DNA from: Cubamyces lactineus
Lineage: Eukaryota; Basidiomycota; Agaricomycetes; Polyporales; Polyporaceae
Length of the DNA stretch: 64,000 nucleotides
Direction: 5' to 3'
NCBI GenBank assembly: GCA_022376465.1
Contig: JACDTU010000032.1
Span: 1 to 64,000, forward strand
Shown one piece after another: positions 1-64,000 of the stretch (position 1 is the stretch's first letter; each line of letters opens with the position of its first letter). Made by a program: the position numbers and the translations under genes. The notes under the pieces are model-generated. The model was not told the origin of the DNA and made no database searches. It was given only the letters and a program-made list of their open reading frames with translations.

Positions 1-740
1 TACAGACATGTAGTAGCAATGTCCAGGCACAAAATGCGAAAGAACAAAGGCAATAGCTGCTCTGGGTGCAGAGATATGGAGGGGAGAATCTGAAAAGTGC
101 GAAAATGCACCTAGATGGATTTCCATTGGGGATAGGCCATATTAGGGCGTAAAAAGCAATAAATACATAGTTCTGTATGTATACTACAGATATCAAAAGA
201 CTTCACAGAGAAAGACAAAGAACTGCAGGAGCTATGAGGTGGTAAAGTGAGGGAGGGGCAGGAGAAGGATGTCAATGCATGTGGTCAGAATGCCATGTAT
301 GTACTACTGTTAGAAAGCCCTTGAAAACGCGAATTGAACGGTACCAAGGGAAACATGAGGGGACACCTGTGTGCTGAGCAATCAAGGAAACAAATGGCCA
401 TTTTTGGCGAAAATGCGATGATCCATATTTCTACCAATTTTGCATGGTTCCTCCTGCAAAAATATGCGTTGAAAAGCCCTTTCAAGCACCTCTCCAATGA
501 TATATTACTCACAGAAATTGGACCAGAGGAAGCCAGGCCAGCCACCCTGCAGTGGTCCCCTCCTGGTGGCCCTTGGCCTAGGGTCGCATTTTTTGGTTAT
601 TTTCCCTGCACTATTGCATCACTATGCACACAGAGATGTACTATGGCATATACATACATGCTATGTATATTTTTGGCCCAACAGGGTGCCCTAATAGGGC
701 CCCAGAAGAGGAGGGCAGGAAGGTGTTGAATATGCCTGCC

Positions 741-900
741 CTATTTGGACGCAAAAAAGCGCCCAAAAAGCGCCCAAATAGGAACCCAAAAAGCGCCCAG
801 ATAACAGCCAAAAAAGCGCCCAGATAACAGCCAAAAAAGCGCCCAAAAGCGTTGAAGAAGCGCCCAAATAGGAGCCCAAAAAGCGCTAGAAAGTGCCCAG
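741..900 (+). repeat. GCGCCCA-type tandem repeats within foldback arm
   Basis: Short degenerate direct repeats of the type AAAAAGCGCCCAgataACAGCC and AAAGCGCCCAAATAGGA alternate here. Equivalent blocks lie at 21,520-21,660 (inverted) and 23,630-23,790. Confidence 0.75.
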
Positions 901-919
901 ATAGTAGTTGTAATACAAA

Positions 920-1880
920 AGTGGCATCTACAAAGTGGCCATGTCCATATACAATCCAGCTAAATGTGGGCAGATTGTATATCAGAGGCATGTACAAAAC
1001 TGCCACGTTCATATACAATTCAGCTATTGTAGATCAGACGTGGGCTGATTGTATATCAGAGGCATGTACAAAACTGCCACGTCCATATACAATCAAGTTA
1101 AATGTGGGCAGATTGTATATCAGAGGCATATACAATACTGCCACGTTCATATACAAAACTGCCACGTTCATATACAATCCAGCTATTGTATATCAGACGT
1201 GGGCTGATTGTATATCAGAGGCATTTACAAAACTGCCACGTCCATCTACAATCAAGCTAAACGTGGGCAGATTGTATATCAGAGGCATGTACAAATCACC
1301 CACGTTCATATACAAAACTGCCACGTTCATATACAAAACTGCCACGTTCATATACAATACTGCCACGTTCATATACAATACTGCCACGTTCATATACAAT
1401 CCAGCTATTGTATATCAGACGTGGGCTGATTGTATATCAGAGGCATGTACAAAACTGCCACGTCCATCTACAATCAAGCTAAACGTGGGCAGATTGTATA
1501 TCAGAGGCATGTACAAATCACCCACGTCCATCTACAATCCAGCCATTGACATCCACAAACCGCCCACGTCCATCTACAATCCAGCTTTTGTACATCAGAC
1601 GTGGGCAGATTGTATATCAGAGGCATGTACAAAGCACCCACGTCCATCTACAATCCAGCTATTGACATCTACAAACTGCCCACGTCCATCTACAATCCAG
1701 CTTTTGTACATCAGACGTGGGCAGATTGTATATCAGAGGCATCTACAAATCACCCACGTCCATCTACAATTCAGCTATTATACATTGGACGTGGGTGGAT
1801 TGTGTATTGCAGGGATATACAAACCACCCACGTCCATGTACGATCCAGCTATTGTGTATCATACGTGGGGGCATTATTCA
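920..1880 (+). repeat. Subterminal CACGT-core repeat array of the foldback element
   Basis: About two dozen degenerate units carry a CCCACGTC or GCCACGTT core followed by CATATACAA or CATCTACAA, in both orientations. A 21-bp unit (GCCACGTTCATATACAATAC-like) is repeated head to tail at about 1300-1400. Subterminal repeats of this kind are commonly transposase-binding sites; that role is inferred. Confidence 0.8.
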
Positions 1881-2073
1881 TGCATCTCATTTACAAATGT
1901 GGCACAATTGTTAATACACTACTACAAAAGCCCCACTCCCATTGAAAATCCATAGTGTCATTGATTCTCAATGAGGTGGGCCATTTGTATTTGTATATCG
2001 AGTTGGCAGGTCTTCCACGAGAATTTCCCCACCTACGTGGGCAGTTGTTAACAATCCGTGGTGACCACTAGTG

Positions 2074-2080
2074 AGTCCGT
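2074..2080 (+). repeat. Target-site duplication (right) of the foldback insertion in gag
   Basis: AGTCCGT follows the foldback terminus. The matching left copy is at 20,308-20,314. Joining the two gag halves through one copy of this heptamer restores the gag frame ([16 protein letters not shown]). Confidence 0.8.
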
Positions 2081-2626
2081 TGGGGTAATGCTCCGCTCCG
2101 GTACCGGTTCTACGACGGACTTCCGAACCGTCTCAAGGACCGCATCTCCGAGGTCGGCAAGCCCGAGACCCTGGTGGCCCTTCGCGACCTCGCGCAGTCG
2201 ATCGACAACCGCTACTGGGAGCGCAAGGCCGAGGTCTTGCGCGAGTCCGGACCTTCGAAGTCCGGTAACAAGTCGACCTCCGACTCCAAGTCCTCCAACT
2301 CCGGCAACAAGTCCGGAGGTAACAACTCCGGACAGGCCTCCTCGTCTACCCCGTCCAAGTCCGGTACTTCGTCGAAGTCTCCTAAGACTCCGAAGACCCC
2401 GGCCAAGACGTACACCGACAAGCTCGGTAAGGACGGAAAACTCACCCCCGAGGAGCGTCAACGCCGTTTCGCCAACAATCTCTGTCTCTTCTGCGGTGGA
2501 GCTGGTCATACCGCGAGTGCTTGTCCGAAGAAGACCTCGTCCGCGACTAAGGGTCGCGCCGCTCAAGCCAACCCCGCTCCCGCTGCGCCCGCTCCGGCTG
2601 CAGCCCCGAAGGAGACAAAAAATTAG
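2081..2626 (+). pseudogene. gag: Gypsy gag, 3' half (capsid C-terminus and zinc knuckle)
   Basis: This is the C-terminal part of a Ty3/Gypsy Gag, severed from its N-terminus by the foldback insertion. It starts in frame with [14 protein letters not shown], typical of the retrotransposon gag domain, continues through an Ala/Arg-rich helix region and a Ser/Lys/Gly-rich linker, and reaches one CCHC knuckle at 2482-2523 ([16 protein letters not shown]2-C-X4-H-X4-C). It ends at TAG 2624-2626. The N-terminal half that fits is at 19,400-20,314. Gag would form the cytoplasmic virus-like particle. No start codon or promoter remains on this side. Confidence 0.85.
2617..2623 (+). promoter_or_regulatory. 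Putative -1 ribosomal frameshift site (A AAA AAT) at the gag stop
   Basis: In the gag frame the sequence reads ACA AAA AAT TAG. The heptamer A AAA AAT fits the X XXY YYZ rule, and a -1 slip gives AAA AAA TTA GTC, which enters the pol frame directly. The pol frame has no ATG until 2827, inside the protease, so independent initiation is unlikely. I did not fold the downstream sequence for a stimulatory structure. Confidence 0.65.
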
Positions 2627-5600
2627 TCTGCGGTCCTCCGAACTCCGTACCCCGTGAGGACCGCGTTGACTCCTCCGGTACGGAGATCCTCAGGCTCAAC
2701 GCGTCCGCTCTTTCCGACCCCCATGCACTCTTCCTCGACTTGTACTCCGATCCTATCCCAACTCCGTTCCGCGCCCTTATCGACTCCGGTTCCTCCCATT
2801 GTTTCATCGACTCCGATTTCGCGACTATGTATCAACTCCCAACTACCGCCGTAACCCCGCTCCGTCTACAGCTTTTCGACGGTACTTCTAACCACCTGAT
2901 TACTTCGTTTACCACCCTGCCCGTACATTTCCCGTCTGGAGAAGTCCTCAATATAGATTTCTATGTTACTCCGCTCGACAAGTCCGTGTCTGCCGTTCTG
3001 GGATACAGCTGGCTCTCCGCCTACAATCCGTTGATTGACTGGAAGAAGCGCAGCATCCAATTCCGTTCCGCACCCCCGCCGCGTCCTGTTTCTGACACCA
3101 TGGTACCCCCGCCAGCTCCGGCTGAGCGTACTCCGTCTACTCCGTCTACTCCGGCTACTCCGGAACTACCGACTTCTCCTACTCCGACCTCCGTACCCCG
3201 GATCTCCCTTGTGAACGCTGCTGCTTTCGCTCGGGCTTGCAAACTCCCGGGGTCCGCGAGCTATACCCTGAACCTGTCTACCCCGGACTTGGCTACTGCG
3301 CGGAGTTCGTCCATCTCCGACTCTCCCCCGGACCTCACCGGAGTTCCGGAGGAGTACCACGAGTTTGCGGACGTCTTCAGCAAGACCAAGGCCGACATCC
3401 TACCGGAGCATCGCCCCTACGACTTAAAGATCGACCTGGAAGAAGGGGCTACTCCGCCACTCGGACCTATTTACTCCCTCTCAAAACTCGAGCTCGACAC
3501 GCTTCGGGAGTATATTGACGAGAACCTCCGATCGGGGTTCATACGTCCGTCCAACTCTCCCTGCGGAGCTCCCGTCCTCTTCGTCAAAAAGAAGGACGGA
3601 TCTCTTCGCCTTTGCGTGGACTACCGGGGCTTGAATAAGATCACCCGGAAGGACCGCTACCCCCTTCCTCTCGTCTCGGACTTGCTGGACGCGCCTCGGA
3701 AGGCCCGGATCTATACCAAAATCGACCTCCGTCACGCCTACAACCTAGTCCGCATAGCTCCTGGAGATGAGTGGAAGACCGCGTTTCGGACCCGCTATGG
3801 GTCTTTCGAATGGTTAGTCATGCCGTTCGGACTTTCTAACGCGCCCGCTGCTTTCCAGCGGTTCGTCAATGACATCTTCGCGGACATGCTCGATGTGTGC
3901 GTCATCGTCTACCTGGACGACATCCTCATCTACTCCGACAACCCCGAGCAACACCGCAAGCACGTCAAAGAGGTACTCCGGCGACTCCGCAAGCACCGGC
4001 TTTATGCCCGCGCTGACAAGTGCGAGTTCCACACTGACTCCGTCGAGTACCTCGGGTACATCCTCTCTCCCACCGGACTTACCATGGCGGAGTCGAAGGT
4101 TAAGGCGATCTTGGATTGGCCCGAACCCCGGAAGGTCCGCGACATACAGTCGTTCCTGGGGTTCGCGAACTTCTATCGACGGTTTATTCCAAACTACTCC
4201 GAGATCGTACTACCGCTGACCCGTTTAACCCGCAAGTCCGTGCCTTGGCACTTCTCCGAGGAATGTCGGAGTTCGTTTAACGCTCTCAAGAAGGCGTTCA
4301 CGACAGCTCCGGTACTACACCACTGGATGCCCGACCGACCCCTCACCGTCGAGACTGACGCCTCGGACTACGCCATCGCCGGCATTCTCTCCCTTACCAC
4401 CGAGTCCGGTGAACTCCACCCCATTGCCTTCCACTCCCGCACCTTGACCGGCGCGGAGTTGAACTACGACACCCACGACAAGGAACTCCTCGCGATCTTC
4501 GAATGTTTCAAGACCTGGCGGCACTACCTCGAAGGTTCGGCAACCCCGATCGACGTTGTCACGGACCACAAGAATTTGGTATACTTCGCGACTACGAAGT
4601 TACTGACCCGCCGTCAAGCCCGATGGTCGGAGTTCCTCTCGCAGTTCAACCTCGTAGTCCGGTTCCGGCCAGGTAAGCTTGGAGCAAAGCCCGACGCACT
4701 GACACGCCGTTGGGACGTCTACCCAAAAGAGGGGGGCAGTGACTACTCCGTCGTCAACCCACACAACTACCGACCGGTTTTCACCCAGGAGCAGCTCGCC
4801 GCGTCCCTCTGGGCTACCTACCTCCGACCCCCCGTACTCCGAGCTTCCTTCGTCCTCGACTCCGAACAACTCCTCTCGGACATCAAGTCCGCTCAAGCAA
4901 CCCCGACTCCTGACCCCGAACTATCTGCTGCACTCAAGCTCGCCTCCGAAGGTAACTCCCGATGGTCCCGCGATGAAGACGGGCTACTCCGACTCTCAGG
5001 TCGAGTCTATGTCCCGAACTCCGGCGACCTCCGCCTTCGCGTACTCCGAGCTTGTCACGACCACCCTACTGCCGGACACTGGGGACAGAACAAGACGCAA
5101 GCCCTGGTCCTGCGGGACTACGCCTGGCCCGGACTTCGACTCTTCGTCCGGGACTATTGTAAGTCCTGTACTACCTGTGCGCGAGCTAAAGTCCCCCGGC
5201 ATCTCCCCTACGGTACTTTGAAGCAACTCCCGATCCCCGAGCGACCCTGGAACTCCATCTCCATGGACCTCATCGAGCAACTCCCGAACTCCGCTGGCTA
5301 CACCGTGATCTTGGTGGTAGTCGACAGGCTCACTAAGCAAGGTATATTCATCCCTACCCACGACACGCTTACAGCCTCGGAGTTAGCGGACTTGTTCGTA
5401 CTCCATGTGTTCTCCAAGCACGGAGTTCCCTCGCACGTTACCTCCGACCGGGGCTCGGAGTTCGTCTCTCACTTCTTCCGCTCCCTCGGTAAGGCCCTCG
5501 ACATGCGCCTTCACTTCACCTCCGGTTACCACCCGGAAGGCGACGGTCAAACCGAGCGGGTTAACCAGACCCTCGAGCAGTACCTCCGGATCTATTCGAA

Positions 5601-6348
5601 CTACCAGCAGGACAACTGGTCCCAACTCCTTCCCTTGGCGGAGTTCGCGTACAACAATGCTCCGTCCGCAACTACCGGTATATCCCCGTTCTTCGCGAAC
5701 AAGGGCTACAACCCCGCCATCTCCGTCTACCCCGAGCGGGACCTCACCTCCGCTCGAGCTCGCGACTACGCTGTCGACCTCGACGAACTTCACACCCAAC
5801 TCCGACAGCAGATCGCCGAAGCCCAGGCCCGGTACCAAGTACAGGCGGACAAACACCGTCTACCCGCGCCGGACTTCAAGGTCGGAGATCAGGTCTATGT
5901 CCGAGCTCAGCACATCCGGACTACTCGTCCCTCCAAAAAGTTGTCCGAGAAGTTCTTAGGTCCGTTCACTATCATCGCGCAGGTCGGAACTCACTCCTTC
6001 ACCCTCCGACTACCGGACTCTATGCGCGCGGTACACCCCGTTTTCCATGTCTCACAACTCGAGCCTGCAACTCCGAACACCATCCCCGGCCGCGTCCAAA
6101 CTCCGCCACCTCCGATCCTGGTGGACGGAGAACCGGAGTACGAGATTTCGGAGATCCTCGACTCCAAGATTGACCGCCGGCGTCGGAGTTGTCAACTCCT
6201 GTACCTAGTCCGATGGGCAGGCTACGAAGGTACAGACGAAGAAACTTCGTGGATCTTGGCCACGGAGCTCGGACATGCCCAGGAGCTAGTTTCGGACTTC
6301 CACGCAGCTTACCCGGACAAGCCCGGACCTCTTGCTAAATTGTCTTGA
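2623..6348 (+). CDS. pol: Chromodomain Ty3/Gypsy Pol polyprotein (PR-RT-RNH-INT-CHD)
   Basis: This is an intact pol frame of about 1240 codons entered by frameshift from gag. The order is: an aspartic protease with the DSG motif ([15 protein letters not shown], 2767-2811); a reverse transcriptase (about 3440-4080) with VDYRGLN, the KIDLRHAYN aspartate and the YLDD box (3910-3921); RNase H (about 4310-4700) with ETDAS and a VTDHKNL segment; an integrase with an HHCC zinc finger (about 5050-5190) and the D,D35E core ([22 protein letters not shown]; 5260-5590); and a C-terminal chromodomain (about 6130-6320, [11 protein letters not shown]...YLVRWAGY). The chromodomain places it among chromoviruses, which are thought to target heterochromatin. 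I saw no stop or lost catalytic residue, so Pol itself looks functional although its gag is broken. Confidence 0.93.
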
Positions 6349-6455
6349 AGTTCACACGCGGAGTTCTCACCAGCAGATTTCTTTCTATACTCCTCCGCAC
6401 TCGGACTACAAGATACTAGCTACGAAGTCCGAGGTCCGAAGTCCGTACTACCGCC

Positions 6456-7849
6456 CTACTCCGCCATGTCCATGTCCGCCGGGTCCTCCGGCCCCTTCCC
6501 CTCCTTCGCGCCCTCGCCCTGCTCCTCCTCCTCCTCACCGGACTTGCCCCGCGCGGACTTGTCCAACCCCGACCCATTCTCCTCCTCCCAGTCCGACCCA
6601 GCAACCCCCGCCCGCTCCAGCGCGTCCGCGATCGCGTCCTCCTTGTCCTGCGAGGTGATCTCAAGGATCTCCCGCAGCATAGTCCCGAACTCCGTCGCGA
6701 GTTCGGACTTCACCGCCTCGCGGACGGCCTCGCCGATGACGGCCTTCAACTCCTTCCGCACGATCTTGGCGATGGCATCGCCAAGACCCCGGACCTCCTC
6801 CCGCATCATCTCCTCCCGCTGCTCCTCCTCGTCGACCAGCAGGTCGATGACCCGCCCCGCGGTGCGCCGGTTGCGCTGCACCGCGACGAGCAGGTGCTCG
6901 AGGAGCTCCCGGTCGGAGAGCTTCTCCGGGTCGTCGGACCACCGGAGGTCGGACTTCCCAACCTCCGGAAGTCCGGAGCTGGCGGACATCCGAGGGCCCG
7001 TCGACGAGCCTGCGATGCTCGGGCCTCGGGCGACGACTGTTCGTGCTGGGGGGTTAATTCCGGGTGGCGCGACAAAGGTCCATCGGACCTCACCTGGCTG
7101 CAGCGGCTTCTCCGCCGCCTTCTCCACCGTCTTCTCCTTCTCCTTCTCCTTCCCCTTGCCCTTCTCCGCCCGCACCTTCTCTCAACTCCGAACTCCGGTG
7201 GGCGCGGGGGTCTCAAACCCGTCGTCGTCGACGACGATGGGGGCGGACTTGACCTTCTTGCGCTGCGGGCTTGGGGCCTCCTCCTTGCGCGCGATCCGGG
7301 CTTGGATGTCCGCGGGAAGTCCGCGGGCCCCGACGCACGCGCGCGACCGAGCTTTCTGGCATTGGACGCAACTCGACGTCCATTTGCCCGCGCGGAACCG
7401 GCACGCGATTTGCTTCGCGGCGCACCGGTCGCACCTCGTCCTGTGGAACTCCGTTAGTCCGACCCCCGTACTCCGTACCCCGACCGGACTTACCGCGGGA
7501 CGAGCAACTCCGCGTCGTCCTCTTCCTCCTCCGACTCCGGCTCCTCGTCCTCCGCGGGACGCTTGCTTCCCCGCGCGGAAGCCCCGGCCTTCGCGAGGGC
7601 AGCCTGGCGGATCAGCGCTGCTGCCTTCTGCGCGGCCTCGTACTCCGCGCGCTCTTTCTCCTCCCGTGCTCGCTCCTCCTCCGCTTTTCGCGCCCTGTAA
7701 ACCACCGTTAGCCCGAACTCCGTACTCCGCAACCCCGGCAACCCCGGTACTTACGCTTTGGCTGCTGCGGCCTCCTCCGCCGCTGCCTTCATCCGGAGCT
7801 GCGCAAGGTGCGCCTCCAAAGCCTGAATGTTGTCGAGGGTTGAGGACAT
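6456..7849 (-). CDS. Antisense intron-containing accessory gene of the Gypsy element (zinc-cluster-like)
   Basis: This gene lies between pol and the 3' LTR but is read in the opposite direction. Exon 1 is 7755-7849 (MSSTLDNIQALEAHLAQLRM), exon 2 is 7494-7694 (Glu/Arg/Ala coiled-coil-like, then an acidic tail), and exon 3 starts at 7440. Both introns are GT-AG with CTAAC branch sites. Exon 3 encodes RCDRCAAKQIACRF...SCVQCQKARSRAC, two C-X2-C-X6-C-like halves resembling a fungal zinc-binding cluster. It then runs in the same frame into a Lys/Glu-rich stretch and a helical region (about 6500-6850). One in-frame TGA (7182-7184) separates the cluster from the C-terminal part. It may be a mutation, or a third intron I cannot place. 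Function is unknown; DNA binding or control of the element is only a suggestion. Confidence 0.65.
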
Positions 7850-7911
7850 AGTGCTGGTGGTGGTGGTGGGAGACAAAGAGCGAGGACGAACTGGCTAAGT
7901 CTCACCCCCGT

Positions 7912-7919
7912 CTTATATA
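7912..7919 (-). promoter_or_regulatory. TATA box of the antisense accessory gene
   Basis: TATATAAG on the minus strand lies 63-70 nt upstream of the ATG at 7849. The same box is kept at 9125-9132 upstream of the second copy of the gene, so it looks like a dedicated promoter inside the retrotransposon. Confidence 0.55.
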
Positions 7920-8039
7920 CACCTTTCTTCATCGATTCTGACCCTGCCCCGATTCTTGATCTCCGTTCCCTGGACTTATCGGATTACCTTTTTTGGACAG
8001 ACTTCCATTTCCCTTCACTATAGGCCCTCAAGGGTTCGG

Positions 8040-8056
8040 GCCTAGGGGGGAGGCAC
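8040..8056 (+). promoter_or_regulatory. Polypurine tract before the 3' LTR
   Basis: The stretch GGCCTAGGGGGGAGGCAC immediately precedes the LTR start (TGTTACG). Purine tracts in this position prime plus-strand cDNA synthesis in LTR elements. The same stretch precedes the LTR at 9270. Confidence 0.6.
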
Positions 8057-8749
8057 TGTTACGCTCCGTGCTGTAACCCCGAAGCCCGATCCCCGAACCC
8101 CCGTACCCCGCTCCTTACTCCGCGTTACGTACTCCGTTCCTCCGTACTCCGCTCTTCCGTACCCCGTACCCCCGACTCCGTTCTCCGTACTCCGCACTTC
8201 GTACTCCGTACTTCGGACTTCCCCCGACCCCATGACTTACATGTCTCAGATAACCCCTCATGGCGCTACCTACATGAGGCTTTTGCTTACTGAGCTATCT
8301 ACGTTATCTTACCCTTGGCAAGTTACTTCGTACTTTCGTTCTACTCCTTCCTATCACGTACATCTCTTATTGTTTCTATCGGGTTTCTGACTTAGTATAA
8401 ATACTGCCCCGGAATGTAGTAGCTACTCAGTTCGGAAATCTCGTTATACCCATTACTGGTTCAACTCGTAGTCCGACACTCAACCCCGACCCTCTAGTCT
8501 GACCAACCTTCGTTCCCTTCCTACCAACCCCTTCAACCCAACCCCGTTCCCAAGTCCGACCTTCGTCCCGTCAAGTCCGTACTCCGAAGTCCGCAAATAG
8601 AGGACACCGAGTCGGAACCCGTGCGTTACTAATAGTTTCGCGAAAGTCCTCACCCCAGTGCTAGTCCGACCTCCGGTCGTACTCCGACCCCGAACTCCGT
8701 CCAAGTCCCGACCACCGGAGTTGTACCCCCGGACGGCACGGTCCTAACA
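8057..8749 (+). repeat. Gypsy LTR 1 (693 bp, 3' LTR of the pol-bearing element)
   Basis: It starts TGTTACGCTCCG and ends GGTCCTAACA, the usual TG...CA boundaries. It contains TATAAATA and, 33 nt on, AGTTCGGAAAT. It has the same length as LTR 3 (18,676-19,368) and I see only a few differences between them, so the two are probably sister LTRs of the same element lineage. Its first 180 bp is a run of CCGTACTCCG-like decamers. Confidence 0.9.
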
Positions 8750-9058
8750 GACGCTTGCTCCCCCGCGCGGAAGTTCCGGCCTTCGCGAGGGCAGCCTGGC
8801 GAATCAACGCCGCTGCTTTTTGCGTGGCCTCGTACTCCGCGCGCTCCTTCTCCTCCCGCGCTCGCTCCTCCTCCCGCTTTCGCTCTTCCTCCGCCCTTCG
8901 CACCCTGTATACTACCGTTAGTCCGAACTCCGTACCCCGAACTCCGACAACCTCGGTACTTACGCCTCGGCTGCTGCGGCCTCCTCTGCCGCCGCCTTCA
9001 TCCGGAGTTGCGCGAGGTGCGCCTCCAGAGCCTGGATGTTGTCGAGAGTTGAAGACAT
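8750..9058 (-). pseudogene. Truncated second copy of the antisense accessory gene
   Basis: Exon 1 (8964-9058; MSSTLDNIQALEAHLAQLRM) and most of exon 2 repeat the 7494-7849 gene with small changes, including an extra ERKREE-like insertion. The copy stops after ARGSKR, where LTR 1 begins. It shows that the exon, intron and promoter layout of this gene is shared by separate element copies. Confidence 0.8.
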
Positions 9059-9124
9059 TAGTGGTGGTGGTGGTGGTGGTAGCTGAGAGAGAGCGAGGAA
9101 GAACTGGCTAAGTCTCACCCCCAT

Positions 9125-9132
9125 CTTATATA
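9125..9132 (-). promoter_or_regulatory. TATA box of the truncated antisense gene copy
   Basis: TATATAAG on the minus strand lies 67-74 nt upstream of the ATG at 9058, the same layout as at 7912-7919. Confidence 0.5.
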
Positions 9133-9269
9133 CACCTTTCTTCATCGATTCTGACCCTGCCCCGATTCTTGATCTCCGTCCCCTGGACTTATCGGATTAC
9201 CTTTTTTGGGCAGACTTCCATTTCCCTTCACTATAGGCCTTCAAGGGTTCGGGCCTAGGGGGGAGGCAC

Positions 9270-9984
9270 TGTTACGCTCCGTGCTGTAACCCCAAAGTCC
9301 GATCCCCGAACCCCCGTACTCCGCTCCTTACCCCGCACTACGTACTCCGCTTCCCCGTACTCCGCTCTTCCGTACCCCGTACCCCCGGCTCCGTTCTCCG
9401 TACTCCGCACTTCGTACTCCGTACTTCGGACTTCCCCCCAACCCCATGACTTACATGTCTCAGATAACCCCTCATGGCGCTACCTACATGAGGCTTTTGC
9501 TTACTGAGCTATCTACGTTATCTTACCCTTGGCAAGTTACTTCGTACTTTCGTTCTCCTCTTTCCTATCACGTACATCTCTTTTGTTTCTACCAGGTTTC
9601 TGACTTAGTATAAATACTGCCCCGGAATGTAGTAGCTACTCAGTTCGGAAATCTCGTTATACTCGTTAACCTTGTACACTCGTCTTACTGGACTTCTAGT
9701 CCGTACTCCGACACTCAACCCCGACTCCCTAGTCCGACCAACCTTCGTTCCCTTGCTACCAACCCCTTCGACCCAACCCCGTCCCCAAGTCCGACCTTCG
9801 TCCCGTCAAGTCCGTACTCCGTAGTCCGTAAATAGAGGACATCGAGTCGGAACCCGTGCGTTACTAATAGTTTCGCGAAAGTCCTCACCCCAGTGCTAGT
9901 CCGACCTCCGGTCGTACTCCGACCCCGAACTCCGTCCAAGCCCCGACCACCGGAGTTATACCCCCGGACGGCACGGTCCTAACA
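9270..9984 (+). repeat. Gypsy LTR 2 (715 bp, longer subfamily)
   Basis: It has TGTTACG...CTAACA boundaries like LTR 1 but carries an insertion-type variant downstream of the transcription start region (GTACACTCGTCTTACTGGAC). LTR 4 shares that variant. It is the 3' LTR of the sister fragment at 8750-9269. The flank to the right starts TCATC. Confidence 0.9.
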
Positions 9985-10560
9985 TCATCCTCGAGATGAG
10001 TTACTATTCCTCGGGCAGGCCTCGGCAGACTTGCGGGTAGATATCAAGTAGCTATCCGGCGGGTATCAAGAGGTCGTCCCGAGAACGTCTTGAGGACATC
10101 CAGGGACATCCGCTGAACAGTATCGAGAGGTCATCCAGAGATCGTCCCGAGGCCATCTAGACGCCTGGCCGGGGACCTCGGGAGTTGAGAGCTAGTATCG
10201 CGATGGTATGAGACACATCCTGAGAACTATGCTACAATCCCGATGGTCTCATGGGCCCGATAAGCATCCTCGCGCATATGATTCTTATGTAGGGACACTC
10301 ATAAGAATAGTATATTCACTGATCCATAGTCCAAGGAGACCTTAGTAACATTTCAACGTCGGAACAATGATTTATATTATACACTACGACTTCACTAATA
10401 CACAACTATTATAGTATATAGTAGCTATGGCTCGACAACTATTACAATTGCGCCGGGTACAACCTAATAAACTTCGCTCAATGGAGGGGGATTCGGAGTG
10501 AGGGACCGATTATATATACAAGGGAATACCCGCACGGACCAGATGTCATTGTTTGGTTCC
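9985..10560. other. Unassigned sequence between LTR 2 and the LINE
   Basis: There is no convincing coding frame. The first 200 bp contains imperfect repeats around GAGGTCATCCAGAGATCGTCCCGAGG; the rest is AT-richer. With 17,045-18,675 it forms the locus into which the LINE inserted. Confidence 0.5.
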
Positions 10561-10575
10561 GACAGGGCACTATCC
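10561..10575 (+). repeat. Left target-site duplication of the LINE
   Basis: GACAGGGCACTATCC occurs here and again at 17,030-17,044, directly after the A tail. Confidence 0.9.
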
Positions 10576-10698
10576 GATCGCTCCTTGACCTCGTACCACC
10601 ACCTGCACCGTTAAGCGCCGGTACCTCCTTCCCCCTCCCTCTCTCCCTCCCCGTGGTCTCCATCGCTATCAGCTTTCCACCGACGACTTTCATCGTAT

Positions 10699-12807
10699 AT
10701 GGCCCTCCGAGCACCATCGGGGGACCTGGGACCGCCGAGGAGCGCGACGGTTTGTGGACGCGGCGACCACGGCAGCGCCACGTCAACCCTCGCCCCCCAC
10801 GACGTCGTCCCACCTCCCAGCGCACCCCAACAGGGCAGTCCTAGCCCGAGGCTCGACTATGTCCCCCTCCCCGGCCCGGAGGAGGGGGATGACGAATGGG
10901 TGGACAACGCCCTGGACGTGTACCGCGCCGATGACGAGGTGGAGGATGCGGAAATGGACGACTCGCCCGACCAAGGCTCGCAGTCACCTTCTGCCGACTC
11001 CCTCGACGCTCAAGTGGCGCGTGAACTCGCTGCGACCGAACGCCTCCCGGTGATACACTGGGAGGACGGCTTCGTTGCAGCATGCAACACGATAGTGGCA
11101 TCACTCAACACCATGACCACATCTCTTCGTGAGCACCGCATCCTCATCCGCCGGCTCCTGCCCAGTGAGTCCCGCCCGGGGTGGGAGGCACTGAATGCTG
11201 CCCTGAACAGACTTAACTCGACCGTATTCGACCTCTCCGGCGACTTTGCTCACGCAGCCGGAGTGGCCTTTCGCCTCGCTGACGATCTGGCGGAGCTGGA
11301 CAAGTGCTTTGAGAACACAGGCCCTAGTCTCAGCCCGCCCGCACCTCAACCCAACCCCGCTGCGGACCCCGCCCCTTCGGAGGCCTCGTCCCGCTTCCCC
11401 TCGCCACTCTCGTCTCGCTTTCCGTCTCGCTCTCCCTCTCCAGGCCCGATGGCAGCGGGCCATCGTCCCACCCTCCTTGACCGTCTTGGCAGTGCCTCCC
11501 CACGGACATCGCCAGACCCTCCAAATTGGGCGGACGTCGTGCGCCGTGGTGTGAGTCCGCTCGCACCCTCGCCGCCTGCAACGCCAGCCCTGGCTAAACG
11601 CCTGCGGTCGCCGGCACCTGGACCGGATGCACCCGGGTGCACGCGTAGCGACGCCTCCCCTTCACCTGCTCCCAGCTCGCGTGGTCGCTCCCCAGCACCA
11701 AAGCGCTTCAAGCGACCCCCGCCACACGTCACCAAGACCGTCTACGTCGTCTTCACCGAAGGCGGCCGCGTCCCACCAGAGAAGCGGCTGCCGGCGGGGT
11801 CAATCCAGAAGACCCTGTCGACGTCCTTCGAATGTTCGGGCGACTTGTCCGACTTCCGTATCCACCACCTTGCGTGGTCGGCTATTGGCAACATCACTGT
11901 CGTCTTGTCCCAAGCCCCCACCGAAGCTGCTCTCAACTTTCTGAAAGAGCGCACGGCGGCAGTCCTCAACATCCCCATCGTCTACATCGACGTGCGCACC
12001 TAACAGTACCGGACGTCGCTCGCCTTCAGGCGCGTGCCATGCATCACGGACAGCAGCTTGCCCATCCTTGCTCGCGAAGCGGCCCGCCCACTTGAACTCC
12101 AGGCCGACTGGGCCCCGTACATCAACAGCCCGGACATCCGTCTACGCTGGGGCCCGGACCGCGGCCAAAAGTTGTCCTCGCGCATGCTCGTTGTCGACAT
12201 CCAGGACGACAGCTCCCACTCCATCGGCAAGGCCCTGGTAGCGATATCGGTCCTCTTCCCTGATGGCGCCAGGCGTGCCTGCATCCTCCCCGATAAGCCG
12301 AAGGTACCCCAGTGCGGCTCATGCCTTGCGTGGGGTCACGTCGCCAGTGTCTGCCGGTCCCCCACAGATGTGTGCGACCGGTGCGGCGGCCCCCATCACG
12401 TTCGCCTCCACAATACCCTGGCTGCGTGCTGCGAGGAACACCCCGACCACCTCTCCTCGGAATGCCCCCACCCACCTCGATGCCGCAATTGCAAAGGTGC
12501 CCACTACGCGTCAGACCGAGTGTGCGAGTGGGCGAAGCACCGCAACGACCGCGCCTGGTACGCGGCGCAGGGCCAGGCCCTGCCCCACGCCAACATCCCT
12601 CTCCACAACACCGCGAAGGAGCCAACCCGCAAGGGTGGCCTCACTGACAACCCCGGAGCACGCGTACGTTTTGGCCCCGCCTCCGTGCGCGTGTTCGACG
12701 CTAACCTCCCCCCTCAGACCACAGGCATGCCCAAGCGCCGCCACCAACGCAAGAGGAGCGGTTGCGCCGGTAGAGAGGCGGGTAGAGGGGCGGGGGGTAG
12801 TCAGTAG
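10699..12807 (+). pseudogene. LINE ORF1 (Gag-like, three zinc knuckles), interrupted by one stop
   Basis: The frame opens at ATG 10,699 and is closed by TAA at 12,001-12,003, then continues in the same frame to TAG 12,805-12,807 (about 702 codons). The first part is Pro/Ser-rich with a conserved block near its end (TKTVYVVFTEGGRVP). The second part has a core ending in PQCGSCLAWGHVASVC, followed by CDRCGGPHHVRLH and CRNCKGAHYASDRVC, the CCHC-type knuckles that bind element RNA. The TAA may be a C-to-T change of a CAA codon. The product would otherwise be the RNA-binding particle protein. Confidence 0.85.
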
Positions 12808-12831
12808 ACACGCATACTCCATCTATGTCAC

Positions 12832-15800
12832 ATGCCCGATATTATGAATTCGCTCCGCATCGTCTTTCATAACGTCAACCACTCTCCGCAACAAACTCAC
12901 CTCGTCCTTGAACAGTGCGCTGCTGCGGAGGTGGACATAGTATGTTTGCAAGAACCATGGTACGGCTCAATCCGCCCCATCCCCTCGGCGTCGCCGGCAG
13001 GCCCGGCGGACCGCACTGAGGACAACATGCTCTATGGTACCCAACTACATCCAGCATGGCGACTCATTGAAGCTCGTAAAGACGCACGGGTGGTGTGCCA
13101 TGTCAGCCGCCGCCTAGTCAACGCCTTCATTACGCTCGACCCCGTGGTAAACCACCGCGACTGCATGCTGCTCGCAGTACGGCTCGACGCAAACCATGAC
13201 CCTACCAACATTCTCAATATCTACAACGATACGCGGAACAGCGCAGTCGCATACCTTGCTGACATCGTACAGCGCCTGCCCGACATCGATGTTGCAGGCG
13301 GTGACTACAACACACACTCCGAAGTGTGGGACCCGGCGTACCCCCGGCGTGACTCTGCAGAGCGTGTAGGCGAGCTCCTCGACCTACAGGTTGCATTGGG
13401 CCTCCGCCTGCTCTCTCCGGTGGGCGTGCAGACCCACTTCCCACACCACGGCGCCAGCCCAACGGTCATCAACCTCGTCTGGGTGCCCAACGACCGCAAC
13501 CCTGACCTCTACCGCATCCATGTTGAGGGTCGCGATCGAGGCCTGTCGGACCATGCCATCATCTCAGTGGTCATTCCCACAGGCGAATGGTCGTACAAGG
13601 GCCAGCCCACAATCGCGCCCAAGTCAGAAGCGGAACAAGAGTTCATCACCTCCGTCCGTGACGGCCTGCATGCCGCATTCCCCCCACAGCCCAGTGTTGC
13701 CTCAGTTGGCAACTTACGGCGAGTGGTCGACACCGTGTTCGATTGCATCCTCAATGCCTGGAACGCGCACGCCCGACCGGCCACCATCTGCACCAAGACA
13801 TGCCAGTGGTGGGATGCGTCTTGCACGGCAGCCCGGGATAAGCTCGAAACAGCCCACGACCGACTGACACAGGTACGGGTCGAGGAACCACGCCTAGTGC
13901 CTGCAGCGCGCGCAGCGGTCAAACGGGCGTATCGACATCTCAAAAGCACTGTGCGCGTGCGACGCCGCAAACACTTCGATGAACGCATTGAGCAAGTCGC
14001 ATCAGAGCAGCGTCGTGTATGGGACCTGATGGCATGGGTTGGACCCCGCGCGCTGCCTATGTACCGGTCCCTTGTCCATGGCAGCCAACCACTGCAAGCC
14101 CTCCCGGACCTGTGGAACGCCCTCGACCAAACCTTCCACGCAGCGGCCAACCGTCCAATCGACATCTCCATCATCAACGAAGTTGCGGAGCTCCCGGAAA
14201 GAGAGTGCCCGGACATTGCAAAGGCGGAGATCCTTGATGCGCTGCGCGGAGTCGCCACCTCCTCCACGCCGGGATGGGACCATCTCCACTGGCGCCACCT
14301 CAAACTCCTCGCCAAGGACGAGCGTGTCCTCAACATCCTCCACACGATTTACAACGCCATACTGCGCTACGGTCACTGGCCGGCGCAATTCAAGCGCGCC
14401 GTCTCTGTAGTTATCCCAAAGCCCTACAAGGACGACTACTCCCGTATCAAGTCCTACCGCCCCATCGTCCTTCTCAGCACCCTCGGAAAGCTGTTTGAGA
14501 AGATCGTCAGCGAGCGGCTGCACTACGAATGCCAGAAGCACGGCATCCTACACCCAAATCAGTTTGGCAGTACTAAGGCTCACAGCACCATCGACGCCGC
14601 CACCCACCTCATCACCCACATTCGTGCCGGCTGGAAGAAAAAGCTCGTCACTACGTGCTACGCATTCCATGTAGCACAATTCTTCCCGTCCATGAACCAC
14701 GAACTGCTGTGCCAGCTCATGGCACGCTACGGCTTCGCCTCCCGGATGGTAACATTCTTCCACGACTACCTCGCCGGGAGGCGCTCATGCTTCCGCTGGG
14801 GCAACGCAGTATCCCCGTGGTTTGACCTACCCGCAGTAGGAGCGGGGCAAGGCTCTGCCCTCTCCCCAGTCCTCACAAACATCTACATCTCCCCGGCCCT
14901 ACACATCCTCTCCCCACCCCGCGCTGCACAGAGCTCCTCAGCCATCCAGTTCTACGTCAACGATGGCCTGTGGATCGTCACCACACCCTCCATAGCGGAA
15001 AACTGCTGCATCCTCCAGGGGAAACATCGGGACACAAGTACGGTACTGGCTCGTCTTGGCCTCGTCACAGAGGGCGACAAAAGCGAGCTCATGCACTTTG
15101 CGTGCACCCGCCTGGCGCGCTCGCAAGACATGGGATGTCCACTGGTGCTCAGCCCAACACTGTCAATCGAACCCAGCGACGTGTGGCGATACCTGGGGTT
15201 CCGCTTGGACTCTAAACTCACATTCCGAGCGCACGTGGCCCACTTTGCAGAGCGCGCGACCACCACCATCAGTGCCATGCTGATGCTGGGCAACTTGGTG
15301 TGCGGACTTTCAGCCATGCAGCGACGCACGCTATACATCTCGTGCGTCCTCCCATTACTCACATATGGCGTACAGGCATGGTACCGGCCTAAGGGCGTCA
15401 AAACCCTCATCAAACCACTCGAAGTTGCGCAACACCGTGCGCTGCGGTGGATCACCGGCGCGTTTCGTACAACGCCAGTCGGCGCTCTGCACTCTCTGGC
15501 GGGCATCATGCCCATCGGGTTGCAGTGCCAGAAACTCCAGGAGTGCTACTTCCTGCGCCTCCACACCCTGCCCGACTCTCATCCGTTACGCGCCCACTTC
15601 CCCAACATCCTCGGTCATGCGGAGCACGCGCCTCACGTACGCTTCCCGGCCGAGAGCATCAAACCCACTCCGACCATCCCTCTCACCACCGCGTTCCCGC
15701 GCAAACGACCTCTGATCACCGAGGTGTTCGACCCCCTTGACGACGAGTGCCAGCCTGGCACCCGAGTGCGCGATCTATTTGAAGACCGCATCTCCACACA

Positions 15801-16821
15801 CTTCGCACACCCAAAAAAGGGGGATGAAGACGCCATGGCCAAGTGGATTGCGGAAGAACTACGTCCCAGGATCGACAATGCCCACGCCGACACGAGCGCC
15901 CTGGTCATCTTCACCGATGGCAGCGCATATCTGAAACCGGACCCCCGCACCTCACGCACTGGATCAGCCGCTGGGTACCGTGCATACCACAAAGGATGGC
16001 TTATCCACTTCCGTGCCATATTCACAGGAAATGCACACTCATACGACTGCGAGTCAGTGGCGCTGTCCATGGCGGTAGCATTTGCATACCAAAAGGGACG
16101 CTACGCACAAGTGCACATCTTCTCAGACAGCGAAAGCGCTCTCACGAGCATTCTCAACACCTCAGGCGGGCGCATGGCAGCTGTCAACACGTGCCGGATT
16201 CTCCGTGACTGGTTCGAGCGCAGCCCTGACAACCACCTCCACCTCCACTACTGCCCCGGCCACTCTGGGATCGTGGAGAACGAAGCGGTCGACGCCGACG
16301 TCAAGCTCATGGCCCTCGAACCAGGGAACATGCACTTCTATGGCCGGTTTCCAACGTTCCACTCATACATCAAGAGCGCGATCACCGAGGACGCAGTGTA
16401 TGAGTGGCGTGAGCAAGCCTCGAAGGACAGTCGCAAGTACTGGGGACGGCACTTCCTCATCAACCACCCGTCCGTCCGTACAGTCAAACACACCGGCAAC
16501 TTCCCGCTAAAACGCCTCGGTGGAGGCCCCGTCATCACCACGCGCCTCGTGCGGTGCTTGACCGGACACGCTCCTACGGGCTCCTACCGACTGCGCTTCC
16601 GCACACGCCTGGACGAACCAACCTTTTGCTCCCTTCACGACGGCACCCCGATGATGCACTCATGCGAACACATCCTTTTCCGATGCAACTACTACACCCG
16701 AAGATACCGACACTCATCAATCGAAGACCTCCTACAATCCCTCGACCCATTTTACGACATTGTGCACTTCCTCGCGGACAACCCATCGGCGCTTACCTTT
16801 GATGACCTACCGACGGCGTGA
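12832..16821 (+). CDS. LINE ORF2: AP-type endonuclease, reverse transcriptase, RNase H
   Basis: This open frame of 1329 codons starts 24 nt after ORF1. The N-terminus is an exonuclease-endonuclease-phosphatase domain (LRIVFHNVNHS, VCLQEPWYG, GGDYNTHS, LSDHAIISV; residues 1-250). The reverse transcriptase spans about residues 480-830 (KSYRPIVLLSTLGKLFEKI, GAGQGSALSPVLTNIYIS). The usual first catalytic Asp before AQFFPS is His here (AFHVAQFFPS), and the second-motif YVDD is YVND (about 14,950-14,967). RNase H follows (FTDGS, DCESVAL, SDSESAL, ENEAVDADVK; about 1020-1150), then a Cys/His C-terminus (CSLHDG...CEHILFRC). With two metal-binding aspartates lost, polymerase activity is doubtful although the frame is open. 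Confidence 0.9.
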   Translation: MPDIMNSLRIVFHNVNHSPQQTHLVLEQCAAAEVDIVCLQEPWYGSIRPIPSASPAGPADRTEDNMLYGTQLHPAWRLIEARKDARVVCHVSRRLVNAFITLDPVVNHRDCMLLAVRLDANHDPTNILNIYNDTRNSAVAYLADIVQRLPDIDVAGGDYNTHSEVWDPAYPRRDSAERVGELLDLQVALGLRLLSPVGVQTHFPHHGASPTVINLVWVPNDRNPDLYRIHVEGRDRGLSDHAIISVVIPTGEWSYKGQPTIAPKSEAEQEFITSVRDGLHAAFPPQPSVASVGNLRRVVDTVFDCILNAWNAHARPATICTKTCQWWDASCTAARDKLETAHDRLTQVRVEEPRLVPAARAAVKRAYRHLKSTVRVRRRKHFDERIEQVASEQRRVWDLMAWVGPRALPMYRSLVHGSQPLQALPDLWNALDQTFHAAANRPIDISIINEVAELPERECPDIAKAEILDALRGVATSSTPGWDHLHWRHLKLLAKDERVLNILHTIYNAILRYGHWPAQFKRAVSVVIPKPYKDDYSRIKSYRPIVLLSTLGKLFEKIVSERLHYECQKHGILHPNQFGSTKAHSTIDAATHLITHIRAGWKKKLVTTCYAFHVAQFFPSMNHELLCQLMARYGFASRMVTFFHDYLAGRRSCFRWGNAVSPWFDLPAVGAGQGSALSPVLTNIYISPALHILSPPRAAQSSSAIQFYVNDGLWIVTTPSIAENCCILQGKHRDTSTVLARLGLVTEGDKSELMHFACTRLARSQDMGCPLVLSPTLSIEPSDVWRYLGFRLDSKLTFRAHVAHFAERATTTISAMLMLGNLVCGLSAMQRRTLYISCVLPLLTYGVQAWYRPKGVKTLIKPLEVAQHRALRWITGAFRTTPVGALHSLAGIMPIGLQCQKLQECYFLRLHTLPDSHPLRAHFPNILGHAEHAPHVRFPAESIKPTPTIPLTTAFPRKRPLITEVFDPLDDECQPGTRVRDLFEDRISTHFAHPKKGDEDAMAKWIAEELRPRIDNAHADTSALVIFTDGSAYLKPDPRTSRTGSAAGYRAYHKGWLIHFRAIFTGNAHSYDCESVALSMAVAFAYQKGRYAQVHIFSDSESALTSILNTSGGRMAAVNTCRILRDWFERSPDNHLHLHYCPGHSGIVENEAVDADVKLMALEPGNMHFYGRFPTFHSYIKSAITEDAVYEWREQASKDSRKYWGRHFLINHPSVRTVKHTGNFPLKRLGGGPVITTRLVRCLTGHAPTGSYRLRFRTRLDEPTFCSLHDGTPMMHSCEHILFRCNYYTRRYRHSSIEDLLQSLDPFYDIVHFLADNPSALTFDDLPTA

Positions 16822-17013
16822 CGCGAGGACTCCACCTCCGATAGCGGGCTCTGCGCCCCTCACCCTCTCCGACGCTGGGACCAGATGCTCAGCGGCAGGC
16901 GTGATACGTGTGTGCGGGATCCACGACAAAACCCGCAGGCTCCGACCCTGATGCAGACGGCTGTAAAGCACTGCGTGTAGTATATACGTGTAATTTAGGA
17001 TACCCAGGATCTC

Positions 17014-17029
17014 AAAAAAAAAAAAAAAA
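17014..17029 (+). other. LINE poly(A) tail
   Basis: A run of 16 A ends the element immediately before the right target duplication. Confidence 0.95.
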
Positions 17030-17044
17030 GACAGGGCACTATCC
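17030..17044 (+). repeat. Right target-site duplication of the LINE
   Basis: GACAGGGCACTATCC matches 10,561-10,575 exactly. Confidence 0.9.
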
Positions 17045-17471
17045 CGTTTTGTTATGTCGGCTTAACCAGGTAAGCAACGCCTTTCAATCCTAATAGATGC
17101 AAACATTTACTGACTGTCAAGCTCGTATGCAACTCATTGGTCGTCAATGCTTATGAGAACGCAAGAATACAACTACATAGTACACAGCAGGGAAAGTACC
17201 AAATCTACATGTACAGAATTGACCAATCGTACTTCTTTTGCTACGCCCCTGGACCCGAGTAACCTTGTGCAGTAGAAAGACGTCCTTTGCTTCTCAAGCA
17301 AACAATGCATTACTTACCCCCGGACTTCGTCTTCCTTGTGCTAACACGGCGAGGGGCTTGAGCGACGCCTGCATTATCGCCAGGAGCAGGAGAAGTTTCC
17401 ACAGACGAATCAGTGATTGGCGGGAGAGGTGTGGGGCTCCGTCGACCGCGCCTCGTAGCATGTCTCCCCCC

Positions 17472-18640
17472 TCAGACTCTGGCGCGGCTGGGGAGGGACG
17501 CGAGGATGGTCGGCTCCAGGTAATCGCCAGCCAATTCTATCGTCATAGGAAGGTCCGATCCCGACGCTGCAGCACAGTCTATCATGATCTGACTGAGTGT
17601 GATGGCAAGCGCATCCACGGTATGACGCGCGGGTGGCTGGGAAGCCACGGGGAGCTGATTGGGGGCCAGGGATGGGCTATTCGAAGAGCTGGGCAGAGCG
17701 GAAGATGTAGGGCTAGGGCGGTGGCTCCTGTTGGCGGAGAGGGCACGGCTGTGTACCGGTGCAGCAATTGTGACAGGCATCGTTGGGCCCTCAGATGAGC
17801 CTGCCACAGAGACGATGGGGGCAACAGGCACGATCGGCACGGTAGATGCGGCAGATGCAGCAGACGTGACAGGAGTGGTGGGGATGATGGGGGCACCGGA
17901 GATGGGATCGTTGACGCGCGGAAGGACTCGCGGGAGGTTGTCTTCGACGCGTGGGAGGTCATCGTTGATGCGCGGGAGGCCGTCGTTAGCGCATGGGATA
18001 TTCTCGTCGATGTCGTGTTGAAAGTCGTCGCCAGAAGACACATTTCGTGCTGCGAGGAGGCGCGGATCCATCCTTGTGATGACGCCGGGTGGGGCAGTGC
18101 TGCTCGTACTAGATTTGCTACGTCTCTCCGGGGTACCCTCAAAAACAATGTCATCAAGCCATTCTCTTGTCTCTTGGAATGGCAGGGAGTGCCATGTGCT
18201 GATAAGCCCTAACATATGGTCGCACCATTGCTCCTGGTATGAGATACTCGAGACAGCCCCAACCGACGCAAAGTTACTGTCTGAAGAGAGGAGGTGGCGC
18301 ACCTGTACAATTATGAATCAGCAATGTACACGGTGTGGACAAAGTATGACATACGGCGATGACTGCGTAGGTGAGCATCGACGGTGTGACCGTCTTGATG
18401 CCCCAGATTCACCCGTTTGTAGTGGCCTGCGGAGGGTCTGTTGTCGTGATTGAACTGGTCCCAAAGAGCGAGAGTCGCATGAACTGTAACGAAGTGTATC
18501 AGTGTCATCAAATGCGATCTATTCTCAACAACGTACCCGTGCGAGGGGCTCACTCCGGTATGATTCCGACATAACCATATGTTTCCCTGGTGGGAAGAGG
18601 ATGGGTGGAAAGAGGTCCTGTGAGACTGCGCCACGCCAGT
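17472..18640 (-). CDS. Hypothetical gene, 5' end probably cut by LTR 3
   Basis: I do not recognise this gene. The main exon (17,472-18,302) is open for 276 codons and encodes an RHLLSSDSNFASVG-type start, a WLDDIV segment and a long disordered Pro/Ala/Thr/Val-rich tail. Upstream, three plausible short introns with GTATGT, GTGAAT and GTACGT donors and YAG acceptors can be placed between 18,303 and 18,600. They suggest a multi-exon gene reading in from the right. No ATG is seen before LTR 3 starts at 18,676, so the first exon may have been removed. Splicing is uncertain, and the whole could be a non-functional remnant. Confidence 0.3.
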
Positions 18641-19014
18641 ACGTGACTGTAGGATCGTTGCCTAAAGCCTGGTGCTGTTACGCTCCGTGCTGTAACCCCG
18701 AAGCCCGATCCCCGAACCCCCGTACCCCGCTCCTTACTCCGCGTTACGTACTCCGTTCCTCCGTACTCCGCTCTTCCGTACCCCGTACCCCCGACTCCGT
18801 TCTCCGTACTCCGCACTTCGTACTCCGTACTTCGGACTTCCCCCGACCCCATGACTTACATGTCTCAGATAACCCCTCATGGCGCTACCTACATGAGGCT
18901 TTTGCTTACTGAGCTATCTACGTTATCTTACCCTTGGCAAGTTACTTCGTACTTTCGTTCTACTCCTTCCTATCACGTACATCTCTTATTGTTTCTATCG
19001 GGTTTCTGACTTAG

Positions 19015-19022
19015 TATAAATA
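19015..19022 (+). promoter_or_regulatory. LTR core promoter TATA box
   Basis: TATAAATA lies 33 nt upstream of AGTTCGGAAAT, a normal TATA-to-start spacing. It is conserved in all four LTRs. Confidence 0.65.
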
Positions 19023-19047
19023 CTGCCCCGGAATGTAGTAGCTACTC

Positions 19048-19058
19048 AGTTCGGAAAT
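19048..19058 (+). promoter_or_regulatory. Probable mRNA 5' end and self-primer (AGTTCGGAAAT)
   Basis: These 11 nt sit where transcription should start and are the exact reverse complement of 19,371-19,381. In Tf1 the first 11 nt of the mRNA act as the reverse-transcription primer. Confidence 0.65.
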
Positions 19059-19370
19059 CTCGTTATACCCATTACTGGTTCAACTCGTAGTCCGACACTC
19101 AACCCCAACCCTCTAGTCCGACCAACCTTCGTTCCCTTCCTACCAACCCCTTCAACCCAACCCCGTTCCCAAGTCCGACCTTCGTCCCGTCAAGTCCGTA
19201 CTCCGAAGTCCGCAAATAGAGGACACCGAGTCGGAACCCGTGCGTTACTAATAGTTTCGCGAAAGTCCTCACCCCAGTGCTAGTCCGACCTCCGGTCGTA
19301 CTCCGACCCCGAACTCCGTCCAAGTCCCGACCACCGGAGTTGTACCCCCGGACGGCACGGTCCTAACAGT

Positions 19371-19381
19371 ATTTCCGAACT
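19371..19381 (+). promoter_or_regulatory. Self-complementary primer-binding site
   Basis: ATTTCCGAACT begins 2 nt after the 5' LTR, the standard primer-binding position, and pairs perfectly with 19,048-19,058. It does not begin with TGG, as a tRNA-primed site would. Confidence 0.7.
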
Positions 19382-19399
19382 CACCGGGTTTCACTCAAT

Positions 19400-20314
19400 A
19401 TGTCCACTCGAACCGTAGTCCGCACTCAGACGCAATCTCGCGCCCTAGAGCAAGAAGACCCCGCCGAGAACTGGAGTGGCTGGACAGCTCGCCGAGGCGA
19501 CTCAGCGACGCAAGAAGAAGCTACTCCGAGCCGCCGCGGGCAGTTCGCTCGAACAATCGTCGAAGCGTCCTCCGATGGGGACGACGAAGGTGACCCGCCT
19601 CAGCCTCTGGTCATCTCTACCGCGACTGCCTCGCAGGTACCCCGCGAGCCATCTCCGGGGAACCCGTTCTCCGAGGGTCAGCCTTCAGGTCCGAGCCGCG
19701 GGCCTCCGGGTCCGCCTAGTCCTCCAGGTCCGCCGGGCCCTCCAGGACCGCCAGGCCCTCCGGACAACGACCCACAAGGGCCGGGAGACGACGACACTAG
19801 CTCAAGCTCGGACTCCTCCGACTCCGAAGACCGGGTTCAGTCGCAACTAGCGACCGCGATCTCTCTCATCGCGCGTACCCTCGAACGTACTACCGCTCCA
19901 ACTCCGGCGGTTACCCAACCTTCGAACAACGAGCGGCACAACGTCCGCGAGCCGGACCAGTTCGACGGGTCCGACCCCAACAAACTCCGGTCTTTCTTCA
20001 CGCAGTTGGAACTTGTCTTCAAGGCCCGACCCCGAACCTTCGACTCCGATGAGAAGAAGGTGACCTACGCCATCTCCTTCCTCAAGGGCACCGCGCTACA
20101 GTGGTTCGAGCCCTACCTCCTCGAAGGCGACTCGGACAACCCCCCCATCTTCCTTACATCCTACGACCACTTCCAGGAGGAACTCCGAGTGAACTTCGGT
20201 CCTTACGACGCCTCCGGAGCTGCGGAGCATGAGCTGATGAACCTCCGGATGGGCGACAACCAGCGGATAGCTAAGTACATCACTCAGTTCACCCGCCTCG
20301 CTACTCAAGTCCGT
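19400..20314 (+). pseudogene. gag: Gypsy gag, 5' half, interrupted by foldback copy B
   Basis: The frame starts at ATG 19,400, 31 nt after the LTR (MSTRTVVRTQTQSRALEQED). It has a disordered N-terminus with a collagen-like PPGPPG run (about 19,690-19,760), an acidic Asp/Ser stretch, and the start of the capsid domain (DQFDGSDPNKLRSFFTQLEL, ALQWFEPYL, AKYITQFTRLATQVR). Coding stops at 20,314, where the foldback element begins. The missing C-terminal half matches 2081-2626 exactly at the joint. Any read-through into the foldback repeats would give a nonsense tail. Confidence 0.88.
20308..20314 (+). repeat. Target-site duplication (left) of the foldback insertion in gag
   Basis: AGTCCGT precedes the foldback terminus CAGTCGTGGTCACC. 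The right copy is at 2074-2080. Confidence 0.8.
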
Positions 20315-22569
20315 CAGTCGTGGTCACCACGGATTGTTAACAACTGCCCACGTAGGTGGGGAAATTCTCGTGGAAGACCTGCCAACTCGATATACAAATA
20401 CAAATGGCCCACCTCATTGAGAATCAATGACACTATGGATTTTCAATGGGAGTGGGGCTTTTGTAGTAGTGTATTAACAATTGTGCCACATTTGTAAATG
20501 AGATGCATGAATAATGCCCCCACGTATGATACACAATAGCTGGATCGTACATGGACGTGGGTGGTTTGTATATCCCTGCAATACACAATCCACCCACGTC
20601 CAATGTATAATAGCTGAATTGTAGATGGACGTGGGTGATTTGTAGATGCCTCTGATATACAATCTGCCCACGTCTGATGTACAAAAGCTGGATTGTAGAT
20701 GGACGTGGGCAGTTTGTAGATGTCAATAGCTGGATTGTAGATGGACGTGGGTGCTTTGTACATGCCTCTGATATACAATCTGCCCACGTCTGATGTACAA
20801 AAGCTGGATTGTAGATGGACGTGGGCGGTTTGTGGATGTCAATGGCTGGATTGTAGATGGACGTGGGTGATTTGTACATGCCTCTGATATACAATCTGCC
20901 CACGTTTAGCTTGATTGTAGATGGACGTGGCAGTTTTGTACATGCCTCTGATATACAATCAGCCCACGTCTGATATACAATAGCTGGATTGTATATGAAC
21001 GTGGCAGTATTGTATATGAACGTGGCAGTATTGTATATGAACGTGGCAGTATTGTATATGAACGTGGCAGTTTTGTATATGAACGTGGCAGTTTTGTATA
21101 TGAACGTGGGTGATTTGTACATGCCTCTGATATACAATCTGCCCACGTTTAGCTTGATTGTAGATGGACGTGGCAGTTTTGTAAATGCCTCTGATATACA
21201 ATCAGCCCACGTCTGATATACAATAGCTGGATTGTATATGAACGTGGCAGTTTTGTATATGAACGTGGCAGTATTGTATATGCCTCTGATATACAATCTG
21301 CCCACATTTAACTTGATTGTATATGGACGTGGCAGTTTTGTACATGCCTCTGATATACAATCAGCCCACGTCTGATCTACAATAGCTGAATTGTATATGA
21401 ACGTGGCAGTTTTGTACATGCCTCTGATATACAATCTGCCCACATTTAGCTGGATTGTATATGGACATGGCCACTTTGTAGATGCCACTTTTGTATTACA
21501 ACTACTATCTGGGCACTTTCTAGCGCTTTTTGGGCTCCTATTTGGGCGCTTCTTCAACGCTTTTGGGCGCTTTTTTTGGCTGTTATCTGGGCGCTTTTTT
21601 TGGGCTGTTATCTGGGCGCTTTTTGGGTTCCTATTTGGGCGCTTTTGGGCGCTTTTTTGCGTCCAAATAGGGCAGGTATATTCAACACCTCCTGCCCCCC
21701 TCTGGGGCTCTATTAGGGCACCCTATTGGGCTAAAATATCATAATATGTATGTGTATGCTGTAGTTCATCTCTATGTGCATAGCATAGAACAGGGCAGGG
21801 AAAATAGCCTAAAAATGCGACCCCAGAGCAGGGGCCACCAGGAGGGGACCACTGCAGGGTGGCTGGGCTGGCTTCCTCTGGGCCAATTCCTATGAGTAAT
21901 ATATCATTCAAAAGGTGCTTGAAAGGGCTTTCCAACATATGTTTTTGCAGGAGGAAACATGCATATTGGTAGAGATATGGACCATCGCATTTTTGCCAAA
22001 AATGGCCATTTTGTTTCCTTGATTGCTTGGCAACCAGGCATTCCCTCAGGCCTCCCTTGATACCATTAGATTCGCATTTTTAAGGGCTTTCTAACGGTAG
22101 TAAATATATGGCATTCTGACCACATGCATTGTCACCCTCCTCCTGCCCCTCCCCCACTTTACCACCTCATAGCTCCTGCAGTTCGTGGTCTTTCCCTGTG
22201 ATCTCTTTTGATCCTTGTAGTATACATACATAACTATGTATCTACAGCTTTACATGCCCTAATATGGCCTACACCCAATGGAATTCATCTATGTGCATTT
22301 TCGTACTTTTCAGGTTCTCCCTCCCATATCTCTGCACCCAGAGCAGCTATTGCCTTCGTTGTTTTTGCACTTTGTGCCTATACATCTTTACTACATGTCT
22401 GTAGAAGCTCAATTTTATCGAATGCAGTAATCAGAATTGAGCTCCTTATCAGCTGTAGTAGGCAGATCCTGTTTTGGCTTATATCTAGGTCATTACTTTT
22501 TGATCAGATGGCACATTCATATGCTACTCATCTATAGCTACCTGTAACAACAAGAATCATGAGATTTGG
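20315..22569 (+). mobile_element. Foldback element copy B, left arm
   Basis: This arm of 2255 bp is the reverse complement of copy A's right arm plus the inner part missing from the window start. It starts CAGTCGTGGTCACCACGGATTG, against CACTAGTGGTCACCACGG for the reverse complement of copy A's right end. Its inner end (about 22,200-22,569) is repeated without visible change, inverted, at 22,717-23,086. It carries the same CACGT subterminal array (20,510-21,480) and GCGCCCA block (about 21,520-21,660). Confidence 0.82.
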
Positions 22570-22716
22570 TGAAGAATTGAGTGAGCTACAGGAGATGGAC
22601 CTCCTGGACACCCAAAGTTGCACTGTGTGCAGTTGCACTGCTCCGGAAATGCATGCAGTGCACAGCTGAACAGGCAGCATTTGGTGCCTCTGTGCCATAT
22701 CTCTGCAACCACTCAT
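22570..22716 (+). other. Foldback loop (147 bp)
   Basis: Unique sequence lies between the inverted arms, with no coding capacity. It has small TGCA-rich inverted motifs (GTTGCACTGTGTGCAGTTGCAC). Confidence 0.75.
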
Positions 22717-24049
22717 CCAAATCTCATGATTCTTGTTGTTACAGGTAGCTATAGATGAGTAGCATATGAATGTGCCATCTGATCAAAAAGTAATGACCTA
22801 GATATAAGCCAAAACAGGATCTGCCTACTACAGCTGATAAGGAGCTCAATTCTGATTACTGCATTCGATAAAATTGAGCTTCTACAGACATGTAGTAGAG
22901 ATGTATAGGCACAAAGTGCAAAAACAACGAAGGCAATAGCTGCTCTGGGTGCAGAGATATGGGAGGGAGAACCTGAAAAGTACGAAAATGCACATAGATG
23001 AATTCCATTGGGTGTAGGCCATATTAGGGCATGTAAAGCTGTAGATACATAGTTATGTATGTATACTACAAGGATCAAAAGAGATCACAGGGAAAGACCA
23101 CGAACTGCAGGAGCTATGAGGTGGTAAAGTGGGGGAGGGGCAGGAGGAGGGTGACAATGCATGTGGTCAGAATGCCATATATTTACTACCGTTAGAAAGC
23201 CCTTAAAAATGCGAATCTAATGGTATCAAGGGAGGCCTGAGGGAATGCCTGGTTGCCAAGCAATCAAGGAAACAAAATGGCCATTTTTGGCAAAAATGCG
23301 ATGGTCCATATCTCTACCAATACTGCATGTTTCCTCCTGCAAAAACATATGTTGGAAAGCCCTTTCAAGCACCTTTTGAATGATATATTACTCATAGGAA
23401 TTGGCCCAGAGGAAGCCAGCCCAGCCACCCTGCAGTGGTCCCCTCCTGGTGGCCCCTGCTCTGGGGTCGCATTTTTAGGCTATTTTCCCTGCCCTGTTCT
23501 ATGGCTATGCACATAGAGATGAACTACAGCATACACATACATATTATGCATATTTCTAGCCCAATAGGGTGCCCTAATAGAGCCCCAGAGGGGGGCAGGG
23601 AGGTGTTGAATATACCTGCCCTATTTGGACGCAAAAAAGCGCCCAAAAGCGCCCAAATAGGAGCCCAAAAAGCGCCCAGATAACAGCCCAAAAAGCACCC
23701 AGATAACAACCAAAAAAAGCGCCCAGATAACAGCAAAAAAAGCGCCCAAATATCACCCAAAAAAGCGCCCAAAAGCGTTGAAAAAGCGCCCAGATAAAGA
23801 TAAGATTGGCTGCCCAGCCCATTTACAATCAAATACGCGCTGATCTAGAGGCTGCCCAGGTCATTTACAATGAAATACGCGCAGGTCTGGCTGCTGCCCA
23901 GCTCATTTACAATGTATTATAATAGTGGGCCAATGCCGATATTATAATGCTGGACCACCTGAATTACATTTACAACCAGTGGCCACAAAAGACACACACT
24001 CCAACCATGTTGGTGGGTGATTATATTATAAAAATGGAAACCACTAGTG
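22717..24049 (+). mobile_element. Foldback element copy B, right arm with a different outer end
   Basis: From 22,717 to about 23,795 it mirrors the left arm. Beyond that the CACGT array is absent. Instead there are three units of about 42 bp (GCTGCCCAGnnCATTTACAAT, about 23,809-23,925) and a short AT-rich tail ending ACCACTAGTG (24,040-24,049), the same last 10 bp as copy A. The flanking heptamer does not match AGTCCGT. The right half therefore belongs to a related element type, or arose by recombination. Confidence 0.7.
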
Positions 24050-24209
24050 CATGTCCGACGGAGGGGCTTGCAACCACGGTTGCAAATACATTATGCATAC
24101 TCAGATACTGCGAATGCAAGTCAGTACATGTTCGACAAAACGGCTCCGCTCAGGGTCGAACCCCAAGCTTAACCTATCCACAACAGGCAGCATTACCACT
24201 TTACCACCA
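24050..24209 (-). mobile_element. tRNA-derived SINE, copy 1
   Basis: On the minus strand it opens GGTGGTAAAGTGGTAATGCTG, which contains a pol III A box. It then has GGGGTTCGACCCTGAGC (B box) and a 100-nt body that ends TTGCAACCACGGTTGCAA...CCGTCGGACATG. It matches 26,316-26,481 in inverted orientation. It touches the foldback terminus without a gap. Confidence 0.6.
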
Positions 24210-25222
24210 CAGCTTTAAAGTAAAGCTTTCAACAAAAATATATTACCCTATTACAGGCTCATCTAGGTACCGAGCAAGGTGAACGCTACAACCGCAATAT
24301 AACCAGGTGCCCCGTCGTAAATCGCGGCATACATCATCACGCATCACCTCTCCCTGGTAGGCGTGCTGGGACACGACAAACGAGCGTGCGGGGGTGTTAG
24401 CTTCGACCATTTTGTAACTGTGGGTAGTCTATTCCTCTTGCTTACCTTACTTTTGACGATGTGGAGTAGGCACTGATTACAACCGGCTTCGTCTGGGTCC
24501 CGAGCTCTGACGGCGCAGTGTTTGTGTTCCAACGGCCCATCTGGCCGCCTTCAAGGGATGGTGGGCATATGAGTACACCGCATGAGTGGAATCCCTTCGA
24601 CATCTATTGGACGCTATCTAACTAATGTACAGGACTGCTGAAATGCTCAAGGATTGCTTCAATATAAACAACACTGACTTGAGCTGCCACACGACATCCC
24701 GATTGAAGGAGAAGGATTTTTCATCGGGGAGTCGAACTAGCGTGGGTGGCGAAGCGTATGTAGACAGCATGTGCACGACTTCTTCATGCCAAAGTCTGGC
24801 TTTTGTGTATTGTATGTAGTCGTAGTCAATACGCATCACGTGGCAGGATCTTACATCGTGCTACAGTAATGAGAATGCTGAGCAGACCGCCGCACCAACC
24901 CAATGTCCCGCTCAAGGGTTACTATTGCGATCAACGCGATGATCTATGTCATACCAGCGGGGTTTTGATTACCGGTACTAAGTCTTGCTCAAACGCATAG
25001 TCCAAGATCCATAGCAACGCCCAGTCGGATAGGCAAGGCTAACCAATTGTGGAGCTGGGGTGTGCCCCGACGACTTGCGGTATCGCATGGACAACCAGGA
25101 AGAGGCTGTTCGGCCTCGTTGATAATGCACACCTGACCTGTGCGAGGTGTATAGGCGGCGAAGAAGACCTTGGGTGGTATGCATAGGAGATGGGGAGGAT
25201 TGCTATGGCAAAAGGTGGTAGG
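24210..25222. other. No gene recognised
   Basis: About 1 kb of mixed sequence with only short open frames, many stops and no intron-linked coding signal. It ends at the solo LTR, whose left target duplication GTAGG is at 25,218-25,222. Confidence 0.5.
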
Positions 25223-25928
25223 TGTTACGCTCCGTGCTGTAACCCCGAAGTCCGATCCCCGAACCCCCGTACTCCGCTCCTTACTCCGCACTACGTACTC
25301 CGTTCCTCCGTATTCCGTTCTTCCACACCCCGTACCCCCGACTCCGTTCTCCATACTCCGCCCTTCGTACTTCGTACTTCGGGCTTCCCTCGACCCCATG
25401 ACTTACATGTCTCAGATAACCCCTCATGGCGCTACCTACATGAGGCTTTTGCTTACTGAGCTATCTGCGTTATCTTACCCTTGGCAAGTTACTTCGTACT
25501 TTCGTTCTTCTCCTTCCTATCACGTACATCTCTTATTGTTTCTATCAGGTTTCTGACTTAGTATAAATACTGCCCCGGAATGTAGTAGCTACTCAGTTCG
25601 GAAATCTCGTTGAGCTTGTACACTCGTCTTACTGGACTTCTAGTCCGTACTCCGGCACTCAACCCCAACCCCCTAGTCCGACCAACCTTTGTTCCCTTCC
25701 TACCAACCCCTCCGACCCAACCCCATTCCCAAGTCTGACCCCTGTCCCGTCAAGTCCGTACTCCGTAGTCCGCAAATAGAGGACACCGAGTCGGAGCCCG
25801 TGCATTACTAATAGTTTCGCGAAAGTCCTCACAACAGTGCTAGTCTGACCTCCGGTCGTACTCCGACCCCGAACTCCGTCCAAGTCCCGACCACCGGAGT
25901 TGTACCCCCAGACGGCACGGTCCTAACA
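25223..25928 (+). repeat. Solo Gypsy LTR 4 (706 bp)
   Basis: It is a complete LTR from TGTTACG to CTAACA with no internal element on either side. It is flanked by GTAGG duplications at 25,218-25,222 and 25,929-25,933. This is the product of LTR-LTR recombination after a normal 5-bp integration. It belongs to the longer LTR 2 type. Confidence 0.92.
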
Positions 25929-25933
25929 GTAGG

Positions 25934-26315
25934 GCTCTCATTTACATACTCTCTATGCGCACATTTCTGCGCGGAAGGATTGGGAAGGCATCGCCGAACT
26001 CGCTGGGAACATCTGTTCACAGAGGCACACCCACATCCGCACTCGCACCTCATCCCACCTCCGTGTAGCCATGCGCTCTCACACCCACGCCTCAGACACC
26101 ATCCGTCAGCGAAAAACAACCTGGGGAGGATTACATCTGACAGAACAGGTTGTGTGGTAGCGGTTGTAGGGGGGGATTATGTGGGCAGGGCGAACGGTTG
26201 CATAAACATCGCATGTGTAGCGTTGTAATTATATCTCGGTTGTTTAGAAAAAAAGAGATCCATAGCAACACGTACAAATATATATAATTGCACTACACAT
26301 GGACAGGTAAGCGAA
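25934..26315. other. No gene recognised between solo LTR and SINE
   Basis: Short open frames only. There is a G7 run and AT-rich stretch near 26,170-26,290. Confidence 0.45.
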
Positions 26316-26481
26316 GGTGGTACAGCGGTATCGCTGGCCACCCTGGATGTACTATGCTCGGGGTTCGACCCTGAGCGGAGCTGTTTTGTCGAACATGTAC
26401 TGACTTGTGTTCGTAGTATCCGAGCATGCAACCGTCGGTAACGTACTTGCAACCGCGGTTGCAAGCCCCTCCGTCGGACAT
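26316..26481 (+). mobile_element. tRNA-derived SINE, copy 2
   Basis: The A box is at 26,318-26,328 (TGGTACAGCGG) and the B box at 26,361-26,372 (GGGTTCGACCCT-type). The body contains a perfect 18-nt palindrome TTGCAACCGCGGTTGCAA (26,447-26,464). The tRNA-like head does not close a good acceptor stem, which fits a SINE rather than a tRNA gene. It abuts the truncated Copia element. Confidence 0.6.
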
Positions 26482-26559
26482 AGGCGTGCTCGCGGCAGGT
26501 CCTCTTTGACGCCGGACTTGCATCCGGTCGCAACTCCTCGCCGTCTAATAGACGGGAGG

Positions 26560-29500
26560 GTTGCAACCCAAGTACTGAAGTCGCTCCTCTTTGTCCCTGC
26601 GGCGACCGTCCGTCTCATCTCCGTTCGCGCTCTCTGCGACGGACCTCATGCATACCGTGTTGCCTTTGCCTCTGATGGCGTTACAATCTCCCATGCCAGC
26701 GGCGCTGTTTTCTTCACTGGTACCTGTCTTGGCCGTGGTCTCTACGCTCTGACTGGCCCGCCTCCGTCTGTTACCTCTGAGTCCGCCCTCACCGTCACCC
26801 GTTCGCCTACCCTCGAGACTTGGCACCGTCGCCTCGGCCATGCGAACTATTGCACGACCTATTCCGTCGCTTCCCATGTCCGCTCAACCGGTACGCCTGT
26901 CGATCTCTCTTCCGCCCCGCCCAAGTGTGACTCTTGCCTCCTTGGCAAACAGACACGGACGCCTGTTCCGAAGGTGCGGGAGGGGGTGCGGAGTTCTGAA
27001 CGTGGGGCTACTTTCTTCGTGGACGCCGCTGGTTCGCAATGTACACGCTCCGCTAGTGGAAATGTGTGTCCGCTCGACATAATAGACGATTTCTCTTCCT
27101 ACGGCTGGACATTCCCTCTCCCTTCGAAAGCCCACTGTGCGCCCACCCTCCAAGACTTCATTGTCGCCCGTCACGCGGAGGGGTGTCCTGTTTGCCGCCT
27201 TGTCATGGACAATGGCGAATGCTTCACCTCTGAGATCCGCGACGTCTGTCGCACTCTCGGCGTCGCCTTACAACTCACCGCACCCTACACCTCTGCTCAT
27301 AACGGCAAGGTTGAGCGTCTTCATCGTACGTACATGGGCAAAGCCCGCGCCATGCGCATTTCCTGTGGTGTTCCGGAAGACCGTTGGGATGAATTCTACT
27401 CCACCGCTTGTTACCTTACTAATCGTACTCCTTCTTCTTCTCTTCCCCGCGGCGTTACCCCTTACGAGGCCTGGTTCAATCACCCCCCTTCTTTATCTCA
27501 TCTTCGCGAGATCGGTTGCTGAGCTTTTGTTCTTCTTCAAACTCACAATCCTAAACTTCGCGCGCGCTCCCTGGAATGCATCCTCATCGGCTACGGTACT
27601 GATTCTAAGACTTATCGTTGTTACCATTCCTCCACTCGTCGTGTTATTTCATCCTACCACGTCACCTTCATTGAATCTCATGAATCTTCTGCGCCCCCTT
27701 CCTCTATTCCTGTTCCTATTGCACCACCGCCTCCTGTCCATTCTGTTCCTTCTCCGTCTGCCTACGTACCTGACTGGCCAGACGACCCCCCATTCTCCCC
27801 TTCTCTCCCTCACACGGCTCCGCCCGTTCCTCCTCACCTTCTCCCTGTTCCCTCTATCGTCGTTACCCCCCCCCTCTCCCGATTCATCTCTCTCTTCCTC
27901 TTCCGTTTCTACACCTGCGCCTTCTTCTCTCTCCATACCGTCGCACGATCATGTGACCGTGTCCCCCTCTTCCCCTGCATCTCCCCCCCGTCCCGCCCGT
28001 ACTCGTCAGCCCTCTGCTCGTGCCGCCGCCGCCGCCGGTCTGGACTTCGTCACTCAACTCGAACGTGCCGTCGCTGAGTCCCGTGAAAGCGCTGTTCGTG
28101 TAAAGGCCGACCGAGCTGCTCGTGCCGCCGCCCGTGCTGATGCTGCTCGTGACCAATGCACTGATCGCGATCTTGCCCTTGCAGCGACCCTCCAACTTGA
28201 CCATGCCTACGACGGCGACCCGCCCTCCTTGGCCGCTGCTCTAGCCAGTCCCTTCGCAGCACAATGGCGTGCCGCTCTCCAGGAGGAGTTTGCATCGATT
28301 CGCGACTTGGGCGTATACAATCTTGTACCGCGTAGCGCTGTCCCCTCCGGTCGCCGCATTATGCACGGCAAGCCCGTCTTTCGTCTCAAATGCAATGAGA
28401 ACGGTGAGCCTGTCCGTTTCAAAGCGCGCTGGGTCTGCAAAGGCTACGAGGCTGTCTGGGGTCAGGACTATCACCGCACCACGTCCCCCACCATGCGCAT
28501 GGAATCCTTTCGCCTTCTTCTCCATCTTGCCGCCGCTCTTGGCTGGGACGTCCTTCAACTTGACGTCAAGACTGCTTTTCTTCACGGTCTCCTTCCTGAC
28601 GACGAAGTCTGTTACATGGAACAGCCTCGTGGTTTTGAAGAACCCGGCAAGGAGGACTGGGTATGGGAACTCATCAAGGGCTTATACGGTCTTCCTCACG
28701 GTGGGCGTAACTGGTACATCACAATGTGCGAATACCTCTTATCTATCGGCTTCACTCGCCTCCCCTGCGAATACTGCCTGTTCATTCGTACGAACTCCGA
28801 CAGCACCGTCATCACCGGCATCCACGTCGACGACTTCCTTCCCATCGTTAGCACTCTCGCCGCTGGTGACGGCTTCAAGGCCGATCTTCGTAAAGTATGG
28901 CAGATTTCTGACCTCGGCCAAGCCCGTTTCTGCATTGGTATCGCCATCGAACGCAATCCCTCCCTTCGCACCATAGCCATCTCTCAGACTGCGCTCATCG
29001 ACCGCATTGTCGAGCAGTTCGGCCTCTCCGACGCCCACCCTGTCTCGACTCCCATGGAGTCCGGATGCCGTCTCTCTCGCTCTCACTCTCCGACCACTGA
29101 AGCCGAGAAGCTCGATGCCCGCTCTCTTCCCTACCGCGCCTTAGTCGGCAGTCTGAACTATGTTGCCGTCGGTTCGCGTCCCAATATCAGCTTCGCCGTT
29201 CAACAGCTCTCACAATTCCTTGACTGTTACGGGCGCACTCATTGGGAGGCCGCGAAGCGTGTCGTTCGCTACCTCAAGGGAACTCGTACCCTCGCTCTTC
29301 ATCTCGGTGGCTCTCGTCCCGCTTTCCTCCTGGGCTACTCGGACTCGGACTGGGCCACATGCCCCGACACACGTCGTTCCGTAGGCGGTTACTGCTGTTC
29401 TCTTGGATCTGGCATGATCTCATGGTGCGCCCGCAAACAACCTACCGTATCCGACTCTTCTACCGAAGCCGAATATATCGCCGCCGCCGAAGCCTCCAAA

Positions 29501-29788
29501 GACCTCATTTGGCTTCGTTCTGTTCTCGCTGCCCTCGGTCACCCTCAGTCCCATCCTTCCCCGATGTGCGTCGATAACACTGGCGCCATCGCCCTCTCTG
29601 GCGACCCCTCTCATCACGCCCGTACTAAACACATCGACGTAAAATATCACATCCTGCGCGACTACTGCAACACTGACCAGATTCTTGTTCGGTGGATACC
29701 CTCTAAAGACAACGTCGCCAATATCTTCACGAAACCTCTGCCCGGTCCCCAATTCCTTGCCCTCCGTGGTTATCTCGGTCTGCGCTAG
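26560..29788 (+). pseudogene. pol: Copia pol (integrase, RT, RNase H), with a stop and a frameshift
   Basis: The gag-pre-integrase region is present (SLLFVPAATVRLISV; WHRRLGHANY; CDSCLLGKQTR, 26,575-26,970). The integrase core follows (DDFSSYGWTF, VMDNGECFTSE, TSAHNGKVERLHRT) to a TGA at 27,520-27,522, where IGC*AFVLLQTH suggests a mutated Arg codon. The frame continues to a C9 run (27,866-27,874), after which coding switches to another frame. That frame holds the reverse transcriptase (VPRSAVPSGRRIMHGKPVF; LDVKTAFLHG; IHVDDFLPIVS) and the RNase H end (SDSDWATCPDTRRSVGGY; STEAEYIAAAEA; KHIDVKYHILRD), ending with TAG at 29,788. The RT catalytic residues look intact; the element is disabled by the stop and frameshift. 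Confidence 0.88.
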
Positions 29789-29991
29789 CTTTCCCATCTC
29801 AGGAGGAGTCGGTGGCGAGGAGGAGTTTCTCGTGTCGTTGTTTCATCGCTTCGTTCACTCGCTTCGTTCATCGCTTCGTTTACTCGCTTCGTTCACGTTT
29901 TCATTCGTTGATTGTCCCTCCTACTCATAGTTCATTTACGTACACTATCGCTACTCCATTTCCTCTCATGCTGCTCCTCGTCGAGGAGGAG

Positions 29992-30237
29992 TGTCGAGCT
30001 ATCACAGTGACGACTCAGACAGCAGCCACGCGATCGTATAGACGCTCGTATATATAGCCTCGCATATACGTAGGATCGTACCTCAGTCGGTTGTCCTACA
30101 CCGCTGAGGTACGTCTCGCATCCATTCGATACACGCTCGCACCTAATGTCCTATGTAGTCTAGCTCACAGGCATTAGGTATATATAGTCGGTTGTCCTAC
30201 ACCGCTGAGTCTAGCTCACAGGCATTAGGTTCTTACA
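29992..30237 (+). repeat. Putative Copia 3' LTR
   Basis: TGTCGAGCTATC...TTCTTACA (246 bp) has TG...CA ends and is preceded by a GAGGAGGAG purine tract. An internal segment with GTCGGTTGTCCTACACCGCTGAG is repeated. No second LTR is available to confirm the limits. The right limit is supported by the MFS reading frame starting immediately after it. Confidence 0.45.
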
Positions 30238-31156
30238 GGACGCACCTCCAAGGATGTAGAATATTCTGATCGCCCGCCCCGCCGAGCCTTCGCAAACCCA
30301 TTCATCTTGTTCACGTACTTGGATGTCTCGCTTCTGCTCTTCCTCAACGGCCTCATCTACGCTGTCTTCTACGGCGTCATAGCGACGATCTCGACGCTCT
30401 TCCAGCCCACCTACCCGTACCTTACGGAGACGGACATCGGCTTGTGCTTCCTCGCGATCGGTGGCGGTATGTCCATCGGCGGTGTGGTGACCGGCAAGAT
30501 CTTCGACGGCGAGTACCAGCGCGTCAAGCGGCGGCTCCTGCGCCAGATCGAGGCCGACCCAGAGAGCACGATTCGCCCGGAGGATGTGACCAAAGATGAA
30601 CATTTCCCGATCGAGTACGCTCGCCTCCGGTTAATGCCCGCTTTCTTCGCGTTGTACGCCGCAAGTTGTATCGGGTACGGCTGGTGCCTGCAGGCTCGCG
30701 TCAGCATTGCTGGTCCTCTCGTCCTTCAGTTCATCAGTGAGTGCCTCCACGCGTCACAACTGCGACGGAGCGAGCTGACACACTCTACAGTCGGCTGGAC
30801 CTGCATCTCCATCCTGAACGGCACGCAAACCTTGATCGTCGACCTGGCGCCTTCACACGGCTCTGCCATCACAGCATGCGTACGTCCTCTCCCCATCCGC
30901 CTGTCAAGGCGTTGCCTCTGACCACGACGTACTGTAGAACAACCTCGTCCGCTGCTCACTTGGTGCAGGCTGCGTCTCCGTGATCGACCTGATTATGAAG
31001 GCAATTGGCACTGGCTGGACCTACGTCCTTCTCACCGGCATTTGCATCCTGTTCTCGCCCATCTACTTCATCCTCATGCGCTACGGCCCCGTCTTGCGCG
31101 CGAGGCGGCGGGCGAAACGGGAAGCCGCAACTGAGCGTTCTGCCGAGAAGAAGTAG
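30238..31156 (+). pseudogene. MFS transporter, 3' half only (truncated by Copia)
   Basis: Exons are 30,238-30,736, 30,791-30,879 and 30,938-31,156 (TAG), joined by two short GT-AG introns. The reading frame is open from the LTR border and encodes about 268 residues: a cytoplasmic-loop segment (RPPRRAFANPF) then hydrophobic helices (LDVSLLLFLNGLIYAVFYG; LCFLAIGGGMSIGGVVTGKI; LMPAFFALYAASCIGYGW). The last helix is followed by a basic tail. This is the C-terminal half of a DHA1-like major facilitator, with no N-terminal six helices or start codon in the window. A plasma-membrane drug or metabolite exporter is the usual role; this copy cannot make it. The retained exons look undamaged, so the break is recent or the true 5' exons lie elsewhere. 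Confidence 0.8.
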
Positions 31157-32098
31157 ACCACGGGAAGATCCACTGCCTCTGGTTCTGCGCAACATTTTGC
31201 GCCCGCCATGGTTTTTCGGCTCCCCTGCACGGCTTCCTATCACGCACACACACTGTTAGCCACGACCAGTACTGACATGACTTTCTTTCTGACGTACGAT
31301 ACTCAGCTCACACTCGGACACATTGCTAGCCTATACTTCACTAATTAGACTCTTCGGACCTCTACATTCAACGTAGGACAGTGTTTCGTCGACGTCAGAA
31401 CCTCAACGTTCGGCGTTCGACATTTTGCATGCAATATCATTATACGCGTTGTTCAACCACTATTAGTACCGTCCAGCCCTAGTATCAGACATGCTTTTGG
31501 CAACCGAGTGGAGTTCCTCATTTTCGGGCCGATTGCTTCACCTTGATAGCTCAGTAGTGGTTCCGAGTCGAAGTCAAAGGCCAGTCCATCTTAGTACCCA
31601 CTGGCGGCCGAGAGGAATCTGGTGGTTTGGTATGCACCAAACAAGGACAGGCATAGTAGAGCGGATTGAGCCAAAGCAGATTCGGAAAATCGTTCCAGCC
31701 ACCGCCGCACTGCGCAGCGACATTTGAGCAGCACGCTCTTAGGGCTGAGCGAGCGCGTACTACTATGGATGTTGTTTGGCTCTGTTAGCGCTGATATTCG
31801 TGGCTGCAGTGGGCGCTAATTGACCTTGTTCGTGTCCCACCAACGCCACTCCGTAGTAACCAGCCCCTATTCTGGTCCTCATCCTTGTCTGATCACACAT
31901 TCGAGCTTTGGTTACGAAACAGTGGCCCTTGCATTCCGTCCTGACTTCTTGTGTAGCTACTCTGACTCACAGCCGCCTGCTTTGGTACACACACAATTTG
32001 CTTTGTGCTACATTGTGTGCCCCGTAGGCGCTCGCAGTAAGTACAACCGAATAACTTCCTGGTCACGCTGCGTTGTACTCAGTGATGGCAGGTAGGAC
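31157..32098. other. Intergenic, no gene seen
   Basis: About 0.9 kb with only short open frames. It presumably holds the 3' untranslated region of the MFS remnant and the promoter of the F-box gene. Confidence 0.5.
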
Positions 32099-33898
32099 AT
32101 GGCAACGCAAATCAAACGTTCTTCTCAGGATAGCCGAGATGTTCTCAGCACCGCTCGGAAAGCTCTCGAGGATCAAATCGCGTCTCATGTAGAAGCTATC
32201 GTCAACCTGAAGGGCCGACTGAACAACATGGCGCCTGCGTCCCGGCTGCCTCCGGAAATTCTCTCGGAGATATTCACATTCGTCGCCATCGACTCCTATG
32301 AGAGACGTCAGCGCCCACAGCACCCTCACATACAGCCATACCAGTGGCTCTCTGTCACATATGTCTGTCGAGCGTGGCGCGAAATCGCACTCAATACGCC
32401 TAGACTCTGGAGCCACATCGTGCTCAACTCCTCCAAGATAGTACCAGAGGTCATCTCGAGGTCCAAGAAGGCACCGCTTTGGATCACAGGGACCGTATCG
32501 CACGAAGGCGACCCACGATTATTGATGCTTGAACCACTCGTCGGGGACCCTATGCGCATCAAGGAACTACATCTCACCGGCCCGGAACGCCTCATACAAC
32601 AATTGTCCGCCAAGTGGACCACTCCTGCGAAGGCCTTAGAGAGCATTATGCTCAGCTCCGACCTCAGATGCTTCGAACATACTGCGTTCCTCCCTCTAAA
32701 CCCACTTGCCAACTTCTTCTCAGGAGAAACCCCCAACCTGCGCCGTCTAGAAATCAAGAGAATCGGCCTCTACTGGAACAATCCATTGTTCTGTCCCTCT
32801 ATTCGTACCCTCATCGTCCATTCTCGCTACGATCCGACGCCGAAGCTTGGCGAACTCTCTCAGTTGCTGGACGCTCTCGAGACTATGCAGTCGTTGGAAA
32901 CCCTTCACTTGAACGAGGCCGTCCCGCGATTGCCGGACAGTGCGACTCGTATACCGGAACCGCAGCGCACGGTGGTCCTTCCGAAACTCCGATCCATCAC
33001 CTTGCTCTCAGACGCCCTCGAGTGCGCGAACCTGCTCGCGCACCTCTCACTCCCTCGCAATGTACGATTATCTGTGACGGGGCGTATGGAGCGAGGTGTA
33101 GAAGACCTCGTCAAGGCCCTCAACAATCAGCTCACCCGGTCTGGCCCCTTGCGAAGTGCGCTCCTCGCACCCGTCTTTTCCTCTCAAATCCAAGTCAAGG
33201 CGTGGAGATCCCCTTTGGACGGCGATTTGGAATTGCCGCAGATGCCGGAGGCCGACTTGGAACTCCACCTGGACGCGATACCGCATGCAAGGACGCTCGA
33301 CACGCTCGTGAACGAGTCGACCTTCTTCTCCAAGCTGCAGCACCTTCAAGTCCAGTGCATCTTCAGGAACTGGGACTGGAAGATGCTGTTCGAGCGTACG
33401 CCTGAATTGCGCACTATGTGCATCATCTGTCAGCCCTCGGAGCGCTTCCTTCCTGCACTGTCCACCGTCTCCGCCGAGGATACCGAGTCTGGTCAACCCG
33501 GCGTCATCCCTCTACCCCACCTACACACGCTCGAATTCACCGGTGTTCGCTTCGGATGCCCGCACTCCGACCACGAGTCGCAGTTCTTGGTAGACCTCAT
33601 CGACTGGCTCGTCCTTCGCTGCAACTACGGCGCGCCGATCCTCACGCTCGGGATCGACCAATGCGTCAACATCGGGGAGGAAGACGTCGACCGCCTGCGC
33701 GAGATCGTCCCGAATGTGGAGTGGGACGGTGATGAGAACTTCGAGACAAATAATCCCGTGCACACGTGGGGCGGAGACTTCGATGTGGACGCCTACATGG
33801 ACGACGTGTTCCCGGACCCAGATGAACTCTATGACGACGATGACGACGACGACTACGCTTCAGATGACTTGGAGTTCTGGATGATCCCGTTTGGGTGA
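32099..33898 (+). CDS. F-box domain protein, single exon
   Basis: This 599-residue protein is encoded without introns from ATG 32,099 to TGA. The N-terminus is a short coiled-coil-like helix followed by the F-box (about residues 42-105: SRLPPEILSEIFTFVAID...WLSVTYVCRAWREIALNTPRLW), a form very frequent in agaricomycetes. The rest is Leu-rich with LRR-like spacing (LEIKRIGLYW, LETLHLNEA). The C-terminus is an Asp run (DDDDDDD) and ends EFWMIPFG. F-box proteins link substrates to SCF ubiquitin ligases through Skp1; the substrate is unknown. These proteins form expanded families, so orthology is not claimed. Confidence 0.88.
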   Translation: MATQIKRSSQDSRDVLSTARKALEDQIASHVEAIVNLKGRLNNMAPASRLPPEILSEIFTFVAIDSYERRQRPQHPHIQPYQWLSVTYVCRAWREIALNTPRLWSHIVLNSSKIVPEVISRSKKAPLWITGTVSHEGDPRLLMLEPLVGDPMRIKELHLTGPERLIQQLSAKWTTPAKALESIMLSSDLRCFEHTAFLPLNPLANFFSGETPNLRRLEIKRIGLYWNNPLFCPSIRTLIVHSRYDPTPKLGELSQLLDALETMQSLETLHLNEAVPRLPDSATRIPEPQRTVVLPKLRSITLLSDALECANLLAHLSLPRNVRLSVTGRMERGVEDLVKALNNQLTRSGPLRSALLAPVFSSQIQVKAWRSPLDGDLELPQMPEADLELHLDAIPHARTLDTLVNESTFFSKLQHLQVQCIFRNWDWKMLFERTPELRTMCIICQPSERFLPALSTVSAEDTESGQPGVIPLPHLHTLEFTGVRFGCPHSDHESQFLVDLIDWLVLRCNYGAPILTLGIDQCVNIGEEDVDRLREIVPNVEWDGDENFETNNPVHTWGGDFDVDAYMDDVFPDPDELYDDDDDDDYASDDLEFWMIPFG

Positions 33899-34342
33899 TG
33901 GCTGACGCATGAACAATGAATGTGGTGGGTGGCATTTTGACTCTTGTCTTGTGGACGCAGGGCTCACGGCTCTTCGCAGAACCGTCACATTCTGGGAGTC
34001 TCGCTCCGATACATCGTCGCTTCATAGGCATCTCCAACAATTCCGCTTACCTTTGCTTTCTTCTGTATCATTACTTGCAGTACCGCCAGCTCTTGATTCC
34101 CTGTACCTGTTCACAATCCTATTCTGTCGTCTATCAAGAGCTATCATGCCTGATGACACCGCAAAAGGCTGTGCATTACAAGGGTCGTGTACAATACTAT
34201 TACAACCTCCGCGTTTGCGCATACTCCAAAACAGGCACTTGCACTGAATAACATAGCAACAACGCACTAGCATGGAGTAGTCGGTTGACACCGGCAGGTG
34301 TTCTATACGCAAAAGTAAGGGGTGCCGTGGAAAGTACGCGAT
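33899..34342. other. Convergent intergenic region
   Basis: Shared 3' flank of the F-box gene (+) and RPB4 (-). Short open frames only. Confidence 0.5.
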
Positions 34343-34962
34343 TCACGACTGGAATTTCCGCATTGTCTGAATCTCGTCTAGGAGGGGTTGCAGTCTATCG
34401 TCGTCTATCTTCACAAGGCTAGACGGTGGGTTGTATGAGCCCAGAAAGACCGAGAAATGCACGGCTTTGCGCTCACCTAGGTACGATACTCTTCGCCTCC
34501 TCCGCAGTCACAGGGCATAGATTGGCAATTTGAGCGATCTCAAATTGCGTCAATGCGCTCTCTCTCCGCAGCGTCCTAGTCGAGCTGAATGAGATCGAGA
34601 GCAACGATAGGGGTAAGCACTCACTCTCGAATTGCCGCTGCCGCCTCTGGTTTGTCGAACTTGGCGAACGTCTTGACATACTCCAGCGTCTTCTTGTAGA
34701 CACTGCATCGCTGTTACACAACTGACCCTCACTAATTTGGAGATACATACGTGGTGTCGGGCGCAGCCTTCTCCGACGGACGATGCTCCAGCAAGTAGCG
34801 GACTTCAGAAATGAGCAGACAACCGGCGTTGTTGAACTCTGAGGCAGACAAGATCTCGCATCACTCATGGGTTATCAAAGACTAGCATTGAGATGTACCA
34901 GGTCCTAGCCTGAGCGTCGAGGCGTCCTCTTCCTCGTGCGCTGGTCGGTGTCGCAGGCTCAT
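34343..34962 (-). CDS. rpb4: RNA polymerase II subunit Rpb4
   Basis: Five exons on the minus strand (34,899-34,962; 34,751-34,838; 34,625-34,702; 34,477-34,575; 34,343-34,418) join in frame to a 134-residue protein, the usual size of short fungal Rpb4. It begins MSLRHRPAHEEEDASTLRLG, then EFNNAGCLLISEVRYLLEHR and a linker, then the HRDC-like helices ALTQFEIAQIANLCP and TAEEAKSIVPSL, ending QTMRKFQS. Rpb4 pairs with Rpb7 to form the stalk of nuclear RNA polymerase II, used in initiation and mRNA export or decay. All introns are 48-60 nt with GT-AG ends. The match to the family is strong over the full length. It is divergently transcribed from the AAAP transporter. Confidence 0.93.
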
Positions 34963-35449
34963 GGTGGCTGAAGCGGGAAGACGGGTGTTTGGCGCTGTTA
35001 TGCAAAGGCTTTGGATTCTAACACGCGCAAACACCGGCGCTCCCCGCTCGCATCGGCGTGGCTTGCGGTGTAACGTCGCGTGGCTGTGGCAGCTGCTACA
35101 ACTATCTACACTGGCGGGCCTCTTGCAGTTATCGCAGGCTGCTGTATACCTACCTAAGGCGCATCTAGTCACACACACCAACTGCTTCATTGGGCTTGAA
35201 TCTGGAAGAGCTCGCGCTAAGAAGGCTCACTAAGATCGAGTCAAAACTGAATATAGAACGGCGTTACAGCTGACAAATCTGGCTCCGGGACACTTTCCCC
35301 ACACTCCCAATCCGGCAGCCGCCAAGGGCTCACGCGGCCGCCACACCGTTCAGGCCACCGCTCTCGACCACACCTCTCCCGGCCACCGCGCTACTGCCTT
35401 CAGCTCTACGCACAATCGCTCTGCTCTGGACTTTGACGACCCGTACGAG

Positions 35450-37298
35450 ATGGTGCAGATGTATGGCGCCGCGCAGGGCCACCATGCGGAGCACGAAGAC
35501 GGCAGCGTGGATGTTGAGCCGCGGGCATCCAACGAGGGTGACGCGCTGCTGGGTGTCGAGGCGACTGCGAGGCGGACGAAGAGAGATGGACATGCGACGT
35601 TGTCGAGCTGTATAAGCAATCTGTCGAATACGATCATTGGCAGTGGTGAGTTCACGCGTTGTGCATTCCGGGGCAATCGTCGTGCTAAGCTCAGGATGAA
35701 ATGTCAGGCATGCTCACGTTCCCTCTCGTAAGTCCCACGAGTCCTGAAATGAAATGTGTACTCACCAGGGTTACAGGCACTCGCATCCGCTGGGATTATC
35801 CCTGGCATGATCACATGTCTGTTCTCTGGAAGCGTCGCGGGTTTCGGTCTATACCTTCTATCCCTATGCGCCGTCAAGGCACCACATCGACGGGCCTCGT
35901 TCTTCGCTGTTGCGGAGTTGACTTTCCCTCGGGCAGCGGTGTTCTTCGATGCTGCCATTGCAATCAAGTGCTTCGGTGTTTCTATCAGGTACTACATTCG
36001 CACTACCTGCGTGCCTGTTCGAGGCGAGTGCTGATTATCCGCATAGCTACCTAATCATCATCAAGTCCCTTATGCCGAATGTTGTTGCCGCTCTTTACCA
36101 CGACCTGACTTCACCGGACGTCAATCCTCCTGCATGGATGCTCTCCGGACAGAATTGGATTACTCTCATTATGATCCCGCTTATACCTCTTGCATTCCTC
36201 CGGAAGCTAGATAGTCTGAGACACACCAGCTATATTGCGCTATTCTCTGTTGGTGAGTAACGCTACAATGTCTCTATCACGTTGACTTACACACGGATAG
36301 CATATTTGGTGGTAATTGTGGTCGTATGCTACTTCTTCCCTTTGAAGGGTACCCAAGAGCCGGGGGAGATCCACCTCATACACTTCACCCCGAGCTTTGT
36401 GTCCACCTTCCCCGTACAGGTCTTCGCATACACCTGTGCGCAGAACGTAAGTGCAATTAAAAGAGTTCACTGCAGAGGACTGATGCTGACCTATGATTAT
36501 TGCACAGCTCTTCCCCATCTTCAATGAGATCTCGTCGAACACACAGAAGAGGATGAACATTGTCATTGGCACGTCCATTGGTTCGGCAGCTATGATCTAC
36601 GAAATCATCGCTGTATTCGGATACCTGACCTTCGGGTCAAAGGTACGTGCTGTGCCATCACGTCCATCGCAGACGTGCCGTTGACGGCTGGATCGCAGGT
36701 CGGCGCCAATATCATCGCAATGTATCCGTCTACATCGCTCTTTATCGCAGTTGGTCAGCTGGCGATTGCGATACTCGTGATGTTTTCCTACCCCTTGCAA
36801 GTTCACCCGTGTCGGAACTGCCTGGACAAGGTATTTCATGCGGGTCATGTGGTCAAGCAGGTTGGAGGCCCCAACGACGAGGACGCAGAGCCCGAAGACG
36901 ACCATGGTGGTAGCCATGACATGAGCCCCTTGAAGCACACTATCCTCACAATAGCGATTGTTGCAAGCGGATTCACGATTGCCTACTTTGTAGATGACCT
37001 TCAAATGGGTACGTCTAGAGTTTGCCGCGCATATGATCATCCTGAGCTGACACTGCTCCCGATTATGCAGTGCTCTCCTTTGTTGGCTCCACAGGGTCAA
37101 CGACGATTTCGTTCATCCTGCCCGGTCTTTTCTACTGGAAGGTCGGTGCTCATCGGATGGTATTGCCATATGATATATTTCTCTAACCTGTGTTCCCCGG
37201 CACAGCTTTCACACAACGATCCGAACGCCAGCAAGACGCTCTCGCGGGCAGCGCTAGGCCTGGCAATCTATGGCATGTTCATATTTGTGTTCTGGTGA
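35450..37298 (+). CDS. AAAP-family amino-acid transporter (vacuolar Avt-like)
   Basis: Nine exons (35,450-35,645; 35,708-35,727; 35,777-35,988; 36,047-36,252; 36,301-36,446; 36,508-36,642; 36,699-37,008; 37,071-37,141; 37,206-37,298) join in frame to about 462 residues. The N-terminus is hydrophilic. The first helix carries the family signature NLSNTIIGSGMLTFPLALAS. About ten further hydrophobic segments follow, with a charged loop EDAEPEDDHGG. This matches fungal Avt5/6/7-like proton-coupled transporters of the vacuolar membrane; the substrate cannot be told. The second exon is only 20 nt. The frame upstream of ATG 35,450 stays open back to a possible acceptor at 35,270, so an earlier start through another exon is possible. 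A splice at 37,295 would replace the last Trp with a few residues. Confidence 0.88.
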
Positions 37299-37821
37299 GC
37301 GCCATTTCCATATTCTTAAGAGCGCCTCAACTGAAGCAGCGCGTGCCTAGCCTGAGCTTCAATATTTATCAAGTGCTGCATTCATCACCGACGGTGCACT
37401 AGAGTGCCAGGCTTCTATCCATGCCTCTCCCCTGCTTTTGTCTATATTTGAGACTGGCCTCCTGTAAAATAGAGCAATGATAGTCTATCCGTGTCTGTAC
37501 TTTGATTGATATCGTATGATACTCGAGCAACGTGATCCCGACATCGTCGCAAGAACGATGCGTGTGGCGAAGCCTGAGGGCGCTTGACGTTGTGTGTGGA
37601 AAAGGAGGGACGGGCGCCTGGAGACTTTGTATGCTGTGGGCGTCTTTCGAGGGCAGCTACAAGCTTACCCTCTGACCTGATGCTCCCCGGCTCGTCCTCC
37701 TCCCAGACACCCTCCTCCGCCTCCTTGTTGTCGTAAAAGTGTTTGTCTGAGCGTTTAGGATGTCTGCTGGTGCGTAGTCCAGCTTACTTCCTTCCGAGGG
37801 TTCAGTCACGTCCGCTAGTTG
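37299..37821. other. Intergenic between transporter and R3H gene
   Basis: No coding signal. Holds the transporter 3' end and the R3H gene promoter. Confidence 0.5.
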
Positions 37822-40800
37822 ATGCGAGACATGCCCTCCTGGCTTGTTCCCCGTGCTGAGACTCTGCGTCCTTTCATTTCCGGTTCTCCAGAACTTGTCG
37901 TCCAGCCGCCAGAACCAACCAACCACGCGCAAGATCAACCCATCTCTCGCCCCATGTCGAGATCGCCGATAGCCACCTCCGGTAATACCACCGCGACTAG
38001 CTCCAGCGCGAGCATGCCAGAGATCCAGGGAACACGATCCCTCTCCATTAGTCCACTCTCTGCTTCGCCGTCGTGCGATGCTATCCCCACTACACCATCA
38101 CTCAGCGCCAAGCCAAGCCCGCCCGCAAGCCTCTCGAACTCTGGAGACTCGAGTTCATCCATGACCGATGCGGAGCCAGACCCACAAATACTGGAGGCAC
38201 TTCGCAGCAGCAAGGATCGAATCTACGTGTTGAAGCTGGGAGAACAGATGGAGGCATTGATAAAGGATCGTAGGTGAGTTACGTCTCCAGCTCTGCTCTT
38301 GGGAGCCCCGTCTCCAAGCGTCACGCGATGGCGCAGCGTCGTCGCCTTGTAGTCTCAGTGGACGATGTATACGTTCATTCGCATACACCAATACTCAACT
38401 ACATCTCATTATGCGGTGTACATTGGCGTGGCTAACAGGACGCTGACCCGAATATTCCCTGAATATTCTTTTGCAGGGTACGAATGGACCTCACTCCGGC
38501 CACTTCGTACCAGCGGCTACTAGTACACCGGTGTTCCGCATACTACAAGCTTTCGCCAGAGACAGATCCCGTTACGAAGACAATCGTGGTCTACTATCGG
38601 GCGGAGAGCCGCATGTACGTAATGACTTCGTCGCCATGGATTGTGGCTTGTGCTTATGTTCGCCAAGCCCTTCACGACGGATTTGTGAACTTGTACCGGC
38701 CGAGGAAACAACACAACCTACTATACAAATCATGCGTCGCCCAAGGGGACGACAACATTCTCAGCCGGGATCGACGGCAGGTGAGGACGCTGATACATCC
38801 GACGTCGACGCATCCGAGGCTGGTAGCGTCGGCGGCCGCAGCAACACCGCAAGTGCGGCCGCGAGGCGATTCAAGACCATCGAGGAGCGCGAGGCCGCGT
38901 ATAATGAGGCGCGGTCGAGGATCTTCATGGGCTTCGAAGAGAAGGAGAAAGAGAAGGAGAAGGACATGAGTGCCAACTCGTCCACCTTCAGCCTCGTTTC
39001 AGGCTCCGGTTCGACCAGCGGCGGTCGCGGCAGCAGTATTGGTGACTTGGATGATTCTGCTAGCTCCGCACCAACGGAGAGCGAATGGTCAGGTCCAATC
39101 GCGCGCGATAAGAGGGATAGCCGCAAGGGCGCTGGTTCGACAACTTCATCGAGGTCGCTCAGGTCGTCTGGGCCTTCCTACACTAATGGATCAGGCAGCT
39201 CACGCAATTCGCGTGCTACTTCACCCTCCTTTACCTATCCGACCATTTACGACCCTGCTTCTACGCCGTACGATCAGACTCAGTATGGCACTCACGCTCC
39301 TCCTCCTGCGACCATTGCCCCTCATTATGGGTACCCTCCTTACAATCCCCCTGGACAGCCGTACATGGGCCCATATTATTATCCTCCTTATGGCTATCCT
39401 CCGCCTCCCAACCAACACCCTGATCCCGCAGCCCCTGGTGTCATAGATCCTATGTACCACCCACCGAATCCTCCCCAACAGCCTGCATACAACCAGTCCT
39501 ACGTATGGCAGAGCTCACCATCCCCGGGGCAGCCGCCTGTTCCTCCCCCTCACTTGCAGCAACAGCATAGTCAGCCCGGTGCGGCCCCGAATCACGCAGA
39601 CGCCCACCTACCCGCCCACCCGATGCACCCGATGCAAAATGTTCCCCAGTATCCTTACCCCCCAGGCCCTACCCCGTACCCGTTTGGCGCCCCAAACTAC
39701 TACCCGCAACACTACCAGCCGGGTGCTCCCATGGGACCTCCCCCGTCAATGCCTGGGCCCGTGTATCCACCTGTCGCTATGCCGGACTCCATGCACAACG
39801 TTGGCAATGCCCATCTCCCTGACGCTCAAAGTCTAAGCCGAACATCATCGCGCAATAGCAACGGCCACGGCGGCGTCGCTGTGAAACGCGGAGGTGCTCG
39901 AACACGGGGAGCCTGGACGCATGGACCTGGCGGAGGCGCTGGAGGTTTTGGCTACAATGCCGGCCAGACCAACGGAATGGGTGGGAACGAAGCACATGGT
40001 CCGCGGCTTAACGCCAACATGAGAAGAACATCGGGTACGTCGAGCAGCAGTGGTAGTGCCGGAGCTCGCACACCCGCCGACGAAACTTCTTCCACAGCGG
40101 TGAGTGGTCGTGTCTATCTTCGTCCCGTCCTCTTGTCATTACTCCGTGTTGATGAGTTCGTTGCCTTCCATGCTTGTCTTTCCCCTTGTGGTATCGCTGC
40201 TGCCGCTTGCAGTCGTCTTCTACGACATCTTCATCTTCTCGCCGGACATACACGTCCACATCCACCTCATCCAAGCATCCACTCCCCGCTCGTCCTGATT
40301 GGGCTGTCGGACTGAAGCCTCAGCACCCCCGCCACCATGATCATCACAGCAATGCCAACTCGCGCACCATGTCTCCTGCACGAATGGGAGCGCCACATCT
40401 CCCGCAACAGCATCAGGCACAGCCTGTGCTCCAATCCACCGACTTCCCACCTTTGTCTTCAGGCCCTTCCACACGCCAGCCTGTCGTCGGTGGGGCATGG
40501 ACGAATGCATCGATGTCTCGTGTCATGATGCCTGGACCACAGGGCACGGCGCCGCCGCAGGGCACGGCGCTCGTGCACTACCCCAATTCACAGCAGAACA
40601 GCCCGCAGATCCCAGCATCAACGGGCCGCTTCGAGGAACAGCCGCAGTCGCAGTCGCAGGACGCGGCGTTCGAGCGACCCTCGCCCAAGAACGCGGAGCT
40701 GTTCAACCCGAAGGGCGGGCCGCGCAACGGCGCGGCTGGGATCCTGCCTGTGAGCAGCAGGATGGAGAATGGAAGGGCCAGGACGAATGATGTGTCAGCC

Positions 40801-40959
40801 TTGTCGGATAAGATGGGTGCGATGGGGCTCGATGAAGGTGAAATCCGCCCCAACGGGGTCGTCCAGGAGGGTATGCAGATGGCCGCCGCCGCTGCGGACA
40901 GGCCTTCATCAGGTTCACCGTCTGGCGACTTTGCCTCCCCCGCCCTAGGCTCCTCATAG
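37822..40959 (+). CDS. R3H-SUZ domain RNA-binding protein
   Basis: Four exons (37,822-38,273; 38,477-38,614; 38,668-40,099; 40,213-40,959) join in frame to about 922 residues. After a Ser/Pro-rich N-terminus comes an R3H domain split over exons 1-3 (KLGEQMEALIKDRR; TSYQRLLVHRCSAYYKL, containing the R-X3-H motif; KTIVVYYRAESRI). A SUZ-like stretch follows (QIMRRPRG... KTIEEREAAYNEARSRIFMG). The rest is disordered and Pro/Gln/Tyr-rich (YGYPPYNPPGQPYMGPYYYP). Proteins of this layout bind single-stranded RNA or poly(A) and act in mRNA stability; that is family knowledge. Low-complexity Tyr/Pro/Gln tails often drive granule formation. Intron 1 is unusually long here (203 nt). Confidence 0.88.
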
Positions 40960-41784
40960 TCACCCGCCTTGGGCTCGGGGGAGGGGTATGCTGTGTGCTG
41001 CTGTTTCGAGGTGCTCTCGCGTCCGGTCTTGTCGAGCTAATGTGTGTTTGTCGTCGTCGCATGTCGGGTGGTGGCTGGTGTGTACCTGTGGTGCGTACGT
41101 TATACGTTATACGCTATACGTTGCTGCTCGCCGACCGCCTTGCTGTGCGTTCTCTCTGTCATCCGCTCTCTCTGTACGGTGTTGTATTGTCGTATATTCT
41201 TGAAATCTAAATTAGAGTCTTGCGATTCTCGTGGTGGATTCGATGGATGGTGCACGATGCGGTATGGTCTTGATGCGGGATGTCCATGACGGTTTGGGGC
41301 CAGTGTGCATGCAATAGACCATATGCTGTGCCGGGGGATCTCATAGTTGGGTAGCGACAGCGACATCGGTATACAGCACCACGGATCGCCCTCACATGCA
41401 CAGCGTACTACATCATGCTTGGTCTTTTGATACAACATCACGACTTGCCACCAGTCCATGATTGTGATAAGTTTGTCGATGAATTCCAGAGGCACTTGCG
41501 CTCGCGGCCGGAGACAAACATGAATGATACAGAATATATATATATATCGATGCAAGATACAGATACAGATACAGTCAGTTGAGGGGAGCTCATATGGTTA
41601 AACACATTACACGCGCTTCCGAGTCCCAGCCCAGCTAGGTACGTCGCAAAAACAAAAACATAAGCGCGGCATGGTAGAGTATCGCCACCATCTATCGTAC
41701 ACCCATACACATACGCACACACATATGGACGGCGTGCCGCCCCGCACAGACATACACACAGGCAGAGATACAGAGCGGTGGTGA
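40960..41784. other. Convergent intergenic region
   Basis: 3' flanks of the R3H gene (+) and the next minus-strand gene. It contains a TATA/GATA-type short repeat (41,536-41,575). No gene seen. Confidence 0.5.
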
Positions 41785-43932
41785 TCACTTCGAGAAATGC
41801 TTGAACAGGCCTTTGATAGATTTGAGCCGCGGACGCACTCCTGGGCGGGGTGAGTTCGGTTCTGAGCTCGTCCCAGGGGGAGGCGCACCGGCATGAGCGG
41901 ACGCCCACGACGCAGCCTGGCGCGGCCCTTGCCCTTGCGCACTCTCGCTCCGCATCGTCACGTACGCGGACGACGCGCGGGGGATGGCTGAACCCGGGCT
42001 CGCGGTCTCCGGCTTGCCCACCTGGAGAACGTCGGCAGCGCCTGAAGACATAGCGCGCCGCGACGGTTGCTGGTGGCGCAAAGAAGTGGGCGGGGCGGGG
42101 AGGCCGAGGACCGACGCCCAGCCGGGCGCGGTCGAGGGGCGCTCCATATCCTTGAGCGTCTGCGTGTGGGATGGGCGCGGCATGAGGGGCGCGGAGCCCA
42201 GGACGACGTCTGCGAACCATTCCGCCTGCTCCGGCGTGGCGAGGACGAGTGCCGCGGGGCGACGCCGCCGTCGCCGCGTCGACGAGCTAGAGTGCGCTGT
42301 TGCATGTTTCGCGCACTGGGAGCTGTGGAAGCCCGGCGTCGCGCGCGCGATGAGAGACGTCGAGGACCCGACGAGGAACTCGGGCGCTCCCTACAGGAGG
42401 CGGAACCGCATGTGAGTGAGACGGAGAGGAATGTTTGGGAGCCGAAGGGTCACTCACGATCGGTTCGTATATGTAAAACAACTCGTCGTCATCGTCATCG
42501 TTATCCTTGCAAAAGGTGTCGAGCGCGGATCGGCTCTTGTGTGCAGAGCCAGAGGCCTGTCGGACAACGTTAGCATTTAGACACGTTTCGGACACGGCCG
42601 TCAATCCAATCTGCTTCCGAGTCCGCTCCCGTGCGCGAGCACACCGTATGAAGCATGATTGTTTGAGCGAGAGTGCCGCGAGAGTGGAGCGCTCACCGAC
42701 TCAGAAAAGGTCTCATCGTCCTCGGAAGCCTTGGCCTTCCACTTGCCCTTCTCCGACGTGCCCCACCCGCCGTATTCATGCACCCAAAGTTCCTCCTCCG
42801 TGACATTCCCGCTCCCACCATCCGAGTCCGGAGACCGCGCGCGTGGGGTGTCAGTTTCGCACTCTGGCTCCTCGTCAGCCGCGAGGTTCTCCGTAGAAGG
42901 GTTTGTGACGATGATTCGCGGGACCGAGAGGCTTCCCTTCGATGGCGCGCACTTTGCCGCACACGCCGCCGCTCCCGCGGACTTGTTCGTATGTTCCCTG
43001 CGTCGGCGCTGAGAGGGCACACGGGAACGCCGTCGCTTCGGCGTCGCCAACGCACCCGGGCCCATCTGCTTCAGCTCGGCGGCGAGCTGTTCGAGCTGCC
43101 GGAGGGTCTCTTCGGCATCCTGAGAGACCGGTCTCCCTGCGGGGATACTGGGAGCGGACGTAGATAACATGGACGCGGGATCGTGTGAAGGTTGTCCTGG
43201 TGGCGATGACGGACGGGAGGGGAAAGGTATGGGTGGTAGTGCCTTTTCTGGGGGTGGCGACGGCTTGGGCAGGGGACGCAGCGGTGGGGAGGTAGTGCGG
43301 CGAGCTGTAGTCGGCGTCCGCGCGGGCACAGTAGATGTGGTCGCAGAATTGAGATCATTGATCCCACAACTGCTAGGCTGTGTGGGAGGCGAGGGCTCGA
43401 CATCGGATGGGGCAGGTGGTGTACGCATAGCGGTCTTGAAAGATCGCTTTTGCTTGAGGTGTGGCGTGGACGGGCTGCGTAGGACAGAGACCGGGGCACG
43501 GTGCAGAAAGTAGGGAGGGGGGCCATGCGTCTTCTGGAGGAGGAAAGGTGGTGTCGAGTCGGATATCCGCAGTTGTGCGGGCGACGAGAGGGTCATGGTG
43601 GTGGTCATGACGAGGGAAGGGGTGTCGCTAGAGACGGGAGATGGGCCGTCTACTTGAGAAGAAACGGAGGTAAAAGAAGGGGCGGAAGTCACTCGGGTAG
43701 AGGGGCGGGGTGGTTTCGGAGGAATGTCCGGTGTCGGCAGTGAATGTTTCGAAGGAGCACAGGCGACAGCACTGACACGCCGCAGACGTCTATCATTCAG
43801 GTCGCACTGGGTGCGAGGCTGGCGGGGTCCGATGGGCCTAACTTGAATGCTGGATCTTGCATTAGGTTTTGGGGCCGGGTGCTCGCAGGGCAGACCGGTC
43901 GGAGGAACCTGTCGCATGAGAGCCACAGACAT
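41785..43932 (-). CDS. Hypothetical disordered protein
   Basis: Three exons on the minus strand (42,697-43,932; 42,458-42,556; 41,785-42,390), all phase 0, give about 715 residues. I recognise no catalytic domain. It is Pro/Ser/Thr-rich, with a short helical piece (DAEETLRQLEQLAAELKQMG), a basic patch (TPKRRRSRVPSQRRRREH), and a more ordered block (EELWVHEYGGWG... DELFYIYEPI... GAPEFLVGSSTS). A Trp-containing segment (TPEQAEWFADVVLGSAP) and a basic C-terminus (RLKSIKGLFKHFSK) follow. The last feature could be a membrane-binding amphipathic helix. Intron 1 is long (140 nt). The start is the first ATG after an open, non-ATG region. Confidence 0.7.
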
Positions 43933-44261
43933 GGGGTAAGAGGAATATATGACCTTCTGGTCCAGCTTAGGAGCAAACTGAGAGAGGTTGGAAGGCACAA
44001 GGGGTAGAAGATGGGCTAAAGGAGAGAGCCTGTGTTGGAGGAGGATGCCGGCTTAGCTGCGCGCGTCCGTGAGTGCGCGATGGGAAGTATCAGGGCGCAG
44101 AAGGGCGATCATCAACGAACACGGCGCTCGGACAGAGAAGATAGATTGCACACGTCGAACCGTCAGCACCACTACACGGCCCCGGGTTCTGTTCCGGGCA
44201 GCGCGTATGGTCCATGCCATCGAGGGCGAGGCGAGGTACGAGGAGGAGCATCAGCCATCGC

Positions 44262-44702
44262 TCAAACGTCGGTGGAGATAAGCATCAGGCAGGTCGCGAA
44301 CACGACGAGGCCGACCACACTGAGAACGACGAGATGGGTTCTGGGCGTCCAGACGAGGATGAATGGTATGAAAGCGACCGTAGCTTGGAAGACTCACTGG
44401 CTTGCCCGCAAGAAGCCACGCTGTGCCCTCATATCTGCGTAACCCTGCCAATACTCCCAGAAGCCGGCGGCGATGACGGTTATAGCGGCGACGACCTCAA
44501 TTATTGCAACCGCCGTACCGGTCTTCGTGGGAGGTGTCTGTGCGGAGCCGGGGTCACTGGGGGTCGGAAGACGAGCACGGAGGAGCAGAGAGGAGGAAAG
44601 GAGAGAGAGGAGGATTGCGAGACGGAGGTGAGAGAGCAGGTTGCGCTCGAGCATAGGAAAGTCCCGGCCTTCGCTGGCCACGATCTCCTGCTCCTTCGGC
44701 AT
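44262..44702 (-). CDS. DUF202 small membrane protein
   Basis: Two exons (44,398-44,702; 44,262-44,340) encode 127 residues. The pattern is the DUF202/YidH type: a short N-terminus, LERNLLSHLRLAILLSLLSS as the first helix, a short loop, AVAIIEVVAAITVIAAGFWEYWQGY as the second, and LVVLSVVGLVVFATCLMLIS as the third. Fungal members are small multi-pass proteins, often related to the transmembrane part of vacuolar polyphosphate (VTC) proteins; the function of the free-standing form is not established. It lies about 330 bp from the next gene in tail-to-head order. Confidence 0.82.
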
Positions 44703-45552
44703 TCTAGCTGATATTTAGCAGGGGTGCTGAGGCTAGCGTCTTCGTGAACTGGTCGTGAGCGAGAGAGATAGATGGTGCACGTTGTGTAGCGGAGCGAGGG
44801 AGGCGTAGGGCGGCACTCTGACGCGGGCGCTGCCGCGCGCGGGTGGCGCGCATCGCGCTATGGGCGTCCACAGCGATTCTGCACTCGGTCCTGGACAGTG
44901 AACATTCATCTCTTGCAGAACTACAGATACTCAGTCTCACAGATCAACATCATATGCGGCATTTGGAATGCAAGACAGGCGGTGGTATTTACCGCCGTCA
45001 AGTGCACGCATTGCATGAACGTTGACTCCACGAAAAAGAGAGCAGAAACAGACTCTGCGGATACCAACCATCAGGTCAGTCTGTGCTGATCTAGTTTTGT
45101 CTGTCAATGTCATGCTGATGTATAACAATCCATACGCTTCTTGCTAGGGTTGTTCAGGCAATGCGCCATCGACAATGTCCTAGTGTGCATGCGGTCCGCT
45201 ACCTTGGCCGATGAACTACGCACTGACAAGTCATGAAGACGCTATATTGTGCACCCACTTCGGGGTATGAGCCTTGGTCTACAGACGAGACGACGATTCA
45301 ATGTCAAGGTTATGCCCATGAGCTCAGTCTGCCGAACGCCGTGGCCTGTCCGTCTACCGCAGCACAGAGACGCAAACACGTCTGAGGTTACACGAGGCCT
45401 TAGCATGCGCTTCCAAGACGTACCCAATACCAAGTCCTGGATGCTCTAGGCTCGAAATAGCCCGCGATTTGTCCGTTGTAGACCATATATATACATTCAT
45501 CGTACCCCACGTCTTGTTCCTCCACTCATCCCTTTCTCTGCTGCGCTGCAAA
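44703..45552. other. Divergent intergenic region
   Basis: Promoter region of the DUF202 gene (-) and the BTB gene (+). No coding signal. Confidence 0.5.
45486..45493 (+). promoter_or_regulatory. TATA box of the BTB gene
   Basis: TATATATA lies 60 nt upstream of ATG 45,553, with a pyrimidine-rich stretch between. Confidence 0.5.
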
Positions 45553-47320
45553 ATGACCTTAGATGCCGTCGTCGAGTTTCCGGATGGCCCTCCGCTCATC
45601 GGAACCCCAGCTCTTCCTCGCCTCGCCCCTCCCCGCCCCCCTCTCCCGACTCCTCCCTGCTACAGTCGTCCTACCCAACTCGTATGTGATGATCGCGCCA
45701 TTATGTCACCTGGACCCGACGATGCTCCACTTGCACCCTTCCCGTTCAACAAGCCCACAGCCGATCTCGTGCTACGCAGTCGCAAAGGCCTCGACTTCCG
45801 TATTCGCAGCCAGATTATCATCGAAGCATCTCCCGTCATGGATGCCAAGCTGGCTGGATTGCGATCAAGCATTCAATACGGTGGCTCTGCATCTATTCTG
45901 GACATGGCTGAAGACAGTAGCACACTCGAGCTGCTTCTTCGCATCTGTTACCCCATCGTTAATCCACCTCTGGACAACCTACCTCTGGAGGATCTCGAGA
46001 CTGCTCTTCGGGCCGCACTCGGGTACGAAATGGAGCTACCCGTGGCAATGCTCGTAGAGGAGCTCTCTCGTCGAGCCGAGCACGCGCCTATCTCAGTGTG
46101 GTCCGCCGCCTGCAGGACCAGACGGGAGGATGTCGCAGGTCGGGCGGCCGAGCGCATGTTAACGTTTGCGTCCCTCGACCTCGAACACTTCAACGATCTG
46201 ACAGGCATTACTGCCGGCCAACTGTTTCGGCTGCGCAAGTTTTTCCGTCTTCAAGGGGCTGTGGACAATATCTTTAGGTTCAACGAGATGCTAGGGTCTG
46301 ACGTTACCAGCGAACACGTCCCTCTCCCGCCGTATACCTTCGTTTTACCCGTTTCGGACACTCCCCCTGACCTCATATTGCAGTCGTCGGACGGGTATAC
46401 ATACAACGCGCACCAGGACGTGCTACGTATGATGTCGACAGTTCTGTGTAGCCAAATCAATGCCAAACTGCTCGTGTCAGATCGCACGGTAGTGAAGAGG
46501 ATGCAAAAAAAAAACACCGGTACGTTCCCTGAGCCGCTGCATGTGACTAATGCATATAGTTAATACTCGACACAGCTGCAATCGACCACATGTGCGGATC
46601 GAGCTCGAAGATGTGGGCTCGGTGCTCAGCGCCATGCTGGCCTTTTGTTACCGACTTGGATCGGATGTCCTGGATCGTATCCCGCCGTCCACCCTAGCCG
46701 CAGTCATAGGTGCCGCGATGAGGTACAACATGCACTACTTGCTCCCCGATCTCGGAGCCCGCTGGTCCTCAATCTCCAGCCGCGAACCCCTCTGCTCATA
46801 TTTCGCCGCTGCGAATCTCGGGCTCTCAGAGTTCGCCGCCCAGTCTGCGAGGGACGTGCTCAAGGTCAAGCTCGACGAGTCCTACCTGCCCCAGATGGAG
46901 AGCAGTGCTGCTGAGGTCTACCGTTGTCTTGTCATCTATTACGAGTCTTGCCAAGCGGTGGCCAGGACACTCCTCATCCCATCGTTGCAACAGGCGCCTC
47001 AACCAGAGTCGCCACCCCCAAGATCTTGGAGCGTGACACCATCATCCACCCGCCCACCTACCCCGTCCGCCCCACCGCGTTCGCGAACTCTAGACTGGTG
47101 GAAGAAGGTCAATGAGGACCACACTCTCATTATCGACAATGGCCCTGGTCGCCTCGGACTTCCAACCATCTCGCTCCACGAGACTGCGACGGAAGAAGGG
47201 CTGTGGTGCCCCATGTGCCAATCCTTCGCTCAGGAACTGGCCGACTTCTCCCAGAGGCTCAGGGAGGTGCCGCGCAGAGTCTCGGAGGTGAGCACCCGTC
47301 TTGGCATTCAAGAGTTATGA
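45553..47320 (+). CDS. BTB/POZ domain protein with two BTB-like units
   Basis: Exons 45,553-46,519 and 46,560-47,320 join in frame to 575 residues. The first BTB-like unit (about residues 72-200) starts ADLVLRSRKGLDFRIRSQII and ends near YEMELPVAMLVEEL. A second follows (PDLILQSSDGYTYNAHQDVL, then VRIELEDVGSVLSAMLAFCY). After a helical region (EPLCSYFAAANLGL... YYESCQAVARTLL) there is a CPMC motif (LWCPMCQSFAQELADF) with an incomplete zinc pattern. Agaricomycetes have hundreds of such proteins; some are adaptors for Cul3 ligases, but most have no known role. A10 at about 46,505-46,514 lies next to the splice site and is a likely slippage site. A partial decayed relative sits at 49,856-50,247. 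Confidence 0.82.
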
Positions 47321-49855
47321 CACCGGTGGTACTGACACTGAATTCTACCTATAGGTCACCTTTCCCTTTTAAGAGGGTCTCTCATCGGGTGAAGATAGAT
47401 GCATACACATCGCAGAGATTGGTCGTGCTCGCACCATGTATCATTCCCGGAGACTGTCCTCGGTACGTTGAATATAGCTATTCTCTGATACTCTGCATCA
47501 GACGCCTAGCAGTCAGCGATGCTCGAGTTTAGGTACAACACCCGCCATGGAAGTCCGAGGCGGCCCCTCAGGTAGCCCCTCTCTTGTGCACATGCGTATT
47601 CAGCTGAACTATGTGAGCGGGCCCGCATCGCCTGCACAGGAATTAGGTGTGGAAGACCTAGCAAAGAGACGCCTGGAGACACCCACGCTTTCTGCTCACC
47701 TTCGAACCGGTAGTCTTGTGATATTAGCTACTCTGAATTCAAGCTAATCCTGCTAGACGATTGATGGCGGTGGACATACACAAACATCAGTACTTGCTCA
47801 GTGTGCAACCATGCTGAGGCTGCCGTTCTCTGAGCACTAATCACGGCGCGGATAAATCAATGTAATCATCGTTTGACAGGGGACGCTCATAGAACCAGAA
47901 GGAGCTCCCGGCCGTCCTGCGAAACGCCAATAACACACACTAACGTTATCCGATTCACCAATCCATGTTATATGAGCGACGTGAAGCTGTATACAACAGG
48001 AGAAATATTATCCGTGGAAACTGGAGAGCATACATTCGAGCCTAACGATCCGCTACTATTCAGTCGGAGTGTCTCATTTCAACATCCAACCCGGCGTACA
48101 CTGCCGGCGAGCTTAGAGGATGACCGGAACGCAGGCAATGGAGATCACGCCGCCCTATTCCAGTGATAGTGAGTAAGCGATGTCAAATTTCCAAGGGCAG
48201 GGATACGTACGACATTGTTGTTCTCGCAGCAGACGACGTCCGAACGCAAGATACGTACCGGAAGACAGTGCACGAAAAAATAACGAAACGCTCCTGCACT
48301 GCAAACCGGGCTTTCTTGCCCCGTCAAGATGTTGGGTACATACGAAGCCTTCGTACCGACGGTACGGTGAGGTGGCGACGCGGAGGAAAAAACATTTGTC
48401 AAGTTTGTGGCCGGCGGGGCGAAAGTCGTACATGCACAGCCCCAGAGTCGACTGCGCAACGTTGCGAGTCCGACTGAGCCTGATTAGACTATTGGCGCCC
48501 GTCGACCAGCAGGCGTTGCTCGCGTCCATCATCTTCACTAGCATCGTCATCGACTATAAGCTCATCGCCGCCTCCATTCAACTCTCTCTATGGCCTGGTA
48601 TGATTGGCATGTTCATAAGAGGCGCTGCGTGCGATAACAACAGTCGACTAGATTTTGCTATTGCCGAAGTATTCATATCCAATGGGTTCCTCTTGAGTCA
48701 TTACACACACCCTAGACTCCGCTGGATGTTCCTGTCGCCTGTCCTGAATCCCCCCGAAATCCGTTCAGCCGTGCTCCCTCCGTCCACTCCGTACGTTGGT
48801 CACTTCAAGACACAGGGCCGTGTGCTTCAGGGACGGGGTACAACCATCAAAGTTCGAACACTCCTCTCCCTTGCACCCGGCTGTCCTGATGCTGAATTCC
48901 ATATTGCATATGCATTCAGATGCAGTACACGCACAGGAGCCAGGAGGCCGCGTGTTCGCGTATCCGCGCAAGTCGTCACCATTGTCGGTGGCAGCTCATC
49001 CCCGCTATATCCCCTTCAACACCACCCTCCTAGCGAATAAGGACGCGAGCATCCATTGAGCAGAGCACTACGCGACGACGGAGCCTCCAGCAAGCTGGCT
49101 ACTAGACAGGGCCGTTCGCTCGCCTGATCAGTTGACCACCTTCGTATGCCCTCCTGCCAGGCAACATCGGAAAGAGCTCGCCGCCGCTTTACACATTGCG
49201 ACGTCAGCCAAGGCGAGGTCGGCTACCCACGTCATGGACTTTCGTACTGTATCGCAAGGCTGTGGGTCGATATCTTGGCCTGGGCGCAGTGCGTCTGCCC
49301 AATGCGTGTACGGATTGCGTTCATGCTTGACGAGCATCCCTCAGGCGTTCGACGCTTGTCCTTGGAGATGCAAATCGTTGCAAGACGACCTAAACTCAAG
49401 ATGTATGCGTTGGCTTTGTTGGGCAGTTACTAGGGCTTTTTCGCAGCGGGTACGCCTCATTTCACGTGGGGCGCTCGTTGCCTTGCGTGGAGCGTCCTCT
49501 CTACCGCTATTGCGCCAGCCTAGACCTGCATTACCCCACAGGCGCTGTGCGGAAAAGCTCTATTAGCGTGAAGCCAGCTGTTGGTGGCGCGTGCACAAGT
49601 CGCAAGTGGTGTGGCTTCATGCCGGTATTCATGAGGGCTCACGCGACATGACGCGCTCGCCCGTACGTACGTACTACACGCATGCCTGCCATGTCGCTGC
49701 GACCTACCCGGGCCCGAAGTATGCTGAGATTACCTACTGAAAGGTAAATCATCTGGAGATCGCTCGAACACCACTAGGACTACGGCCTAGGGGAGGTGCG
49801 CAATTTCATATCCGGACATTTCGACTGCGTTCGCCGCTACCGCCGCCACGGGAGC
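47321..49855. other. 2.5 kb with no recognised gene
   Basis: Several open frames of 60-290 codons occur (for example 48,180-49,040 on the plus strand), but none shows a domain, conserved composition or supporting introns. Probably decayed sequence associated with the BTB duplication. Confidence 0.5.
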
Positions 49856-50247
49856 CATTACCCTCTCTGTGTGTATTTCGCTGCCGCGAATCGCGGGCTT
49901 ACCCAATGCGCTGATCAGGCTACGCGGGAGACGCTCAACATCCAGCTCGACGGCTGCTACATCAGCGACGTGGAGACAACGCCCGCGGTTAACTACCATC
50001 GTCTCGTGTCATACTACGAGTCTTGTCGAGCTGTGGCCAAAGAGCTTCTCGCCGCGCTGCCACTGGATACATCGGACGTACAGATACAGGCAAACGCGAT
50101 CACCCCAGTCGTCCACTGCTCGAGCCATCGACTCCCCCACTGCCCCCACAGTCTGAAGCATCTTGGTTCAAGGAGACCTTGCAGCGGTATGCTGCCGCGG
50201 TCGATAAAGGACCCGGTGGGATTATGTCTTTGCGCCGCTACCTATGA
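49856..50247 (+). pseudogene. Decayed partial copy of the BTB gene
   Basis: The frame at 49,856-50,060 (CVYFAAANRGLTQCADQATR ... YHRLVSYYESCRAVAKELL) resembles the BTB protein at 46,790-46,980 (CSYFAAANLGLSEFAAQSAR ... YRCLVIYYESCQAVARTLL). The tail WFKETLQRYAAAVDKGPGG continues in a different frame at 50,160-50,247 and matches WWKKVNEDHTLIIDNGPG. No BTB domain or start codon precedes it. The frameshift and truncation mark it as a pseudogene. Confidence 0.75.
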
Positions 50248-50563
50248 ATCAGCTACGGAAGCCGAGCTGTGATGTCCTTCTTGCTAACGCCTTGCTGAAA
50301 GGTTGATTAACCTGTCTCGGACGCATGAAAAAGTGCGAATCACGATTTCTGAGTTTAGTAACACACATTTCGCCATGTACCGAACGTCAGTAACTGTGTT
50401 GCCTGACAACTGTCTATCGTAGGTTATCCTCCTCCTTTGAGAGAGATGCACACCTAATCAGCATAATATGCTATGCTATGAGACTAGAGCACGCTACTTT
50501 TAGCTACAATATGATAGCAAGTGCGTGAGTGCAGGTCTCGCGAAGGTTGAAGGAGCAAAAACA

Positions 50564-50637
50564 TGAGTCGGCCCAGGTTCGAACTGAGGACCTTCTGTGT
50601 GTTAGACAGATGCGATAACCAACTACGCCACCGACCC
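50564..50637 (-). tRNA. tRNA-Val (anticodon AAC)
   Basis: The 74-nt minus-strand sequence folds as a tRNA: acceptor GGGTCGG/CCGACTC (one G-T pair), D arm GCG...CGC, anticodon arm TCTGT-CTAACAC-ACAGA (U33 then AAC) and T arm CTCAG-TTCGAAC-CTGGG. The discriminator is A. There is no intron. A and B boxes are intact (TGGCGTAGTTGG; GTTCGAACC). Confidence 0.93.
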
Positions 50638-50950
50638 TTGCATAAGCGTTGTTCGCGTGCATTTACAATGCAGAAGACAGGTTCCCATAGATACGCGATA
50701 ACGTGACTGTCGCGCTACGCGTTATGGGCGTCTGCGTGGACTGGCTTGAAATGGAGAGGCGGTTCGAGTTCAAGTTCAAGTTCAACGCCTCCTAACGCCC
50801 CATCCGTCATTCGTTTCCACCCAAGCCCTCCCCTCCGCCGCGTCCCCCCTTCCTCCTCTCTCTCCTCCTCTCACGACTCTCCGCGTGTCTCTCAGCCTTT
50901 CGCGCTCCGCAACGCAACGCACCTAGACCCAAGTCCGCCGTCCTTCAAGC

Positions 50951-53218
50951 ATGGGCTTCCTCAAGCGGTTCCTTTCTCTGGGTAGCACGAAGTCGAAGAA
51001 GAACAAGAAGAAGCAACTTGCCGCGCAGGCGAATAGAGAGGTCGATGCAGAGGGTCGCATGCTCCCTCAGAGGCCACTGGTCCCGCAAGACCCAGACACC
51101 AGCATGACCCGTCTCTTGCGGTCTTCGTCTACCAAGTTCTCGGTCATGTCGGAGATTGACTACACTTCCCTTCCGCCTCCGCGTGAGTCTACTGCCTCTG
51201 TGATGCAATATCAAGCTAACTCATCTTCTATAGCTCTTCCTCTTGGCCAGTCGCCAAGCACACCCTCGCTTTCTCCTTCACCTTCGATGCTAACTGTTGC
51301 TACAACCCCCGGTGTGCAACGCAGTGGAACATATGTGGTCAAGGTACACGGAAGGACCACACACTCGCGCACTGAGTTCCCTCGTGCGAACCCACCTCCT
51401 TCTCCTACCAAGCAATCTCGGACAGCGGAGCCGAAGACACCGTTCCATGAGGGCCCTACCGACGACAACGACAACGATGACGACGACGAGGAGGAGCCCC
51501 GCCGGCCTCGTCTCAAGGAGGTCAACTTCACGCCCAAGGACAACTCTCGGATATATGCTCTGCGGCAGGACCCTTCTGTCGTAAGCCTCCTCAGGATGTA
51601 TGATGACAAGGGCTGTCTCGGCATCGATGCCTTTGCGAACACCCCTCCTACGCCCGCACCCATCTCGAACGATGAGGAGGGTCGCCAGCCTCGTCCCCGA
51701 ACTGGCTCGACCCTCAGGCAGCTCCTAGGCGAACCGCAACCGGCATATATGACGAACACCAATACAACCGAGGGAGATATCTCGTGGGCAGAACGTTTCT
51801 TGGAGTAAGTGCTTGTGTTTTTGATGCTGTAAGGCGCCGAGCTGATGAGTATCCGAAGTGAACAACTCAATGACGACTCTCCACCCTCCTCTCCAGCCTC
51901 TCTGGAGACTCCTAAAGACGCTCTTTTCTCTGACGATCTTTCTGCACCACGTATTGCAGCTGCCGACACTACGCTCTCTTCTTTCGACGCTGAATCTAGC
52001 GCCAACTATCCTGCAATCTCTTCTATGGAGGTTGAAGTCAGTGGGACAGAAGAAGACTTCCCTCTCGAAGTCGCGCCCATTCCAAAGCCTATCATTGAGC
52101 CCAAGACGCCGCAGCGGGCGTCTGAAGTCTTTGGCTTCCTTAACCGCCGCAATACCGTGACGATCAAGGAGCGCGAACTCCCCGAACTCCCTCAAGACAC
52201 GCCTGCTCTAGAAAGCGGAGCCACATTTGAAGACAACCACGATGCTAACCCTCACGACCCCTACCTAAACCTTCCACACGACGCGACACACTCCGCCAAC
52301 ACCAGCCATTCGGCATCGAACACCTCCAGCGACACCCCTTCCCACTTCTCTCATGCTCAAATTCAAACCGCGACTATGACGAAACTCACGAGCGCGTTCG
52401 CTTCCTCTACACTGTCACTCAACCTCTTGCAATCAAGCGACGACGCAATTCAAACCGAAGACTCCTCTGTCCCTCCGAAGAACACTATTGAGCCCGACGC
52501 CGGCGCTGCAACATCCGCCGTCCCTACTGCTCCGGTTCAAGCTATTCATCAACATACTGGCTCCTCTTCCTCAAGTGGTCACAGCTCGAGGCTTCCTCCT
52601 AGCCGAATCCCTCGCGGACCTCGTCCTCGACCACTTTCCTCGCACAAGAACGAGGAAGCGGTCCTTCGCGAACAGCAGACCGCTTCCGACGTTCTGTCTA
52701 GCCCTGCCTTGAATATCGATAACGCTGCGGGTCCTCCCACAGCCTCCAGCTCCCGCCCCGCCAAGCGCGAGGCGCTTTCCAGCATACCACAACGTCAACA
52801 CCGCCGCATCACCTCACGGTCGTCTGCTAAGTCGAAAGACCCCGAAGACGCGCATGTCGCAAACCTGCTTAAGACTCCTGGGCCGTCGACGTCGTACACA
52901 CGCAGGCGGTCCACGAAGCCGGAGCTTCTCGTGCAGACCCACGGCAAGGAGAACACCCCTAGCCCTCCGCGGGCATCCCCGAAGACGTCCAGCTCCGTCT
53001 TCGGGCCCGCCGCCACCGGGCTTGGGTTCGCCACACCCGCTCGAGCACGCACAGTGGTGGAGCGCGTACTAGATCGCGATGATATGCAACCACCACCGTC
53101 GCCCGCATCGAGCTCTGAGCTGTCGCCCGTTGCGCAGGACATGATGCACAATCTGCGGCAGCAGCGCATGCGTGCGCGGCAGGTCGAGCGGCGGAAGGGC
53201 ATCTGGGTGCGCGAGTGA
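50951..53218 (+). CDS. Hypothetical disordered protein (N-terminal MGFLKRFLSLG)
   Basis: Exons 50,951-51,182, 51,234-51,804 and 51,850-53,218 join in frame to 723 residues. I recognise no domain. The N-terminus is an amphipathic basic helix (MGFLKRFLSLGSTKSKKNKK) that could bind membranes. A conserved-looking block follows (RRPRLKEVNFTPKDNSRIYA), then LRMYDDKGCLGIDAFANTP. A long Ser/Thr/Pro-rich region has SP/TP sites typical of CDK or MAPK targets. The C-terminus (VAQDMMHNLRQQRMRARQVE) is a basic helix ending WVRE. It may be a cytoskeletal or cell-cycle scaffold, but that is only inferred from composition. Confidence 0.75.
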
Positions 53219-53873
53219 GCGTGCTGGCAGGCTCCCGCGCTCTGACTGCTTTCCTTGTGACTGGTACCTGCACTGGTGCTGGGTATGCTCCGTATGGTCA
53301 TGATGATGGACAATCGAAGGATTTTGTAGTAGACTGATCTGTCTTGTACGGCTTTTCGATGTCCTGCTTTCGAAGTTATGTTCTCTTTCCCTCTGTATTT
53401 GTGTGAGGAGTGAGATCTGACGTTTCTTGTGTGTTGTGCGAGGTGATGCGTACACACCGGCCTGGTGCTCTTTATTGGTCGCTGTTCGACGCAATGTGAT
53501 CAGTGTTCCTGTTCTTTTGGTCTGACTGTGACTGCGGCCATGATGGGCTTGACGCAGCCCCTATGTCAAGCTAGACGAAGCCAAGGGACTGAGTCGCTCT
53601 GCATTATCTGGTTCAGAATATCGCAACTGATAGTCTTCATCTATCTCTGTAGACCCCGCTCTTCGACCAAAATGCCCGTAAAAATACATGCAGTACATCT
53701 GCGGCCGCGGAGCGCCCGGTTGATCGCTGTATCCGGTCAACTCGCGCGGGCAATTGTAAGGGCCCTGAACTCTAATTCAAATCCACTGTGAATTGCACGC
53801 GCGACCATCAGAGCTGCCAGGTATAGCTTGCACATTTTGCACGAAACATACCTCGTTGATTAGGCGGTACGGG
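53219..53873. other. Convergent intergenic region
   Basis: 3' flanks of the preceding plus-strand gene and HET gene 1. No coding signal. Confidence 0.5.
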
Positions 53874-56063
53874 TCAGGGTAAGTCGTTGATGTTAGATGC
53901 GATAATCACATCTAGGGCATAGCAGTCCGGCGTGAACATCCCACGCGCAACTCCAGCTCGTTCTTCTCCCCATTCAATGAGCCGTAGCGTGACAACTGGA
54001 TATTCTGAACCCGCCCTGGCTGACTCGGGAGGTGGTCGAAAGCATATCTGGCCTTCTATCCATCGGTCGGCATCATCATCACCGCAATCCGCGCTTCCTC
54101 CAGGAATGTTTGCACTGATCACCTGAACAACGACTCACAAGTCTGAGCTTCTCGTCCTCTCTCAGCCTTTGGGCCAAGTAGAATCACTCACCTCTGAAGC
54201 AGGTTCTGCTTTGCCCCACGATACCGTCACATGTAGCGATCCGGGAGAACTTTTGGCCCTACTAGCGACCTGAGGGCACGGAGCAATGGAAATGGTGACG
54301 GAGCTTCCGTCGTGATGGTGCAGCAGGAAACTTGATTCGAGACGATGCGTACCCACCCGTGGCGGCATTATAACCAACACGAGTTCTTCAGTAGCCAGCG
54401 CGGTGTCCACGGAAATCGTGTATCCGAGATCTCGGAGGTGGGCAAGGCACCAGGGCGCGAGGACAATCTTGTAGCCGATGGGAACATGTCCTGGAGTCTT
54501 CGCGCAGTCGGCGAGTGTGAAGAGCTGCGAATGGGCTTCCAATCTCTGAGCTTGTATACAGAGATTCCGCATCGAGTAGACATTGGGGTCGCGGGCGATG
54601 GCGAGAGCAAGCTCTTCGGGTGGCAAGAGGCAGAGGCGGATGTACGACCTCGAGAATCGGATGTCTAAGGATGCCGGTGCTCTCGCCACGCGAGCGCCAG
54701 ATGCTCTAGCACGCCGAGTAGAAGGCTTCGGGGCTACACGGGGAAGTTTTAATATGCCATCCCGCGTGAACGTTGCACGAGGGCTAGTAGGTTTCAGGGC
54801 GCCGAGCAGCTGGCCGTCTTGTTCGGAGATGATAAGGGCGGGAATACGTCCTTGGGAATCCTGGCACGAGAGGATAGCGAGTTGAAGCTTCGGTCTGGGC
54901 GTGTTTGTAGTGGGAAGGTGAAGTGTAAAGGTCGGAAACAGGGCGCAAATCCCGTAGCTGGATACCGTGTATGTGGGGGGCTCTGGTATGGGGGTTCCTA
55001 GCGTCGAGGTCAAAGTATCGTGGGATAGTGGTGTAAACCCTGATGAGAATCGGAAGTCGATTGCCCGAGACGCACATAGATAGGCTGCTTTGGACGCGCG
55101 ATGATGGTCGGGAGGCACTTCTTCCAAGTGCGATGAAACGCGCTCTGCTGCCAAAGGGTTGAGGGGACACATGTACCCCCAAGCGAAGAGCGTCTGGTCG
55201 GGGATCCTCTTCATGATCTCCTCATGGAGCCTGACAAACGCGTGTAGACCCTCCCCGTATATTACGGGAATGCGAACGCCAAAGATTCCCATGAGACAGT
55301 AGGCCTCGTCTTCCACGTACGTCGTCTCCCGATGGGCGGCCCACGACATGCGCCTGGCCACGCTAGCAGAACGGAGGGGTCGTCGACGTAGTAGAATATC
55401 AGCATCAATGCCGGTGACGGTCTCGATGACAGTAGCCAGGCTCGTCTTCGTGCCGATTACCCGCCAGTTCTTCGAAAGGAAGACGTTGTGCCGCGGCGCA
55501 AGCAGTTCCTGGAGCGTCCAGCCACGTTGGAACCACCTGCTTGCTCTGAAGCACGACTTTTGCGCTTTCGGATCCTCTGTTTCCGGCACGTCGTCAAGAA
55601 AGACGTAGCACACAGTAGCATCCGAGTACCAGTCGAACATCGAGTCGATCGCCTCGGATAGCTCGGCACTATGTGCCTTGTCGATGCAGCAGGAGTCGAT
55701 CCAGACGAATTCAAAGCCTTTCAGGCGGGTGAAGTCACAGCAATTGCGGATCTTTGGACTGAGTTGGTTCCGGAGGAGTTTGAGCAGGCGAGGATCGTCG
55801 TCAGGAACAGCATCCGGTGTAGAGTCTAGTAGAGATCGTCTTGCAGCGTCGTGTATGGATTGGACATCCTATATGCACATGGACAATGCGTTATATATAA
55901 ATACATGGCTGGAGTGCGAGAAGAAAGGCGTTCTCTGATTTACCTGAAACGACTGCTCGCCCCCGGGCCCTTGAGTCCACACGTGAGATAGAATCGCATA
56001 CACGGCACTGCTGTGATCTTGTTTGTAATGTAGCTGATACGTAGCCGTGTTGAGGCACCACAT
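53874..56063 (-). CDS. HET-domain protein 1
   Basis: Exons 55,944-56,063, 54,192-55,868 and 53,874-54,122 join in frame (phase 0) to 681 residues. The HET domain is complete: N-terminal MWCLNTATYQLHYKQD then AYAILSHVW-type (VYAILSHVW), GFEFVWIDSCCIDKAHSAEL, MFDWYSDATVCYVFLDDVPE, WFQRGWTLQELLAPRHNVFL, and EDEAYCLMGIFGVRIPVIYG. Downstream is a beta-rich region (PKLQLAILSCQDSQGRIPAL) without NACHT or WD repeats. HET domains trigger heterokaryon incompatibility and related cell death in ascomycetes; in basidiomycetes the same family is expanded with unknown triggers. A shorter product ending at 54,162 would result if the last intron were retained. Confidence 0.88.
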
Positions 56064-58045
56064 CACGTCCTCAGGCCTGAAACGAGTACGAGCTAGAAGA
56101 AAGGCGTTTGCGAGTTACTCCTCGAAAAGATCCGCGATGCAAATCGTTCGCTCGTTCGTCGCAGACAGAAAGCATGGCTATGTTGGTCGTCTCACGGTAC
56201 GCCCTAGCAGGCTCCATAGCGACCATCGTGCTTCTTGTTCGTTTGAGCTAAAGATGATGTGAGCTCATCAGCTTTATCCTAATCTGACAGACGGAAACTT
56301 CTATGGGGAGAGGTTGCAACATCGCTCATGAGCAATTGGGCATCAACAATCGAATGTCGAAACATACGGTAGTGGGCGCGGAGTACGGACGCGGGCTTTT
56401 TGGGAGTTTGTAGGCATGTCGTGGCTATGCAGATGTTTCTTTTACCGCAGTTGACATGCGCCTTGTAAATTCATCCGAGCGCCTTGGCCTATGCGCAGCT
56501 ATCGTACTGAGCACGATCTTTTGTTCGTGGAAGTAGTGGTGGTCAGAACTTGCACTGCCGCCAGGCTACCGCGGAGCCGAGGACGCGCACTACCGATCCG
56601 ATCTGGCCAGCGCTTGCTGAGCAGGCGACCCAAACTGAACGATCGTCAGAGAACTTGTCAATGGCAATATACTCATGGTGTTTGAGGAACGTCGTGAACC
56701 AGAATCAGGAAGGCTTGGCCGGGTTCGTGCACTTCCGAAGCCCTGTGAAGACCCCGGAACCTCTCGCTGGATGCTGATTGCAGTACTGTGACTACGCAGC
56801 ATGGGGCCATCGACGAAACATAACCAGGCCCGCAGGCTACTAGATCTTCTTGAACACTCACATTCGGATTGAATGTGTTGGGCCACAGTCATCACCCGCG
56901 CTTTCGACGAATTCTAACACTGCATCTCTCCCCCTGCTCGCGGTTCGTATCCGCCTATCGAGCCCACTGCCGCAATGTGCGACACCTTCGACGATGATGG
57001 CAATAAGCTTTCCTTGTACAGCGATTCTCCAAGCGCAATCTCAATGGCTCCTCTAGCCAGCATCCGAGATTTCAAACGCGATGCCAGCCGGTAGGACGCA
57101 GGAGCGGTCGGCGATGCCCAACATCAGAGCTCATGACGCCCCAGAAGCCCACCGGTCCAGCCTTGCCTGGGAGAATGGACCGCTGCTGCGACGACCGGAG
57201 TCCAGGTGACGTTTCGTTATGACGTACCGCCTGAAGCCAGAAAACTGCATACCTCTTCAAGCTCGAGTTCCTCGGACTAGGCTCGGCGCTCCAGGTCACA
57301 GCTCCCGCCGAGCAAGTCGTCGCGCCGAGAACGGTGGCTTTGCGCTCGAATCTGCATGGCTGCTTCAGGTGTAGGATGAACCACAGAAGCGCTTCCAAAC
57401 GACCGGCACCCACACGCCGCCACGGTCCAAGGCGCGTGCGGTTGCAGCGCGTGGCGCCAGTGCGCGATCGTCGAGGTTTCCAAACTCACCAATACGTGGT
57501 GGCGGTGCTCACGCGCACGGGGGCGTTGGCCGTATTCGAGTACAAGTTGAGCAGTTTGTGCGCGATTGTTCTGCCAGTGCGGGCTAGGTCCTATACCGCT
57601 GGCCGTGCCTGACGATTCCACATTCACAGCCAACTCATATAGATGTGAACGTAGGTGACATCGCGGGACGCTGCCTAGATTCGGAGCGCTTTGTCGGCCA
57701 AGTCTACCCAAGTTGTGGGGGGAAACCCCAGAAAGGCAACGATGCGACGGGGGGTGTTTTTCAGATATACACACGTACAACGGTCGATCCGTCCACGGTA
57801 GCCCTACTCAAACATGGACCAAGGATAGCACTGCGCACTAGCGAGGGGGTTAAACAGATTCAGCAAGGATCGGCCAACGTTCATGGCATATCATTTTACG
57901 CGAACTCTGGGTAGGAGAACGCGTCTGAGATCGCGTGTCATAGTAGGCATGTGCTCCAGTACTACCTCCCGCCAGGTCAAATGGTCGTCTAGTGCGAATG
58001 GCATCTCATGTCAGCAGGCCGTTTACATCCGTACAAAGAGTGTAC
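56064..58045. other. 2 kb with no recognised gene
   Basis: Many short open frames on both strands, none with a recognisable domain or a consistent intron chain. It may hold remnants of a third HET or BTB copy, but I could not align any. Confidence 0.45.
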
Positions 58046-59027
58046 TCAGATACTCACTTTCACCGAGGACCACTGATATATGACTTCTTTGATACGGTTG
58101 TGAAGCATCATACGGCAGTCTGGACATTGTACGGATGTCGCCGCATGCATGAACGTCGACTCCAGGGCGTAAGTAGAAATGTCTGTGACCAGTGTCGCCA
58201 TCGTCGGCGTTGATTCAGCACACCTTTGCTGAATTCACGTAAACAGCAGTGAACCAAGTCCTTACTCGGGCGTGCGTTCCACACAATCTCCGCGTTCGCG
58301 AAAGCCCAAGCACGACAGAGTTCACGCTGAGAATGTTCATTGCACATTAGGGTGGTGGGATGCACGGCCGGGGGCTGTAGGACGATGTTGCGGAGCGCCG
58401 TCATGCGCGAGCGGTGGAGGTTGGCGAGCCTGCTGAAGTAGATGGGTCCCATCTTGATCGTGAGCTCGTCCGTGATGCGTGAGAGATCATAAGCGAGGAG
58501 GTGAGCTGAGATAGCTGCGGCGAGCTCTTCGAGCCTATGGTGAGCGGCCACGGCGTACGCCTCGATCGGATAGTGGGGAGCATAGGAGCGGACGAGCTCG
58601 TAGAGAGGGTAGGACGGCTGGGCAAGCTGAGCGATGGGAACGCCGTACTTGATCAGAGCGTCCAAAGCGGCCTCGGTGGACCCAAGTGACGGCGAATTGG
58701 GCAGGCAGGACATACCGTATATTACGTTGAGGATGACATTGAGGACGGTGGCAGGCTCGGGGAGCGCGAGGACATAGACAGGGCCGTGAAGGAGGCCTCC
58801 GAAAGCATTGGTCGACGCTGCGAGGAGTCTCTCCCTGTGCACGTGGAAGTGGATAGCATCTGCGGAGGTGATTTCGAGATCGGGGATGCAGCCGTCGACG
58901 ATGAAGCGCGGGGAGAAGGTGGGGGACGTCGAGTTGGTATGCGGGTTTTGTTGTGGGTGGAAGAATGTCTACAGAGGGGATCGAGTTCAGCACGTCACGC
59001 AGGAGGTGAGCGACGACGTACGGCCAT
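58046..59027 (-). CDS. BTB domain protein with a 6-nt first exon
   Basis: Exons 59,022-59,027 (ATG GCC), 58,224-58,968 and 58,046-58,182 join in frame to 295 residues. The protein begins MATFFHPQQNPHTN and has a BTB core (DLEITSADAIHFHVHRERLL, AFGGLLHGPVYVLALPEPAT). Helices follow (ALIKYGVPIAQLAQPSYPLY; PHYPIEAYAVAAHHRLEELA), then a CPDC motif near the end (VQCPDCRMMLHNRIKEVIYQ). This is the agaricomycete BTB family also seen at 45,553. The micro-exon is inferred: intron 58,969-59,021 has a GTACGT donor, a CTGAAC branch and a CTGTAG acceptor, and no other ATG opens the frame. The exact C-terminus after 58,060 is uncertain. Confidence 0.72.
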
Positions 59028-61114
59028 GATAGCGGGTGAGACTGGCTCTACGGTGGTAAGCAGGAAGAAGACGGTATATGCTGCCAGCGAGGAGCAAGAG
59101 GAGGTGGGATGGCGAGAATCGATAAGAGGAAACTCATAGCTGTCTCTTATACGGGAATGAGAGATGCGCGTGGTGAGAAGAGCAGCACAGAAAAGAGGAG
59201 AGCGGCCAAACGCATCCTCTGGTCGTCCGCATCCACTCCCGCATCCTCTGGCGTCGCCTGCAACTGCCGTCCGAGCCAATTCCCTGGGTTTTGGCCCATC
59301 ACCACTGCGCCCTGCTTGTGATTTGTCATCTGCTCGTGCCGATTGTTTCAAGCAATGCGTACATTGTCCAGCCCAGCCGCCCAATAACAACCTCGCAACT
59401 GGAGGCTACAGCTGCATCACCTATCGGCGTCCTCTTCCCCATATCGTCCACATTGACACCTCGAGAGGCGAAGGCAATTCATACTGCTACAAAAACGACC
59501 AACGGGAGATTGTGGCGTTTCTGGTCTATCCACTCTCTGGTGCGTGGCCCAGTCCTGAGCGCGTGGGTTCCCCCGGCGCGACTGACGAGAATCCCTGATA
59601 GTCGTGGCTTCCAGACAAGCTACCCATACCATGACTGTCGCTTCAGTGGGATCAGTCTGCTAGTACGTCCCTAAAAGCTGCGCTTTAGGCAGAAAACACC
59701 CTATATTTGACCCGCCAGATACTCACATTCAGATGGTACATGCCAACTCCCATCAAGCGAACAATCTACCTCCCGTGCGGCGTTCAAGAGACCTTGGGCA
59801 TAAAAAGCTTAGAATTTGTATCGGACCGATCCTGTAGGCTTCAGGGAACCCACCTCAACTCTTACACGTACATCTTTTGTATGTCTCTTGTCGCCCTCCG
59901 GTTGTATGGGTACTAAGGCCACTAGAACGTGGCCATTTCCTATTTCCGGCGACCTAGATTCCAGACAAACGTTGGTCACTGACGTCACTGTGAGCAAAGG
60001 CCGTCGGAAATACCGTCACCGCCAGATGATCTGATGATTTGCCACTTTTCTGTGCTGGCTGGTAACCATAATCCCGCAATAGCCTCAATGAGGCCAACCG
60101 GTTCAAAGTTGTAGGCAATAGCCTATGGAAAAGGCGAGTGACAAAATCATTGGTGTGCAATCATCTGGAGAACGGCTGAGCAATTCGAGAGACAGGGTGG
60201 AAATTTGGACTTTACTGCACTCACCCCGGGCCTCGTTTCTTGTGGATCATTTACAGGGGCGATGTGGTCCAGTCCTGCAAGAGAATATCATACGAAAGTC
60301 AAACGAGGCATCGTCCGTTCAACTTCGGACAGCTCACAAGGAAAACGGCATGAGCTTACTAGGGGCTACTGCGACGGTGAGTGCACACACGTTGGGCCCC
60401 AATTTGGACAATCGGTTGACTTGATGGGAGGAGTGAGGCAGTTTTGGTAAAGGAGATTACACATATGGGCAGCTGTGAGGTAGCCCAACGAGGCAGCGGG
60501 CTCGACGTGTCATTTGCGTTCAACGCGCTGGAGCGGTCTTTTCAGCGCAATTTCACAAATGCTGCCGATGACTCAGAGGTCCGTCGACCCAGAAGTACGA
60601 GAAAGACAGCGTAATTCGGAAGAGTAGTAGGGTGCAAATGATAGCTCGTATCGTTTTCAGATTTGCACGACTGAAGGTTCAAGGTACGATAGGTCTCAAG
60701 TCAGAGTTGACGCTTCAACGTGAACGAGCACCCTCAGGGTTTTGCCACGGGCGCTAAGCGTGATAGCGCACCGACGTCGCGCACGACTTCCCGGCTCGAA
60801 CGTGCCAGTGTCCGCCAGCGAGTCTTACACTACTATGACGTGGTATCACGGCAGAAACATTTGCTTTTTCACAAACCGCAAGATGAATCTACTGACATTT
60901 CTATGTTGCTCCACAGGTTTTGTGGACTGTGTTCCCCTAGAGCCCCCGGGGGGACCTTCCTATCCACAACCAAGATCCTTTTCCGGGCTCCACCATAGTG
61001 GTATCAAGACTTCCCAATCGATAACAACAATTATTGTCGTACATGTGTGAATTCATATAAGCTGCCCTCCATGGTGCTCAAACTCGAAACATGCTCCGAA
61101 CCCTCCTCAGTCGA
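59028..61114. other. 2.1 kb with no recognised gene
   Basis: Short open frames only. No domain or intron-linked coding signal on either strand. Confidence 0.5.
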
Positions 61115-63325
61115 TTAACGGCGCTGCATGATTCTGGTCAACCATTCTGATGCGCGTCCCGGCGGAACAGTAGCAGTAGTTGGTTCAGACGGGTGGTGCT
61201 CGATCTGAACCTCGAGGCTGTAACAAGCCTCATCAGGGTACAGCTGGAAGGAGTCGGGCTTGAACGACAACGGATCAATGTCCCAGACGCCGAATTGCAG
61301 GGTGACGTCGAGCGTGCCATCCTTCTCACTTTGGAAGTGCTTCAGGCTGAGCGACCAGCCGTCGACGTGCTCGTTCTCGCAATCACCACGAGCTATTTTT
61401 GAAATACCGCCGTCCTATATGCGATCAGCCCATGGGATCCGAACCTTGCGAACTCAAGGGACATACCGGCGAACTCTGATCTTCGTCGGATGAGATGGAC
61501 ACATGCAGCGGCCTGCTATAGTCGGTAACCTGTGGACATTGGAAGATCGTCACCACGATGGCCGATGAGCCGTATCGCAAAAGGAGACGGTAGGGGGAGT
61601 CGTCTGGCGGTGGACCCGGTACAGAGACCGGAACCGTCTCTCCGCCCTCCGTATCAATGTGATACGTCACCCCGAGGTCCTCAAAGTGTGCCAGGGTCCA
61701 GCAAGGTAGGATGATACTACATGGCGCGGTGAACTTGGACGCCTCGCTGGGTTCTATCGTTGGGCGGTTAAGCACGGATGTCTGGGACTCGACATGTAGA
61801 CGCTGAATCGGAATGTAGACGTCCCGGATGGCCAGAGATTCAGGGTGTTTAGCGAGGACAGCGCGAAGAGCAGACGGCTCCAGGAGGACAATGCGAAGAG
61901 ACATCGGAGCATGTCGGACATCCTCGGCTCGAGCGTTCAGCATCCACTCCAGCCGCGTGATGCTGCGCGGGCGTCTGGAGACCGAGCCTTCTTCATCCAG
62001 ACTGGCATTGAAGGCCTCATGCTCGGATTGCTGGAGAGGCGAAATGGTCCCATCGAATTTGTAGAAGTAGCTGTGCAGAGGCTCGAAACCGCCGATGAGG
62101 CACGTAGAGCTCGAGTCATCTGGGTAGATGATGAGAGCGGGAATACGTCCTTCGGCGTCTTCACAAGCAAGGATACCCAGTTTGATGTTCTAGTCTGAAG
62201 ATCCATCTACACTGGGCGCGGGAGGCGTGTACACAGGGAACGTGATGCGGATGCCGTAGCTTGTGGATAAACACACTGGTGGGTCCAAAGACGGCACGCC
62301 CAGCCTCGAGGCCAGCGTGTTGAGAGGAATGGGCGAGAAACCAGCAGACCACTGAAAGTCTGTCGGACGCGACGCGAACAAGTATGCTCCTTTTGACGCT
62401 CGCAGTTCATCCATTGGCACCTTCTTCAGGGTTGTCAAGTCGTCCTCCAGTGATTTGAGAGGCCACATGTACCCCCACGCGAGGTGCGAATAGTCAGGAA
62501 GTCGCTTCATGATCTCTTCTTGAAGCCGAACGAATGCTTGGCGGCCTTCGCCGTACACTGTAGGGAAACGCACTCCGAAGATACCCATGAGGCAGTAAGC
62601 CTCGTCTTCGATGCGGGTTGTGTAGCGATGCGCCGCCCAAGACATCCTCCGGGCGACGCTCACGGCGAGCAGCGGACGCGTACGGCGCAACACGTCCACG
62701 TCGATGCCGGTGATCGTTTCGATGACGTCTGCTAGAGTGGCCTTGGTGCCGATCATCCGCCAGTCCTGCGACAGGAAGATGTTGCGATGGGGAACTATCA
62801 GCTCCTGCAGGGTCCATCCGCGCGAGAACCAAGCGCTGCTTCGGAACCACGAGCCCTCTGACCGCGGGCTCGTAGAGTCTGGCACGTCGGCGAGGTAAAC
62901 GTAGCATACGGTGGCGAACGAATACCAGTCGAACATGGAGTTGATCGCCTCGGACAGCTCTGCGCTGCTCGTTTTGTCGATGCAGCATGTGTCGATCCAG
63001 ACGAATGCAAACCCTTTGGAGTTGGCGTATTGGCAGCAGCGGACGATCTTCGCGCTCAACTGGACTCGGATGATAGCTAGCAGCTCTTGATTGTCGTCTT
63101 CAGGGACGCGGGTAAAGGAGCGTCTGGCTGGTGCATGGATCGCTTGAAGGTCCTGTCCGATCCGGTGAGATTTTGCCTGTTGAGAAGGATACGAGGGATT
63201 ATGCGGACCTCAAAGGTCTGCTCGTGCCCTGCATGATCCCACACATGGGAGAGGATTGCGTACACCACCCGTGACGGGTGTTGCTCGAAGTGTAGCTTAT
63301 AGGTCAGGGTGTTGAGGAGCCACAT
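61115..63325 (-). CDS. HET-domain protein 2, paralogue with an in-frame stop
   Basis: Exons 63,209-63,325, 61,467-63,152 and 61,415-boundary exon 61,115-61,414 give about 700 codons laid out exactly like HET 1. The HET domain is intact (VYAILSHVW; GFAFVWIDTCCIDKTSSAEL; MFDWYSFATVCYVYLADVPD; WFSRGWTLQELIVPHRNIFL; EDEAYCLMGIFGVRFPTVYG). A TAG at 62,190-62,192 interrupts the frame just before NIKLGILACEDAEGRIPALI, whose counterpart in HET 1 is continuous. Either the C-terminal half is lost, or a 45-nt in-frame intron (62,190-62,234, GTGTAC...ACTAG) removes the stop. Intron 1 has an unusual GTCCGC donor. The HET domain alone (about 290 residues) would still be made. Confidence 0.8.
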
Positions 63326-64000
63326 GATACACACCTGTAACGGCCGCGTTCGGTCAATCCCTGTTTCCTAACCCAAAATCCAAGACGCGTACCTGGGTGT
63401 TGGGGTAGACGTGCTCGACCTCGGGACGTTAGGGCGGGCGTGTGCTTTTGCAAGGACGGCTGAGCCGCCCTCGAACTGCCTCACAATGCTTCCGTGCACT
63501 GTGAATTACAGCGATCCGGGCACAGCCGTGCAAGAGTCTCAGGCTTGCGTCAGAGCCAACTTTCACTAATCTGCCCAAATGGCAGTATCTGGAGGGTGTA
63601 TATGATGCGTCCGGAGGTAAGGACTTGCACAAGCAATAGCTCTTGCAGCGTTTGAGCCAGATAATCTTCGATATTCAGGATAACTACGATGCGCATCGCA
63701 AGTGACAGAGTTCGACCAACCGTTGTGGACGTCGATACTGTAACAGGCGCGGAGGAGACGTCCGCTCCGGACCATTGTTTGTTTCTGTTGATTTAGACGC
63801 CCAAGCGAGTACTTATACAGCGACATCCTTCCCTTTTTTTTACTGTGCTCCCTCGTCATCGGCCTTCCACTCAATACCAAAGTCTTTCTTGTTGCACTTT
63901 GACGCCTGAAAGCAAGAGTTCACTACCGCCCTATTACGGTGTCTTTTCGGCGGTGTACGTTTCCACGCAGTGCTGTCTCTCTCCACCTTCCTTCGAGTTG
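63326..64000. other. Upstream region of HET 2, window end
   Basis: No coding signal. An A/T run near 63,832-63,841 and the HET 2 promoter are expected here. Confidence 0.5.

Follow-up and report, generated by a model that had tools for sequence, protein, structure and literature searches.

Primer and primer-binding-site pairs consistent with Tf1-type self-priming in six LTR retrotransposon families of Cubamyces lactineus

Ty3/gypsy copies in the window

We analyzed a 64,000-nt stretch of the Cubamyces lactineus genome (contig JACDTU010000032.1, positions 1 to 64,000; hereafter the window), which carries pieces of one Ty3/gypsy family on the forward strand. The copy beginning at 18676 is a fragment, consisting of a 5' LTR and 0.9 kb of gag, and its match to the family stops at 20313. 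The relevant features are as follows:

2074..8749 (+), 3' part of a copy from this family, with the remainder of gag, pol (frame 2740-6348) and 3' LTR (8057-8749)
8033..8056 (+), polypurine tract region ending in GGGGGGAGGC, followed by AC and then the 3' LTR
9270..9984 (+), LTR belonging to an older copy, with its R 11-mer at 9642-9652
18676..19368 (+), 5' LTR of the fragmentary copy, 693 bp, TGTTA...TAACA
19015..19022 (+), TATA-like TATAAATA, its start 33 nt ahead of the first primer base
19048..19058 (+), AGTTCGGAAAT, proposed as the self-primer and presumed to form the initial 11 nt of the transcript, with the transcript start deduced
19059..19065 (+), CTCGTTA, in the predicted fold base-paired with TAACAG from the LTR end
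19369..19370 (+), GT spacer of 2 nt between LTR and primer-binding site (PBS)
19371..19381 (+), proposed PBS ATTTCCGAACT
19400..20313 (+), 5' part of gag, by comparison with the gag of family copy L008; family match ends at 20313
25223..25928 (+), solo LTR with GTAGG on both flanks, R 11-mer at 25595-25605

The original prediction placed the 11-mer 33 nt after TATAAATA, which is right when counted from start to start (19015 versus 19048), and put its exact reverse complement 2 nt past the 5' LTR, where ATTTCCGAACT was indeed read directly after the GT that follows the LTR end at 19368. The PBS at 19371 lacks a TGG start, and AGTTCGGAAAT is exact in all four window LTRs (8429, 9642, 19048, and 25595), both as predicted. 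Taken by itself, the pair of this single element is only moderately significant against chance: among 2000 dinucleotide shuffles of the LTR at 18676-19368, one contained an 11-nt complement to the next 30 nt.

The element had also been described as a chromodomain Gypsy element. This holds for the family, as the pol of copy L008 matched the Pfam models for protease, reverse transcriptase (RT), RNase H, integrase, SH3_Tf2-1, and, just above the cut-off, the chromodomain (PF00385, 26.4 bits versus 25.1), but the copy at 18676 is a fragment, and the window pol sits in the separate piece at 2074-8749. The closest solved sequence to the L008 pol is the Ty3 pol, and the closest species-named pol proteins are from Trametes versicolor and Trametes cinnabarina. 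Gag and pol occupy separate frames in the L008 copy.

The two family pieces stop at the same gag position (window 20308-20313 and 2074-2079): element bases 1-1659 correspond to 18676-20313 and bases 1654-8338 to 2074-8749, an overlap of 6 bases. Both gag ends adjoin copies of one repeat in opposite orientations, with inverted arms at 1286-2074 and 20314-21102. The outer flanks differ (GGTGC and GACGC), and thus the two pieces do not seem to be one simply split copy; a rearrangement or a misassembly is possible. The young copy ends at 8749 within an older member of its own family (element bases 7147-8338 = window 8750-9984, 90.5% identical). Elsewhere in the window, an open frame at 12832-16821 (+) encodes a 1329-aa product whose endonuclease, RT, and RNase H domains class it as a non-LTR retrotransposon, and an inverted repeat lies at 21964-23322, with arms of 606 nt that are 100% complementary and 147 nt between them.

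Recurrence and variation of the pair

Across the 36.3-Mb genome, AGTTCGGAAAT and ATTTCCGAACT occurred together at a gap of 300-330 nt in 28 places, each listed on both strands because the pair pattern is its own reverse complement, whereas the reversed control gave none. The PBS alone was found 71 times forward and 84 times in reverse (control, 5 and 5). Among the 11 full-length copies compared, nine had 0-1 mismatches between their LTRs and nine had equal 5-bp flanks, indicating that the family moved recently. The 3' LTR of L017 (8259-8965) runs straight into another PBS, and two copies thus seem to share one LTR in tandem, an observation recorded for the loci L017 and L023.

The first 23 loci were picked by the pair pattern itself and are thus uninformative about its conservation. 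A second sample comprised 20 regions picked by their distance from an RT match rather than by the 11-mers, and the PBS was located in 14. Ten of these 14 copies carried the exact pair, three had one side changed, and in one (L043) the R side was not found. The one-sided changes were two C to T substitutions in the PBS (L037), GG to AA in R (L047), and an altered last PBS base (L048). Over about 310 U5 positions, these three differed from L008 by 17, 17, and 23 changes, respectively, while four of the ten exact-pair copies had 0-1 changes and six had 10-19; the changed copies are diverged, yet not clearly beyond some exact ones. They look like products of decay after insertion, which we offer as a judgement because other copies equally far from L008 retain the exact pair. 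Covariation of the two 11-mers within the family, proposed earlier as a check, was thus answered in part: most copies kept the exact pair, but three showed the one-sided change that had been named as evidence against self-priming, and no compensatory change was seen among the copies in which the PBS was located.

In an RT search of the genome, 150 of 290 candidates were scored, with groups at about 59, 57, 55, and 53% identity, and one member from each of six further RT groups was fetched. LTRs could be delimited in five, which together with the window family (F1) gave the six families compared. The sixth group, F6 (L028), was left out before families were counted, as its fetched stretch held no LTR pair; the only 12-nt pair in that stretch has the letters of F7. 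Further families may exist beyond the 150 scored candidates. The primers, and the number of shuffles out of 2000 per LTR that reached the observed length when the offset was not required to match, were:

F1 (window family), AGTTCGGAAAT, 1
F2, GCGCAATCAA, 0
F3, GCGGAATCAA, 5
F4, AGCTCGACCT, 13
F5, AGACTAATCCA, 1
F7, AGCTTTCAGTCT, 1

In all six families, the longest LTR complement to the next 30 nt measured 10-12 nt and began at the third base after the LTR, whereas the longest match between families was 7 nt (30 comparisons). CTC directly preceded the primer in every family, and the first primer base was A or G. In F1, F4, F5, and F7, a clear TATA-like box (7-8 of 8 letters) began 32-34 nt upstream of the primer; the TATA-like match was poor in F2 and F3 (5-6 of 8 letters) and tied with other distances. 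Genome-wide, the F7 pair occurred in 73 places and the F5 pair in three (controls, 0).

A compensatory change was also found between relatives. Related forms exist within the F2 group: L024 and L070 carry GCGCAATCAA/TTGATTGCGC, while L071 carries GCGGAATCAA/TTGATTCCGC, a difference of one compensatory C/G base pair in a background where L070 and L071 share 105 of 126 aligned positions from primer to PBS (83%). The L071 pair is identical to that of F3, and L071 matches L072 at 86 of 109 positions. When C or G was allowed on both sides, the genome search returned seven F2/F3 places, all matched and none mixed. We aligned the six distinct pairs (F1, F2, L071 = F3, F4, F5, and F7) at the primer 3' end and found all 60 positions matched; two to four kinds of base pair occur at every one of the 10 aligned positions. 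Among the 720 reassignments of primers to sites, only the true one reaches 60 (next best, 58). Our literature search on self-primer covariation and on Trametes primer sites returned nothing.

We further folded seven leaders (one per family plus L071), each running from the start of the primer to 25 nt past the PBS. Every primer base was paired with the PBS in the predicted minimum-energy folds of all seven leaders, for which shuffle tests covered the side duplexes only, and the mean primer-PBS pair probability in the predicted ensembles was 0.967-0.984. In F1, the predicted helix continues with bulges, joining CTCGTTA to TAACAG at the LTR end; its side-duplex energy was not significant (p = 0.084). 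Compared with 500 shuffles each, Tf1-type side duplexes gave p = 0.026-0.55 on the LTR side and p = 0.06-0.94 downstream, and the side duplexes of a Tf1-like, three-duplex ('pretzel') leader are thus not clearly supported by these models.

Proposed self-priming and its alternatives

Self-priming has been demonstrated for Tf1 and suggested for further elements (PMC7175516, PMC10085805, PMC4600332, PMC6317226). As described for Tf1, the first 11 nt of the RNA are complementary to the PBS and are cut off between nt 11 and 12 (PMC7175516). In the Tf1/sushi group, self-priming is presented as a common feature, and a three-duplex leader is stated (PMC10085805). The arrangement here resembles that of Tf1 and Tf2 of Schizosaccharomyces pombe in the Ty3/gypsy affiliation, the chromodomain, and the complementarity of the RNA 5' end, presumed here, with the PBS (PMC7175516). 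Tf1 and Tf2 use no tRNA primer, and here no good match was found among the 21 tRNAs compared. It differs in that the primer match is 10-12 nt depending on the family and that self-priming is inferred from sequence; moreover, Tf1 is described as having one ORF (PMC10085805), unlike the L008 copy. Tj1 of S. japonicus and Tosmo/Tcry likewise have a PBS that is the complement of the presumed 5' end of their RNA (PMC4600332, PMC10085805); the three-duplex leader described as possible for them is not clearly supported in our families. Tcn1 of the basidiomycete Cryptococcus neoformans and the moss Tcn1-clade elements share the chromodomain and a proposed self-priming (PMC7175516, PMC6317226). For Tcn2-5, a possibly novel priming is mentioned (PMC7175516), and in the account of Selaginella SM-Tcn1 neither tRNA priming nor self-priming was found (PMC2864245). 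A plant survey counted as self-primers complements of at least 10 bp starting 0-5 bp past the LTR, predicting them in 12% of elements (PMC6317226); all six of our pairs have this length and placement.

The Tf1-like arrangement put forward in the original prediction was borne out at the sequence level in position, length, exact pairing, compensatory change across families and once between relatives, genome recurrence, and pairing in predicted folds. The window element and the five other families very probably use Tf1-type self-priming. Weighing on the other side are the three one-sided copies of the window family and its lack of a compensatory change, the poor TATA-like matches in F2 and F3, the side duplexes that gained no clear support, and the incompleteness of the tRNA set. 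The transcript start, the RNase H cut, and the priming step are our reading of this pattern. Transcription would begin at 19048 or within a very short distance of it, immediately following CTC, with TATAAATA starting 33 nt upstream. The 11 nt at the 5' end of the transcript would then fold back over about 320 nt onto the site 2 nt past the LTR, and the element's RNase H would cut after nt 11. The new 3' end could prime minus-strand DNA, adding A and C opposite the GT spacer before copying U5. If the plus-strand primer ended before the AC that precedes the 3' LTR, both cDNA ends would extend 2 nt beyond TGTTA...TAACA, as integrase trimming needs.

The alternative that survives best is priming by a tRNA, or by a fragment of one, with the LTR match being secondary; we consider it improbable. 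We compared the sites with 21 tRNAs, taken from 20 stretches and forming part of at least 66 in the genome, with Gly, Cys, Ala, Val, Thr, Gln, Ile, Phe, Ser, and Arg among the identified isotypes and no Met. The F5 site does begin with TGG, but the other five do not, the best exact complement to these tRNAs was 8 nt, and the best 3'-end match was 8 of 12, with no good tRNA match in this incomplete set; the LTR complement, in contrast, is exact and family-specific. Less probable still is that the sites pair for RNA folding, packaging, or dimerisation rather than as a primer. Pairing is indeed predicted and its link to priming comes from sequence alone, but the site occupies the PBS position at a constant 2 nt past the LTR, and our comparisons revealed no second candidate for a primer site. 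We give slightly less weight again to self-priming in trans, where the 5' end of one RNA would serve as primer at the PBS of another RNA sharing its particle; sequence cannot separate this from intramolecular folding, although pairing within one RNA is favored in the predicted ensembles. Chance complementarity, for which single families give 0-13 shuffles out of 2000 with a complement as long as the real one, we reject on the cross-family table; it is untenable given the same offset in six families with different letters.

Self-priming itself is not a new mechanism; the notable result is the set of six families with one geometry, different letters, and one compensatory pair between relatives. 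More tentatively, and with rather less than even confidence, we suggest that the PBS may be rewritten from the primer in each replication cycle, so that the pairs stay locked together while drifting. Plus-strand synthesis would copy the 11-nt RNA into the new PBS, and any LTR change there would reach the PBS in one step. If true, this would explain the exact pairs in every family examined and the compensatory pair without two independent mutations. The shared geometry (a 10-12-nt primer behind CTC; a PBS 2 nt past the LTR end) with unlike letters forms a natural variant set. Together with window-family copies whose LTR pairs are 0-1 bases apart, it makes primer length, cut site, and primer-to-PBS copying testable.

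An intron-bearing gene on the opposite strand

Opposite gag-pol, between pol and the 3' LTR, the window family carries a three-exon frame (window 6456-7919, minus strand; L008 6663-8126, minus strand). Its parts in the window are:

7919-7912 (-), TATA, TATATAAG, followed by an ATG-started frame
7849-7755 (-), exon 1
7754-7695 (-), intron 1, GTAAGT...AG
7694-7494 (-), exon 2
7493-7441 (-), intron 2, GTAAGT...AG
7440-6456 (-), exon 3

In five diverged copies that align throughout, changes fall mostly at third codon positions in each exon; for exon 3, the counts at the first, second, and third positions were 8, 7, 36; 6, 4, 43; 12, 17, 57; 10, 6, 46; and 4, 6, 32. The TATA box, ATG, and splice sites are kept in all eight copies aligning there, of which three hardly differ from the reference. 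Two others (L007 and L010) stop short of this part, and the bias in L007 is only weak (22, 10, 30). As a control, one sense frame in the overlap is also third-position biased, with slightly higher numbers of amino-acid changes, 10, 13, and 14 versus 4, 10, and 11 in the antisense frame (L011, L009, and L019, respectively). Exons 1 and 2, the splice sites, and annotated relatives in Trametes cubensis are therefore the main basis for assigning the strand. On these grounds, we interpret the frame as a conserved intron-bearing gene on the opposite strand of the window family. Reverse transcription would leave introns on the strand opposite to the genomic RNA in place. A genome search with exon 3 gave 75 matches, and the window copy of this exon carries a TGA. 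No Pfam model fits the antisense protein, but its start has the spacing CX2CX6CX10CX2CX7C, which by eye is like a Zn2Cys6 cluster. A narrow literature search for antisense ORFs in fungal LTR elements returned nothing; a work cited in PMC8365987 reports that Boty-like elements of Botrytis carry an antisense gene, brtn.
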